This document shows positions 1 to 44,195 of a DNA stretch of 44,195 bases, in pieces. The stretch's first letter is position 1. The number at the start of each line of letters is the position of its first letter. The notes under the pieces were generated by a model, which saw only the letters and a list, made by a program, of their open reading frames with translations, searched no databases and had not been told where the DNA came from. Position numbers and translations under genes: made by a program. Source of the DNA: a virus; the IMG/VR virus record IMGVR_UViG_3300044611_000110, positions 1 through 44,195 of that record, one strand, 5' to 3'.

Positions 1-150
1 GTCCTTGTGAGAAGGCCACGGTGAAAGTCCTTGAGGAATTGATCCTCTAAGTCCTTGAGTTGTTGGTGGTTGTATTTCATTCTTTCAACTCGTCTGGATC
101 TTCATCAACAAAGTCAAGTTCGTGAACCTCAATGATGAATTGATCTGTTG
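1..150. repeat. Left copy of contig-terminal direct repeat
   Basis: Bases 1-150 match 44046-44195 with one difference: A at 24 versus G at 44069. A 43-residue reading frame and the 64-residue gene next to it run through the repeat, and the mismatch is synonymous (TTT/TTC, Phe). The overlap therefore looks like the ends of a circular assembly rather than a genuine terminal repeat, although the latter is not excluded. Confidence 0.9.
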
Positions 151-271
151 TCCCAATGTCTACGTATTGTTTCTCAAGTGCTTTTACAACCTCACTCCAT
201 TGGGCATAAATTCCTACCAATGTTGATGTTGCAAACATCGGTTCTTTGAATGACAAGCTGTAGACTTCCAT
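77..271 (-). CDS. Small acidic hypothetical protein, early region
   Basis: Encodes 64 residues from an ATG at 271 and is not recognised. The C-terminus is acidic (VDEDPDELKE) and there is no membrane segment. It belongs to the run of small minus-strand early genes. Its TGA overlaps the ATG of the next gene (80) as ATGA, which implies translational coupling. The leader contains a degenerate form of the intergenic repeat seen further upstream. By position it would be expressed early, perhaps acting on host functions, but nothing in the sequence shows a specific role. Confidence 0.7.
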   Translation of the reverse strand: MEVYSLSFKEPMFATSTLVGIYAQWSEVVKALEKQYVDIGTTDQFIIEVHELDFVDEDPDELKE

Positions 272-292
272 GATGGTTTGTGGGTGAATTGG

Positions 293-463
293 TTAGTCGT
301 AGTCATCAAGGTTGGTAACAGGAATGACATCTTGCACCATCTCATTGGGATGGCACATTCCATCAGCAATACACCATGCGTCCTTGTATGTAGGCGCGTT
401 GATGTACTCCATAGCAGTTGTATAACTGTATGGATTTAGGCCGAAGCTGATTTGATACAACAA
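293..463 (-). CDS. Small hypothetical protein, TTG start proposed
   Basis: An open frame ends with TAA at 293. The preferred start is TTG at 463, giving 56 residues, because an AAGGACG ribosome-binding site lies about 10 nt upstream within the motif CACAAGGACGCAC, which also precedes another early gene. The alternative is ATG at 412, giving 39 residues. The protein ends in an acidic tail (NLDDYD) and has two Cys around residue 32-37. It follows a terminator hairpin at 506-531, so it may be reached only by read-through or from its own promoter. Function unknown. Confidence 0.5.
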   Translation of the reverse strand: MLYQISFGLNPYSYTTAMEYINAPTYKDAWCIADGMCHPNEMVQDVIPVTNLDDYD

Positions 464-505
464 ATGGCGTGCGTCCTTGTGATGATTGTGAAAGGTTTGT
501 GCACT

Positions 506-531
506 AAAAAACTCCGGTTTGTGGCCGGAGT
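506..531 (-). terminator. Rho-independent terminator in early region
   Basis: On the minus strand ACTCCGG (531-525) pairs with CCGGAGT (517-511) across a 7-nt loop and is followed by a run of T (510-506). It lies between the 48-residue gene and the TTG-start gene, so early transcription from the 1.5 kb side should be partly attenuated here. Confidence 0.8.
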
Positions 532-543
532 TAGTTGTTGGTT

Positions 544-690
544 TTAGGTTTCAATCGGCACGATGTCGATATAACCTTTTGGGTATCGGTCACAGTATCC
601 GTCGAGCACACTTTCCGCATCTTCGTAGTTATCGTAGCCGTCGAGAATTTCGTTCCCTTCCAGGGACCACTTAACGATTGCGTAGTACAT
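544..690 (-). CDS. Small hypothetical protein (48 aa), early region
   Basis: Runs from ATG at 690 to TAA at 544 and encodes 48 residues beginning MYYAIVKWSLEG. The composition is rich in Tyr and Asp (GYDNYEDAE, DGYCDRYPKGYIDIVPIE), typical of a small folded acidic protein. One copy of the early-region leader repeat (701-727) lies immediately upstream. The strong terminator at 506-531 follows it directly. No family recognised. Confidence 0.7.
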   Translation of the reverse strand: MYYAIVKWSLEGNEILDGYDNYEDAESVLDGYCDRYPKGYIDIVPIET

Positions 691-700
691 GACAAAGAAT

Positions 701-727
701 GGATTGTGTAGGTTAGTGGATGGATTG
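701..727 (-). repeat. Early-region leader repeat, copy 1
   Basis: A 27-nt element identical at 24 of 27 positions to 1084-1110 and closely similar to 1324-1348. On the transcribed strand it starts CAATCCATCCACTA. It sits between the stop of one small gene and the start of the next, so it is part of the intergenic leader. Confidence 0.8.
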
Positions 728-728
728 A

Positions 729-1070
729 CTAAGCGTCAGCCAACATGTAGCCGCTGAAGAACTCTTCAGTGTCAAACTGTTTGGTGCTTTTATTCCAAAC
801 ACGAATGAACCATTGCCCACGCTTCTGAAATACTCCCTCACCGTCCACACAATGCGCCCAGCAGATAGCATTAAGTCGCGATTTGGTGGTTGCTGTTTGA
901 TGTTTGCCATCAAAGAGCTGCACATAGTTATTGCCAATGCGGGCAATTTTGTTACCGTAAAGGTACACGGTGGAAATGTTGTCACCGTCTGTCTCGACTC
1001 GGGTGTTGTCTAACGACCAGTTGAGACCCTCGGTGATGGCTTCATTCATGAGCCGTTCGATCTTACGCAT
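729..1070 (-). CDS. Hypothetical protein (113 aa), early region
   Basis: The largest of the small early proteins on this side of the join, starting at ATG 1070 behind a strong AAGGAGG ribosome-binding site. Alternating hydrophobic and polar stretches in the middle (STVYLYGNKIARIGNNYVQLFDG) suggest a beta-rich fold with several aromatic residues. The motif GKHQTATTKSRLNAICW resembles small conserved phage proteins of unknown function. No catalytic motif, membrane segment or signal peptide is visible. The leader carries repeat copy 2. Confidence 0.75.
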   Translation of the reverse strand: MRKIERLMNEAITEGLNWSLDNTRVETDGDNISTVYLYGNKIARIGNNYVQLFDGKHQTATTKSRLNAICWAHCVDGEGVFQKRGQWFIRVWNKSTKQFDTEEFFSGYMLADA

Positions 1071-1083
1071 GGTGCCTCCTTGT

Positions 1084-1110
1084 GGATTGGGTAGCGTAGT
1101 GGATGGATTG
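1084..1110 (-). repeat. Early-region leader repeat, copy 2
   Basis: A 27-nt element upstream of the 113-residue gene. It is followed on the transcribed strand by ACAAGGAGGCACC and the start codon. It matches copy 1 at 24 of 27 positions. Confidence 0.8.
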
Positions 1111-1122
1111 TCAGTTGAAAGA

Positions 1123-1305
1123 TCAGGCTTGCCTGAGGTCTTTGTAATGCCGCTCTAAGCGGTTCCAGCGATCAGCCCAGAAGTGCATCAAAGATTCGTG
1201 GCCATATTCAACAGCAAGGCTGAATTGGCTGGATGCGTAATCGATTTGTTTGTTGAGCCATTCAGCGTTGGAATAGCAAAGGGATTGAGTCTTTGTGGTT
1301 TGCAT
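1123..1305 (-). CDS. Hypothetical protein (60 aa), early region
   Basis: Starts at ATG 1305 and encodes 60 residues, mostly predicted helical (NAEWLNKQIDYASSQFSLAVEYGHESLMHFWADRWNRLERHYKDL) and rich in Trp, His and Tyr. The ribosome-binding site AAGGACG is in the repeated CACAAGGACGCAC context. Leader repeat copy 3 (1324-1348) precedes it. No homology recognised. By position and size it is an early gene product. Confidence 0.7.
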   Translation of the reverse strand: MQTTKTQSLCYSNAEWLNKQIDYASSQFSLAVEYGHESLMHFWADRWNRLERHYKDLRQA

Positions 1306-1323
1306 TGGCTGGTGCGTCCTTGT

Positions 1324-1348
1324 GGTTGCGTAGGTTAGTGGATGGATT
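1324..1348 (-). repeat. Early-region leader repeat, copy 3
   Basis: A 25-nt element sharing GGTTAGTGGATGGATT (plus-strand reading) exactly with copy 1. It overlaps the stop codon of the 59-residue gene and leads into the 60-residue gene. A degenerate fourth copy is visible at 1554-1581 upstream of the first early gene. Confidence 0.75.
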
Positions 1349-1526
1349 AAACACGGCCCATGGCTAGGTCGTCCATGAACTCGCGCAAAGTGTCGGTGGG
1401 CAGGTAGTTGGCCAGGCTGTTTAGCAGCCCGTCGACGTTCTGATCGTAGACAAGCACTAGTTCCGCAAAGTCTGCACGGATAGCCTGCGGCTCTGTTTCT
1501 GCATATGGAGTGTTGAACTCAAACAT
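1347..1526 (-). CDS. First early gene: hypothetical acidic protein (59 aa)
   Basis: Begins at ATG 1526 behind an AAAGGAGG ribosome-binding site, one of the strongest in the window. It encodes 59 acidic residues beginning MFEFNTPYAETEPQ and has no recognised domain. It is the first gene of the leftward early operon, next to the non-coding regulatory stretch. In T7-like phages genes in this place are transcribed first by host RNA polymerase and often modify host machinery; that role is inferred from position only. Confidence 0.75.
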   Translation of the reverse strand: MFEFNTPYAETEPQAIRADFAELVLVYDQNVDGLLNSLANYLPTDTLREFMDDLAMGRV

Positions 1527-1902
1527 GGTGCGCCTCCTTTGGTGGTGTTGTTGTGGATAGCGTAGCAGAGTGGATGCAATGGGCAAAAGGATGTGGGCTC
1601 AGCTGCAGCTGGCCAGGCTGCTGTATGGCCTCAGTCTCGCCCCATCGGAGACTGGCTGCGTGCCCTTATTCTGCTGTCGATGTGCGGACCACTGATGTGA
1701 TCTGCAGCAATTGTGCCCACAAGTGGATGCAGTGTGCAGCGGATACTGTGCAACCTGCTGCACTGTCACACAACAGGGAGGCGCTACAGATCGAGCCTAA
1801 TAATTTTGTACTAGTCCAGTGCTCGCCTATGGTTTCCGTGGTAGATCTAGTGTCGCCAGCCCCAGAATCACGCTACATCTGGTGTTTTAGGGCCTTCTGG
1901 TG

Positions 1903-1921
1903 ACTAGATTATTGATCTAGT
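1903..1921. repeat. Inverted repeat ACTAGAT/ATCTAGT
   Basis: Seven-base arms with a 5-nt spacer. Half of it (GATCTAGTG) recurs as a direct repeat at 1845-1853. Four CTAG tetramers fall between about 1811 and 1920. This is an operator-like arrangement upstream of the RHH gene. Confidence 0.6.
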
Positions 1922-2032
1922 GGCACGTTCAGCACCCCCGGCACGGGGGATTGCGGCCCTGTTACACCGCTTATATGCCTTCAGAAATTTTTGTCGGAAA
2001 GTGAGCCAGATCTGCTGCACTCTGAGACCAAC

Positions 2033-2047
2033 TCACATCACTGTGAT
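2033..2047. promoter_or_regulatory. Operator-like dyad upstream of RHH gene
   Basis: TCACA and TGTGA are arranged as an inverted repeat with a 4-nt spacer, overlapping the dyad ATCAC-T-GTGAT. It lies 70 bp before the RHH start. It is a candidate protein-binding site; the binder is unknown and autoregulation by the RHH protein is one possibility. Confidence 0.35.
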
Positions 2048-2116
2048 ACGTTATTGAGGTGGGGCCGCGTGCTTGCAACACCGACCCCGTGACCAACTCA
2101 ACCAAGGATTGAGCTG

Positions 2117-2299
2117 ATGACCCAAGTCTTACGAGCCCAGGCCAACCTGCAAGCTCTTTCAACAATTGCGACACGCAAACCAGTCCGTGTCACCGCCACT
2201 TTGTCGTGGTCAACCTACCAACAACTCGTCAGTAAAAGCACTGAAGAAGGGCGAAGCATTAGCAACCTAATGGCGTTCATTCTTGAGACCCATCTATAA
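2117..2299 (+). CDS. Ribbon-helix-helix (CopG/Arc-like) DNA-binding protein
   Basis: The only convincing plus-strand gene. It encodes 60 residues from ATG 2117 with AAGGA about 8-12 nt upstream. Residues 20-60 fit the ribbon-helix-helix plan: a short beta strand (KPVRVTATLS), then helix A starting at WSTYQQLVSKSTEEG, a turn with RSISNLMAF, and helix B to the C-terminus. RHH proteins are dimeric repressors that place the strand in the DNA major groove. Its isolation on the opposite strand beside a dyad-rich region suggests a regulator of the early or lysogenic program. That role is inference; a plasmid-type copy or antitoxin regulator would look similar. Confidence 0.7.
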   Translation: MTQVLRAQANLQALSTIATRKPVRVTATLSWSTYQQLVSKSTEEGRSISNLMAFILETHL

Positions 2300-2326
2300 G
2301 CCTCAGGAAGGCCCCTTAAATTATAT

Positions 2327-2614
2327 TTAGGAGTCAGTGTACCAAGGAGCAGTTAAACGCATCTCAGGGAGGCTTGTAGAGCCCTCTGAGAGCGTTTCTG
2401 TATATACAGGAGTCACATAATCAGGCTCAACCTTTTTAGCCTCAGCATGAAACTGCTCAATAGCAGTATCAAGCTCTGTGTCTACCCTTTGATCAATCAC
2501 CCACCGTTCAATCCAGACCAGCAGACCAAGCAGCAGGTGATCAAACCAAGGGATACCTTGTTTCCACGTCACATAGAGTGTGTGGAACTCATTCAACTTA
2601 AGTTCTTTTCCCAC
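2327..2614 (-). CDS. Hypothetical protein (95 aa) coupled to thyX
   Basis: Starts with GTG at 2614, 22 nt inside the end of thyX, with GAGG suitably placed before the GTG. The N-terminal half is hydrophobic and aromatic (PWFDHLLLGLLVWIERWVIDQRVDTELDTAIEQF), possibly one amphipathic or membrane-associated helix followed by an acidic helical stretch. The C-terminal third is Pro/Thr-rich and probably disordered. Overlap with thyX indicates co-translation. It converges on the plus-strand RHH gene. Not recognised as a known family. Confidence 0.65.
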   Translation of the reverse strand: MGKELKLNEFHTLYVTWKQGIPWFDHLLLGLLVWIERWVIDQRVDTELDTAIEQFHAEAKKVEPDYVTPVYTETLSEGSTSLPEMRLTAPWYTDS

Positions 2615-3264
2615 ATAGCCTCACAAACATTAGGAAGGTGTTGATACAGCAGGTCTTGGACTTGACCAGCAATTAACGCATGTTCTTTCTGTGTCCCATG
2701 GGCAGTCCTGAGATCGCAGTAATGCAACCAAGACCGAATCGTTCCATTCATGTACAGCTTGGTTGGAGCTGCCAAGGGAAGCACGTCTCTTGCACACTCT
2801 TTAGCCACTCCATAGTCCAACATCTGTTGATACAGACGGACACCGGCTGCAAAGTGCTTGGTAATCTCGTAATCAAGGTTTGTCTTAATTATTTCATCTA
2901 GATCATCAATGCTGTTCTGTCGGTTCTTTTGATCTTGACGCCGAAGGGAAGGACTACGGGGAATCTCTTCTACCCGTGCGTACCGTTGGGAGAACTCTTG
3001 AAAGGAAAAGCTCCGATGCCGAAGGATTTGAGCTGCTATAGACCGAGTAGTTTCTATTTGAACACACATGTTCACCATCTCAAAGGGAGACCAGTGTTTG
3101 TGTTCAATGAGGTATCTAATTAACCTAGCACTTGTCTTAGTGTTGGTTTGATTAGAAGGATTAGATACTCTTGCCATATAGGCAATAAGTTCTTCTGCAT
3201 CAGGGGTAATGTGGATAAGCTGAACAAAATGAAGCAATGGTTCTACTTGGTGGTTAGCAGACAT
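2593..3264 (-). CDS. thyX: Flavin-dependent thymidylate synthase ThyX
   Basis: Makes dTMP from dUMP using methylene-tetrahydrofolate, with FAD and NADPH as reductant. The 223 residues match the usual ThyX size. The family signature RHR-x7-S is intact: R82-H83-R84 and S92, continuing QRYA. Upstream, the HWSPFEM segment (57-63) is also typical. It sits after terL at the right end, where some marine T7-like phages instead carry transaldolase. Together with the RNR genes it would supply nucleotides for phage DNA. The gene is separated from terL by a terminator and paired hairpins, so it may have its own promoter. Confidence 0.95.
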   Translation of the reverse strand: MSANHQVEPLLHFVQLIHITPDAEELIAYMARVSNPSNQTNTKTSARLIRYLIEHKHWSPFEMVNMCVQIETTRSIAAQILRHRSFSFQEFSQRYARVEEIPRSPSLRRQDQKNRQNSIDDLDEIIKTNLDYEITKHFAAGVRLYQQMLDYGVAKECARDVLPLAAPTKLYMNGTIRSWLHYCDLRTAHGTQKEHALIAGQVQDLLYQHLPNVCEAMWEKNLS

Positions 3265-3287
3265 ACTGTCTAATTAGTGATATAAAT

Positions 3288-3307
3288 GATGTCCCTTCCA
3301 GGACATC
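3288..3307. repeat. GATGTCC/GGACATC hairpin, copy 1
   Basis: Seven-base arms around CTTCCA. A second hairpin with the same ATGTCC/GGACAT arms lies at 3364-3383, and CCGG-TATAT-CCGG follows at about 3307-3319. All are in the terL-thyX gap. Confidence 0.7.
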
Positions 3308-3363
3308 CGGTATATCCGGAATTAAGTTCTTGAAGGGAGTGAGTTAAAGGTGGTACTTTTTAG

Positions 3364-3383
3364 ATGTCCATTCCCAGGGACAT
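3364..3383. repeat. ATGTCC/GGACAT hairpin, copy 2
   Basis: Six-base arms around an 8-nt loop, repeating the arms of the hairpin at 3288-3307. It lies between the terL terminator and thyX. Confidence 0.7.
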
Positions 3384-3386
3384 AGT

Positions 3387-3424
3387 AAAAGGGGAAGATT
3401 GTCTTTATTTGACTTGTCTTCCCC
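3387..3424 (-). terminator. Terminator after terL
   Basis: On the minus strand GGGGAAGA and TCTTCCCC form an 8-bp stem with an 18-nt loop, followed by TTTT. It ends the late packaging operon before thyX. Confidence 0.7.
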
Positions 3425-3457
3425 CGTACAGGAGTTCCGGTCCACCCTTCCATCCCT

Positions 3458-3477
3458 CCTGTATACACCCCTGATCG
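3458..3477 (-). repeat. 20-nt exact repeat shared with RNA polymerase gene
   Basis: The 20 bases starting CCTGTATACA (plus strand), just after the terL stop, recur exactly at 40641-40660 inside the RNA polymerase gene. Flanking bases differ at once on both sides. Purpose unknown. Confidence 0.85.
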
Positions 3478-3480
3478 GTC

Positions 3481-5244
3481 TTAAACCCAGGTGGGGACTG
3501 AACTTTTGGAATTACCTCTGGCTTGTCTTTTTTGGTCTAGAGACATCCCAAGGACGATGTGGTTGGTCTCGCATTGGGGGTCGTCGATGAACCCTTGCAG
3601 CATGTCGCTCCACTCCTCCATCTTCCGTTGTTTGACGACCTCCATGGCTGAGATGCCCATGGCGTCAGTGAAGTACTTGACACCTTGAGCAAGGGAGTCG
3701 AGACGGTCATCGTGTTTGATGGCGTATTTCTCCCGGCACATCCGACTCATCTGATAGAACAGCATGTACAGGAGTCGTTTCTCTGGAGCTTCGTCAGGGT
3801 TGGAGTTGTAGTCCCACTCGACCACACCACGATCAACGACCAGGCGGTGTTGGTTCATGATGGGTTCCAGGGCGTCGATGATGCGCTCTTCTTTACGGAC
3901 GGTAGCCCGGACTTCTTCAACACCGATGTTTTGTTTGGTCTGTTGAAGGTGTTTCTTAAATAGTTCTGCAACGATGCCATCACCAAAGTTGGTCTCGATG
4001 ACAAGTTTGGTGACGTTGTACTTCTTGCAGCCTCTAAGGATGTCAAGAAGGGTGGTGTCGGAGTAACCGTCTCTGTAAGCACGGATCTCGTGGACGTACA
4101 GGAAGCCGTTCTTTTGGCTTATGTAGGTGGCAGCTGTTTCGTCTGTGCCTCGACCTGACGGGTCAACGCTGCATATCGTTTCATCGTACGCACTCCACTC
4201 TCCCTGAAGCTGCATCGGGGAGTAGAAATAATCACCCGGTAAGCCAACCGTAGGCAGATCCTTGAGAACATTACGAGGATCACTGCACCACACAACAGAA
4301 TCCGGCGCTTGAGTCGGGTTAACAGCGGTAACGATAAGGTCTTGGAACTTAAGTGGGAACTTTTCTGCATCACTAAGACTCGTATCAAGCATGAACTGGA
4401 GCATGAAGTTGCTCCGACCCATAGCGGCTTCCCGTTCCAGCAGGTCTTCATGGCTGAAGCGGTCTGGATCCGTAATACCCCACGCTTCGGCACCGGAATC
4501 GATGTCCTCTTGGAGTTGAGGGGCAATCAGTCCTTCGTATTGGGACAGCTTGCGGGGGTATCGAGCAGGCCACACAAACGGACGGTAGTTTCGTTCAGCC
4601 AGCTTGCGGTAAATGGTGAAGGTGGTCTGAGGCGTACCAAGGTACATGATGCGGGAGTCTTCCTTTGGGGTCAGGATTGACTCGGCCTCTGTACACAGTT
4701 GAAGAAGCTTTTCTCGCATCATCTCCGTCATGGAGTTACCAGGCACCTCCACGTCATCAAGAATCATCAGGTCAGCACGAGAACCCGTCAGCTGACCCGT
4801 AATACCGACTGACTTAACGGACGGTGCCTGGGATGGCGAGCAGTTCACATCAAAAGAGATACGCGACCACCGGGCGTCGTCACTTTTAGGGCGCAAGTGA
4901 ACCAGCCACGGGGTCTCAATGATTAGCTTCTGCAGGAAGATCGACATGTTGTCTGCACGCTCTTTGGAAGCGGAGATGATCATGATCTTCTTTTCTGGGT
5001 TGTTGAACAGGGTCCACAACACAAAGGCTCCCGTGATCCAGGACTTACCAACACCCCGGAACGCTTGGATCTGTAGTCGCTTTGGTCCGTGCTGCAGGTA
5101 ATCTGCAATGGCGTATTGAGCGCGGGTTGGAGAGGGCAGATCTAACTGCCCCCAGAGAGCCTGTAGAAAAAGCTTAAAATCTTGCTGTAGGGACTCAATC
5201 ACGGAGACCCCCCTAGGAGCCTCTGTGCGGCGTTTTATAGGCAT
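3481..5244 (-). CDS. terL: Large terminase subunit (T7 gp19-like)
   Basis: Motor of DNA packaging: an ATPase that pumps DNA into the prohead through the portal and cuts concatemers. At 587 residues it is nearly the size of T7 gp19 (586). A Walker A-like motif AFRGVGKS ends near residue 68 and a Walker B stretch LMILDDVE lies near 160. The C-terminal RNase H-like nuclease domain begins with ICSVDPSGRG near 360, continues with KLVIETNFGDG, and ends with HDDRLDSLAQG. It starts at ATG 5244. Upstream is the basic 395-residue gene and a hairpin; small terminase is two genes further upstream, as in relatives. Confidence 0.97.
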   Translation of the reverse strand: MPIKRRTEAPRGVSVIESLQQDFKLFLQALWGQLDLPSPTRAQYAIADYLQHGPKRLQIQAFRGVGKSWITGAFVLWTLFNNPEKKIMIISASKERADNMSIFLQKLIIETPWLVHLRPKSDDARWSRISFDVNCSPSQAPSVKSVGITGQLTGSRADLMILDDVEVPGNSMTEMMREKLLQLCTEAESILTPKEDSRIMYLGTPQTTFTIYRKLAERNYRPFVWPARYPRKLSQYEGLIAPQLQEDIDSGAEAWGITDPDRFSHEDLLEREAAMGRSNFMLQFMLDTSLSDAEKFPLKFQDLIVTAVNPTQAPDSVVWCSDPRNVLKDLPTVGLPGDYFYSPMQLQGEWSAYDETICSVDPSGRGTDETAATYISQKNGFLYVHEIRAYRDGYSDTTLLDILRGCKKYNVTKLVIETNFGDGIVAELFKKHLQQTKQNIGVEEVRATVRKEERIIDALEPIMNQHRLVVDRGVVEWDYNSNPDEAPEKRLLYMLFYQMSRMCREKYAIKHDDRLDSLAQGVKYFTDAMGISAMEVVKQRKMEEWSDMLQGFIDDPQCETNHIVLGMSLDQKRQARGNSKSSVPTWV

Positions 5245-5313
5245 TATAATAGAATGTACCTGAGTGGATAAATAACGGCCTTCCAGGGGCTTCTAGGGGC
5301 CAATAAGAAGCAA

Positions 5314-5338
5314 TGCCGCCCCATGGTTAGGAGCGGCA
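5314..5338 (-). terminator. Hairpin upstream of terL, possible weak terminator
   Basis: A nine-base stem (TGCCGCTCC with GGGGCGGCA on the minus strand, one T-G wobble) and 7-nt loop, followed by a T-rich but interrupted stretch. It could reduce read-through into terL or act as an RNA-processing stem. Confidence 0.45.
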
Positions 5339-5355
5339 CGCATTTATGGAGTTAG

Positions 5356-6543
5356 TTATGCAAGACCTGATTTGCGTGCAGCAAGCATCCGTTCGCGCTT
5401 ACGGCGTTGCTCAGCAGTTTCAGACTTGGGCATCTTGTCGGTTGATGCTTGGTTGAAGTACTTCGACGAATCCGCTTTGGTTGCGGCTTGATCGATCTTC
5501 AGGCTGTCCTTGACGCCTTCACCGCCAGACTTGGAAGCAGCTTTTGGTTCTTGCTTGGGTGCTTCTTTGGCAACCGTTGGAGCATCAGCCCGTTGACCCG
5601 TGGCCTGATCAAGACCCATTTCCTTGCGGAAACGGTTCAGCAGGGGGTTACCAGAGCCGCCAACCTTGTCTCGGTACTCCTTAGAGCCTTGGTACAAGCC
5701 CTTACCGCCGTCGCGGTAGGTCTCGCTTGCTTTGGGTGCAGGCTTAGAGGGAGTGCTGGCTTTGGCCTTGGGAGAGGGGTTGCGGACAGCCGTAGTGGGC
5801 TGTTGGCTAGCACTACGAACAGGACGTGCAGGTTGCTTTTCTGCAGGCTTTGCAGCTTCGGTATCAGTGAACTTCGATTGCTCTTTGCCAGGAACGTAGC
5901 GACCGTCGGTTGCAGTTGACCCCTTGTTTTCCGGGGTGTCTTTCATGTTGTACCGCTTGCGAAGCTCTTTAGACTTCCCCTTCCAAAATTCTGGATTGGC
6001 AGCATCCTTTGCAGCATCTTGCATCATGCTGGCAATGGTCAGGGCTCCAATCACTTTGTTTGTACCAGCGCCAACACGAGGCCCTGCAAACATGCCTTCA
6101 GGAGTAAGTCGGCTTGTGCCACGACCACGAGCCGTACGGACTTCACTGGAGCGGCTACCTTGAGCGGCTAGCCGTGCTTTGTTTTCCGCCAATTCACGAC
6201 GGGTCGGTTCAGTCCGACTAGTGCCAGGACCAGAGCGACCAGGAGGAAGTTGGGGACGATTGCCAGATGCAGGCATCGATTCCCTTGCAGGTGGAAGTTG
6301 GGGCCGATCAGTGTTTACACGAACACGACGCACGTCTTGTCCAGATCCTTGCCGCTCACCCCACGGCTGGCTGGAGTTACCCACACGATTTTGTCCTTGG
6401 GTGCTTTGCGGAAGCTGCCGCCGGGGACCAGTGCGAGGTGCAGGCTGAATGGGAGACTTTTGTGCGCGTTGACTATTAAGCTTTGCCTGCTGACGAGACC
6501 GCATATTGCCAGGCTTTTGCTTGGCTTTATTTTTAGGTGCCAT
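5356..6543 (-). CDS. Basic, low-complexity protein, probable virion or packaging-associated
   Basis: Encodes 395 residues dominated by Arg, Lys, Pro, Gln, Ser and Ala, largely disordered by inspection. A short motif is repeated (RPQLPPAR and RPQLPPGR near residues 80-105). A less disordered part lies around 155-210 (NKVIGALTIASMMQDAAKD). A conserved-looking stretch (YRDGGKGLYQGSKEYRDKVGG) is near 285-305. It lies between small and large terminase genes, behind an HNH gene. Comparable basic proteins occupy this place in related cyanophages and may be minor structural proteins, but no function can be assigned. Confidence 0.75.
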   Translation of the reverse strand: MAPKNKAKQKPGNMRSRQQAKLNSQRAQKSPIQPAPRTGPRRQLPQSTQGQNRVGNSSQPWGERQGSGQDVRRVRVNTDRPQLPPARESMPASGNRPQLPPGRSGPGTSRTEPTRRELAENKARLAAQGSRSSEVRTARGRGTSRLTPEGMFAGPRVGAGTNKVIGALTIASMMQDAAKDAANPEFWKGKSKELRKRYNMKDTPENKGSTATDGRYVPGKEQSKFTDTEAAKPAEKQPARPVRSASQQPTTAVRNPSPKAKASTPSKPAPKASETYRDGGKGLYQGSKEYRDKVGGSGNPLLNRFRKEMGLDQATGQRADAPTVAKEAPKQEPKAASKSGGEGVKDSLKIDQAATKADSSKYFNQASTDKMPKSETAEQRRKRERMLAARKSGLA

Positions 6544-6545
6544 TA

Positions 6546-6875
6546 TTAGTTAATGTGAGAAAGAATCATCCCTTCCCGGGATGGATTAATACCAAATGTG
6601 CTCCTCATCCATTGGAGCCAATTGTTACTACCTTTTGCCTGATTACACTGCCAGCAGCTGGGTACAAGATTTGATGTAAGATCTTCCCCGCCAAGACAAC
6701 GAGGACGTACGTGGTCAAGTGTAAGTTCATGTAATTCATAAGTTTCTCCGCAATAAACGCATTGACAGTTGAAGTGTTCCTTAATGGCTCTTCTCCAGAG
6801 CCGCTTTGCTTCTGGACTTGTCATCGTTATTAGGTTTTGGAGGTAGTGATCAGGCGTAGGTAGTAACGGGGTCAT
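6546..6875 (-). CDS. HNH endonuclease (small, free-standing)
   Basis: Encodes 109 residues with a complete HNH/McrA-type core: Cys39-x2-Cys42, Asp54-His55 in LTLDHVRPRCLGG, Asn69 in TSNLVP, then Cys74-x2-Cys77 and N78 in CWQCNQAKG. The four Cys bind structural zinc; the HNH residues bind the catalytic metal. Its ATG overlaps the stop of the preceding small gene (ATGA). HNH proteins beside terminase genes often aid packaging in other phages; free-standing HNH genes can also be homing endonucleases. Both readings fit. Confidence 0.9.
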   Translation of the reverse strand: MTPLLPTPDHYLQNLITMTSPEAKRLWRRAIKEHFNCQCVYCGETYELHELTLDHVRPRCLGGEDLTSNLVPSCWQCNQAKGSNNWLQWMRSTFGINPSREGMILSHIN

Positions 6876-7126
6876 GCGTACTTCTGGCCAGTACGGGGTC
6901 TGCGACGATTGGCTGAGGCGTTTTCAAGCTTTCCCTTTGCTGGACCTGTGTGGGAGGCATCCATTCCGTCACCGTTCCCGTAGGTGCCAAGCTGTCGGTT
7001 CAGCTTGTTGGCATTTGTACGGATCTTTAGACCGTTGTTGGTTTTGTTGTACTTTGACTGCTGCTTTTGTCGGCGCTTGCGTGCCTTGGGATTCTGTTTG
7101 TAGTACTCAGACGTGCTTTGAGCCAT
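6872..7126 (-). CDS. Small basic hypothetical protein (84 aa)
   Basis: Begins MAQSTSEYYKQNPKARKRRQ at ATG 7126 with GGAGG in good position. The N-terminal SxYYxxNPxARKRR pattern followed by many Lys/Arg/Asn and Gly is familiar from short proteins of marine cyanophages, whose role is unknown. No hydrophobic core is evident, so it is probably a nucleic-acid-binding or disordered peptide. It overlaps the end of small terminase by 20 nt and the HNH gene by 4 nt, forming a tight packaging operon. Confidence 0.75.
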   Translation of the reverse strand: MAQSTSEYYKQNPKARKRRQKQQSKYNKTNNGLKIRTNANKLNRQLGTYGNGDGMDASHTGPAKGKLENASANRRRPRTGQKYA

Positions 7127-7361
7127 ACAGCCTCCGTTGAACCATTTCGGGGTCTACTTTGGGCATCACAGACGCCAACTTATCCAGAGGGTTACCTTCG
7201 TAAGCAACCCCGCTGATGTCGTTTTTAGCCAGCCAATCACACGCAGCTTTGAGGTCTGCAGTCGTCGCTTCTCCAGATTTGATACGAGATAGGAACTCAG
7301 AAGTAACAAGGTTATGGAGTTCGTTGAACTGGTCTTCTGTGGCTTTCTTTTTATTAGCCAT
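7107..7361 (-). CDS. terS: Small terminase subunit (T7 gp18-like)
   Basis: Encodes 84 residues from ATG 7361 (T7 gp18 is 89). The pattern of an N-terminal helical region (EDQFNELHNLVTSEFLSRIKSGEATTADLKAACDWLAKNDISG) is typical of T7-group DNA maturase A proteins, which recognise the concatemer and stimulate the large terminase. A TTG 12 nt upstream is possible, but ATG gives the family-like MANKKKATE start. It overlaps the preceding membrane-anchored gene by 8 nt. Confidence 0.8.
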   Translation of the reverse strand: MANKKKATEDQFNELHNLVTSEFLSRIKSGEATTADLKAACDWLAKNDISGVAYEGNPLDKLASVMPKVDPEMVQRRLYGSKHV

Positions 7362-7587
7362 GACGCAGCGCAATTTGATCTAGTTTGTTTTCAATGCGGA
7401 CCATATGATCTTCCATCTTTTTAAGAGCGGTGGAAAGTTCTTCACGTTGGACGTACTTTTCTGCAATACGCAGTTCAACACGATCAATACGAGAATCGAC
7501 TTCTCCAATGCGTTGATTCAGTTTTCCATGGAGAGCAACAACTCCCGTCAACGCTGCAATGGCAGCAGTGATAACTCCCTCAATCAT
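7354..7587 (-). CDS. Membrane-anchored coiled-coil protein, lysis-cluster candidate
   Basis: Encodes 77 residues with one N-terminal hydrophobic segment (about 2-20, IEGVITAAIAALTGVVAL). It is followed by a heptad-like charged helix to the end (KLNQRIGEVDSRIDRVELRIAEK, then ALKKMEDHMVRIENKLDQIA). It lies directly after the endolysin with 8-nt overlaps on both sides. That topology and position fit a holin or a spanin-like lysis accessory; structural use is also possible. The family cannot be named from sequence alone. Confidence 0.75.
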   Translation of the reverse strand: MIEGVITAAIAALTGVVALHGKLNQRIGEVDSRIDRVELRIAEKYVQREELSTALKKMEDHMVRIENKLDQIALRHG

Positions 7588-8146
7588 TCTGCTCCATCAA
7601 GCGGATAAGTTTTTGGGCGTAAACAGGATCGGTGGCGTAACCTTCACGCTTTAGTAGATAGGCACAGTCTTCACGACTGGTTGCACGGTTAACTCCTTTG
7701 TAGCCTTTGTAATCCTTGTACCATTGGGTAACAAGATGATTTACGCAGTCAAATGGAGTTGCAAAGTCCATAAATGCAGCCTTTATTGTCACTGGACCGT
7801 TGCCGTAGTCTTCCCAGGTGGTCTTAACCGTGCCTGGACCTTTGATACCAAAGAAGTTGTTCTTACCGCTCAGGGCGGTGCCATACGCAGACTCAAGTGC
7901 CCATTGGGCTGCCACAACTTCAGGAAACTTGGCACCAGCTGCAGCAGCAGCAGCTTCGATGCCATCCCATGTATTAGTGAATTGCTGCTTGGGAGGTTCA
8001 GCGGGAGGAAGCCTCCACAGTTGAACCCATTCCTGAGAATCAGAAAGGCCCTCCTTACCCAAGAGTTTTTCAAGGGCTTGGAGGGCTTTGATTTGGTTGG
8101 GCAGACCTTTGTAGTACTTGGCTACGTCAGTCAGCCGGATACTCAT
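7580..8146 (-). CDS. Endolysin, GH73-type glucosaminidase
   Basis: Cleaves peptidoglycan glycan chains to release progeny. Of 188 residues the C-terminal two thirds match the FlgJ/GH73 fold: WDGIEAAAAAAG, PEVVAAQWALESAYG with the catalytic Glu85, GKNNFFGIKG near 95-103, then AFMDFATPFDCVNHL and YATDPVYAQKLIRLM at the end. The N-terminal 50 residues are a separate short helical region. There is no signal peptide, so a holin is required. T7 uses an amidase (gp3.5) instead, so this is a different enzyme class placed in the late operon. It is coupled to the upstream one-TM gene by ATGA. Confidence 0.9.
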   Translation of the reverse strand: MSIRLTDVAKYYKGLPNQIKALQALEKLLGKEGLSDSQEWVQLWRLPPAEPPKQQFTNTWDGIEAAAAAAGAKFPEVVAAQWALESAYGTALSGKNNFFGIKGPGTVKTTWEDYGNGPVTIKAAFMDFATPFDCVNHLVTQWYKDYKGYKGVNRATSREDCAYLLKREGYATDPVYAQKLIRLMEQND

Positions 8147-8340
8147 TTGAAGGTATCCTTGAGTTGTTGAAGTTTGTCGTCCTCTTTACGCAGAGGCTTC
8201 AGGGCGTTGATGCCAGCAAGAATGATTTGGACAACGCTATTCGATTTCAGTTTGCTGTTGCCAACCACTTCGGAGGCAACGAACAGGCCAAGGAAAAGCA
8301 GGGTCTCGTAGGAGACCTTAAGGCCAAGAATGGTAAGCAT
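8143..8340 (-). CDS. One-transmembrane small protein, holin candidate
   Basis: Encodes 65 residues from ATG 8340. One hydrophobic segment (about 10-26, YETLLFLGLFVASEVVG) is followed by a second weaker one (VVQIILAGINAL) and a charged Lys/Asp/Glu tail (RKEDDKLQQLKDTFK). The stop overlaps the endolysin ATG (ATGA). A small membrane protein with a charged cytoplasmic tail coupled to an endolysin is the usual holin context, but a direct family match is not evident. Confidence 0.7.
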   Translation of the reverse strand: MLTILGLKVSYETLLFLGLFVASEVVGNSKLKSNSVVQIILAGINALKPLRKEDDKLQQLKDTFK

Positions 8341-8370
8341 TAGTAGTTACCGGGTAATGGGGTATGAGAA

Positions 8371-8679
8371 TCAGGCCCAGGGCAAACCAGCAGCCTTGGT
8401 CGGTTGACGCTGTTCGTCGAGCTGAGCTTGGAGAGCGGCTTCAACTTCAGCCACCTTTTCTTCGCCAAGTTTGTCTTGCAGCCAACCCACGACGACTTCA
8501 GGGGTCAGCTCGCTAAACGGAATCATTTCTTCTTCAGGACGCTCCAGACCAATGGAGCCGTATGCACCAGCTGCATAGGTATCATCTTTGGCGTCAACGG
8601 TGTAATGCACGGTGTAAACGTAGCCGTCTTCGACTTCGCGTTCCATTTGGGCAATGTTCCAGGTGAAAGTGGTAGACAT
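8371..8679 (-). CDS. Hypothetical protein (102 aa), tail-lysis junction
   Basis: Begins MSTTFTWNIAQMEREVEDGYVYTVHYTVDA at ATG 8679, right after a terminator at 8699-8728, so it may start a new transcript. The first half looks like a small beta-sheet domain; the second (LTPEVVVGWLQDKLGEEKVAEVEAALQAQLDEQ) is an acidic helix. Proteins of this type recur near tail-fibre genes of marine cyanophages with unknown function. A longer frame reaching 8730 would run through the terminator and is less likely. Confidence 0.75.
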   Translation of the reverse strand: MSTTFTWNIAQMEREVEDGYVYTVHYTVDAKDDTYAAGAYGSIGLERPEEEMIPFSELTPEVVVGWLQDKLGEEKVAEVEAALQAQLDEQRQPTKAAGLPWA

Positions 8680-8698
8680 GAGTAAAGTGTGTATGGAT

Positions 8699-8728
8699 AA
8701 AAAAAAGAGCCCACCGATTGGTAGGCTC
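8699..8728 (-). terminator. Strong rho-independent terminator after fibre genes
   Basis: On the minus strand GAGCCTACC pairs with GGTGGGCTC (one T-G wobble) across an AATC loop, followed by eight T. It separates the tail-fibre genes from the lysis-packaging operon. Confidence 0.9.
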
Positions 8729-8753
8729 AAGTGAGAGGGTTTAGAGAGTAGGA

Positions 8754-10841
8754 CTAGGCGCCCTTGAGAGCTGCTACTTCAGCCTCCAGGGTTTCGATGC
8801 GGAGCTGTGCCTCCTGGAGAGCCTTGATAGCCATCCACATCATTTGCTGTTCTTTGACGCCGAGTTTTTCGGGCTCGTCTTCGGTTGCCTCTTGGAAAAC
8901 GGTGATCACTTCCGGGCAGCTTTCCGCTACCTGCTGGGCGATGACGCCCATGTTCAGATCGGAATTATCGGGTTGATCGTTGTAGCGATAGTTGACGATC
9001 TCCCATTCTTTCAAGCAGTCCCAAGTGCCACCCGCTGGAGTGATGTCCTTTTTGGAATTAACGTCAGACAGGTTGACGTTGTTTGCCTGAAAGTTTCCTA
9101 TGCCACCATCTAAGCGCACATAAAATCTAACGCCGTTGTAGGACGCATTAGCGTTGTAGTGCTCAATAATCCGACCGGCTGGTATGTTGTCGTCAGATAC
9201 CGTGAGGAAGTTTGGTATTGACGGCGTGGTGTTGTAAAACTTTTGTCCAGTGCCAGAGGTGGTAGTCGTTGTAGTATCGCCAATAACGACTGTTCCATCA
9301 TTCGTAATCCTCATCCGCTCCGTCGGGCTGCTCGCTCCGTCGGCGGTAGTGGAGAACACTAGGCGCGACGGAAGATCGTTAGTTCCAGGCGTTCCGTCTA
9401 CGTCACACCGAATAGCCGCGCCAGTTAGAAGAGTTGCGCCATCGGAACCATTGAAACAAACGGTTCCAAGGTTGTCTCCATTGGCGACAATCGTCGTTCC
9501 ACCGGGACTGGATCCCCTGGACCTCCCTAGAACTAAGTATGAGCCGCCAGCGTCCGCGCTTCTGTTTGTAATAAAGGAAGCCCCAGCAAAACCTGCCGAT
9601 TCAACTTGGAATAGATATGGGTCTGTGGACGTAAACTGACCCGAGCTTCCGTATGGGATATTAACGCTACGGCTAGTAGACGTGCCAACTAACAGGCGGC
9701 CGGAGCTGTCGATGCGGGCGCGTTCTGTTGGGGTAGCTGCTGCTGAATTGGTGCCAAAAGCCAGATAATGATCATTGCCAGATGTTTGGTTAGCGGCTTC
9801 GATGTAGGCATAACGAATATTGCTATTTGCCTCGCTAACGCCTGAAAGGTTAATTCGTACGCCCTGCCCAGCATTGTTATCAACCGGACCATTGCTTAGC
9901 AGCAGCACATTGCTGATCGCCGATGCGCTATCACTACGAACAAGCAGTCGGTTGTTAGCGTTGCCAGCAAGAGTAGAGCCAATCCCTAATGACCCTCCGG
10001 GAGTCAAGGTCATCTTGGTGGTAACACCACTCCCTGTTGCTGTCTGAGTGCGGAACTGCAGGCCAAAATCGTTGTCTGCTGCGGTGCCTAGGTATGGCCG
10101 CAATTCAGCAATAGTTCCACGGTCTTGTCCGACTTGGTTGGCGCCTCTAAAAGCAATTCCATGATTAAGGAGAGCGCCTAGCGTGGCGGTAGATGTATTT
10201 TTAACCTGAATAGTGCCTTCTTCAACTTCCAGTTTTGTGGCGGGGCTACTAGTCCCCAGACCTAAGCGGCCACTGGAGTCCAGGCGCATCCGCTCACTAA
10301 ATGTTGCGGCATTGCCTGCGGTTCCAGATGCTGCCCCGGACCAAATGTGCTCGCCGCTAATCTGGCGGTAGTTCGTGGCGGCTCCGTTGTTCTTGTACGT
10401 CCAAGAAGCGCCACCAAAGACAGCATTTTGAACAAGGAAGATCTGATCAGTTGAGTATCCGTACAAAGCCCCGCCAGAGGTCTCAATTGCCCTGCCGGAA
10501 GCTCCCCAAGCTCCGGGCGTTAATCCGAGACCAATCTGACCACTCGCATCAACAAACAACCGCCCCGTGCCATTAGTTGAGATGGCTACTTGGTCTGCGC
10601 CAGGGGAGTAGATGCCGGTGTTGGTGTCCCCGGTGAACTTCAAAGAAGGGGTGCCAGCGGAACCAAGAGCAAGAGCTGAGTTGCTGCCATTCTCCCGCAT
10701 CAAAGGAAAACCACCTTGGGTCGTCCCATCATGAACAACAACGACTTCCTTATCGGTATCAATCGTTGTTTCGCCTTCAAGGCCAATAAAAGTAGAGTGC
10801 TGTGCCGTAGTACCGCGACGGCGACGAATTGCTGTAGTCAT
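8754..10841 (-). CDS. Fibre/spike-like protein with C-terminal S74 chaperone domain
   Basis: Encodes 695 residues. The N-terminus (TAIRRRRGTTAQHSTFIGLEGE) is typical of proteins carrying repeated phage-fibre modules. The middle is made of beta-rich units with recurring phrases (ERMRLDSSGRLGLGTSSP, RIDSSGRLLVGTSTSR, ERMRITNDGTVVIGD). The C-terminal 110 residues form a peptidase S74 intramolecular chaperone: LSDVNSKKDI gives the Ser-Asp and Lys of the self-cleavage site, followed by GVIAQQVAESCPEVI and a terminal coiled coil. These domains trimerise the protein and are then clipped off. It probably binds the host surface as a second fibre or tailspike; it starts 2 nt after the tail-fibre stop. 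Confidence 0.9.
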   Translation of the reverse strand: MTTAIRRRRGTTAQHSTFIGLEGETTIDTDKEVVVVHDGTTQGGFPLMRENGSNSALALGSAGTPSLKFTGDTNTGIYSPGADQVAISTNGTGRLFVDASGQIGLGLTPGAWGASGRAIETSGGALYGYSTDQIFLVQNAVFGGASWTYKNNGAATNYRQISGEHIWSGAASGTAGNAATFSERMRLDSSGRLGLGTSSPATKLEVEEGTIQVKNTSTATLGALLNHGIAFRGANQVGQDRGTIAELRPYLGTAADNDFGLQFRTQTATGSGVTTKMTLTPGGSLGIGSTLAGNANNRLLVRSDSASAISNVLLLSNGPVDNNAGQGVRINLSGVSEANSNIRYAYIEAANQTSGNDHYLAFGTNSAAATPTERARIDSSGRLLVGTSTSRSVNIPYGSSGQFTSTDPYLFQVESAGFAGASFITNRSADAGGSYLVLGRSRGSSPGGTTIVANGDNLGTVCFNGSDGATLLTGAAIRCDVDGTPGTNDLPSRLVFSTTADGASSPTERMRITNDGTVVIGDTTTTTTSGTGQKFYNTTPSIPNFLTVSDDNIPAGRIIEHYNANASYNGVRFYVRLDGGIGNFQANNVNLSDVNSKKDITPAGGTWDCLKEWEIVNYRYNDQPDNSDLNMGVIAQQVAESCPEVITVFQEATEDEPEKLGVKEQQMMWMAIKALQEAQLRIETLEAEVAALKGA

Positions 10842-10843
10842 TG

Positions 10844-12922
10844 TTAGATAAGTACTCCGTAATCAACAGTAGTGCCAGCTGCGGCAGTGATTGAACCCCA
10901 ATCCGCAAAGAATTGAAGCGTGTTTAAAGCAGAAACAGCATTAGCTGCAGACGTTGCACTATTAGCAGCAGACGTTGCACTAGTAGCTGCATTAGCCGCT
11001 TGAGTTGGGGCAGCAATAATTGCCGCCATGTTGGTTGCACAAGTTGTAACGTTTGCATTGTTAGTTGCAACCGTTGTTACGTTTCCACTAATGCCAGCAA
11101 CCGTAGTGATATTGGCAATGTTTGTGGCGTTGGTGTTAATGTTGGCAGTGTTACCAGCAACAGTGGTTACGTTCGCACTGATGCCAGCTACCGTATTAAC
11201 GTTGGTGATGTTGTTTCCAACAGTGTTAACATTGGCAATGTTGGTTGCCACCGTGTCGATCTCACTGACAGGCTCAGCAAGGTCAGCGGCAACAGCTTGA
11301 ATGTCAGCAATGTTGGTCGCTACCGTGTTGACACTGGTAATGTTATTGCCAACAGTATTTACGTTAGTAATGTTGGTAGCAACAGTATCAATTTCACTGA
11401 CGGGTTCGTTCAGATCATTGGCAACGGTTTGAATGTCGCTGATGTTAGAAGCAACCGTCGTGACATTGCCAGAGATACCAGCAACAGTTGTCACATTGGA
11501 ACTGATTCCAGCAACGGTGGTGACATTACCGGCAATACCAGCAACAGTCGTTACCTCAGTCGCCCTAGGAACAAGACGGTGGAAGGTATAACTATGAAGG
11601 GTAGAGGTGGTCTCTACAAGCACCCCATAGCCCGCTGCAAGGACCGTAGAGCCGCATCCAGTGATAGTGACGGTATTACCACCAGCACCACTAGAGATGG
11701 TCACAGTGCCCGCCACAGGAGTCCGTGTGGTGACGATCTCCTTAACGCTGATGATGGTCCCACTTCCATCCGGGTTGTTGATGTCCGGGTTGGTCAGAGG
11801 GAAGCTCGTCTCATTAGCAATGGGGACAAAACCACCAACATCATCAACAAGATCAATGATCCGTGCATCAATAGCAGCCGTCGTAGCAATGAAGCCATCG
11901 CTGCCACTCCACGGCATACTGCTACTAATGGTCTCCGCACTGTCCTGACGGAAGTAACGAAGATCCGAAGCAGACGTGGTGAAGAAGCTGGTGTCGTTGG
12001 GTGAAACCCCAGCAACCTCTGCGTTGGTGACAACCGTAGCTCCAGTGAGCTTCGATGAATCAACCGTACCAGCAGTCAGCTTGGCACCATCAATACCACT
12101 TGCTACCTTTGCATCAGTAACCGCACCATCAGCAAGCTTGCCAGTGGTGACATTAAGGTCAGCAATCTTGGCAGTGGTTACGTTCTGATCAGCAATCTTT
12201 GCCGTAGTAACATTGCTGTTTAGAATCTTGGCCGTGATGACTGCATCATTAGCCAAATCATCAGACACAATCGTGCCATCAGCAATCTTGGCAGACGTAA
12301 CAGCACCGTTAGCAAGCTTATCTGTGGTTACATTACCGTCAGCAATCTTTGCCGTCGTGACATTACTATCAGCAATCTTGGCAGCAGTAACATTACTGTC
12401 AGCAATCATGGCCGTAGCCACACTGCCAACATCACCAGTACTTACCAGAGTACCGCTGGAGTTAGGAAGATTAAGGGTACGATCAGCCGTTGGATCACCA
12501 CCAAGCAGTGTGACCTCATTGGCATCGTTAGTCGTACCCTCAAAGATAATGCCCTTACCAGCAGTAAACTCAAGGTTCCCCGTCATCGTGCCGCCAGTGG
12601 CATCTACGCGACGAGCAATGGTTTCTTGGGTACTATAAAGGACTTGGTTAAAGTTATCGTTTAGGTCTTGTGCACGGATAGCAGAACCTGGGTAAAAGGT
12701 TGCTTGAAGCGTGTCCGCAATAGTTTCACGATAGATCCTTACCAGCACACCATTTGCTGGGGCACTGGTAAAGGAAATAGTTGTAGCGTTGGCAAGAGTG
12801 TATGCAGTTGTTAAGACACCATCAAGCGTAACCTTGATGTCCGTCACTTCTAGATATGGGAAAGTGAAGGAATAGTTGGTTGTGGAACCATTCCCTGTAT
12901 AGATGTTTTCAGTTGCGGCCAT
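10844..12922 (-). CDS. Tail fibre protein (T7 gp17-like N-terminus)
   Basis: Encodes 692 residues. The first 130 (NIYTGNGSTTNYSFTFPYLE, then AIRAQDLNDNFNQVLYSTQE) match the T7 tail-fibre N-terminal domain that attaches to the tail. Residues 177-276 are ten 10-residue repeats of the NVTTAKIADG type, and residues about 456-635 are a second set of NVTTVAGIS-like 10-mers. The second set includes a duplicated 44-residue block (496-539 and 540-583). A short Ala/Ser-rich coiled segment precedes the end (AATSATSAANSATSAANAV). It mediates receptor contact; the repeats probably set fibre length. No chaperone domain is present here, unlike the next gene. Confidence 0.92.
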   Translation of the reverse strand: MAATENIYTGNGSTTNYSFTFPYLEVTDIKVTLDGVLTTAYTLANATTISFTSAPANGVLVRIYRETIADTLQATFYPGSAIRAQDLNDNFNQVLYSTQETIARRVDATGGTMTGNLEFTAGKGIIFEGTTNDANEVTLLGGDPTADRTLNLPNSSGTLVSTGDVGSVATAMIADSNVTAAKIADSNVTTAKIADGNVTTDKLANGAVTSAKIADGTIVSDDLANDAVITAKILNSNVTTAKIADQNVTTAKIADLNVTTGKLADGAVTDAKVASGIDGAKLTAGTVDSSKLTGATVVTNAEVAGVSPNDTSFFTTSASDLRYFRQDSAETISSSMPWSGSDGFIATTAAIDARIIDLVDDVGGFVPIANETSFPLTNPDINNPDGSGTIISVKEIVTTRTPVAGTVTISSGAGGNTVTITGCGSTVLAAGYGVLVETTSTLHSYTFHRLVPRATEVTTVAGIAGNVTTVAGISSNVTTVAGISGNVTTVASNISDIQTVANDLNEPVSEIDTVATNITNVNTVGNNITSVNTVATNIADIQAVAADLAEPVSEIDTVATNIANVNTVGNNITNVNTVAGISANVTTVAGNTANINTNATNIANITTVAGISGNVTTVATNNANVTTCATNMAAIIAAPTQAANAATSATSAANSATSAANAVSALNTLQFFADWGSITAAAGTTVDYGVLI
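11174..11437 (-). repeat. Tandem duplication (two 132-bp units) in tail fibre
   Basis: Two consecutive 44-residue blocks, each running DIQ-V-A-DL-EPVSEIDTVATNI-NVNTVGNNIT. They are similar rather than identical at the DNA level, so this is a somewhat old internal duplication. Confidence 0.8.
12095..12394 (-). repeat. Ten 30-bp repeats coding NVTTAKIADG-type decapeptides
   Basis: Tail-fibre residues 177-276 show a strict 10-residue period with consensus N-V-T-T-A-K-I-A-D-G. Variation in copy number would change shaft length. Confidence 0.85.
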
Positions 12923-12951
12923 TTACGCTAATACGTTGGGGAATGGGTGGA

Positions 12952-15900
12952 TTATTTGTTTTCAAGAATTGGAAGTGCAACACCACGCTTTTGCATCTCT
13001 GCGCTGTACAGCTGTTGGTACTGACGACGCATCACGTCATCACGATTACTCAGCTGAACCTCAGCAAGGCGCTTTGAGCGATCCAATGCAACGTTGATTT
13101 GTTTGTACAGGTTCTGCCACAGAGCTGGATCGGTTTGGGATCCGTTGCCCCGAGCAGTTTGCAGGGAGTCTTTCCAAGCCTTTGCATCAGTACCTTGCAT
13201 GATGCGTTGCAGTTCTTTCTTGAAGTACCCTTGCTTGCCGATCAAGCTGTAAAGCTCAGATCGTTCTTGAGGGGTGTAGCGGATACCCTTTTGGTTCTTC
13301 ATGAAGCTTGGACGCGAGTCGTACTCGATGTCCACCAGGAACTGACGCTCAGGGGAGAGGTCGTCAGACACCTTCATTGGGCTTACGGCGTTAAACGCAC
13401 GAACAAAGAAGTTCTCGGGGTAGCCAATCTTCTTGCCATCAATCCAGTCGTGGGCATCAGGAAGAGCCGAGTTGGGATCAATGACATCAGTGAATTTATT
13501 TCGGTTACGCAGGAGCTGAGTGAACTCCATGTCCACTTCACGCAGCTGAGGAGCCAGCAGTCGGCCAAGCTCGTTACGTGCACCCGACAACGGAGCAAGG
13601 GAGCTACCAAAAGACGCAGCCCAACGGTTGATAGCTGCAGGGTTGCCAGACAGCACATCGTTCATCGGCTCAATACCTGCAAGCATGGACTTGTTGGTGA
13701 GGTTTGCACTCAATAGGAATCCAAGCTTGTTGATCGTTGTTGCCAGATCATCTTCAGTGACGGTATCAAAGTTATCCATCACGTCAGCTGTCAGTGCAAG
13801 AAAGTCTGCAATAGGCCCCATTGCTTCGTAGCTGTACCACTTGCCGTCCCAGCCCTTGTAGGTACGGGGCTTCCAACCAAGTTCCTGTCTTACCTTTTGG
13901 CGTTCCTTGTCGTGGTGAGCATTGCCACGCAGATTACCGTTAAGGAACATCCCAGCAGCAGCCATCATGGTGATGGTGCCTACGGCTTTACGACCACGAA
14001 TCTCAGCACGCAACGTGTTGAAGGTTTGTTCAATGTTCTCGTCAATCGGCAGACCCTTGCTTGTCAAGATCTCCACAACTTCATCAACAGTGAAGTTCTT
14101 TCCAGGCATTGCCAGCTTGTTGTAGTCGTTGGCAAAGATCGAAATAGGGCTGTGCTTGTTTGCCATTGCAATGATGTTTGCCGATGTCCTGGGGAACATC
14201 AGAAACGGCTTGATGGCGGGGAACCTAGTGATGAAGCTAGACAGTGCAGTGACTGCAGGTCCATCAAGGTTCATTGCAATCTCACGGCTTGAATAATCAA
14301 CAGCTTTATCCGTGATCATTCCAGTTGAGTCAAACATCTCGCTGTATTGCTCATCTAGTGCTTTACGGATTCCGTCACCGTCCAGCTTCCGACCACCATC
14401 AATGAACTTGTCGTAGATCCGACCACGGACTTCTGCATTAGCAATCACAGCCCTAGCAAAGCCATCCAGAGCAGTCATGGCGTTAGCACCAAAGCGCAGC
14501 CACGGATTGTTTGCTAGATCGTTGAGAGCCTCAGCTTTGTAGTACAGAGCCAGCGGACCCATCTCACCACGTTGCTCAGCAGCTCGGGCAAATGAATGGA
14601 GAACATCCATTGTGCCTTCGTTCTTTTGAACAATGTCATCACGCATGATGTATCCAACAGAAGTCGGATCAGATGCAGCTTTGCGGTAAACGTCACTCAT
14701 GTGACGCAGACCTTTGTTCATGGTGTCGATAAAAGCTGAGTATTGATACCAGCCACGTTTCAGCGTCTTGAGGTCACCACCAAGCATTGCCCCACCCAGC
14801 ACGGTAATGGGCTTTTCCAGAAGCAATGCAGTGTTTGCAAACCCAGCCTTCAACGGTGTAGAGATTGAAGTAAGGACTGAGTTGTAAATGTTCGACCACA
14901 TCCCCTGAACAAGGACGTTAGGGATTTCAGGTGTGCCATCCATAAACCCTTTGTGGATGTCAGCAAGACTATTTTCGACAAACTTGTTCAGCTTGGAAAC
15001 AGTGTCAATACTCCCATCCGTGAACTCCCATGCCATCTGCAACGGCACTAGGTACTCAGGACGTTCTTTGGAGATTGTACGAAGAGTCTCAGCAGTGTTC
15101 TTGGCACGAGGAATGATCTGTGCAAGTGCATCATCAGTTTGTGCACGAGCGTTCTCGGCCACTTCCTTCATCTTGGTTGCATCACCTGCATAGCGCATCC
15201 GCTGCCAGACCTTGATGTTGTTCAAGCCAGCACCACGGATGTATGACGCAATACCCTTCTCGACCATCAAGTACTCAATACGATCAAGGATCTGTTCTTG
15301 AGCTCGTTCAATGGCTGCAGTACCGTCCATGTATCGTGCACCCTCTGCAATGTCAGACACCTGTCCAGCAAGAGAGGTCGTCAGGTACGCTTGAGCCTTC
15401 AGGGTATCCATGTTGATGTACTCATCCATGTACCCCTTGATTGCCTTCATGGCAGCGTTGTAGCCGGTATCAGTCAGGTTCTTCATTCCGTCAACTTCGT
15501 TCATGAAGTTGTCCAGAGTGCCCTTCAGCATCCCTGCATCCATACGAGGATCCAGCAGGTATTGGGCAAGATCAGTACCAGCCTTATCGATCTGTTCAAA
15601 CGTGATCTTGTTCTTGTTATCCAGAAGATAGCTGTACTTGCCAGAAGACTTAATCTGATCAACAACACCTTTGATGATTTCCCTTCGGGTCAGGCTTTCT
15701 GCACCTAGACCTTTTTTCAGTGCAGCTTCAGTGATGATGCTTCCAAGGCGACCGTATTGAGTTCCAAGGTTGTTGGCAATACGAGCTTGGTCAACACTGG
15801 CTCCAATCACGCCCATGTCATCGACAGAGCGGATGCCAGTCTCTTCTACATCAAAGACATCGTGGATGCCAAAGAGGGGTTCATTTAGATCTGGATTCTT

Positions 15901-16812
15901 ACCGATCCTGTACTCACCCAATTCATCAACAGCCGTCTCTCGCATTGCTGCAGCAGTGAGCACCTCTTCTTCTACGGTGGTAGTGCCGTTCTTGATCTTT
16001 TCAAAAGCCTTGGCAGCTTGTTCGTTTTCAGGAATCCAACGAGTAGCGTCTTTAGTACCTTTTACAGCACGAAGCAGCTTCCCAGCACCAACTAGCAAGT
16101 CAGTAAATATACCAAGACCTACACCTTCGTTGATGTTCTTTGCACGCTTTACGTCAGGTGCATCAGTGTCAAGGGTTGCCCAGTCATCCGAGATCCAGCT
16201 AAAGGTCTTAGGAAACATCTTCTTCAGACTTCCCTGCAGGTTATCGTCTGATTCGTTGATCTTGTTCGTAGCATCTACAAATGCACCAGCACCTGCTGCA
16301 ATGCCAGCCTCACCCATAAACTTCACCAACGACTTCTTGCCAGCTTCCCAGGCCACCTTTGCTTGAGCAGCTTTACCAGCAGCACCAAGACCTCTGGTGA
16401 GAAGGATTGTAGGGACAATAAAAGAAGAGATCTCCCGAGCAGCCTGTTGAAGCTCCCCTTTGAACTTAGGGATCTTTGGCAGATCAGGAGCCGGAAGAAC
16501 GTTGTACAGGTCTACAGCCCAGTCAACCGTACCAGTAGGTACAGCCAGGACACCTTCTGCTACGTCTCGTGCGTAGTCACCAGCATCCTTTGGTTCATCA
16601 TCCGGATTGGCTTGCTTGTTTGGTGATTGTGATGGTTGCTGTTGGCCTGGCGTACCAGGCTTCGCAGCTGCCGGTGCAGCAGCCTGTTGCTCGGCTGCTT
16701 GCACATCAATGATAGTCCTTTCGGACTGAGCCTTTTCCTGAAGTAGTTGATTGCGAATCTTGTCGCTTAAAGGCTCTTCGTTACGTTCAAACTCCTCGTA
16801 AGGATTGTACAT
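12952..16812 (-). CDS. Large internal virion protein (T7 gp16-like)
   Basis: At 1286 residues it is close to T7 gp16 (1318) and lies in the same place, after the gp15-like gene. In T7 such core proteins leave the capsid and form a trans-envelope channel for DNA entry. The N-terminal 80 residues are polar, with a Gln/Ala/Pro-rich stretch (EQQAAAPAAAKPGTPGQQQ). Hydrophobic stretches occur near 95-200 (IVPTILLTRGLGAAGKAAQ, GEAGIAAGAGAFVD) and near 900-960 (GTITMMAAAGMFLNG). No lytic transglycosylase motif is evident here, unlike T7 gp16; it is in the preceding protein instead. Confidence 0.85.
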   Translation of the reverse strand: MYNPYEEFERNEEPLSDKIRNQLLQEKAQSERTIIDVQAAEQQAAAPAAAKPGTPGQQQPSQSPNKQANPDDEPKDAGDYARDVAEGVLAVPTGTVDWAVDLYNVLPAPDLPKIPKFKGELQQAAREISSFIVPTILLTRGLGAAGKAAQAKVAWEAGKKSLVKFMGEAGIAAGAGAFVDATNKINESDDNLQGSLKKMFPKTFSWISDDWATLDTDAPDVKRAKNINEGVGLGIFTDLLVGAGKLLRAVKGTKDATRWIPENEQAAKAFEKIKNGTTTVEEEVLTAAAMRETAVDELGEYRIGKNPDLNEPLFGIHDVFDVEETGIRSVDDMGVIGASVDQARIANNLGTQYGRLGSIITEAALKKGLGAESLTRREIIKGVVDQIKSSGKYSYLLDNKNKITFEQIDKAGTDLAQYLLDPRMDAGMLKGTLDNFMNEVDGMKNLTDTGYNAAMKAIKGYMDEYINMDTLKAQAYLTTSLAGQVSDIAEGARYMDGTAAIERAQEQILDRIEYLMVEKGIASYIRGAGLNNIKVWQRMRYAGDATKMKEVAENARAQTDDALAQIIPRAKNTAETLRTISKERPEYLVPLQMAWEFTDGSIDTVSKLNKFVENSLADIHKGFMDGTPEIPNVLVQGMWSNIYNSVLTSISTPLKAGFANTALLLEKPITVLGGAMLGGDLKTLKRGWYQYSAFIDTMNKGLRHMSDVYRKAASDPTSVGYIMRDDIVQKNEGTMDVLHSFARAAEQRGEMGPLALYYKAEALNDLANNPWLRFGANAMTALDGFARAVIANAEVRGRIYDKFIDGGRKLDGDGIRKALDEQYSEMFDSTGMITDKAVDYSSREIAMNLDGPAVTALSSFITRFPAIKPFLMFPRTSANIIAMANKHSPISIFANDYNKLAMPGKNFTVDEVVEILTSKGLPIDENIEQTFNTLRAEIRGRKAVGTITMMAAAGMFLNGNLRGNAHHDKERQKVRQELGWKPRTYKGWDGKWYSYEAMGPIADFLALTADVMDNFDTVTEDDLATTINKLGFLLSANLTNKSMLAGIEPMNDVLSGNPAAINRWAASFGSSLAPLSGARNELGRLLAPQLREVDMEFTQLLRNRNKFTDVIDPNSALPDAHDWIDGKKIGYPENFFVRAFNAVSPMKVSDDLSPERQFLVDIEYDSRPSFMKNQKGIRYTPQERSELYSLIGKQGYFKKELQRIMQGTDAKAWKDSLQTARGNGSQTDPALWQNLYKQINVALDRSKRLAEVQLSNRDDVMRRQYQQLYSAEMQKRGVALPILENK

Positions 16813-16847
16813 TGTTATCTTCTAATGGTAAGCAAAGCTAGGCGTAC

Positions 16848-19748
16848 CTAACCTTGACGTAAGTTTTTAGCGATGTACCTACGGAGCTGCTCATATCCTG
16901 AGTATGGAGCCATGGATTTAGATCCTTTGGGAGCAGGTGCCAGAAAATCAATACTGGCAATTGTTCCGTCTTGACTAACGACTCTTCCAGTTCCACCTTG
17001 CCTACCAATCCGAGATCCAGCCTTTAGGCTCTGACCTTCTTTGACATTAATTGAGTCAAGGTGCGCGTACAGCACATCAACCGGGCGCTGCGTTAGTGGA
17101 TCAATTGATTCGACCACCACGTAGTTGCCGTAACCATTACCACCTGCAGTGGTTTGGTTTCCGACTTCTTTCACTCGACCAGGGAGGACAGTGGTAAAAT
17201 TTTTGTCGTCAAAATAGACATCAATTCCAGGTTGCCCTGAATCAAAGGTAATTGACGAAGCAAATTTACTCCGCATCGTTGCGGGATCTTGCCAAGCTCG
17301 ACCGTAGCCGTACTTAGCTGCAGATTTAATTACCTTGCTGTAGTAGCTAGAGCTTTCAGCATCACCTGGGATAGGACCACGGTACTTCTCTACGTTGCCA
17401 GGACCAGCGTTGTATGCAATTAGTGCAAGACGCATGTCACCGCCAAACTGGCGTTGCAGACTAGACAGGTATCTGGCAGCGTAGTTGATGCTTTCAACTG
17501 GATCGTTGTAGTTAACGTTCGGATGGTACTGAGGCATGATTTGGGCAATGCCTCGTGCACCAGCTTTGCTCACTGCTTTTGGATTGAAACCGCTTTCAGT
17601 TTCAAGCAAACCAGCAAGGATAGCAGGATCAATGCGATTGGCCTTTGCAGCCGCCTGTATGGTGCCTCCAAAACCTTTAGGTACAGAAGTAGGCTCAAAG
17701 CGTCCCATGCTGCTTAAGGCCCGTACAGAGCGGTTATACGACTGATAACGATTAAGGATCGCTTGCAGTTGAGGAGAGATGGTTCCTTGAATCCGCTCCA
17801 TAGCTGCTGGAGTAGCCAGCTCATTCATTCCTGCTGCACGACGTTGGCGGTTGATCACTTCAAGTGGGCTGATACCAAGCTTGGAACCCCAGTACTGAGC
17901 CTCTGCAGGCATGGTGAAGCCAGGCTTCCCATAACCTTGCTCAATAGCCTTGAGTTCGCCAGCGTCAAAAATCAGACCCGGCTTATTGTCTAGTGATCCC
18001 TTGCCGCCGTATGCAAGTGCAGTTCGGATTTTATTGAGCTTTAGATTAATTGCTTTGGTTGATTTAGCAGAGCTGAGTTTGAAGTTTGAGAACTCGCCAA
18101 CACCGTTGATTGCATAGCGACCAGTTGGGTTAGAGAACTCTGCCATTACCTCCGTCACAGCAGTATTGGCTGCTTCCGTTGGAGACATCCCTGCACCAAT
18201 ATATTCAGCAACCTTTCTGTTGAACTTAGCTTGCAGTTCACCAATGACCAAAGTGGCCATGCCGCTGGTTGACCCATCGGGGGACACTTTCACACGAGGA
18301 TCACTTTTAACAGTGTTCTCGATTGCCTTGAGCTTATCTTTGAACCCACCTTGCGAGGATCTTGCTTCCTCTTGCTTCGTAGCCACGGACATCCACTTTT
18401 GCTGTACTTCCCAAGGTGCTTTCGACACCATTTGGGGAGTCAGCATGTTCTGCTCTGCAAGGTTCTTGAACTGATCGTTCAGCCGTTGAGCACCAAGAGC
18501 ATCTACAGAGTAGGTCGATTCAAGAGTACTAAGTGCGTCACTCTTCCGTGTAAATTTCTGGAAGAAGTCCTGCTGTGCTTTTTTGATATTGATCTCAGTG
18601 GCTTGATCCGGATTCTGATTAAAGAAATCCATTAACTCCCTTTCAGCATCTTTTGCCTTCATGGCAATCTCAGCCTCTTCATCTGCTGAGTTCTGCCTGT
18701 TAGCAGCAGCCAGCTCTTCACGAAGGAGTTGAAACTTGACAGGCCACCGCTGCTTAAACGTCTTGCCTGTCTGTGGATCCACTTGGCTCTCAATTGAAAC
18801 CAGATCATTTTCATTGATCATTCCTGCATCAAACATATCTTTGATGTATGTCATGCCCGTTTTCCAAGCACCAGGGAAGCCAAGGGCATTACCTCGTTCG
18901 TCGTAGGTGACAGAAAGACCAAGCAGAAGATCGCCAAGGTTCTTGTCCGTCACAAAGTTGGCCATCAGCTCATCTCGCTTCATGGCGGATTGAGCAATGC
19001 CGTGCTCCTTCCTGAACACCGACATCAATTCAGACTGAGCTTTGTTGATCTCGGGAAGAGCGTATTTAGCAAGCAGGCCCTGGCTGATTTGGGTAAGACC
19101 GTTCTCGGTCATGTACTTACCCAGCAGCCGCTGCATAATTGCTGCTTTATGCTGCGGTTCCCAACTCGGATCGTTTACGGCTTTTACTACACCTTCTACT
19201 TCGATATTCTCAGTGTTGCTAAGGAATTGTGAGCTTGCCCACTCCTTAAACGTAGAACCAAAGTGCTTGGCAGCGTTTCGCTTGTAGTAGTAACCACGAA
19301 GCCCACCAAGGGACTTCAGCCGCTCAACTACCTCAATAGGAGCACCTTCTTTGATTGCCTGAGCAGCTTGTTCGTTGTGAACGTAGTTGACTTGCTGAAG
19401 AGCTTCTTCTTGGGGTTCGATTTCTTGGATCGCTGCAGCTTGAGCAGTTTGATCTTGGGCAAACAGTAGTGCTGCTTGTTCGTCTTCAAACTGGCTGTAG
19501 TACTTAGCACCCTCATTGACGAAGCTGCTCAGGGTCTCTGAGAAGTCAGCTAGTTGACGGATGTTTCGGCCTTGCTGCTCGTAGTTGGCAGTCTGGCCTC
19601 GTTCCATTAACTTAAAGCTTTCGTTGATTGAGGAAAGCTTTCCAGACAAACCAGCATTAGGATCAGCTATGTTATACGGATCAAAGGCACCACCTTTTGC
19701 TGAACCTTGAAATTCAACTTGACCACCAAATGGTTTAATAGGACTCAT
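16848..19748 (-). CDS. Internal virion protein with lytic transglycosylase and degenerate M23-like domain (gp15 position)
   Basis: Encodes 966 residues, with a long helical N-terminal 650. Around 700-800 is an SLT lytic transglycosylase domain: ILAGLLETESGFNPKAVSKA with the catalytic Glu of ES near 717, GARGIAQIMPQ, and ALIAYNAGPGNVEKY. Around 838-935 there is an M23/LytM-like fold (PGIDVYFDD, GYGNYVVVES, DVLYAHLDSINVKEGQSLKAGSRIGRQGGTG), but the first zinc His is Gln and the HxH pair reads S-I-D, so metallopeptidase activity is doubtful. It would nick peptidoglycan during DNA entry. The ATG at 19748 overlaps the previous gene by 4 nt. Confidence 0.9.
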   Translation of the reverse strand: MSPIKPFGGQVEFQGSAKGGAFDPYNIADPNAGLSGKLSSINESFKLMERGQTANYEQQGRNIRQLADFSETLSSFVNEGAKYYSQFEDEQAALLFAQDQTAQAAAIQEIEPQEEALQQVNYVHNEQAAQAIKEGAPIEVVERLKSLGGLRGYYYKRNAAKHFGSTFKEWASSQFLSNTENIEVEGVVKAVNDPSWEPQHKAAIMQRLLGKYMTENGLTQISQGLLAKYALPEINKAQSELMSVFRKEHGIAQSAMKRDELMANFVTDKNLGDLLLGLSVTYDERGNALGFPGAWKTGMTYIKDMFDAGMINENDLVSIESQVDPQTGKTFKQRWPVKFQLLREELAAANRQNSADEEAEIAMKAKDAERELMDFFNQNPDQATEINIKKAQQDFFQKFTRKSDALSTLESTYSVDALGAQRLNDQFKNLAEQNMLTPQMVSKAPWEVQQKWMSVATKQEEARSSQGGFKDKLKAIENTVKSDPRVKVSPDGSTSGMATLVIGELQAKFNRKVAEYIGAGMSPTEAANTAVTEVMAEFSNPTGRYAINGVGEFSNFKLSSAKSTKAINLKLNKIRTALAYGGKGSLDNKPGLIFDAGELKAIEQGYGKPGFTMPAEAQYWGSKLGISPLEVINRQRRAAGMNELATPAAMERIQGTISPQLQAILNRYQSYNRSVRALSSMGRFEPTSVPKGFGGTIQAAAKANRIDPAILAGLLETESGFNPKAVSKAGARGIAQIMPQYHPNVNYNDPVESINYAARYLSSLQRQFGGDMRLALIAYNAGPGNVEKYRGPIPGDAESSSYYSKVIKSAAKYGYGRAWQDPATMRSKFASSITFDSGQPGIDVYFDDKNFTTVLPGRVKEVGNQTTAGGNGYGNYVVVESIDPLTQRPVDVLYAHLDSINVKEGQSLKAGSRIGRQGGTGRVVSQDGTIASIDFLAPAPKGSKSMAPYSGYEQLRRYIAKNLRQG

Positions 19749-20404
19749 ATCTTCCTCAACATGCTATACATGCTGAATCCAGTTTGTAGGCCAGTCATAA
19801 GACCTTGACCAATTCCTAGTGCAGCATTGTTATTGGTTGGTGGGTTGTAAGTGGTTTGAGCCATTACAGGCATAAACCCGTCAAGCTGTGCCTGCAGACT
19901 TCCAACAGCTTGTCGATCAGCGTCGTACCGCTGACGTGCCAAGTCAGTCATGTTGCGACCGAACTGACGACCAGCACTGGCTACGTTTTCACTGAACAGT
20001 GCGTTCTGTCTGCCATATTCCCCAACGATGTCGATGTCTCGGATTCGCCGGGCACTACGACCGTATCGTTCAACAGCGTTGCCTTGACCTTGAGCCAGGA
20101 TTCGTTCACGAATAAGGCTTTGGCGACCAAGTGAGAACCCCATAAGTTGTTCATTCATCCGTGCCTGTTCTCTAGCCATTGCACGACTAGCAGCATCTCT
20201 GTTCTCAAAGATTTGCTCCTCAGTAGCTACCTTGGCCCGTCCAGAAGCTCGTTCTTTCTGGCGGTTCATAATGTCCGCCTGACGTATCCCCAGCTCGTTT
20301 TGGTAGGCAGCAGAAGCTTGGGCTGAGTAGTCCTTAGGGCCAAACATTGACATGCCGCCCTGGAACAGACCCATCCCTATGCTAAATGCACTTATTGGAT
20401 CCAT
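19745..20404 (-). CDS. Internal virion protein (T7 gp14-like)
   Basis: Encodes 219 residues (T7 gp14 is 196). The N-terminus MDPISAFSIGMGLFQGGMSMFGPKDYSAQ is a Gly/Met-rich hydrophobic segment, followed by a long Arg/Ala/Gln-rich helix (RMNEQLMGFSLGRQSLIRERILAQGQGN and beyond) and a Gly-rich end. This matches the size, order and composition of core proteins ejected first to form the outer-membrane part of the DNA channel. It overlaps its neighbours on both sides by 4-13 nt. The assignment rests on synteny and composition. Confidence 0.8.
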   Translation of the reverse strand: MDPISAFSIGMGLFQGGMSMFGPKDYSAQASAAYQNELGIRQADIMNRQKERASGRAKVATEEQIFENRDAASRAMAREQARMNEQLMGFSLGRQSLIRERILAQGQGNAVERYGRSARRIRDIDIVGEYGRQNALFSENVASAGRQFGRNMTDLARQRYDADRQAVGSLQAQLDGFMPVMAQTTYNPPTNNNAALGIGQGLMTGLQTGFSMYSMLRKI

Positions 20405-20847
20405 AAGCGTACAAACTCCACGTAATAGTTGTTGTTTTTAGTCATTGGAATAACCCTAAGAAACTTGAACCCAAGCTTCTTCAAAAGGGTCAGCTCCTTT
20501 GTGTGTTGAATATCAACGTAGTTATATAAAAGTGGATGTGGCTGGCTTTTAAGCCACGTCTTAAAAGCTTGGACAAAGTAGCGTGGATACTCGTAGATCT
20601 TGTTGGTTTTCTGCATCCACGCATTACCCTCCTTGTTCACGCCAAAGAGTCCCATTGGCTTGTCATCAGGTGCCAATGCCACATAGGTGGTATAGGTTTT
20701 GAAATCACGAAACAACTGAAGCGCAGGATTTATTTCTGCTCGTTGCATCTCGTGGACTGCTGGTTCAATCAGATTGTTCGCTACTGCAACAACATCTTCA
20801 ATTGTTGCCTTCCTGATCACACAGCCGGATCGGGACTCTTTAGACAT
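20392..20847 (-). CDS. GNAT acetyltransferase-like protein at T7 gene 13 position
   Basis: Encodes 151 residues beginning MSKESRSGCVIRKATIEDVVAVANNL, a start typical of GNAT-fold proteins. A beta strand TTYVALAPDDKPMGLFGVN lies near 52-71. The C-terminal half (PLLYNYVDIQHTKELTLLKKLGFKFLRVIPM) fits the last strands and the helix that stacks on acetyl-CoA. The Q/R-x-x-G-x-G/A loop for CoA is not clear, so catalysis is uncertain. T7 gene 13, in the same place, encodes an internal virion assembly protein of similar size (138). A structural or assembly role using a GNAT-like fold is favoured. Confidence 0.75.
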   Translation of the reverse strand: MSKESRSGCVIRKATIEDVVAVANNLIEPAVHEMQRAEINPALQLFRDFKTYTTYVALAPDDKPMGLFGVNKEGNAWMQKTNKIYEYPRYFVQAFKTWLKSQPHPLLYNYVDIQHTKELTLLKKLGFKFLRVIPMTKNNNYYVEFVRLWIQ

Positions 20848-20848
20848 A

Positions 20849-23782
20849 CTATCTTCGGGTGTAGAAGTTCGTGTTGTACTTGCCTTCCCATTGCATACTG
20901 CTGAGAGTCACTGGGAAAGGAGTATCACCAATAATGCGGATACGAAGGTTTTTGTTTCGCTGATGAACGGGTACAACGTGAGTGGCTGATGCCGAAAGGT
21001 TCACGTTGTTCAATGCGTATTGAGCGGGTAACGTTACGTTGATTACGTTGTCCCACTCATCTAAGCCTGTGATGTTGACTTTGTACGTGATGGGCCCACT
21101 TAAGCCCGTCTCAATTTTCAGTCGATGAACAATGCAGCTAGAAGTCGTATCCGCCTTCCACTGCCTGCCATCGGAGGTTCCTGGATAGATCTTGGGAATC
21201 TCTACGGTCATGTCGTACAGGTAGCCAAGAATCAAATCTCGTCCCCTGTAATCGCCCTCTAGGACCACGTAGTAGGCCCCTGAGGTGCCTTGTACGGTTG
21301 GATAAAGGATTGCCCCTACTGTCTGACTGGAGACCGTAGGAGAGGCTCCTATGTACCCACCAAGGGCAATTACGGAAAGGGTCTTACCAGTGACGTGATC
21401 AAACGGCAAGTAAACCGTCGTCTGATCAGTACCTGAGTTGTAGGTCCGATACGGGTTGATGTTGAAGAAGTCAAGACACACATCGGTACGCTCTCCAGTT
21501 GGAAGCGTCAGATACCCTTGCTCACTAGCCTGTGTAAGGTCAAAGGACGAAACCAGTACTTTTGTTCCGTTAGAGACCACAGCGTAGAACGTGCTGATGT
21601 CAAAGAATTGATCCAGCAGATTGCCTGTCATCTCCCATTTGTACCAAGTACTTTGCACACGCTCTTCTTCAGAGTCGTAGAACTTGTACTGGTACAGCGT
21701 GTTAGTTCCTTGTTCTCCAATCGAGATCATCGACAATGCAGGGCTTGCAATCATCGAATCAACGCTTGACGGGATCAGCTCAGATACCGTTGTGGTAACT
21801 GCTGCCTGAACTGGCGGCATATCAGATCGAATACGACCCAGTTGGAACACACGGGTGTACAGGTTGGTCTTTGACAGGAAAGCAAGTGACGTACCAAGGT
21901 TTACAGACTCAACCTCTGAATCTGCTTCGTACTTAGACAAAGAGTTTAGGTTGGCAGTCTTCGGACTCAGAATGTCTGTAGCCTCAGTGCTCAACAGGAA
22001 CTGTTCATTCTGTCCAAACAGGACAAGGCCTGTGTTGGAGTTTTGAACGTAGTTGAGTGTGACTGGTTTGGTGGACGTTGCGGTAATGTCAATCGGATCA
22101 TCATCCGTTACCACTTGAGCCGTGGTAGCAAAGAAGTTGAAGTAATCACCTGCTTTGCTCAGTACCACCGACTCCTCTGACAAGAAGCCAAGGCGGTTCC
22201 TGTAAAAGAAGATATTCCGAATCGTTGATCCGATAAAGCTTGGATCAGGGTTAGTAGTGAGATCACCCACCACTCGGTCTTCCCACGCAATTGGTTCAAA
22301 CTTAAATGAGCCATCAGACTGACGGACCAGCTGATGAGGCATTGTCAGCTCATCAAGTTCATACGTGATGCCTGGAGCGTTCGCTTCCTCCCACACACCA
22401 GGACCGTAGGTCTGACTGTTAGTGGTGTTGAACTCAACCCACATGTCATCTACTTCAATGTCAGCAGTGTTGACGACCTTTACCTTGTAGCCGTCTTTGC
22501 ACTGGATCGGGAGTTTGCCAATTGATCCGATCTGATCCTGGAAGACATACAAGCCCTCCTCTGCAGCAGAACCCTTTGTGGTAACAGTGAAGGCACTGGC
22601 ATGAGTGATGTAAATACCAGGACCAACAGACACAGCCGTAAACCCAGCAGAGCCATTAATTGCTGTTGCCAATGCCGTAGCAATTGTTCCCGAGTCGGTT
22701 ACCCCACCCGTCACATCTTGAGGGGTTGTGGTTGTGTAGTTAGTACCGTTCAGCGTTACGGTGTAGTTAGCGTTATATGCAACAATGCTGATGACTACAA
22801 ATGCTTGCTTGGGAAGAGCAGCGGTAGTTCCTGCCTTCATCGCAGGCACCTTTGCCTTGTTCAAAACAAACGTATAATCATTCAGTGTCAGAAGTTCAAT
22901 GTCATCAGGAGTTGCATCCTTAAGATAAGCATTGCTTGGAACAGTGGTGATGTTGCAGTTGCTGACAGCAGTGTCATAAAGGCCCTTCTTAGTGGCCTCA
23001 TCAGAGACGGCGTTGTTGTAGTTGGTCTGAGCCGTGTTCATTGCGGACAAGGCGGTCGCAAGTTGACCAGCTGTAAAAGCAGCCGCTACCGTTTGAACCA
23101 ATTCATAAACTTTAAACCCTTGCTGGTCCAGCCACGGATATTCATCTGTACGTTCCGTGCCTTGACTGTATCCTGCAGGATACGTAATGGTTCCAGTCCC
23201 ACTGCCCAGAACAGTACCTGCTGACTTAATAAAGTACTGGTTTGTGGCAGTGTCAAGGATTACACCAGACCTAACGCTTTGAACGTAGTCATTTGTATAC
23301 GTGGTATCAATATCAAACAGCAACTGTTGCGTGCTGTTTTGACCTTCTAGCCTTTCAGCGTATGTAGCTTGTGCTGTGTTTAGTTCAGCAAGCCTTGTTT
23401 TCCTTAGGGCTACAGCAGCGTTGTAATCGGCCACCCTCGTCTTCAGCGTGGCCAGGTTGCACGTTCCCGGTGCTCCGGTATTGGTGTGCATGTCCACGGC
23501 CCTTACAGAGCCGTCTAGAAGGCTCCAGACGCGAAATTTGTTGTCACTGTATTGAGCGACATACTTCTCCTCGTCATCCCTCAGAATCGAAAACCAACGG
23601 CCTGAGGTGTTAGCACCGTACAGCTCAGCAACAAAGCTACCACCAGGTCTCTTCAAAAGACCAAGTGCATAGTCAGGATATGTGTTGATGCTATCGACTA
23701 ACTGACCAGGATATTTAAGGTAGTCAGGTTGCTGAGAGATCCCACCTAAGAAGTTGGGAATCCGTTGGGTTATCGTACTCAT
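20849..23782 (-). CDS. Tail tubular protein B / nozzle (T7 gp12-like)
   Basis: Encodes 977 residues; T7 gp12 is 794. The N-terminus (TQRIPNFLGGISQQPDYLKYPGQL) carries the conserved gp12 start, which packs against the gatekeeper ring. The rest is beta-propeller-like (VVLSKAGDYFNFFATTAQ, DPIDITATSTKPVTLNYVQ, GLVLFGQNEQFLLS). An insertion of about 250 residues near 100-400, Ala/Thr-rich with a coiled segment, probably accounts for the extra length. It forms the tail nozzle through which DNA passes and the fibres attach. Its ATG overlaps the end of tail tube A. Confidence 0.95.
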   Translation of the reverse strand: MSTITQRIPNFLGGISQQPDYLKYPGQLVDSINTYPDYALGLLKRPGGSFVAELYGANTSGRWFSILRDDEEKYVAQYSDNKFRVWSLLDGSVRAVDMHTNTGAPGTCNLATLKTRVADYNAAVALRKTRLAELNTAQATYAERLEGQNSTQQLLFDIDTTYTNDYVQSVRSGVILDTATNQYFIKSAGTVLGSGTGTITYPAGYSQGTERTDEYPWLDQQGFKVYELVQTVAAAFTAGQLATALSAMNTAQTNYNNAVSDEATKKGLYDTAVSNCNITTVPSNAYLKDATPDDIELLTLNDYTFVLNKAKVPAMKAGTTAALPKQAFVVISIVAYNANYTVTLNGTNYTTTTPQDVTGGVTDSGTIATALATAINGSAGFTAVSVGPGIYITHASAFTVTTKGSAAEEGLYVFQDQIGSIGKLPIQCKDGYKVKVVNTADIEVDDMWVEFNTTNSQTYGPGVWEEANAPGITYELDELTMPHQLVRQSDGSFKFEPIAWEDRVVGDLTTNPDPSFIGSTIRNIFFYRNRLGFLSEESVVLSKAGDYFNFFATTAQVVTDDDPIDITATSTKPVTLNYVQNSNTGLVLFGQNEQFLLSTEATDILSPKTANLNSLSKYEADSEVESVNLGTSLAFLSKTNLYTRVFQLGRIRSDMPPVQAAVTTTVSELIPSSVDSMIASPALSMISIGEQGTNTLYQYKFYDSEEERVQSTWYKWEMTGNLLDQFFDISTFYAVVSNGTKVLVSSFDLTQASEQGYLTLPTGERTDVCLDFFNINPYRTYNSGTDQTTVYLPFDHVTGKTLSVIALGGYIGASPTVSSQTVGAILYPTVQGTSGAYYVVLEGDYRGRDLILGYLYDMTVEIPKIYPGTSDGRQWKADTTSSCIVHRLKIETGLSGPITYKVNITGLDEWDNVINVTLPAQYALNNVNLSASATHVVPVHQRNKNLRIRIIGDTPFPVTLSSMQWEGKYNTNFYTRR

Positions 23783-24393
23783 CTAGTTAGAGCGTGGTAT
23801 GGTTGATAACTGGTGTAAGTTCCTTGTCCATCTCGCCAACCAAAGATCGAGTAATCTCCTTGGTTGCAATCGTATTCAAGAGCAGCTGCTCGGGTGTACA
23901 GCTCTTGCTCTTGCAGCAGTGAGTAGATCTCTTTATCCCCTACCAGCTTCACGGCAACAAGCCGTGCAGCACGAGCAGTGATGTAGACCTGAATAGGAGG
24001 GGGGACGTCTTCGTATGCAAAGAACCAAGTGACATCACACTTGATTGGATCTGACCATACGTAGGTGTGTTCAAGACGGTCGTACAACTTTCCATCTCTA
24101 CGGACTGGATCGTATGTATTGCCGTGATCGTCAACAGTAGTATCGAGTGCGATTACATTGCTTGGATAAACAATGTGACCTGTGTTTGTATCTGGGGTGA
24201 ATTGATACCCTCGTTCAGTATTGAACAGCCATCCCTCTGATTGGACTTGGCGATTCACTTCCCTCAGTGTGTTGAGGACAATCGATACTTCGGGGTTTTG
24301 CAGATCTAGCGTAGTGACAGGAGCCTGTCCTACTGAGCTAAGTATTTGATTGACAGCATCCAGTTCGGTGGACGCAGCATAAGTAGCAGGCAT
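23779..24393 (-). CDS. Tail tubular protein A / gatekeeper (T7 gp11-like)
   Basis: Encodes 204 residues (T7 gp11 is 196). The start PATYAASTELDAVNQILSSV and the following VLNTLREVNRQVQSEGWLFNTERGYQF are characteristic of the family: a helical bundle that docks under the portal. It is first in the tail operon, 63 nt after the capsid gene and beyond a strong terminator, so its expression depends on read-through or its own signal. It overlaps tail tube B by ATGA. Confidence 0.95.
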   Translation of the reverse strand: MPATYAASTELDAVNQILSSVGQAPVTTLDLQNPEVSIVLNTLREVNRQVQSEGWLFNTERGYQFTPDTNTGHIVYPSNVIALDTTVDDHGNTYDPVRRDGKLYDRLEHTYVWSDPIKCDVTWFFAYEDVPPPIQVYITARAARLVAVKLVGDKEIYSLLQEQELYTRAAALEYDCNQGDYSIFGWRDGQGTYTSYQPYHALTR

Positions 24394-24411
24394 CTCTATC
24401 AGGTAGATAAT

Positions 24412-24437
24412 AAAAAAAAGGGACTCCGAAGAGTCCC
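24412..24437 (-). terminator. Strong terminator after major capsid gene
   Basis: On the minus strand GGGACTC-TTCG-GAGTCCC is followed by eight T. This is the same place as the main T7 terminator (after gene 10), which lets capsid be made in excess over tail proteins. Confidence 0.95.
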
Positions 24438-24455
24438 CGTATTGATTACAAAGAA

Positions 24456-25577
24456 TCAGAAAGCAGAAGGAGCGGTAGCGCCCACATACAGCTCAACAGC
24501 GCAGGCGGGGTTCAGGTAGTCAGCACCCATGGCCAGACGGCCAAGGATCACGTCGCCCTGATAGATCACCGACACGTCGCCGCTGGTCACTTGCACTTGA
24601 GGACCAATGGCCTCAACCACACCAGCAGCTTCACGCTGGAAGATCAGACCGCAGGACTTGCTGCCAACTTCAGCAGCAGTACCGTAGTCGTTGTTCACAC
24701 CGCTGCCGGTAGCAGCGTTCTCCAGAGCGGCGCCGACAAAGCTGCCCACGTTGCCAGGAGAGGTCTCACCAGTGGTGCCGCCATAGGCAGTACCGTACTT
24801 GCCCAGGAACGGGATGTTCATGGACTTGTAGATCTTGATACCAGCGATCTCAATGATGCCGTTACCCTTTTGCAGGGAATCGCCTTGAGCATCGCGGTTC
24901 ACCAGACCGTTAGAACCGATGGCTTGGATCAGAGCGTAGTACTGGCGGGGGTTCAGAACACCCACACGACCTTCGCTGCTGACGCCCTTTTCATCCATAG
25001 CAGCAGCGGCGTCATAGAACGCAGCCACCAGGTTGGCGGAATCGAAAGCATCGGAGTCGTTGGCAGAAGAGCCAACGCGGATTTGAGTACCACCGGGCTC
25101 AACGAAGCTGGCCTTGGTGATCGGGCTGGCTTGACGAGCGCCACGAGCGATAGCACGGAAGATATAACGGTCATACTTCTCAGCGAGAGCATAGCCGATC
25201 TTACGGGAAATCTCAGAACGCAGGTCGTAGTGAGCCAGCACTTCATCCAGTTCATACACGAAAGCCGAACTAATTAGAAGGTCATCACAGGTGATGGTCT
25301 TCTCAGCCACCGGGGGCGCACCATCGCTGGTGCCAAGGATAGCGTTGCCAGGGGTGTGGAACTCAGCCGTGGTACGGCCAGTGTAGATGAACTGAAGAGA
25401 CTTGCCGTTCTTCAGAGTGCGCTTCATAACCAGGTCACGAGCAATCGACTCGTGCTGGAAGCCTTTGAACATCTCGCCGCTAAACAGCTTGAGATAGAGA
25501 GCACGGGCGTCGCCCGCACCGTTATCCTGACCAGGACGAGTCAGGCTCGTGGTCAGGGTAGAAGTTTGATGTGCCAT
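24456..25577 (-). CDS. Major capsid protein (T7 gp10-like)
   Basis: Encodes 373 residues (T7 gp10A is 345). It has the HK97-like capsid order: N-arm, then ALYLKLFSGEMFKGFQHESIARDLVMKRT near 25-55, ISSAFVYELDEVLAHYDLRSEISRKIGYALAEKYDR near 102-138 (spine helix), and GILNPRQYYALIQ-type phrase VGVLNPRQYYALIQAIGSNGLVNRD near 205-230. It ends with DVILGRLAMGADYLNPACAVELY. No slippery site for a longer minor form was found near the stop. A candidate promoter lies upstream and a strong terminator downstream, so the gene may form its own transcription unit. Confidence 0.97.
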   Translation of the reverse strand: MAHQTSTLTTSLTRPGQDNGAGDARALYLKLFSGEMFKGFQHESIARDLVMKRTLKNGKSLQFIYTGRTTAEFHTPGNAILGTSDGAPPVAEKTITCDDLLISSAFVYELDEVLAHYDLRSEISRKIGYALAEKYDRYIFRAIARGARQASPITKASFVEPGGTQIRVGSSANDSDAFDSANLVAAFYDAAAAMDEKGVSSEGRVGVLNPRQYYALIQAIGSNGLVNRDAQGDSLQKGNGIIEIAGIKIYKSMNIPFLGKYGTAYGGTTGETSPGNVGSFVGAALENAATGSGVNNDYGTAAEVGSKSCGLIFQREAAGVVEAIGPQVQVTSGDVSVIYQGDVILGRLAMGADYLNPACAVELYVGATAPSAF

Positions 25578-25608
25578 TGAAAGAGAGAAAGAAGTTGTTT
25601 ACTTGCTC

Positions 25609-25622
25609 TCCAAACGTTTGGA
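25609..25622. repeat. 14-bp perfect palindrome upstream of capsid gene
   Basis: TCCAAACGTTTGGA lies in the psbA-capsid gap. It shares the AACGTT centre with the 14-bp palindrome beside the integrase (41680-41693). Possible operator or RNA-processing stem. Confidence 0.7.
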
Positions 25623-25637
25623 AAAATTTGTTGCGAT

Positions 25638-25665
25638 ATTTTGTTGTCGTCTTTCCGACTGTCAA
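25638..25665 (-). promoter_or_regulatory. Candidate sigma70-type promoter for major capsid gene
   Basis: A perfect TTGACA (25665-25660) is followed after 16 nt by CAAAAT (25643-25638, four of six consensus bases), about 60 nt before the capsid ATG. A phage-polymerase promoter in the same gap is equally possible. Confidence 0.35.
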
Positions 25666-25740
25666 CGGCTAAGGGTGTCGGCGTACCGGCCTCAGCCTAG
25701 AGAGTAGAGATCCGACTCTGAGGTGTCCCTACTCCAGTAA

Positions 25741-26799
25741 TCACCCAATCACTGGTGCTTTGTGAGTAGCCAGATCAAGGGGGAAGTTATGAGCATTACG
25801 TTCGTGCATCACCTCAAAGCCAAGACCAGCTCGGTTGAGGATGTCTGCCCAGGTGTTGATGACGTTACCTTGGTTATCAAGGAGCGACTGGTTAAAGTTA
25901 AACCCGTTCAGGTTGAAGGCCATGGTGCTGACTCCTAGGGCAGCAAACCAAATGCCCACAACAGGCCAAGCAGCCAAGAAGAAGTGCAGACTACGAGAGT
26001 TATTGAACGAAGCGTACTGGAAGATCAAACGGCCAAAGTAACCATGAGCGGCTACGATATTGTAAGTCTCTTCCTCTTGTCCAAACTTATAGCCTTGGTT
26101 CTGAGATACCTCTTCAGTAGTTTCACGCACAAGCGAGGACGTAACCAGCGAACCATGCATTGCACTGAATAGCGACCCACCAAACACCCCAGCGACACCC
26201 AGCATGTGGAAGGGGTGCATGAGGATGTTATGCTCGGCTTGGAAGACAAGCATGTAGTTGAACGTACCCGATATACCGAGAGGCATCCCATCGGAGAAAC
26301 TACCTTGACCAAACGGGTAGACAAGGAAAACCGCCGTAGCTGCGGCGACTGGGGCAGAATATGCGACAAAGATCCAAGGCCTCATCCCTAATCGATAGCT
26401 AAGTTCCCACTCTCGTCCCAGGTAAGCATAGATACCAATGAGGAAGTGGAACACTGTGAGCTGATATGGACCCCCGTTGTAGAGCCATTCATCAAGTGAA
26501 TTAGCTTCCCAAATTGGGTACAGGTGAAGTCCGATGGCATTGCTGCTCGGAACGACGGCTCCCGATATGATATTGTTTCCATAAAGAAGACTTCCGGATA
26601 CAGGCTCACGGATGCCATCAATATCGACAGGAGGAGCCGCAATAAATGCAAGAATAAAACAAGTGGTGGCTGCAAGAAGACACGGAATCATCAGTGTCCC
26701 GAACCACCCAACATAAAGACGATTATCAGTGCTGGTTACCCAGCTACAAAAACGCTCCCAGTTGGACTGAGAGCGGGGAGCTGCGAGTGTAGCAGTCAT
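25741..26799 (-). CDS. psbA: Photosystem II D1 protein
   Basis: Core photosystem II subunit that binds P680, pheophytin, QB and the Mn cluster. It turns over fastest in light, so phages supply it to keep photosynthesis running. The 352 residues are complete with five membrane helices. Diagnostic stretches include [60 protein letters not shown] and [15 protein letters not shown]. The mature protein would end at Ala344, leaving an unusually short 8-residue C-terminal extension (THKAPVIG). It starts 8 nt after the RlpA-like gene and lies between scaffold and capsid genes, so it is expressed late with them. Confidence 0.99.
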
Positions 26800-26807
26800 G
26801 AATGAAG

Positions 26808-27104
26808 TTAGTTAAGACGGGTTACCTTTACCCTTCCAACTCCAGAGTTAGTGAGACCGATTCGATCAGCCGCACCTTTACTGAGATCGATTGCCCTATT
26901 ACCATGATAGGGACCACGATCATTGACCCGAACAACGGCACACCGTTTGAAACAAACTTTAAGTTTAGTTCCAAAAGGGAGTGTCTTGTGCGCTGCAGTA
27001 AGGCCGTTTTGATTGTATCGCTCACCATTGGCGGTGAGGTTTCCGTGGAAGCCAGGACCGTACCAACTGGTGATCACCGACAGAGTAGTTAGAATAGGAA
27101 GCAT
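26808..27104 (-). CDS. RlpA-like double-psi beta-barrel protein
   Basis: Encodes 98 residues, almost entirely one RlpA domain. The family signature is complete: [31 protein letters not shown] with the Glu and His implicated in RlpA transglycosylase activity, [19 protein letters not shown] with the conserved Asp, and a final strand. Bacterial RlpA cleaves peptide-free glycan strands at the septum. The N-terminus ([13 protein letters not shown]) is short and hydrophobic with no positive charge or lipobox, so export is uncertain. It lies in the cargo block with hli and psbA. A role in lysis or wall remodelling is inferred. Confidence 0.9.
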
Positions 27105-27145
27105 AATTAATAAGCAAAGAACTTTTATATTGCTTACGCCTACAA

Positions 27146-27176
27146 TTCCGCCAATACACGCGCAGTATTGACGGAA
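27146..27176 (-). repeat. 12-bp hairpin upstream of RlpA-like gene
   Basis: On the minus strand TTCCGTCAATAC pairs with GTATTGGCGGAA (one T-G wobble) around a 7-nt loop. No T-run follows, so it is not a classic terminator; an RNA-processing or stabilising stem is more likely. Confidence 0.65.
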
Positions 27177-27185
27177 CTACCAATA

Positions 27186-27335
27186 CTACTTTTTCTTAGC
27201 AGTTTTAGCTGCTTGCTTAAATTGTTTAGCAGTGGGTGCACCAGCAGTACCAGGCTTCCTCATCCTTTCTCCACTGCCTTCTTCAATACGTTTCCGCTTG
27301 GCGTGGATGTTTGCGTAGAGACCAGGCTTAGCCAT
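27186..27335 (-). CDS. Tiny basic conserved phage protein (49 aa)
   Basis: Starts at ATG 27335, overlapping the stop of the upstream gene as ATGA. It encodes MAKPGLYANIHAKRKRIEEG and continues SGERMRKPGTAGAPTAKQFK to a Lys-rich end. The phrase KPGLYANIHAKRKRI with GSGERMRKPG is familiar from very short proteins in many marine phages, of unknown function. It is strongly basic and may contact nucleic acid or the virion interior. It sits between scaffold and capsid genes with hli. Confidence 0.8.
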   Translation of the reverse strand: MAKPGLYANIHAKRKRIEEGSGERMRKPGTAGAPTAKQFKQAAKTAKKK

Positions 27336-27448
27336 CATTTCTTTGGTTTCTTGTTTTCAACTTTCTTGCCAGTTTTGGCAGCTTCCTTTTTGGCAGCCGC
27401 CATGCCAGCAGCGGTGTAAGAGTAATTTTTAGATCCTACTTTAGGCAT
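27335..27448 (-). CDS. Tiny basic hypothetical protein (37 aa)
   Basis: Runs ATG 27448 to TGA 27335. It encodes MPKVGSKNYSYTAAGMAAAK, then KEAAKTGKKVENKKPKK. Its start shares one base with the hli stop (TAATG) and its stop overlaps the next gene (ATGA), a coupling pattern that supports translation despite the small size. The Lys-rich tail follows a short Ala-rich helix. Similar short proteins occur beside the 49-residue family in other phages. Function unknown. Confidence 0.75.
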   Translation of the reverse strand: MPKVGSKNYSYTAAGMAAAKKEAAKTGKKVENKKPKK

Positions 27449-27579
27449 TACCAAATTCCAGGAATGATTTGACCAGTCAGTGCGTAAGCACCCACAGCAG
27501 CCACGAAGCCAAGCATAGCCAAGCGGCCATTAATAAGTTCGGCCCGTTCATTGTGAGACTGAAGGTAGTTAGGATCCAT
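27448..27579 (-). CDS. hli: High-light-inducible protein
   Basis: A one-helix chlorophyll-binding stress protein that protects the photosystems, commonly carried by cyanophages next to psbA. The 43 residues from ATG 27579 include the full Hli motif: E14, N17-G18-R19, A21-M22, G24-F25 in AELINGRLAMLGF, followed by the rest of the membrane helix (VAAVGAYALTG). A longer form from TTG 27621 (57 residues, TSENLWAKEPPIY) is possible because that stretch resembles Hli N-termini. Neither start has a strong ribosome-binding site. It lies in the cargo block after the scaffold gene. Confidence 0.93.
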   Translation of the reverse strand: MDPNYLQSHNERAELINGRLAMLGFVAAVGAYALTGQIIPGIW

Positions 27580-27610
27580 ATAGATGGGTGGCTCTTTAGC
27601 CCAAAGGTTT

Positions 27611-28408
27611 TCAGAAGTCAACGTCAGATCGTGCAAGTTTTTCGATGATGTCTTGGCGGTAAGCCGGATCCCGCTCGTATCGGGGATCACTCATTGCTCG
27701 CACAACCTCTGCTTGACTGCGGAACACATCCATAGACCGAGCAGGTTTGCCTTGCAGCGTTTCACCTTCAAAGCCCACAGCGTCAGTGTACCGATAGTAA
27801 AGTGCTTGAAGTGCCAAGTTAATAGCAGCCATGTTGCCTGACTCCACAACAGAGTCAAAGGCTTCTACTTCCTCAGGCGAGAAGTTTTCTGCAGCCCAGC
27901 TAGTGAGCTGTTGATAAGCACCGTCACCGCCTACAGAGTTTTTGATATGGTTGATGTCAGCGGTAGACAGCTCAACAGACTGTTGCTGCTGAGGACCACC
28001 GTTTTGTTCTTGGTAGCGGAAGTAGGCATCAACAAGTTCACGCGAAGACATCTGAGAGAACTTCTCAAGAGTTTCCTCACTGAGTTGTCCGTTGCTTGAG
28101 AACTCTTGATCAACCTCAGCAAGGAAGTCAATCACATAGTCCTCAGACTCTTCATCTGTTTCTTCGTACTCCTCCTGTCCCCCATCTTCTGCTTCACCCT
28201 CTTCTTCGTTGTCGCCTTGACCAAGTTTTTTTTGAAGTTCAAGGTAAGCTTGCTCAAGAGCGGCAGCGTCTTTGTATTTACCAGCGAGCAGACCTTCCTG
28301 CTCAGCCATCATTGCCTCACCAATGGCAAGAGATTCCGCTTGATCGGCATCGATGCTTGACATCACCTCAGCCGGTGGAGTTGGATCAAAGGTTAGTGTT
28401 TCAGCCAT
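27611..28408 (-). CDS. Capsid assembly scaffold protein (T7 gp9-like)
   Basis: Encodes 265 residues, very acidic and rich in Glu, Gln and Asp, between portal and capsid as in T7 (gp9 is 307). It has a helical N-terminus (DADQAESLAIGEAMMAEQEGLLAGKYKDAAALEQAYLELQKKLG), an acidic linker (DNEEEGEAEDGGQEEYEETDEESEDYV), and a helical C-terminus (SDPRYERDPAYRQDIIEKLARSD). Such proteins guide prohead assembly and leave before packaging. It starts 6 nt after the portal stop. Confidence 0.9.
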   Translation of the reverse strand: MAETLTFDPTPPAEVMSSIDADQAESLAIGEAMMAEQEGLLAGKYKDAAALEQAYLELQKKLGQGDNEEEGEAEDGGQEEYEETDEESEDYVIDFLAEVDQEFSSNGQLSEETLEKFSQMSSRELVDAYFRYQEQNGGPQQQQSVELSTADINHIKNSVGGDGAYQQLTSWAAENFSPEEVEAFDSVVESGNMAAINLALQALYYRYTDAVGFEGETLQGKPARSMDVFRSQAEVVRAMSDPRYERDPAYRQDIIEKLARSDVDF

Positions 28409-28414
28409 AAAAGG

Positions 28415-30019
28415 TTATTGAGTGGGTTGTGCTGCACCCATGCCAGTCAGACCGCCAACAACGTTGCCAAGCATTTCCTCAGCGTTGGGGTTCTTCGATG
28501 GGTCAGCAATGGGAGCCTGCAGCATCTGGCCAGCTTGCTTCGTCAGCATCATCTGGGATTGTTGTTGCATTGCAGTTGCTTGCTCCTGCTGTTGTTGCTC
28601 CATTGTCTTCACAAGGTTGAGTACATCAATACCTTGAGATGCAGCAAGACGTTTGATAGCTTCCTCAGGGTTGAGGTAGCGCATCAGGTTGTCAGGTCCA
28701 AGGGTCTGGGCAATGGTGCTGATAAAGGTCGTGAGAGATTCACGATCTTGACCACGACCAAGAGCGTTGATGCCAGCCACAATGGTCGGCCTGACTATCT
28801 CCTTAGGAATCCTGGGCAGCTCACCAGAGCGTTGCAGGACAAGGAGCTTACGATTCAGGTATGGAATCAGGAACTCAACAGTCAGCAAGGAGAACAAGCC
28901 GCCAAGCTGCTGCTCAAGTTCAAGTTGGGTCAGACGAACTTCTTCAGCAGTAGTCCGCTCCGACTGACGAACAGTAAGGACAAGGAACGCTTCGGAGATC
29001 CGTCGTTCCAGCGTTGCCATCATGTTGGCAGCTGTACTGAAGTCAGCGGTCTTGCCAACCTGTACGACACCAATATCTTCGGGCCGTCCTTGAATGATCG
29101 CACCGTTGCCTGCCTGGGCCAGCGTCTGGGCTTTGGTCGTGCTTGAGGGTGATACCACGAAGACGACCTTAGCGGCTGCTGCAGAGCCTTCTGTAAGGGC
29201 CTGAGCGAGTGCATCAAGTGACCGTAGATCACCAAGGAACTCTTCTACTCGACCCCTGCCATAGTTCTCACCATCGACAGAGTTGAAGCGAAGGACCAGC
29301 CAAGGGCTTGCTTCCTTTGGGGCTTTGGACTCAGACCCAGGAACCTTCTTGTCAAAGACTTCCTGATGCCAGATCCAACGGTTGTTGTCGAGACGAACGT
29401 GGGTGTAGACCTCAGCATCATCTCCGTTGTATGAGCCGCCGCTGTCAATACCAGTATTAGGTTGACGGCCCACAGCCTCAACCATTTCCTTGGGTAGCAG
29501 CTTTTTGTTGATCAGTTCTTTGGTAACGATCTCAATGATGTTACCGTTGCCATCTCTTTCAACGACATAGCGGTTGAGCGGGTAATGCTTCAACCCATCC
29601 TTGCCCATAAAGACAAGAGCGTTCCCCCCTACAACAAGGTGCTTGAGGGCTTGGTGAACAGTAACTCGATCACTGGATGCAGCAATCGAATCCATCACCA
29701 TACGTTCCATTTTGGCAAAACTCAGATCAAGTTCAGATCGGACTTGTGCAGGCAGGTCAGTGCCCAGCTTGTCATCACGAACTTGAAGCTTGAAGAACGT
29801 AGTTTGAGGTGGCAGGAGAGACAGCATGAGTTTGGCTGCCAATGTGACTACCGCCTTTGCACCTACGCTTTGCCAAGGTTGCTTAAGGATTTGATGGGTG
29901 ACCCGTGTCTCGTCACGTTGGATGAGATACGGAAGCGTTAGCTCCGAACAACGCACTGCAGTTTCAAGAAACTGAGAACGGTAGGTAGAGAGTTGATCGT
30001 ACCGACTACGTGCGTGCAT
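28415..30019 (-). CDS. Portal / head-tail connector protein (T7 gp8-like)
   Basis: Encodes 534 residues (T7 gp8 is 536). It forms the dodecameric ring at one capsid vertex. Typical stretches: ARSRYDQLSTYRSQFLETAVRCSELTLPYLI at the N-terminus, QSVGAKAVVTLAAKLMLSLLPPQTTFFKL, VGGNALVFMG, ENYGRGRVEEFLGDLRSLDAL, and QSERTTAEEVRLTQLELEQQLGG near 355-377. The C-terminal barrel is Gln-rich (KTMEQQQQEQATAMQQQSQM). It starts 4 nt after the MCGGN protein. Confidence 0.96.
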   Translation of the reverse strand: MHARSRYDQLSTYRSQFLETAVRCSELTLPYLIQRDETRVTHQILKQPWQSVGAKAVVTLAAKLMLSLLPPQTTFFKLQVRDDKLGTDLPAQVRSELDLSFAKMERMVMDSIAASSDRVTVHQALKHLVVGGNALVFMGKDGLKHYPLNRYVVERDGNGNIIEIVTKELINKKLLPKEMVEAVGRQPNTGIDSGGSYNGDDAEVYTHVRLDNNRWIWHQEVFDKKVPGSESKAPKEASPWLVLRFNSVDGENYGRGRVEEFLGDLRSLDALAQALTEGSAAAAKVVFVVSPSSTTKAQTLAQAGNGAIIQGRPEDIGVVQVGKTADFSTAANMMATLERRISEAFLVLTVRQSERTTAEEVRLTQLELEQQLGGLFSLLTVEFLIPYLNRKLLVLQRSGELPRIPKEIVRPTIVAGINALGRGQDRESLTTFISTIAQTLGPDNLMRYLNPEEAIKRLAASQGIDVLNLVKTMEQQQQEQATAMQQQSQMMLTKQAGQMLQAPIADPSKNPNAEEMLGNVVGGLTGMGAAQPTQ

Positions 30020-30023
30020 TTAT

Positions 30024-30332
30024 TCAACCCATATTGGGACCAGAACCACTACCGCTGTTCCCGGTATTCAGGGGAATCCGGAGAGAGGCGATGCCCCTGC
30101 TTGCGTCAATGGTTGTAGATTTACGAGTCTTTTTACGACGCACCCCTTGGTTGTCTGACAGTTGTGCACCAGTGTCAACCGGAGGCGGTGTGTACTTAGG
30201 CTTCATAGCCTCCAGCGTGGCAGCATTGCGCTGCTCTTGTTGACGCATTGCTTCTTCGTAAGCAGCAGCTTGACGTGCTGCAGCTCGCTTAGCTTCTTCT
30301 TGAGCGTGATGAGCGTTGTTACCACCACACAT
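30024..30332 (-). CDS. Small MCGGN-type protein upstream of portal
   Basis: Encodes 102 residues from ATG 30332, beginning MCGGNNAHHAQEEAKRAAAR. A long charged Ala/Gln/Glu helix reaches about residue 45, then comes a Pro-rich linker (KPKYTPPPVDTGAQLS), a basic cluster (RRKKTRK) and a Gly/Ser tail. Short proteins with this start precede portal genes in marine T7-like phages and may be minor virion components. A longer frame starting upstream would overlap the previous gene and is less likely. Confidence 0.75.
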   Translation of the reverse strand: MCGGNNAHHAQEEAKRAAARQAAAYEEAMRQQEQRNAATLEAMKPKYTPPPVDTGAQLSDNQGVRRKKTRKSTTIDASRGIASLRIPLNTGNSGSGSGPNMG

Positions 30333-30336
30333 GTTC

Positions 30337-30525
30337 TTACTCCTCTTCAGTAATACGAGATTTAATGAGTTCAACCACACTGCGCTGACCAGCTCGATAC
30401 ATGATCTGGTTCAGCGGTAGATCAGGTTGTGGGTTAAAAGGTGGAAATTGATCTTCTAATTCTTCTAGAAGTTTCTCTACAGTAAGCCCAAGGTTAAGCG
30501 TACTGCGGGAGGTTTGGATTTGCAT
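30337..30525 (-). CDS. Small hypothetical protein (62 aa) after nrdB
   Basis: Starts at ATG 30525, 32 nt inside the end of the RNR beta gene. It encodes 62 residues: LTVEKLLEELEDQFPPFNPQP, then PLNQIMYRAGQRSVVELIKSRITEEE. Two predicted amphipathic helices flank a Pro-rich turn. Proteins with an IMYRAGQRSVVE phrase recur in cyanophages at the metabolism-to-structure junction, with no known role. Co-translation with nrdB is likely from the overlap. Confidence 0.7.
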   Translation of the reverse strand: MQIQTSRSTLNLGLTVEKLLEELEDQFPPFNPQPDLPLNQIMYRAGQRSVVELIKSRITEEE

Positions 30526-31210
30526 GTTCAAAGAACGCTGGCATCCGTGCTCGCTTGGTCTCGGAAAGCTCAGGAGCTTTGCCCTCGTACATCAGGCGAT
30601 CACTGGCATCCAGCCAAAATTTTTTATTCAGATATTTGTTTGACTCCACCCCAGAAAGGGGTTGCATCACCCAATTGATAGTTGCTTTACGGAGCTTGTC
30701 AAGAGAAGGACTCCAATCAAGATTGAGCTCCCTACACACAAGACTATTTGTAGCCACGTGTACTTGTTCATCACGACTAATATCTGCGCTTACAGTCCTC
30801 AGTCCAGCGTCACCGTTGAAACGGAAAAAGGGAAGTAGGACGAAGAAAATTGCACGTTCGGCAACCATTGCTTTGAGGACCGTGTGATCTGGATGTTCAA
30901 TCCATGCATCCCGAAGTCGGATGGCTTCGGATTCAGCCTTCTCATCCACGCCCAAAGCGTTGGCGATGTAACCGAGCGCAAGGTCATGCTTTTCCTCGTC
31001 TTTGATGTTGGATCGTAGGAGGTCCACTGACGCCTTAGGTACTTCATTTTTCAGTGCTTCATCAATAAAGTCACCCACAGGAAGCTCCATATGACGGATC
31101 GCTAATGCACGGTAGATGGTTTCTTCAGCACCCTCTACGAGCTTGCCTGCAGTTGTTTGGACAGGGGTCCAAGTTCTTTTACGGTTGAGTAGTTTTTGAT
31201 AGGGGTTCAT
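30494..31210 (-). CDS. nrdB: Class I ribonucleotide reductase beta subunit, tyrosine-less
   Basis: Encodes 238 residues, shorter than cellular NrdB (about 375). A ferritin-like metal site is visible: E42 (tentative), E72-x2-H75 in DEEKHD, E118 in VAERAIFF, and E148-x2-H151 in DEQVHV. The usual radical tyrosine four residues after the first His is replaced by Leu79, so a different radical or metal chemistry is implied. Its ATG overlaps the RNR alpha stop (ATGA), which marks it as the partner subunit. Related cyanophage alpha genes were once called B12-dependent; the beta gene argues for class I. Confidence 0.85.
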   Translation of the reverse strand: MNPYQKLLNRKRTWTPVQTTAGKLVEGAEETIYRALAIRHMELPVGDFIDEALKNEVPKASVDLLRSNIKDEEKHDLALGYIANALGVDEKAESEAIRLRDAWIEHPDHTVLKAMVAERAIFFVLLPFFRFNGDAGLRTVSADISRDEQVHVATNSLVCRELNLDWSPSLDKLRKATINWVMQPLSGVESNKYLNKKFWLDASDRLMYEGKAPELSETKRARMPAFFEHANPNLPQYA

Positions 31211-32613
31211 TCGCCGCAATTACAATCAGGAGCAGGATCATCATCTCTGTCATAGAGAATCGACTCCAGGTAATCGTCCACTTCTGACTCCTCCAATGCC
31301 GCATAGGCGCTGGTCTTATCTTGGGTATCACTCATGACCTGAAGCGAGTAATAAAGGGAGGTCTGCGGAGATTGCAGCCACTCTTCAATAAACGCTTCGT
31401 CATAGGTGATCACATCAGACCAACTATTGAAGCTGTAACCGTGAAGAAGTCCCGTAGCCTCAAGCATCCTCATGATGCCATCAGCGACTTTCTTGTAAGC
31501 CTCCCAGCCAACTTCTGACGCGATCTCAACAGGACCGTAGTCAAAGCTCTGGACGCCAAACGTACCGCTATCACGGTCCACATGGCGGGCAATAGGAGGT
31601 GCAATTTCAGGGCAGGTGGTGTACCCATCAAGGTCCGTATAGCGGTAGCTACAGGACGCTGTAGGAGCAATAGCAAAGGCTCGCTCCATGTTGTTCACCT
31701 TGGCCACTTGAGCAGCAGCTCGGATTGCAAGTTGCAGTTCCTTGGCTAGCACATACGCAGCCGTATATTCACCTTCAAGTTCACCGCTGTTTACGTCTTC
31801 AAGGGCTTCACCAAACTCCTTGTACGTCACACCGGAGCGACGGAGCAGGTTAGCCAGTCCGAGCACTCCCAGACCGACCTGGCGATCCGTCTCCGGAGGG
31901 AGGTACTCTCCACTAGATCCAACGCCTGTTTGTTCGTGAAGGGCGCACAGCTGGGACATTCCAGTGACAAATGCACTTTGAATGTCATTGAGTTCGCACT
32001 GGCCAAGGTTGACATGTTGCAGTAGACAGGTTCCCCGTGAGGGCAGGTACACCTCCAAGCAAACGTTTCCCCGGATTCGATTTCCATCTCGATCAACCTT
32101 TGTTTTATTCAGCCAGATGTCGCCTTGGCGGATGCCTTGAAGGACTGCCTCCTTAACTTCCGATGTCGCCACATTCCACCAGTGTGGATTAATGTTGACG
32201 CAACGCTTAACCCAAGGAAGCTCAGAGCGACTAGCGGTAACAAAATCCAGGATGTCAGGATGATTAAGATCCAGGTGACACACCACAGCACCGTTCTTAT
32301 AAACACCACCACGTCGCAGGATTTCATTCAGTGTGGAGTAGATCTTGGCAAAGGAGACAGGGCCTGAAGCCACAAGGCCTTTGCCATTTTCATCGCCTTT
32401 CGGTCGGAGCTTGGATAGATGGACAGCCACGCCAGCTCCGTAGCGGAGAGCGTGGGAAACAAAACGCCAGGATGCTTCGATTCCATTTTCACCTTCCATA
32501 GTGTCTTCCACCACAAAGACAGTGCAGGAGACAGGTAGGCGGCTGGTGGGATCGTCAATCCAAGACTGCACTCGCCCAGTACGGGCGATAAGTTCTTTGG
32601 TAGCGGCAGACAT
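31207..32613 (-). CDS. nrdA: Ribonucleotide reductase alpha (catalytic) subunit
   Basis: Reduces ribonucleotides to deoxyribonucleotides for phage DNA synthesis. At 468 residues it is compact, with no ATP-cone domain. Active-site N183-x-C185-x-E187 lies in GNVCLEVYLP (thiyl Cys185). Redox Cys are C30 (LPVSC) and probably C206 (VNLGQC), with a C-terminal C464-N-C466 pair for re-reduction. The Tyr421-Tyr422 dyad (SLYYSL) is the radical-transfer pair of class I enzymes, matching the adjacent beta subunit. It follows the MazG-like gene by 2 nt in a nucleotide-metabolism operon. Confidence 0.95.
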   Translation of the reverse strand: MSAATKELIARTGRVQSWIDDPTSRLPVSCTVFVVEDTMEGENGIEASWRFVSHALRYGAGVAVHLSKLRPKGDENGKGLVASGPVSFAKIYSTLNEILRRGGVYKNGAVVCHLDLNHPDILDFVTASRSELPWVKRCVNINPHWWNVATSEVKEAVLQGIRQGDIWLNKTKVDRDGNRIRGNVCLEVYLPSRGTCLLQHVNLGQCELNDIQSAFVTGMSQLCALHEQTGVGSSGEYLPPETDRQVGLGVLGLANLLRRSGVTYKEFGEALEDVNSGELEGEYTAAYVLAKELQLAIRAAAQVAKVNNMERAFAIAPTASCSYRYTDLDGYTTCPEIAPPIARHVDRDSGTFGVQSFDYGPVEIASEVGWEAYKKVADGIMRMLEATGLLHGYSFNSWSDVITYDEAFIEEWLQSPQTSLYYSLQVMSDTQDKTSAYAALEESEVDDYLESILYDRDDDPAPDCNCGE

Positions 32614-32615
32614 TA

Positions 32616-33005
32616 TTAAACGAGATCAGTAAGTACAGGTGGTTGGTAGTTAGGCCCTTTCAGTACCTTGCCGTCTTCACGGCGTATCGGCTGACCATCT
32701 TCTCCAAGCTTGGTCATATTGCTTTCGTGTACGCGATCCAGTGCTTCATCCAAATCCCAGCCAAGGTTGGCAGCGTATTGGAAGCAGACGTACACAAGGT
32801 CGGCTAGTTCTTTGAGGCACTCTTCTGAGTTGCGTTTGAAATCGATGATCAGCTGTTGATCAGCTTCCAGAAATTCTTTGAACTCCTCAACGATCAAAGT
32901 CTTCTGCCCAGTCCGTGAAGCTGGATTCGTACTGTCTTTGACCTGGAAACTTTTCCGGAACTCCTTCGCTTGGTCGCTGATAAAGGATTTCGTTTTCAAG
33001 CTCAT
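32616..33005 (-). CDS. MazG-like nucleotide pyrophosphohydrolase
   Basis: Encodes 129 residues in an all-alpha NTP-pyrophosphatase arrangement: VEEFKEFLEADQQ near 39-51 with the EExxE-type metal ligands, and EECLKELADLVYVCFQYAANLGWDLDEALDRVHESNMTKL near 62-101 with ExxD. The C-terminal LGEDGQPIRREDGKVLKGPNYQPP tail is common in phage MazG-like proteins. These enzymes hydrolyse (d)NTPs or alarmones; in cyanophages they may adjust host nucleotide pools. It overlaps the DUF3310-like gene by 119 nt. Confidence 0.88.
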   Translation of the reverse strand: MSLKTKSFISDQAKEFRKSFQVKDSTNPASRTGQKTLIVEEFKEFLEADQQLIIDFKRNSEECLKELADLVYVCFQYAANLGWDLDEALDRVHESNMTKLGEDGQPIRREDGKVLKGPNYQPPVLTDLV

Positions 33006-33186
33006 TTTGTAGGTAGTGGATTGCTTTGCGGAGATCTTCTATGCGGGAATCTTTGTGTCCCGCTCTAGCGATATATTTGATTGCGTTGCCAAGGTGGAAG
33101 TTTAGTCCTTGGTCCCGAATAAAGTCCCAGACTTGTATGGATCCTCGTCGGTAGTAGCTTGGGCCTGTGGTGTTGGTAGGGGCCAT
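32887..33186 (-). CDS. DUF3310-like protein
   Basis: Encodes 99 residues carrying the pattern YYRRG-IQVWDFIRDQGLNFHLGNAIKYIARAG-K-EDLRKAIHYLQNE (residues about 11-65), typical of the DUF3310 family found in many phages, sometimes labelled nucleotide kinase without proof. The C-terminal third overlaps the MazG-like gene in another frame by 119 nt, an unusually long overlap. Context in the nucleotide-metabolism block suggests a related role. Confidence 0.85.
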   Translation of the reverse strand: MAPTNTTGPSYYRRGSIQVWDFIRDQGLNFHLGNAIKYIARAGHKDSRIEDLRKAIHYLQNELENEILYQRPSEGVPEKFPGQRQYESSFTDWAEDFDR

Positions 33187-33395
33187 TTTTTAATCAGGTT
33201 AGAAACGTTGTTACCAAGAACAAAACATTGGCGCTGCAGTGCAAGGAAGATGGTGATGATGTCTTCCTTGCGAGCGGATGGATCTTGAAGGGCATCTTCA
33301 ATCTGCCGCATCTTGAACTCCTGCTCCATTGTCAGCTTGACCACTGGAGGTGGAGGTCCAAAGGATGGGTTGTTGATTGGTGAAATCGTAGTCAT
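33102..33395 (-). CDS. Small conserved cyanophage protein (97 aa)
   Basis: Starts at ATG 33395 inside the exonuclease C-terminus, overlapping it by 98 nt, and overlaps the DUF3310-like gene by 85 nt. It encodes MTTISPINNPSFGPPPPVVK, then a helical core (EQEFKMRQIEDAL, IITIFLALQRQCFVLGNNVSNLIKKWP). The LALQRQxFVLGNxxSNLIKxWP phrase recurs in cyanophages near the exonuclease. No enzymatic motif is present. Confidence 0.75.
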   Translation of the reverse strand: MTTISPINNPSFGPPPPVVKLTMEQEFKMRQIEDALQDPSARKEDIITIFLALQRQCFVLGNNVSNLIKKWPLPTPQAQATTDEDPYKSGTLFGTKD

Positions 33396-34065
33396 TTGCT
33401 TGAAGGATCTTTGCGAGTCTTGCGTTAATGAGCGCGACATCTTCCGAAAGATCTTTTTCAGCAAATGCCTTAACGACGGTCTCCCACGTTGCTCCATGTT
33501 CATCAAGTAAAGCAGCTGCCTTCTTGATACCAAGACCAGGTACGCCGGAGTATCCATCGGTTTGATCGCCCGCCATTGTCTGTATGTAATGCCAGCGTTC
33601 CCCATCTTCTTTTGTAATAGTTACTACTCCATCAGAAAGGTCGTACAGGTCACCAGGGATCTGCCTCATGTCCTTATCAGGTGAGCAGATAATGTGGCCT
33701 TGTTCTTTGGTGGCATAGATGCCAATGGCATCGTCAGCCTCCAGTTGCGGCATGACAATTACTTGGTAATCTTCTTTGAGTTTATTGATGACCCTGCGAT
33801 AACCGCACGGCTTCTTTCTGTTTCTATGTCCTTTATACGTTGGATCAATAGATTTACGGAAGTTGACAGAATCAGAAAAGAACAGAATAGAATCATCAAA
33901 ACATCCAAGGTCTGAGGCGATGGAGAGAAGCTCCCGCTGGACCATGTTGTAGGCTTCGCTGAATCGACTTGTGACAGTGATGACATCATCACCCCAGTCG
34001 ATTTCTGATTCGTTGGCTGCACAGCACTTATAGACAATAAAGTCAGCATCGATCAACAGGCTCAT
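33298..34065 (-). CDS. 5'-3' exonuclease (T7 gp6-like)
   Basis: Encodes 255 residues (T7 gp6 is 300). FEN-type nuclease: N-terminal MSLLIDADFIVYKCC with metal-binding Asp residues, LFFSDSVNFRKSIDPTYKGHRN near 60-83 (helical arch), QLEADDAIGIYAT near 101-113, and MAGDQTDGYSGVPGLGIKKAAALL (helix-hairpin-helix) near 162-187. It removes RNA primers, degrades host DNA and resects ends for concatemer formation. The ATG overlaps the stop of the 47-residue gene (ATGA). Confidence 0.95.
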   Translation of the reverse strand: MSLLIDADFIVYKCCAANESEIDWGDDVITVTSRFSEAYNMVQRELLSIASDLGCFDDSILFFSDSVNFRKSIDPTYKGHRNRKKPCGYRRVINKLKEDYQVIVMPQLEADDAIGIYATKEQGHIICSPDKDMRQIPGDLYDLSDGVVTITKEDGERWHYIQTMAGDQTDGYSGVPGLGIKKAAALLDEHGATWETVVKAFAEKDLSEDVALINARLAKILQANDYDFTNQQPILWTSTSSGQADNGAGVQDAAD

Positions 34066-34205
34066 TTGCCTTGCCCCCGACGTAGCTTTTTGGTTCCTTT
34101 TGGAAGGGATCGAGTTCCGTTGCCTTGTTTGGTGTGCTTGAATTTTGATCTTGACTCAAACTGCTTCTTTGCTAACTGAGACTTCGATTTGGTTTTGGGT
34201 GGCAT
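34062..34205 (-). CDS. Tiny basic conserved protein (47 aa) before exonuclease
   Basis: Runs ATG 34205 to TGA 34062. It encodes MPPKTKSKSQLAKKQFESRS, then KFKHTKQGNGTRSLPKGTKK and LRRGQGK. Highly basic, with no hydrophobic core; the FKHTKQGNGTRSxPKGTKK phrase recurs between DNA polymerase and exonuclease genes in cyanophages. Its first 50 nt overlap the end of the HNH gene in another frame, and its stop overlaps the exonuclease ATG. Probably nucleic-acid associated. Confidence 0.8.
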   Translation of the reverse strand: MPPKTKSKSQLAKKQFESRSKFKHTKQGNGTRSLPKGTKKLRRGQGK

Positions 34206-34665
34206 CTACGTGAGTGGATAGGTAGTCTGTCAGTCTTTCTATTGCCTCGACTAATTGGGATTTGTTTGTCACTATTTTGCCTGCTATAACCTCGTCTATT
34301 ATGTTATTTAGCTGGCATCCAACTGTTATATTCTCAAAAGAATGGTTGCAGTTGCCTCCGATTCCATGACGACAAACCTCCCAGGTCTCCAGTGGTCTGC
34401 CTAAGAAACATTCAAGATTAAATCTTCCGGCAATTACCCTGCACTTGTTTTTGTTCCCCAGCTGTGTTGCTACTTCTACGGGTAAGGCAATAGATTGCTT
34501 GGGTCGAAATTTTGCTCCACAATATGTATCTTGGAGCCTCCAGTATTTTGTTTTTATTGGTCTCCTACTACCGCTACCTTTTGTCCAGCAAGTCCATACG
34601 TCTCCGTTGGCTGAGGCTCCTATGTCCTCACAAGAAGGGTGCACATAAATATCAATGGGTATCAC
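34156..34665 (-). CDS. HNH homing-type endonuclease after DNA polymerase
   Basis: Encodes 169 residues from GTG 34665, which overlaps the DNA polymerase stop by 14 nt and has GGA-type sequence upstream. The region C98, H100, C106, H108, N112 (VCRHGIGGNCNHSFENITVGCQLNNIID) is an HNH-3-like core with zinc Cys. The N-terminal part (NGDVWTCWTKGSGSRRPIKTKYW) resembles substrate-recognition modules of such enzymes. It overlaps the 47-residue gene by 50 nt, which fits a mobile gene inserted into a conserved junction. A longer frame reaching a TTG at 34749 is less likely. Confidence 0.8.
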   Translation of the reverse strand: MIPIDIYVHPSCEDIGASANGDVWTCWTKGSGSRRPIKTKYWRLQDTYCGAKFRPKQSIALPVEVATQLGNKNKCRVIAGRFNLECFLGRPLETWEVCRHGIGGNCNHSFENITVGCQLNNIIDEVIAGKIVTNKSQLVEAIERLTDYLSTHVDATQNQIEVSVSKEAV

Positions 34666-35920
34666 TCCATGTATTTCCGTGCCCAGACTCTGCAGCAATT
34701 GGGATTCGCAAGTTGTAGTAAAGACCCGCCTTAACTGCGGACTGCTCAAGTGTTTCTTTTAATTCTGTTATTAGGTCTTTGCCACATTCATATTGGAGTT
34801 CATCATGGCAAAAAAGTACTTGATGAGCTTTCCATTTACTTCTTTTGACAACCTCATCAGTCATCACCATCCAGCGTTTTGCAATCACTCCGGCTCCTGA
34901 CTGAAGCAGGTAGTTCAGAGCTTTATGCCCCGAGTCAACGCTGATACGCCTGTCGTCGATGCTGCGTACATAACCTCGCTCTGCAGCTTTTTTAGTTGCA
35001 TTAACAAGTTTCTCAAGGCCAGGAATAGCATCCATGTAGGCTTGCCGGATTTCCTTGCCTTTCTTTCGCGCCTCGTTCTGGGAAAGGCTTTGGTCGTAGG
35101 ACAACCCAATCTTTTGATCTCCAGCACCGTATAGAAAAGCGTAAGTAACTGTTTTAACGAGACGACGACTAATGCCTATCTTGTCAGCGTTCTCCTGGTG
35201 AATGTCACCGTTGAGAAGAACATCTGCGTAGCGGCCTCCATCGTATCGAGCCAGATAATGGGCAAGCAGTCGCAGTTCAATCCCTGCGAGGTCAGCACCA
35301 ACCATGCACATGTCAGGGCTAGCGCGGAATAGCTTTCTAAAATCAGCGTCACTGGGCACCTGGGCAAGGTTTGGTTTCCTATGTGCACACCGATGGGTGT
35401 TTGTGGCCACTGAGCAGTGGTGATGAATCCTGCTGTCTCTTACTAACTTCAACCAGGCATTGATGCCTTCCGACAACATGCCAAGCTGTTTCGTTAGCTC
35501 CAGACAACGGAAGAACTGAAGAGCAATCGGCGTACCAATGTCTTTCAGGACTACCTCATCAATTGTGGCTTTACCCTTATCAGTGAACTGGGTTGGCTTC
35601 CATTTGTAGTGGGTCTCCATTACCCAGGCAATGTGATCCCTGGATGTAGGATTGAACTCTTTTAGTCGAGAGAAAGTAGCTCCTTCGACATAGCCACTGG
35701 TTTTGTTAGCTCGTTTAGGAGTGAACTCTGATCCCTTAACGAGAGGGTGCCTGTTTCGTAGTAACTCAGTAAGACCTTCAAGTTCTTGTCTGAGAGTCGA
35801 TTCAAGTTTCCATGCAGCAGGCTCATCAAAGTACCATCCATGTATCTCTTGATCAGTAAGAATCTGAGCAACTCTGTGCTCTAGCGCAACCCACTCAGGT
35901 AGGGGTGGAAGTGTTTGCAT
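34652..35920 (-). CDS. DNA polymerase, polymerase domain (family A, split gene)
   Basis: Encodes 422 residues from ATG 35920. It has the family A palm and fingers: motif A GADLAGIELRLLAHY near 208-222, motif B RRLVKTVTYAFLYGAG near 252-267, motif C FCHDELQYE near 370-378, ending GNTWSDTH like other T7-type polymerases. The 3'-5' exonuclease half is a separate frame just upstream (35881-36444), overlapping by 40 nt. No ribosome-binding site precedes this ATG, which argues against independent initiation. A one-base change in the C-run near 35905 would fuse them into about 596 residues, a usual cyanophage size. Confidence 0.9.
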   Translation of the reverse strand: MQTLPPLPEWVALEHRVAQILTDQEIHGWYFDEPAAWKLESTLRQELEGLTELLRNRHPLVKGSEFTPKRANKTSGYVEGATFSRLKEFNPTSRDHIAWVMETHYKWKPTQFTDKGKATIDEVVLKDIGTPIALQFFRCLELTKQLGMLSEGINAWLKLVRDSRIHHHCSVATNTHRCAHRKPNLAQVPSDADFRKLFRASPDMCMVGADLAGIELRLLAHYLARYDGGRYADVLLNGDIHQENADKIGISRRLVKTVTYAFLYGAGDQKIGLSYDQSLSQNEARKKGKEIRQAYMDAIPGLEKLVNATKKAAERGYVRSIDDRRISVDSGHKALNYLLQSGAGVIAKRWMVMTDEVVKRSKWKAHQVLFCHDELQYECGKDLITELKETLEQSAVKAGLYYNLRIPIAAESGHGNTWSDTH

Positions 35921-36444
35921 AGTTTGTGTGTTACAACAACGTCTTGGACGCAGTAATCCTGCATCTCTTGTGACCACTCTTTCCAGTCAGCTGTCTTGGA
36001 AAAGTTTCCCTTGTATTCACCCAGCCGGTATCCGTAGGCTTCTAGAGAATGACGACCATACAGTTGAGCAGGCATATGCTTCCATGACCTGTTGGTATCA
36101 ATCTTCAGAATGTCTGTGTGGTACAGCCTGGACAACACTAAAGTGTCAACAACCAAACCATTAGGAGAAAACCAAGGAAAGAGTTTACGAATAACAGGGC
36201 AGTCGTAACCAATAATATTGTGACCAATAATGCACGATGCGTCTTCAAGACGTTCAATGCCACGAATAACTGGTTCTTCAGTCCCTTCGTCGTTGTAAAC
36301 CAATATTTGGTTCGCCTGGACATCGTAGATAGCCAGACAGTGGACACGGGTAACATCATTTAGAAACCCGTCTGTTTCAAGATCGAAGACGAGTGTCGGC
36401 CCATCCCCGATAGGTCTTGTCAACGAACTGGGCTCTAGTGACAT
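35881..36444 (-). CDS. DNA polymerase, 3'-5' exonuclease domain (split gene)
   Basis: Encodes 187 residues, only the proofreading domain: Exo I FDLETDGF near 20-27, Exo II GHNIIGYDCPVI near 73-84, and Exo III YCVQDVVVTHK near 164-174. All catalytic Asp/Glu are present. The frame ends SGLR-stop while the polymerase frame continues the expected family sequence at LEHRVAQIL. Possible causes are a real split gene, a minus-one ribosomal shift at the C-CCC step, or a one-base sequencing or assembly error. It starts 33 nt after the primase-helicase. Confidence 0.9.
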   Translation of the reverse strand: MSLEPSSLTRPIGDGPTLVFDLETDGFLNDVTRVHCLAIYDVQANQILVYNDEGTEEPVIRGIERLEDASCIIGHNIIGYDCPVIRKLFPWFSPNGLVVDTLVLSRLYHTDILKIDTNRSWKHMPAQLYGRHSLEAYGYRLGEYKGNFSKTADWKEWSQEMQDYCVQDVVVTHKLCKHFHPYLSGLR

Positions 36445-36476
36445 CTTCAGGCTTGGGTGGAATTGGTCGGGTTAAC

Positions 36477-38066
36477 TCAGAAATCTGTTGTTGCGTTGAA
36501 GTCTTCTGTTGCTTCAGTTTCATGGAACTTACAAGTATCTAGGTCGTAGCTCAAGTTGCACGCGACGCCAACTTCGCCCGAATAGCGATTTTTAAGGACT
36601 CGCACTGTCGTATTACTTCCTCCAGATGCGGCCTGTTGGTCTCGCTCAAGTGCGATAACTCCATCAGAGAGCTGAGCAATTGCTGCGCTTCCCCTGAGCT
36701 GCCCCAGAGTGACGCGAGCGCCCTCCTCGTGATTTTTGTCATTAGATGTGCGACGTAGGTGTGAGACAAGGAACATCGCCACACCAGTCCGTTCAACCAA
36801 TGAACGAAGCTTGGTCATGGTGGTGTCGATCATTCGACGTTCATCACCATCCAGGCCACTGAGAAGGATTGACAGGTGATCTAGAAAGATGACCCGTGCA
36901 TCAAGACCCGCTGCCAGGTACTCAACTCGGTTGTAGATGAGATCAGGATCAAAAGAACCAAAGCCGTCGAAAAGAAAGAGATTCCAGTCAGCAAGAGTCT
37001 TTTGATAAGCGTCGGTGAGAGTAGATCGTTCATGCGTTCCTAGGTGGAGGTTCTTTCCAACTGCTGCGGACATCAGTCCGAGAGCTGTGCGACGATTTGA
37101 CTCTTCGAGAGCCAGGTATCCAACTCGTTCACCGGAACTAAGAAGGTGAGTTGCCAACTCTCTACAGAAGCTGGATTTACCAATGCCAGATCCTGCAGTA
37201 ATTGTAACAAGCTCGCCGTATCGGATCCCGTGAAGTTTATTTTGTAATCCGGCGAAAGGGTAGTCATGGTCTGATGGTGGAGAGGGTGTAGTGACTAGCT
37301 CTAGAAGGTTTTTGCCATCAACGATCCCATCTGGACGGTAAGGTTTCGCGTTCCAAATAGCGCGACGAACCGCTTCAGAGTCATTGGTAGAGAGGGCGTC
37401 TGACGCATCTTTGTAATCACCCTGGAGCGATGCAATCTTGCATTTGCCAGGTGGCAATACGCTTGCTGCTTCCTCCGTCGCCTTACGGCCTGCCTCGTCA
37501 TTGTCGAAGAACAGGACAATCTCCTCATAACCCTGGAGCCAGGGGAGAGCCCGTTGAATCGCTTTCTTTGCCGCAGCGGCACCGCTAGGAAGAGAGACCA
37601 TCGGCCACCCCGGCATAGCTTCAAAACACGAAGCCGCATCGAGTTCTCCTTCAGTGATAACGACTCGTTTTCCAGTGGAGGGAAACAAATGTTGTCCAAA
37701 GAGACATCCTGAGGTTTCGCCTTCATAGCTAAAGACCTTGCTTTTGGTTTTTACTTTGCAGCCTTTAAGGATGCCAGCATCGTCGAAATAATGGAACCGT
37801 AGAACGTCTCCGTCTTTGTAGATTTTGTATTTTTCGCAGACTTTCTCAGAGATGTTTCGTTTTTGCAGCCGCTCGGCTGATCCTCTGATTGAGCTTGCTC
37901 GTGACATGGGTTGGTGAGTGTGAACATCTTCGTCGCTGTGTCCGTATGTGTGACAGGAGAAACAAAAAGTGTGGCCATCAGAGTACAAGGAGTTTGCATC
38001 TGATGACCCACAGTATTCACACGGCAAGTGCCTCACGAACTCGCTTTCGGAGTTGTTCGTAAGCAT
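36477..38066 (-). CDS. DNA primase-helicase (T7 gp4-like)
   Basis: Encodes 529 residues from ATG 38066 (T7 gp4 is 566). Zinc ribbon C16-x2-C19 and C35-x2-C38; TOPRIM primase motifs VVITEGELDA near 135-145 and IVLFFDNDEAGR near 190; RecA-like hexameric helicase with Walker A TAGSGIGKSSF near 290 and Walker B ARVIFLDHLSILLSG near 390; the acidic C-terminus (EATEDFNATTDF) would contact DNA polymerase. The TTG upstream is rejected in favour of this ATG, which overlaps the preceding small gene by 50 nt. Confidence 0.97.
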   Translation of the reverse strand: MLTNNSESEFVRHLPCEYCGSSDANSLYSDGHTFCFSCHTYGHSDEDVHTHQPMSRASSIRGSAERLQKRNISEKVCEKYKIYKDGDVLRFHYFDDAGILKGCKVKTKSKVFSYEGETSGCLFGQHLFPSTGKRVVITEGELDAASCFEAMPGWPMVSLPSGAAAAKKAIQRALPWLQGYEEIVLFFDNDEAGRKATEEAASVLPPGKCKIASLQGDYKDASDALSTNDSEAVRRAIWNAKPYRPDGIVDGKNLLELVTTPSPPSDHDYPFAGLQNKLHGIRYGELVTITAGSGIGKSSFCRELATHLLSSGERVGYLALEESNRRTALGLMSAAVGKNLHLGTHERSTLTDAYQKTLADWNLFLFDGFGSFDPDLIYNRVEYLAAGLDARVIFLDHLSILLSGLDGDERRMIDTTMTKLRSLVERTGVAMFLVSHLRRTSNDKNHEEGARVTLGQLRGSAAIAQLSDGVIALERDQQAASGGSNTTVRVLKNRYSGEVGVACNLSYDLDTCKFHETEATEDFNATTDF

Positions 38067-38226
38067 TTGCTTGAGCTTGGTGATAGTTGAACCAGGAGTC
38101 AAGGGCTAGGAAGAAACCCCTGACGATGTTCTCAGCGATCTCCGGGTTTTCTGCTTCAACATCAGCCAATAAATCGCTGAACTGTTGCTCGTAAAACTCC
38201 GGAGTGCCGTAGGTCAGGTGAGCCAT
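38017..38226 (-). CDS. Small hypothetical protein (69 aa) before primase
   Basis: Encodes 69 residues from ATG 38226, beginning MAHLTYGTPEFYEQQFSDLL, an acidic helical protein (EAENPEIAENIVRGFFLALDSWFNYHQAQANAYEQLRKRVREAL). Similar short helical proteins precede primase genes in cyanophages. The end overlaps the primase start by 50 nt and its start lies inside the end of the endonuclease. The ORF can be extended upstream by TTG, but the ATG gives the natural start. Confidence 0.75.
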   Translation of the reverse strand: MAHLTYGTPEFYEQQFSDLLADVEAENPEIAENIVRGFFLALDSWFNYHQAQANAYEQLRKRVREALAV

Positions 38227-38564
38227 GTGAGTGGAATGGTGGAATAAGAACACCAAAGGAACCCGTACTTCTCGGCCCATTTGGCGTAGGTGGTCTTTGA
38301 TCCTTTATTGATCTTGTTGTATGGGGCTTGAAAGACAAAGCGAATATCTAGTTCAGGATTGCTCTTCTTCACAGCGAGCATCTTCCTTCGATCTTCTACC
38401 GTTAGCCTTCCCTTGACTTCTAGGTAAATGCCGTTGGGCAGCAAGAAGTCAGGGGTGTAATTGCATTGGAGAATATAGGGAACTTTTGTTGACTCGTATT
38501 CGTATTTGACCTTCAAGCTGGAGAGCAGATCAGCGACCTGCTGCTCCAAGCCTGATCGAAACAT
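38214..38564 (-). CDS. Endonuclease I, Holliday-junction resolvase (T7 gp3-like)
   Basis: Encodes 116 residues (T7 gp3 is 149). The catalytic set E7, D39 (CNYTPDFLLPNG), E49 and K51 (IYLEVKG) is intact. It resolves branched DNA before packaging and helps degrade the host chromosome. The ATG overlaps the SSB stop (TGATG), and the end overlaps the next small gene by 13 nt. Confidence 0.96.
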   Translation of the reverse strand: MFRSGLEQQVADLLSSLKVKYEYESTKVPYILQCNYTPDFLLPNGIYLEVKGRLTVEDRRKMLAVKKSNPELDIRFVFQAPYNKINKGSKTTYAKWAEKYGFLWCSYSTIPLTWLT

Positions 38565-39133
38565 CAGAAGTCGTCGTCCGTGTCCTCCGGGACCACAGGA
38601 GTCACGTTCGGGTCATTGGCTTTGTACCCCTTGGTCTGCCCAAACAGAGCAGCCACTTCGGTTTCACCAAGGTCACCCGTATCGACAGCAGCACCGCTGT
38701 TCAGGGCAATCACTTGGATGCCCACCAGCTTCAGACTGGTGCCGTAGGTGACACCATCTTTGAGCACATAGGGTTTCTGACGAAAGGCCAGCTTCACCTT
38801 GGAGCCGCTGTACAGGGGAGTGCTTTCATCGGTGATGGGGGTGCCCTCCGAATCGACCACAGGGGGACGAGTTTCGTCGTTCCAGTTGAACTTGACTTTG
38901 TATTTGCCTTCGCTCACTTCTTCCCAAGGTTCAGGCTTGAGCACGCTGCGCTTGGGGTTCTTCAGTTTCGATTCAGCCCATTTCAGGGTTTCAGTTCGAT
39001 CCGCTTCCAGCAGTTCGATCAGATGGTCGTCAACCAGGGCTCCAAGCGAGTAACCAAACTTGGAGGGTTTCATGACTGCCTGATAGCCCTCAAGGACAAC
39101 AGGATCTTTGGTGACGTGAACAGTTTGTGCCAT
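38564..39133 (-). CDS. Single-stranded DNA-binding protein (T7 gp2.5-like)
   Basis: Encodes 189 residues (T7 gp2.5 is 232). An OB-fold core is suggested by ALVDDHLIELLEADRTETLKWAESKLKNPK, then KVKFNWNDETRPPVVDSEG and KVKLAFRQKPYVLKDGVTYGTSLKLVGIQVIAL. The acidic C-terminal tail (PEDTDDDF, ending in Phe) is the conserved contact for polymerase and helicase. It starts on the RNA polymerase stop (TAATG). It coats single strands and coordinates the replisome. Confidence 0.95.
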   Translation of the reverse strand: MAQTVHVTKDPVVLEGYQAVMKPSKFGYSLGALVDDHLIELLEADRTETLKWAESKLKNPKRSVLKPEPWEEVSEGKYKVKFNWNDETRPPVVDSEGTPITDESTPLYSGSKVKLAFRQKPYVLKDGVTYGTSLKLVGIQVIALNSGAAVDTGDLGETEVAALFGQTKGYKANDPNVTPVVPEDTDDDF

Positions 39134-41472
39134 TAACAGAAAAAGTAGGTGGATTCAATCACGGATTCGGCCTCAAGGCCGCCGATGATCGGGGGGTCTG
39201 ATTGGGCACCGATTTGGTTTCCCCAATCAGTCAAGTAGTCGTGCTCTGCAAACAGGTGCATGTAGGTCTCTCGTACCAAAGTGGACAGGATCCCCATGTC
39301 AGTAGCCCTGCACAGCACTGAGTCGTGGATCAATGCAATGGGTGCATTGAACCTAAGGGTTGACAGGTGAAGCAGTGACGCATCCAAAGAATGGATCAGG
39401 TTGGGAGCTGTTGCGTTTTTATGGTGTGATAAGTCCACCTCGTCGGTATCCCCGACAGCGGCATGGATTTCACACGATCCAAGAAGTTGTAGCTGAATAC
39501 GAACTACATCTTTTTTCATTAGCTTTTGTGTGACGACAAACCCAGAGGGAGTCCTCCACGTCAGCACCTTTGCTCCTGCCTTTATGGCTTCTGCCACTTC
39601 GGCTTCGATCCATTTCATTACAGCCATAGGCCCAGGGACTACCTTGTTCATGGCGTCTCGTACAGCCTTTACGGTCGCGGTTAAATCGTCCTTTTTAACC
39701 TCAACACCCTTCTCCTCCAACGCTTCACGAATGTACCCACGGTTGGAGTATGGCTTCGCGTTGTAGGGGATGGTCATGACCGTTCGTTTGGTCACTTTGC
39801 GGTCCATGTATGGCTGCACAGAAGCAGGTACATGGGGCCTAGCAGCCTCTGCAATCACCTTGTAAGCATCTTGTGGTCGCTCGCTAGGCAAGACATTCAC
39901 AAGACGTGCTGTAGAGGCATCTCGGGCCAATCCAGCGAGGATCTGTAGACCGCTGCAGGTTGCATCTGTGGCGACCATCAGCCCCGTGTGCTGACGATCA
40001 CATTCAAGGATGCAGTGGTAATACTCCTCACAGGCAGCCAGGAATTGCCAAGGCTCTTCCGCTGCTTCCCATTCACTCAAGTTGTCAATGGGATCTTTGG
40101 CTACCCGTTTGATCAATTCCTTGTTCTCAGCCACCCATGCCTGCCGTTCCTGCATGGGGGCCTTGTCCAAACCGTAGGTTGTGGCCACTTGAAAAGCTAA
40201 CCATTCTTCGGCTTCGGGAGTGATGAACGACTCTTCGTAAAACCGAAGCAATGACTTTCCGAAGTCCGTATCCTGCGGTGTTAGAAATGCAGGAATTGGA
40301 AAAGCTCTTCCACGATAGTCAAACGACCAAGGAATAAAGAACTTCTCCCGCTCCTTGAAGATCTGAACAGCGTTCATTGTCATCCGTGTTCTCACGGATC
40401 GGTCAAACGCTTGGGCGTTGATGTTTCTCACCTCCGCTGCCCTTCGCCTGTAGTCCTTGCGAGAGTCGTAATTCTCAGCAATGTCTACGGGTTTGGGAGG
40501 TAGAGGTAATTCGACAATAGGGACAAACTTGCCAACTGAGATCTGCTTTTCCAGAAGCGTCTCAGCCACCCCAACGATAAACGGGTTAAGGCGGTAGGCC
40601 ACCTTCTGAATCTTGTTCAGAAAGGCGATAGGTGTTTCTCCCTGTATACACCCCTGATCGCCCCGGCGAACCATGTCATGGCCTCGCATGACTTCATTTA
40701 GCAGGTAGCCCCCACAGTGGTCTCTGCTCCAATCGTTCGGCTCGATCAGCATGGGCCAAGCCAACGGGCTGAACAGCTCGGCTTGCCCGACCACCTGATC
40801 CTTGATTTCTAGAAATTCAGGGGTTGGAACCACGTAGTTTTGACGTTTGCGTCCCTCTTGGCGCATGTCAGTCATGAACCAATTGGTCGCCTTGCAGACG
40901 CAATCCAGCAACCAGCCCCCAAGCTTGATGCGGTTGGCGCGGCCCCAGGCTTGCCAGTGGGGCACGTCGTAGCGGTTCATCAAGGTGCTGATCACCTTCA
41001 CCTTTTGGTGAGTTCCAATGGAACGGTGCCAGTAGTTGTCTTGCAGGATCTGCAGCAACCCCGGCACCTCCCGCTCGTAGTGCCGCATCATGCACTCCGC
41101 TTCCAAGGCCGCCCCGATGGCATCGGTCACGTTCTGGATTTGGGAGCTGGCGGGCTTGACTCCAAACACCTTGTCGAAGGTCACCTTGCAAGCAATGGCA
41201 GCGGCCACCTCCGCTTCCACATCCGTGAGGTACTGCTTGATCTCCGCAAAGGCAACCCCAATCTTGCCTTCGTGGATGCGGTTGTTGGTTTCTTCGATCC
41301 GTTTGACCACCAACGGAATCAAAGTCTGGATAGACGCTACGCCGTAAACCGACGCACTTGCGTACTCCTTTTCTTCCAGTCGTTGCGTGTTGTCCCGTAG
41401 CTGCTTGAGGCCTTGTCGGATCTGATCGCGTTCCAATCGGATCTGCTCATCGATCTGAGCCGGTGTGGGCAT
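39133..41472 (-). CDS. Single-subunit RNA polymerase (T7 gp1-like)
   Basis: Transcribes middle and late phage genes. It encodes 779 residues from ATG 41472; T7 gp1 is 883. Catalytic Asp near 503 in ATDATCSGLQ; the Arg/Lys and Tyr of the fingers near 562 and 571 in KRTVMTIPYNAK; the second catalytic Asp near 717 in ALIHDSVLC. The recognisable FDYRGRAFPIPAF phrase lies near 390-405. The frame extends to a TTG at 41556 within the terminator, so the internal ATG is preferred. A 20-nt stretch (40641-40660) also occurs after terL. Confidence 0.97.
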   Translation of the reverse strand: MPTPAQIDEQIRLERDQIRQGLKQLRDNTQRLEEKEYASASVYGVASIQTLIPLVVKRIEETNNRIHEGKIGVAFAEIKQYLTDVEAEVAAAIACKVTFDKVFGVKPASSQIQNVTDAIGAALEAECMMRHYEREVPGLLQILQDNYWHRSIGTHQKVKVISTLMNRYDVPHWQAWGRANRIKLGGWLLDCVCKATNWFMTDMRQEGRKRQNYVVPTPEFLEIKDQVVGQAELFSPLAWPMLIEPNDWSRDHCGGYLLNEVMRGHDMVRRGDQGCIQGETPIAFLNKIQKVAYRLNPFIVGVAETLLEKQISVGKFVPIVELPLPPKPVDIAENYDSRKDYRRRAAEVRNINAQAFDRSVRTRMTMNAVQIFKEREKFFIPWSFDYRGRAFPIPAFLTPQDTDFGKSLLRFYEESFITPEAEEWLAFQVATTYGLDKAPMQERQAWVAENKELIKRVAKDPIDNLSEWEAAEEPWQFLAACEEYYHCILECDRQHTGLMVATDATCSGLQILAGLARDASTARLVNVLPSERPQDAYKVIAEAARPHVPASVQPYMDRKVTKRTVMTIPYNAKPYSNRGYIREALEEKGVEVKKDDLTATVKAVRDAMNKVVPGPMAVMKWIEAEVAEAIKAGAKVLTWRTPSGFVVTQKLMKKDVVRIQLQLLGSCEIHAAVGDTDEVDLSHHKNATAPNLIHSLDASLLHLSTLRFNAPIALIHDSVLCRATDMGILSTLVRETYMHLFAEHDYLTDWGNQIGAQSDPPIIGGLEAESVIESTYFFC
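40641..40660 (-). repeat. 20-nt exact repeat, copy in RNA polymerase gene
   Basis: Codes for the DQGCIQ part of RNA polymerase and is identical to 3458-3477 after terL. Confidence 0.85.
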
Positions 41473-41557
41473 AGGCGTGAGTGTGAAGAATTGTGTGAGA
41501 ATTGGACTCGACTGGGCGCCTAATCCGTGCCCAAGTGGAGAGATTGAAAACCTCAAT

Positions 41558-41580
41558 AAAAACGGGAGGTCTCCCTCCCG
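41558..41580 (-). terminator. Rho-independent terminator between attP and RNA polymerase
   Basis: On the minus strand CGGGAGG-GAGA-CCTCCCG is followed by TTTTT. It would stop transcripts from the early region and integrase before RNA polymerase, unless they read through or start anew downstream. Confidence 0.9.
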
Positions 41581-41621
41581 AATGTGCCTGTCTAATGCTG
41601 AGGTGGATGCTTAACGAACTG

Positions 41622-41663
41622 TGATTTTGAGTCGAGTCCGTCTACCAATTCCGGCACGCTCCC
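41622..41663 (-). other. Candidate attP: 5' half of tRNA-Leu(CAA)
   Basis: Read on the minus strand, these 42 nt are the 5' half of a tRNA-Leu: acceptor strand GGGAGCG, TG, D arm CCG-GAATTGGTAGA-CGG, then the anticodon arm with loop CTCAAAA (anticodon CAA). The match stops two bases into the 3' anticodon stem, so no tRNA can form. It lies directly downstream of the integrase. The cyanophage P-SSP7 is known to carry a 42-bp tRNA-Leu match beside its integrase, so the same integration target is likely. Confidence 0.85.
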
Positions 41664-41679
41664 AAGGGATTCCAGCGAT

Positions 41680-41693
41680 TCTCAACGTTGAGA
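41680..41693. repeat. 14-bp palindrome between integrase and attP
   Basis: TCTCAACGTTGAGA, a perfect palindrome, flanked by CCCAAG (41661-41666) and CTTGGG (41697-41702) as outer arms. Possible integrase or regulator site. Confidence 0.7.
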
Positions 41694-41745
41694 CCGCTTG
41701 GGAATTTCATGATAGCAGCCGAAATCTCCACTGCTTTAGACGGAC

Positions 41746-42687
41746 CTAGATACGCACGTCGCCTTGCGTGCTGACCCCACCTGTGTTATGGACGTATCGC
41801 TCGGTCATGGCCACTGTGGAGTGACCCATGGCGAACTTAACATCCATGATCGGAGAGCCTGCCGCGATGCGCCAGGTGCCGTAGGTGTGGCGGAATGTGT
41901 GGAACACATGGGCATCGGTGATGCCATCCACACGGGTCTTGACCACAGACTTCACCGGATTAAATGCCCGGTTGATCTGTTGCCTGTTGATCCAATCCTC
42001 TCCAAAGATCAAATCGTTTGCGTCCTTGCGGTGGCACAAACGCTCGGCAAGTTCATGAATCCGCTCCGGTAATTGAACGGTTCGGTAGTTGCCCGTCTTG
42101 GTGATGGAGTCCTTCGTACCACCAACGTGGATCAAAGGTACGTTGAGTTTGTAGTCAAAGTCCCGGCGCTTTAGCTTGCGAAGTTCTTGTTGACGCAGCC
42201 CTGTGTAGGCCGCAAACAACATCAAATCCGCCAACTTGTGACGCTCGGTCTCCTTGGCGTACCCACACAACTGCTCGACATGCTCTTTGGTGTACCATTC
42301 GGTACGGCCCATTGTTTCTGCCTTGCGTGGGATGCGTGGCATCTTGGCAAGCATGTCGTGATCCAAGCACTCCTTAAAGGTGGTGCTCAAGAATGAACAG
42401 AACTTGTTGCAGCTGGAATCACTCCAGTTGTAATGGTCCTGCATCTCGTTGATGATTTGCTTGACGTTGAAGTCGTCAGCAATGTACGCAATCGGAATCG
42501 CGTCGCTCTCACAAAACTTCTCCAGCTGTTGCATGAAGCGTCTTGCGTTGTGCCCTTGACTGTTCTTCTCTCGATTGAGAGACCACTTGTCATGGGTTGA
42601 AAGAGCAAATTGGAAGGCGTGCTGAAAGGTCTTGATGGTGGACTTTTCAGGCTTGCGCTCCATTAATTTCTCAAGTCTTGTCGCCAT
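41746..42687 (-). CDS. int: Tyrosine integrase
   Basis: Site-specific recombinase that could integrate and excise the phage. It encodes 313 residues from ATG 42687. The complete catalytic set is present: R165 (AAYTGLRQQEL), K192 (GGTKDS), H263-x2-R266 (FHTFRHTYG), H289 (MGHS) and Y298 (ERYVH). The N-terminal about 125 residues form the core-binding SAM-like domain. The frame continues upstream to a TTG, but the ATG overlaps the MarR gene by only 17 nt and is preferred. The attP-like tRNA fragment follows about 80 nt downstream. Confidence 0.95.
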   Translation of the reverse strand: MATRLEKLMERKPEKSTIKTFQHAFQFALSTHDKWSLNREKNSQGHNARRFMQQLEKFCESDAIPIAYIADDFNVKQIINEMQDHYNWSDSSCNKFCSFLSTTFKECLDHDMLAKMPRIPRKAETMGRTEWYTKEHVEQLCGYAKETERHKLADLMLFAAYTGLRQQELRKLKRRDFDYKLNVPLIHVGGTKDSITKTGNYRTVQLPERIHELAERLCHRKDANDLIFGEDWINRQQINRAFNPVKSVVKTRVDGITDAHVFHTFRHTYGTWRIAAGSPIMDVKFAMGHSTVAMTERYVHNTGGVSTQGDVRI

Positions 42688-43033
42688 ACAGCAATTGGGT
42701 GATGTGGTGAACAAGCTGCTCCCCTTTTGGGGTCAGTTTGAGAATCGTTCGGCGGCGATCGAGTGGGTCTACCTCCTTGCTAATCAGGTTCAAGCCAGGC
42801 TTGCGAAGCCTGTGAAAACGAGAGAGCCAGTCGGTGTTGCGGCTGCCGCTGGAGGTTGGGAAGTTTAAGTCCTCCTCCAAGGCGACCTTGTGACACTCAT
42901 TGTGGGAAGCTACGTATAAGAAAGTGGCTACCACTTGAGCTGGCATCTCTCGATCAAGGACACGAATAGCTTCGATGACCTTGAGCAGTCGCTCGATCTG
43001 CGGATTGCTGAGCTGTCTTTTGAGTGGATCCAT
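42671..43033 (-). CDS. MarR-like winged-helix protein
   Basis: Encodes 120 residues. The helical N-terminus (NPQIERLLKVIEAIRVLDREMPAQVVATFLYVASHNECHKVALEEDLNFPTSSGSRNTDWL) contains the helix-turn-helix, and the wing signature DRRRTILKLTPKGEQLV is near 92-108. MarR-type proteins bind DNA as dimers and often respond to ligands. Position just before int and after the small early genes fits a phage regulator; comparable proteins occur near the start of related cyanophage genomes. Its target is unknown; the dyads at 1.8-2.1 kb or 41.7 kb are candidates. Confidence 0.85.
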   Translation of the reverse strand: MDPLKRQLSNPQIERLLKVIEAIRVLDREMPAQVVATFLYVASHNECHKVALEEDLNFPTSSGSRNTDWLSRFHRLRKPGLNLISKEVDPLDRRRTILKLTPKGEQLVHHITQLLYGDKT

Positions 43034-43169
43034 CGTATCGAGGACGACAGTCCCATTCTAGACGCAACCTACCCAAGTGGACAAGGTGTGCAGCGGGATC
43101 TCGCCACGCATCCCAAAAGGATTCCTGATCAATGCCCACGTACAACGGGCCGAAACACACAAGAGTCAT
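42954..43169 (-). CDS. Small hypothetical protein (71 aa), overlaps MarR-like gene
   Basis: Encodes 71 residues, starting MTLVCFGPLYVGIDQESFWD at ATG 43169, coupled by ATGA to the 46-residue gene upstream. Its last 80 nt overlap the MarR-like gene in another frame; there the sequence becomes Arg/Gln-rich and probably unstructured. The first 50 residues look like a genuine small domain (Trp, Phe, alternating hydrophobics). Function unknown; start and reality are moderately supported by the coupling. Confidence 0.6.
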   Translation of the reverse strand: MTLVCFGPLYVGIDQESFWDAWRDPAAHLVHLGRLRLEWDCRPRYDGSTQKTAQQSADRATAQGHRSYSCP

Positions 43170-43306
43170 GTATCTGAATCTTCAAGTATAAACGTATCAT
43201 CTACAAGTTGCTCTTGGGCTAGTCTTAGAAGTTCTTCACTATTCGGATGTTGCATAACGTCCGTGATCAGTTGCTGCAACCGGCGTTCAAAGGTGGTTTC
43301 ACTCAT
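43166..43306 (-). CDS. Small hypothetical protein (46 aa), early region
   Basis: Runs ATG 43306 to TGA 43166. It encodes MSETTFERRLQQLITDVMQH, then PNSEELLRLAQEQLVDDTFI and an acidic end LEDSDT. Predicted to be two short helices. Both ends overlap neighbouring genes (8 nt and ATGA), the pattern of the whole early operon. No family recognised. Confidence 0.7.
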   Translation of the reverse strand: MSETTFERRLQQLITDVMQHPNSEELLRLAQEQLVDDTFILEDSDT

Positions 43307-43607
43307 TGGTAAGTTTCATGGTGAGGTGGTGGATGCTTTCGTGGTCACATACAGTGAACTCGATACCAGGCGTTTTCATTAACTGTGCGACCTTGTTTTC
43401 AGCCGCTGAATGACGCTGATAAACGTGTTCTTTAATCGCTCCAGTTTTACAATCACTCACACGAATGATGCAGCAGACACTAGACGGTAGCTCCCAATTG
43501 GCTACCTTCCATGTCATTAACTCCTCAAACGTGTGAGGCTCAAACATGTCGTCAGGTGCTTCGTAATATGAGTCCCAATTGTTGGGATAGTACCGCTTAC
43601 CATTCAT
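43299..43607 (-). CDS. Hypothetical protein (102 aa), early region
   Basis: Encodes 102 residues from ATG 43607. The N-terminus is aromatic and acidic (MNGKRYYPNNWDSYYEAPDDMFEPHTFEELM), followed by a beta-like stretch (SVCCIIRVSDCKTGAIKEHVYQR) and a helix, then SIHHLTMKLTNE. The phrase NWDSYxxAPDDxFxPHTFEE occurs in short cyanophage early proteins of unknown role. It overlaps both neighbours by 8-11 nt, so it is translated as part of the operon. Confidence 0.75.
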   Translation of the reverse strand: MNGKRYYPNNWDSYYEAPDDMFEPHTFEELMTWKVANWELPSSVCCIIRVSDCKTGAIKEHVYQRHSAAENKVAQLMKTPGIEFTVCDHESIHHLTMKLTNE

Positions 43608-43773
43608 CTCTAAGCTTCACATTTATGAGCTGGTCGTTGTGTTCTTGGGACAGCTCAAGAGCAGACCACGCTGCATCTTCTGAGCTGGGCGCTAAAATGT
43701 ATCTAGTACCAGAACGCAAGGTAATTTCATACACTTTTGGCACAACAGCAAAAGTCATACAATTACCTTTCAT
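43597..43773 (-). CDS. Small hypothetical protein (58 aa), early region
   Basis: Runs ATG 43773 to TAA 43597. It encodes MKGNCMTFAVVPKVYEITLR, SGTRYILAPSSEDAAWSALE, then LSQEHNDQLINVKLRDEW: a likely beta-alpha-beta small domain in which YEITLRSGTRYILAPSSEDAAW is the most ordered part. A later ATG at residue 6 is possible. It is coupled to both neighbours (ATGA upstream, 11-nt overlap downstream). Function unknown. Confidence 0.7.
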   Translation of the reverse strand: MKGNCMTFAVVPKVYEITLRSGTRYILAPSSEDAAWSALELSQEHNDQLINVKLRDEW

Positions 43774-43997
43774 GTGTTTTTATTTGTAGCCTTGGCAGCA
43801 GTCCTGCGGCCTTGAGGCTTCTGGATTTCTTCCTTTATCGGTTCTTCTACCTCACTCTTCGTTTCGTTTGTGACTGCTTGCTGCAGCACATCCCTGAGTT
43901 CTTTGTACTGCGCTGCCCATTGATGTTGGGGAAAGTAATACAACCAACATTCAATCGCGTTGAGAAGAAGCCAACGCTCGCTTTTTTGTTCGGTCAT
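43770..43997 (-). CDS. Hypothetical protein (75 aa), early region
   Basis: Encodes 75 residues from ATG 43997. The N-terminal 45 are helical and aromatic (SERWLLLNAIECWLYYFPQHQWAAQYKELRDVLQQAV). The rest is charged and then basic (EEPIKEEIQKPQGRRTAAKATNKN), probably a disordered tail. It overlaps the 43-residue gene by ATGA and the 58-residue gene by ATGA. No family recognised. Confidence 0.7.
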   Translation of the reverse strand: MTEQKSERWLLLNAIECWLYYFPQHQWAAQYKELRDVLQQAVTNETKSEVEEPIKEEIQKPQGRRTAAKATNKNT

Positions 43998-44125
43998 AGG
44001 TGGTGAGAAATACGATCAAGACGGTGGATGATGTTGAGCAGTTGTGTCCTTGTGAGAAGGCCACGGTGGAAGTCCTTGAGGAATTGATCCTCTAAGTCCT
44101 TGAGTTGTTGGTGGTTGTATTTCAT
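43994..44125 (-). CDS. Small helical protein (43 aa) spanning the contig join
   Basis: Runs from ATG 44125 (equivalent to 80 in the left copy) to TGA 43994. It encodes MKYNHQQLKDLEDQFLKDFH, then RGLLTRTQLLNIIHRLDRIS and HHL: charged amphipathic helices. It is the gene cut by the contig ends. The left copy holds its first 80 nt, and its ATG overlaps the stop of the 64-residue gene (ATGA). The only base differing between copies is a silent Phe codon change, which supports real coding. Confidence 0.7.
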   Translation of the reverse strand: MKYNHQQLKDLEDQFLKDFHRGLLTRTQLLNIIHRLDRISHHL

Positions 44126-44195
44126 TCTTTCAACTCGTCTGGATCTTCATCAACAAAGTCAAGTTCGTGAACCTCAATGATGAATTGATCTGTTG
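44046..44195. repeat. Right copy of contig-terminal direct repeat
   Basis: Matches 1-150 with one mismatch (44069). It also carries the 3' part of the 64-residue gene found complete at 77-271. Confidence 0.9.

Follow-up and report, generated by a model that had tools for sequence, protein, structure and literature searches.

The window analysed here, the whole 44,195-base record IMGVR_UViG_3300044611_000110 of an uncultured T7-like cyanophage, carries beside its integrase gene a 41-nt segment that we interpret as its attP. This assignment of positions 41623–41663 is based on an exact 41-nt match in 119 host tRNA-Leu genes, on the adjacent int gene, and on an arrangement shared with relatives. 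The kind of site is already known, and the window provides another example of it; the main interest lies in the conserved promoter and terminator that accompany the half tRNA gene, and in natural proviruses of related phages. As the best explanation, we consider it likely that the attP core, with its cassette of promoter, half gene and terminator, recombines with the host tRNA-Leu(CAA) gene. The features concerned, in minus-strand order, are these:

42671–43033, minus strand: MarR-like transcriptional regulator gene, overlapping int (phrog_9665, E=8.5e-47)
41746–42714, minus strand: tyrosine integrase gene int (PF00589, E=8e-22; phrog_1 integrase, E=1.5e-39), with six catalytic residues
41737–41745, plus strand: inverted copy of the tRNA D arm (TAGACGGAC) beside the int stop codon, candidate integrase accessory site
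41709–41717, minus strand: extended −10 element TGCTATCAT (TGnTAnnnT, conserved in relatives), which lies 45 nt ahead of tRNA nt 1 and which we propose as promoter for the rebuilt tRNA
41680–41693, no strand assigned: 14-bp palindrome TCTCAACGTTGAGA, lying in the leader that links promoter to tRNA half and folding as a hairpin there
41623–41663, minus strand: attP core, the 41-nt 5′ half of tRNA-Leu(CAA), running from nt 1 to slightly beyond the anticodon loop and exactly matched in 119 picocyanobacterial contigs
41553–41580, minus strand: predicted intrinsic terminator CGGGAGG-GAGA-CCTCCCG-TTTTTATTGA, separating attP from the RNA polymerase gene, at the same position in 168/203 relatives
41504–41513, plus strand: second inverted partial copy (GGACTCGACT) beyond the terminator, tentative candidate accessory site
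39133–41472, minus strand: T7-like single-subunit RNA polymerase gene (start codon inferred), downstream of attP and terminator (PF00940, E=6.6e-66)

Profile searches of the window identified a T7-type RNA polymerase, a Gp10A-like capsid protein, psbA and the tyrosine integrase, and matches to PF00940, PF21703 and PF05396 (RNA polymerase, capsid and assembly proteins) place the phage among the T7-like Autographiviridae. Its nearest isolate is Synechococcus phage S-CBP3 (Lirvirus). On the minus strand, the MarR-like gene is followed by int (42714–41746), an 82-nt gap, the tRNA half (41663–41623), the terminator (41580–41553) and the RNA polymerase gene; a MarR-like gene is annotated beside int in most int-carrying relatives. 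The integrase, whose real start codon may be internal to the open reading frame at 41746–42714, keeps all six R-K-H-R-H/W-Y residues (R174, K206, H272, R275, H298 and Y307). A preliminary description of this DNA had called the enzyme catalytically complete, and its residues indeed fit the pattern of an active tyrosine recombinase.

The attP core reads GGGAGCGTGCCGGAATTGGTAGACGGACTCGACTCAAAATC on the minus strand, from 41663 down to 41623, and occurs once in the window. Its parts are the 5′ strand of the acceptor stem, a D arm whose stem is CCG/CGG, the anticodon 5′ stem CTCGA, the loop CTCAAAA (anticodon CAA) and two further nucleotides. We scanned 84,980 prokaryote species genomes (one genome per species) for the exact 41-mer and obtained 119 stretches, with titles including Synechococcus, Cyanobium, Prochlorococcus, Vulcanococcus, Aphanothece and uncultured cyanobacteria. 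Judging by their flanks all 119 are picocyanobacterial, and every copy runs on with GAGCGCC into an intact tRNA-Leu. One contig labelled Bifidobacterium breve (CALPNT020000032.1) has tRNA-Leu flanks that match Synechococcus and is probably a mislabelled bin. The base preceding nt 1 varies among hosts and the phage diverges from the host 2 nt beyond the anticodon loop; the limits of the identity are therefore the 5′ end of the tRNA and the anticodon loop. A 41-nt match far exceeds what chance or general tRNA conservation would give. The preliminary description had thus recognized a real attP-like tRNA-Leu(CAA) 5′ half beside the integrase, at a length of 42 nt that we correct to 41, and the alignment to host genomes it called for places the match within intact picocyanobacterial tRNA-Leu genes in 119/119 cases.

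Sites of this class have an attP directly downstream of int and a perfect match of at least 39 nt to the first half of a picocyanobacterial tRNA-Leu; here the attP begins at 41663, directly downstream of int (41746–42714, minus strand), and matches at 41/41 positions in the 119 contigs. The same int–attP arrangement occurs in P-SSP7, S-TIP37, S-CBP3, SS120-1 and about 200 contigs, and three isoacceptors are used: CAA by the window phage and S-CBP3, with SS120-1 as a CAA variant; UAA by P-SSP7, P-SSP2 and P-SSP3; and CAG by S-TIP37, S-CBP1, S-CBP2, S-SRP01 and S-TIP28. The same 41 nt of tRNA-Leu(CAA) are also found in three viral contigs of a different kind (L132, L134 and L139), which have neither the terminator nor the promoter motif; another phage group may use this attB too.

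For comparison, viral contigs and isolates supplied 203 distinct half-tRNA attP sites (L226 and L131 being half sites on a reading of their sequences), which we collapsed to 72 sequence clusters. A second, independent set was collected by integrase similarity and holds 35 loci with a 5′-half attP and 20 without the strict motif; counts in this set, and among the reversed-tRNA relatives described below, include related sequences.

In 108/118 host loci a −10 element (TAnnnT) lies 8–10 nt before the tRNA, and the phage has none at that position. As the phage–host match begins exactly at tRNA nt 1, leaving out the host −10, a rebuilt tRNA would lose its host promoter. The preliminary description had reasoned that phage DNA must supply the promoter after integration, and this is borne out by the missing host −10 and by a conserved extended −10 further upstream. 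TGnTAnnnT is present in 12/13 CAA, 85/104 CAG and 52/70 UAA sites, against shuffle expectations of 1.3, 5.8 and 11.9, and in none on the antisense strand; the motif is short, and shuffles produce it in 17% of the AT-rich UAA-class phages. A generic sigma-70 promoter scan returned nothing at the site, and the element emerged only through comparison.

A hairpin with a T-run starts 23–44 nt past the tRNA half in 168/203 sites, built from many different stem sequences. Controls were low (4/203 on the opposite strand, 1/189 upstream, <1% in shuffles). Counted by cluster, where the terminator lies about 32 nt after the tRNA half, the extended −10 is found in 61/72 (antisense 0), the terminator in 61/72 (antisense 3) and both in 51. 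The same scan finds several other terminators in the window genome, and within 39000–44195 terminator-like sites are as numerous as the shuffle mean, so that the significance of this terminator derives entirely from its conserved position. In the integrase-anchored set it is present in 32/35 loci with a 5′-half attP versus 8/20 others (Fisher p=7e-5). From their sequences, at least 5 of those 8 look like variant or partial attPs, with a degenerate 5′ half in L468 and L469 and a partial core in others. Another of the 8 is L480, in which the region downstream of int (after 2349) holds a sense-orientation 3′ half of tRNA-Leu(CAG) and then a terminator.

We propose that the integrase would recombine attP with the identical 5′ part of the picocyanobacterial tRNA-Leu(CAA) gene, with strand exchange most likely around the anticodon loop, so exchanging the 3′ halves. 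In one product, the phage promoter and the phage 5′ half that follows int would be continued by the host 3′ half, giving an intact, working tRNA gene presumably driven by TGCTATCAT. The other would place the host promoter and host 5′ half ahead of the phage terminator, which would halt the displaced tRNA promoter before it reaches the phage RNA polymerase gene and yield a short dead-end transcript. This proposal builds on what the sequences display: the exact attP/attB match, the catalytic residues, the conserved extended −10 and terminator, and attL/attR in relatives. Somewhat speculatively, we put forward the possibility that such an exchange cassette puts transcription of the host tRNA-Leu under the control of the provirus and at the same time protects the phage RNA polymerase gene, and that some T7-like cyanophages persist in nature as real prophages.

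The chief alternative is that the attP is genuine and the promoter and terminator are ordinary early-operon signals with no role in integration, the terminator ending the MarR–int transcript and the −10 belonging to the RNA polymerase gene. Both elements are intergenic, where operon signals are expected, and the terminator, positioned between int and the following gene, may do no more than stop int transcription. However, with the terminator between them, the −10 would make a poor promoter for the RNA polymerase gene. Syn5 and S-CBP42, which have int and no attP, show no convincing terminator after int, and 11/12 reversed-tRNA relatives lack one in the int orientation (6/6 with a complete tRNA-Leu, 5/6 with a tRNA-Ser fragment). 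The terminator also follows int whichever side the RNA polymerase gene is on, before int in SS120-1 and S-TIP28 and after it in others. We regard this alternative as unlikely.

The reversed-tRNA relatives are of two kinds. In six (L486, L488, L492, L498, L502 and L503) a complete tRNA-Leu(CAG) gene facing int replaces the half tRNA, possibly an alternative way to preserve host tRNA function after integration. In L513–L516, L519 and L521 a reversed tRNA-Ser fragment lies beside int, which would mean a different attB and a 3′-half style.

The 14-bp palindrome noticed beforehand is real (41680–41693), and most CAA-class relatives retain it in the form of an imperfect inverted repeat (TCTCAnnnnTGAGA). 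The CCCAAG/CTTGGG arms noticed with it are present but not conserved; we gave them no weight as a functional feature, since they are absent outside the near-identical contigs L121–L125. Inverted partial copies of D-arm/anticodon-stem sequence are clear in the CAA class, weak in CAG and absent or ambiguous in UAA. In CAA sites the upstream copy aligns to its own tRNA with a score of 17.9, versus 13 for other tRNAs and 12.4 for shuffled sequence (weaker in CAG), and the downstream copy scores 18.8 versus 14.5–14.9 and 13.4; the latter was not seen in the CAG or UAA classes. Tentatively, these copies may be accessory (arm) sites of the integrase.

We searched 400 Cyanobiaceae genomes with integrase queries, which gave 8 distant matches; the match in one assembly, G363, became clear with a profile built from 11 cyanophage integrases. 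T7-like proviruses were found in two of the 400 assemblies, G280 and G363. Other matches (e.g., G039 and G280:C48) had no tRNA-Leu in the flanks examined, and the window integrase alone, used as query against five host genomes, detected no prophage. Host flanking genes (murA, argD and folC in G280; pyrC and trpA in G363) were named from their translations, not by database search.

In G280, contig C12 (52,265 b) carries tRNA copies at 2526–2610 and about 48082–48124, the junctions lying 45.5 kb apart. On the attL side, a host murA-argD-folC flank (GC about 0.6) leads to a tRNA-Leu(CAG) 5′ half and the hairpin GGGGCCACAAGCCCC-TTTTTTT. The interior encodes ssb, primase, DNA polymerase, exonuclease, portal, capsid, tail and terminase genes and the RNA polymerase, and the other end consists of int, TGCTATATT and a complete tRNA-Leu(CAG). 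With core genes of full length and both attachment junctions present, this T7-like provirus is apparently complete. In its integrase the first catalytic H is replaced by K, and there is no room for a MarR-like regulator between its RNA polymerase gene and int. Over the 3 kb compared, the contig is identical to IMG/VR UViG 2716884610_000003. In 9/9 relatives of G280, the tRNA-Leu(CAG) beside the same murA flank is empty. The rebuilt tRNA has a D-loop variant missing from the host-side half, indicating that its 5′ half came from the phage, and a reading of the sequences confines the crossover to 26 bp (GGTAGACGCGCTAGTTTCAGGTACTA) that extend across the anticodon loop.

Two further observations concern this host. 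The start of another G280 contig (C79; L439/L422) contains the native tRNA-Leu(CAG) 3′ half, within the first 90 bases and preceded by unrelated sequence, and the native neighbouring gene; a second element seems to have inserted at the same anticodon loop, in 3′-half style. In the G280 relatives (L403–L411), murA is flanked within about 1.5 kb by tRNA-Leu(CAG) and tRNA-Leu(CAA) targets, the CAA gene differing from the window 41-mer.

The G363 provirus has its attL and attR on two contigs. C8 contains pyrC, a tRNA-Leu(UAA) 5′ half, a hairpin with a T-run and a T7-like RNA polymerase gene; C25 contains terminase, a MarR-like gene, int and a complete tRNA-Leu(UAA), followed by the trpA neighbourhood. 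Transaldolase is also present. Both predicted recombination products are thus found in G280 and in G363. The G280 provirus resembles S-CBP42/SS120-1/Syn5 (about 72% capsid identity) and the G363 provirus falls on the S-CBP3 side (82% terminase identity). Within a metagenomic contig (IMGVR_UViG_3300034198_030546, 1627–4262), a tRNA-Leu(CAG) half and a terminator connect host murA with a T7-like phage, a junction that we read as a natural attL, the third found. As assembled, the G280 and G363 sequences would derive either from lysogens or from infected cells. Real prophages at tRNA-Leu(CAG) in G280 and tRNA-Leu(UAA) in G363 would, if true, speak against the view that picocyanobacteria contain no intact ones.

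At the window phage's own tRNA-Leu(CAA) target, no attL/attR junction appeared in the 119 genome contigs, all of which hold empty sites, or in viral contigs, where the only match to a complete tRNA-Leu(CAA) is a host copy; the junctions with host DNA that the preliminary description proposed to look for are absent from both sets. In relatives, S-TIP37 integration was shown by PCR and depended on int and attP, and P-SSP7 integration was also shown, with no stable lysogens obtained (PMC8776855). The temperate or formerly temperate lifestyle suggested beforehand is therefore only partly supported: these experiments show integration but no stable lysogens, and the related proviruses occur in two host assemblies, neither of them at the target of the window phage. 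Surprise at such a site in a group usually isolated as lytic is out of date, such attPs having been described since P-SSP7. The only repressor candidate in the window is the MarR-like regulator (phrog_9665). The window phage is most likely lytic with occasional integration, its own capacity to integrate being what we infer from the site and the enzyme.

That the site is a degenerate relic, the tRNA half passively inherited after integration was lost, would agree with the lack of an integrated copy of the window phage type and with a group mostly isolated as lytic. We find this very improbable: the site is identical to living host genes at 41/41 positions and conserved in related contigs, the integrase is intact, and relatives do integrate, two of them in experiments (PMC8776855) and others as natural proviruses.

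In free phage, the cassette would be expected to yield an RNA that starts at the −10, runs across the tRNA half and ends at the terminator, and one might suppose that the half is kept as a small RNA (5′ half plus terminator hairpin) for lytic growth, with a secondary role as attP. Identity to the tRNA nevertheless stops at or just beyond the anticodon loop in all three isoacceptor classes, as recombination predicts, and the fold of leader and tRNA half is not unusual (z=−1.8), which makes this scarcely credible. An Rfam search of the site returned chance-level matches only. Relatives with a complete reverse-orientation tRNA-Leu beside int raise the thought that the half is no attachment site but what is left of a tRNA gene once encoded by the phage; this is barely conceivable given the same stop in every class, the exact match to local host genes and the absence of any complete tRNA from the window (ARAGORN). 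Recombination at a host tRNA-Leu gene remains our preferred explanation.

The closest known systems are other T7-like cyanophages. In P-SSP7, S-TIP37 and the window phage alike, the first half of a host tRNA-Leu comes after int and matches the host perfectly, the gene being tRNA-Leu(UAA) in P-SSP7 and tRNA-Leu(CAG) in S-TIP37, in contrast to tRNA-Leu(CAA) in the window phage and S-CBP3. The P-SSP7 attP was reportedly first described by Sullivan et al. in 2005. S-CBP3 shares with the window phage the 41-nt attP, extended −10, terminator and MarR–int–attP–RNA polymerase order, whereas the integrases are only 50% identical and the DNA about 70–78%. First-half tRNA-Leu attPs are present in 11/13 int-carrying T7-like cyanophages (Shitrit et al. 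2021, PMC8776855), and the tRNA-Leu matches of such phages have been used for host assignment (Mizuno et al. 2013, PMC3861242). The word "terminator" is absent from PMC8776855, and we did not find in published work the start of the match exactly at tRNA nt 1, the conserved promoter and terminator at these attPs or the two natural proviruses, though Sullivan et al. 2005 may mention a terminator. T7-like cyanophages are abundant marine phages for which prophage life is a standing question, the published view being integration without lysogeny. With its promoter, half tRNA and terminator, the layout gives a testable explanation of how a phage might integrate without killing its host or activating its own polymerase, and lysogeny can be sought in two concrete genomes, those with the natural proviruses.

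Beyond cyanophages, tRNA-dependent lysogeny of mycobacteriophages likewise involves integration in a host tRNA gene whose function must survive; in that system the broken gene is replaced by a tRNA gene of the phage (PMC10865867), whereas here the gene would be rebuilt and no complete cognate tRNA is carried in the window. Islander lists 159 islands with 5′ fragments versus 3760 with 3′ fragments (PMC4383910). Islands and archaeal pTN3-like elements in tRNA 5′ halves share the element-borne 5′ fragment and the anticodon-loop crossover (PMC4383910, PMC8371274). In pTN3-like elements the tRNA is expressed from element DNA via the integrase promoter, unlike the separate int–attP promoter and terminator proposed here (PMC8371274). 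A phage placing a host tRNA under its own promoter has been described as rare in bacteria (PMC8371274), and the tRNA-Leu attP layout would be a clear case of it.
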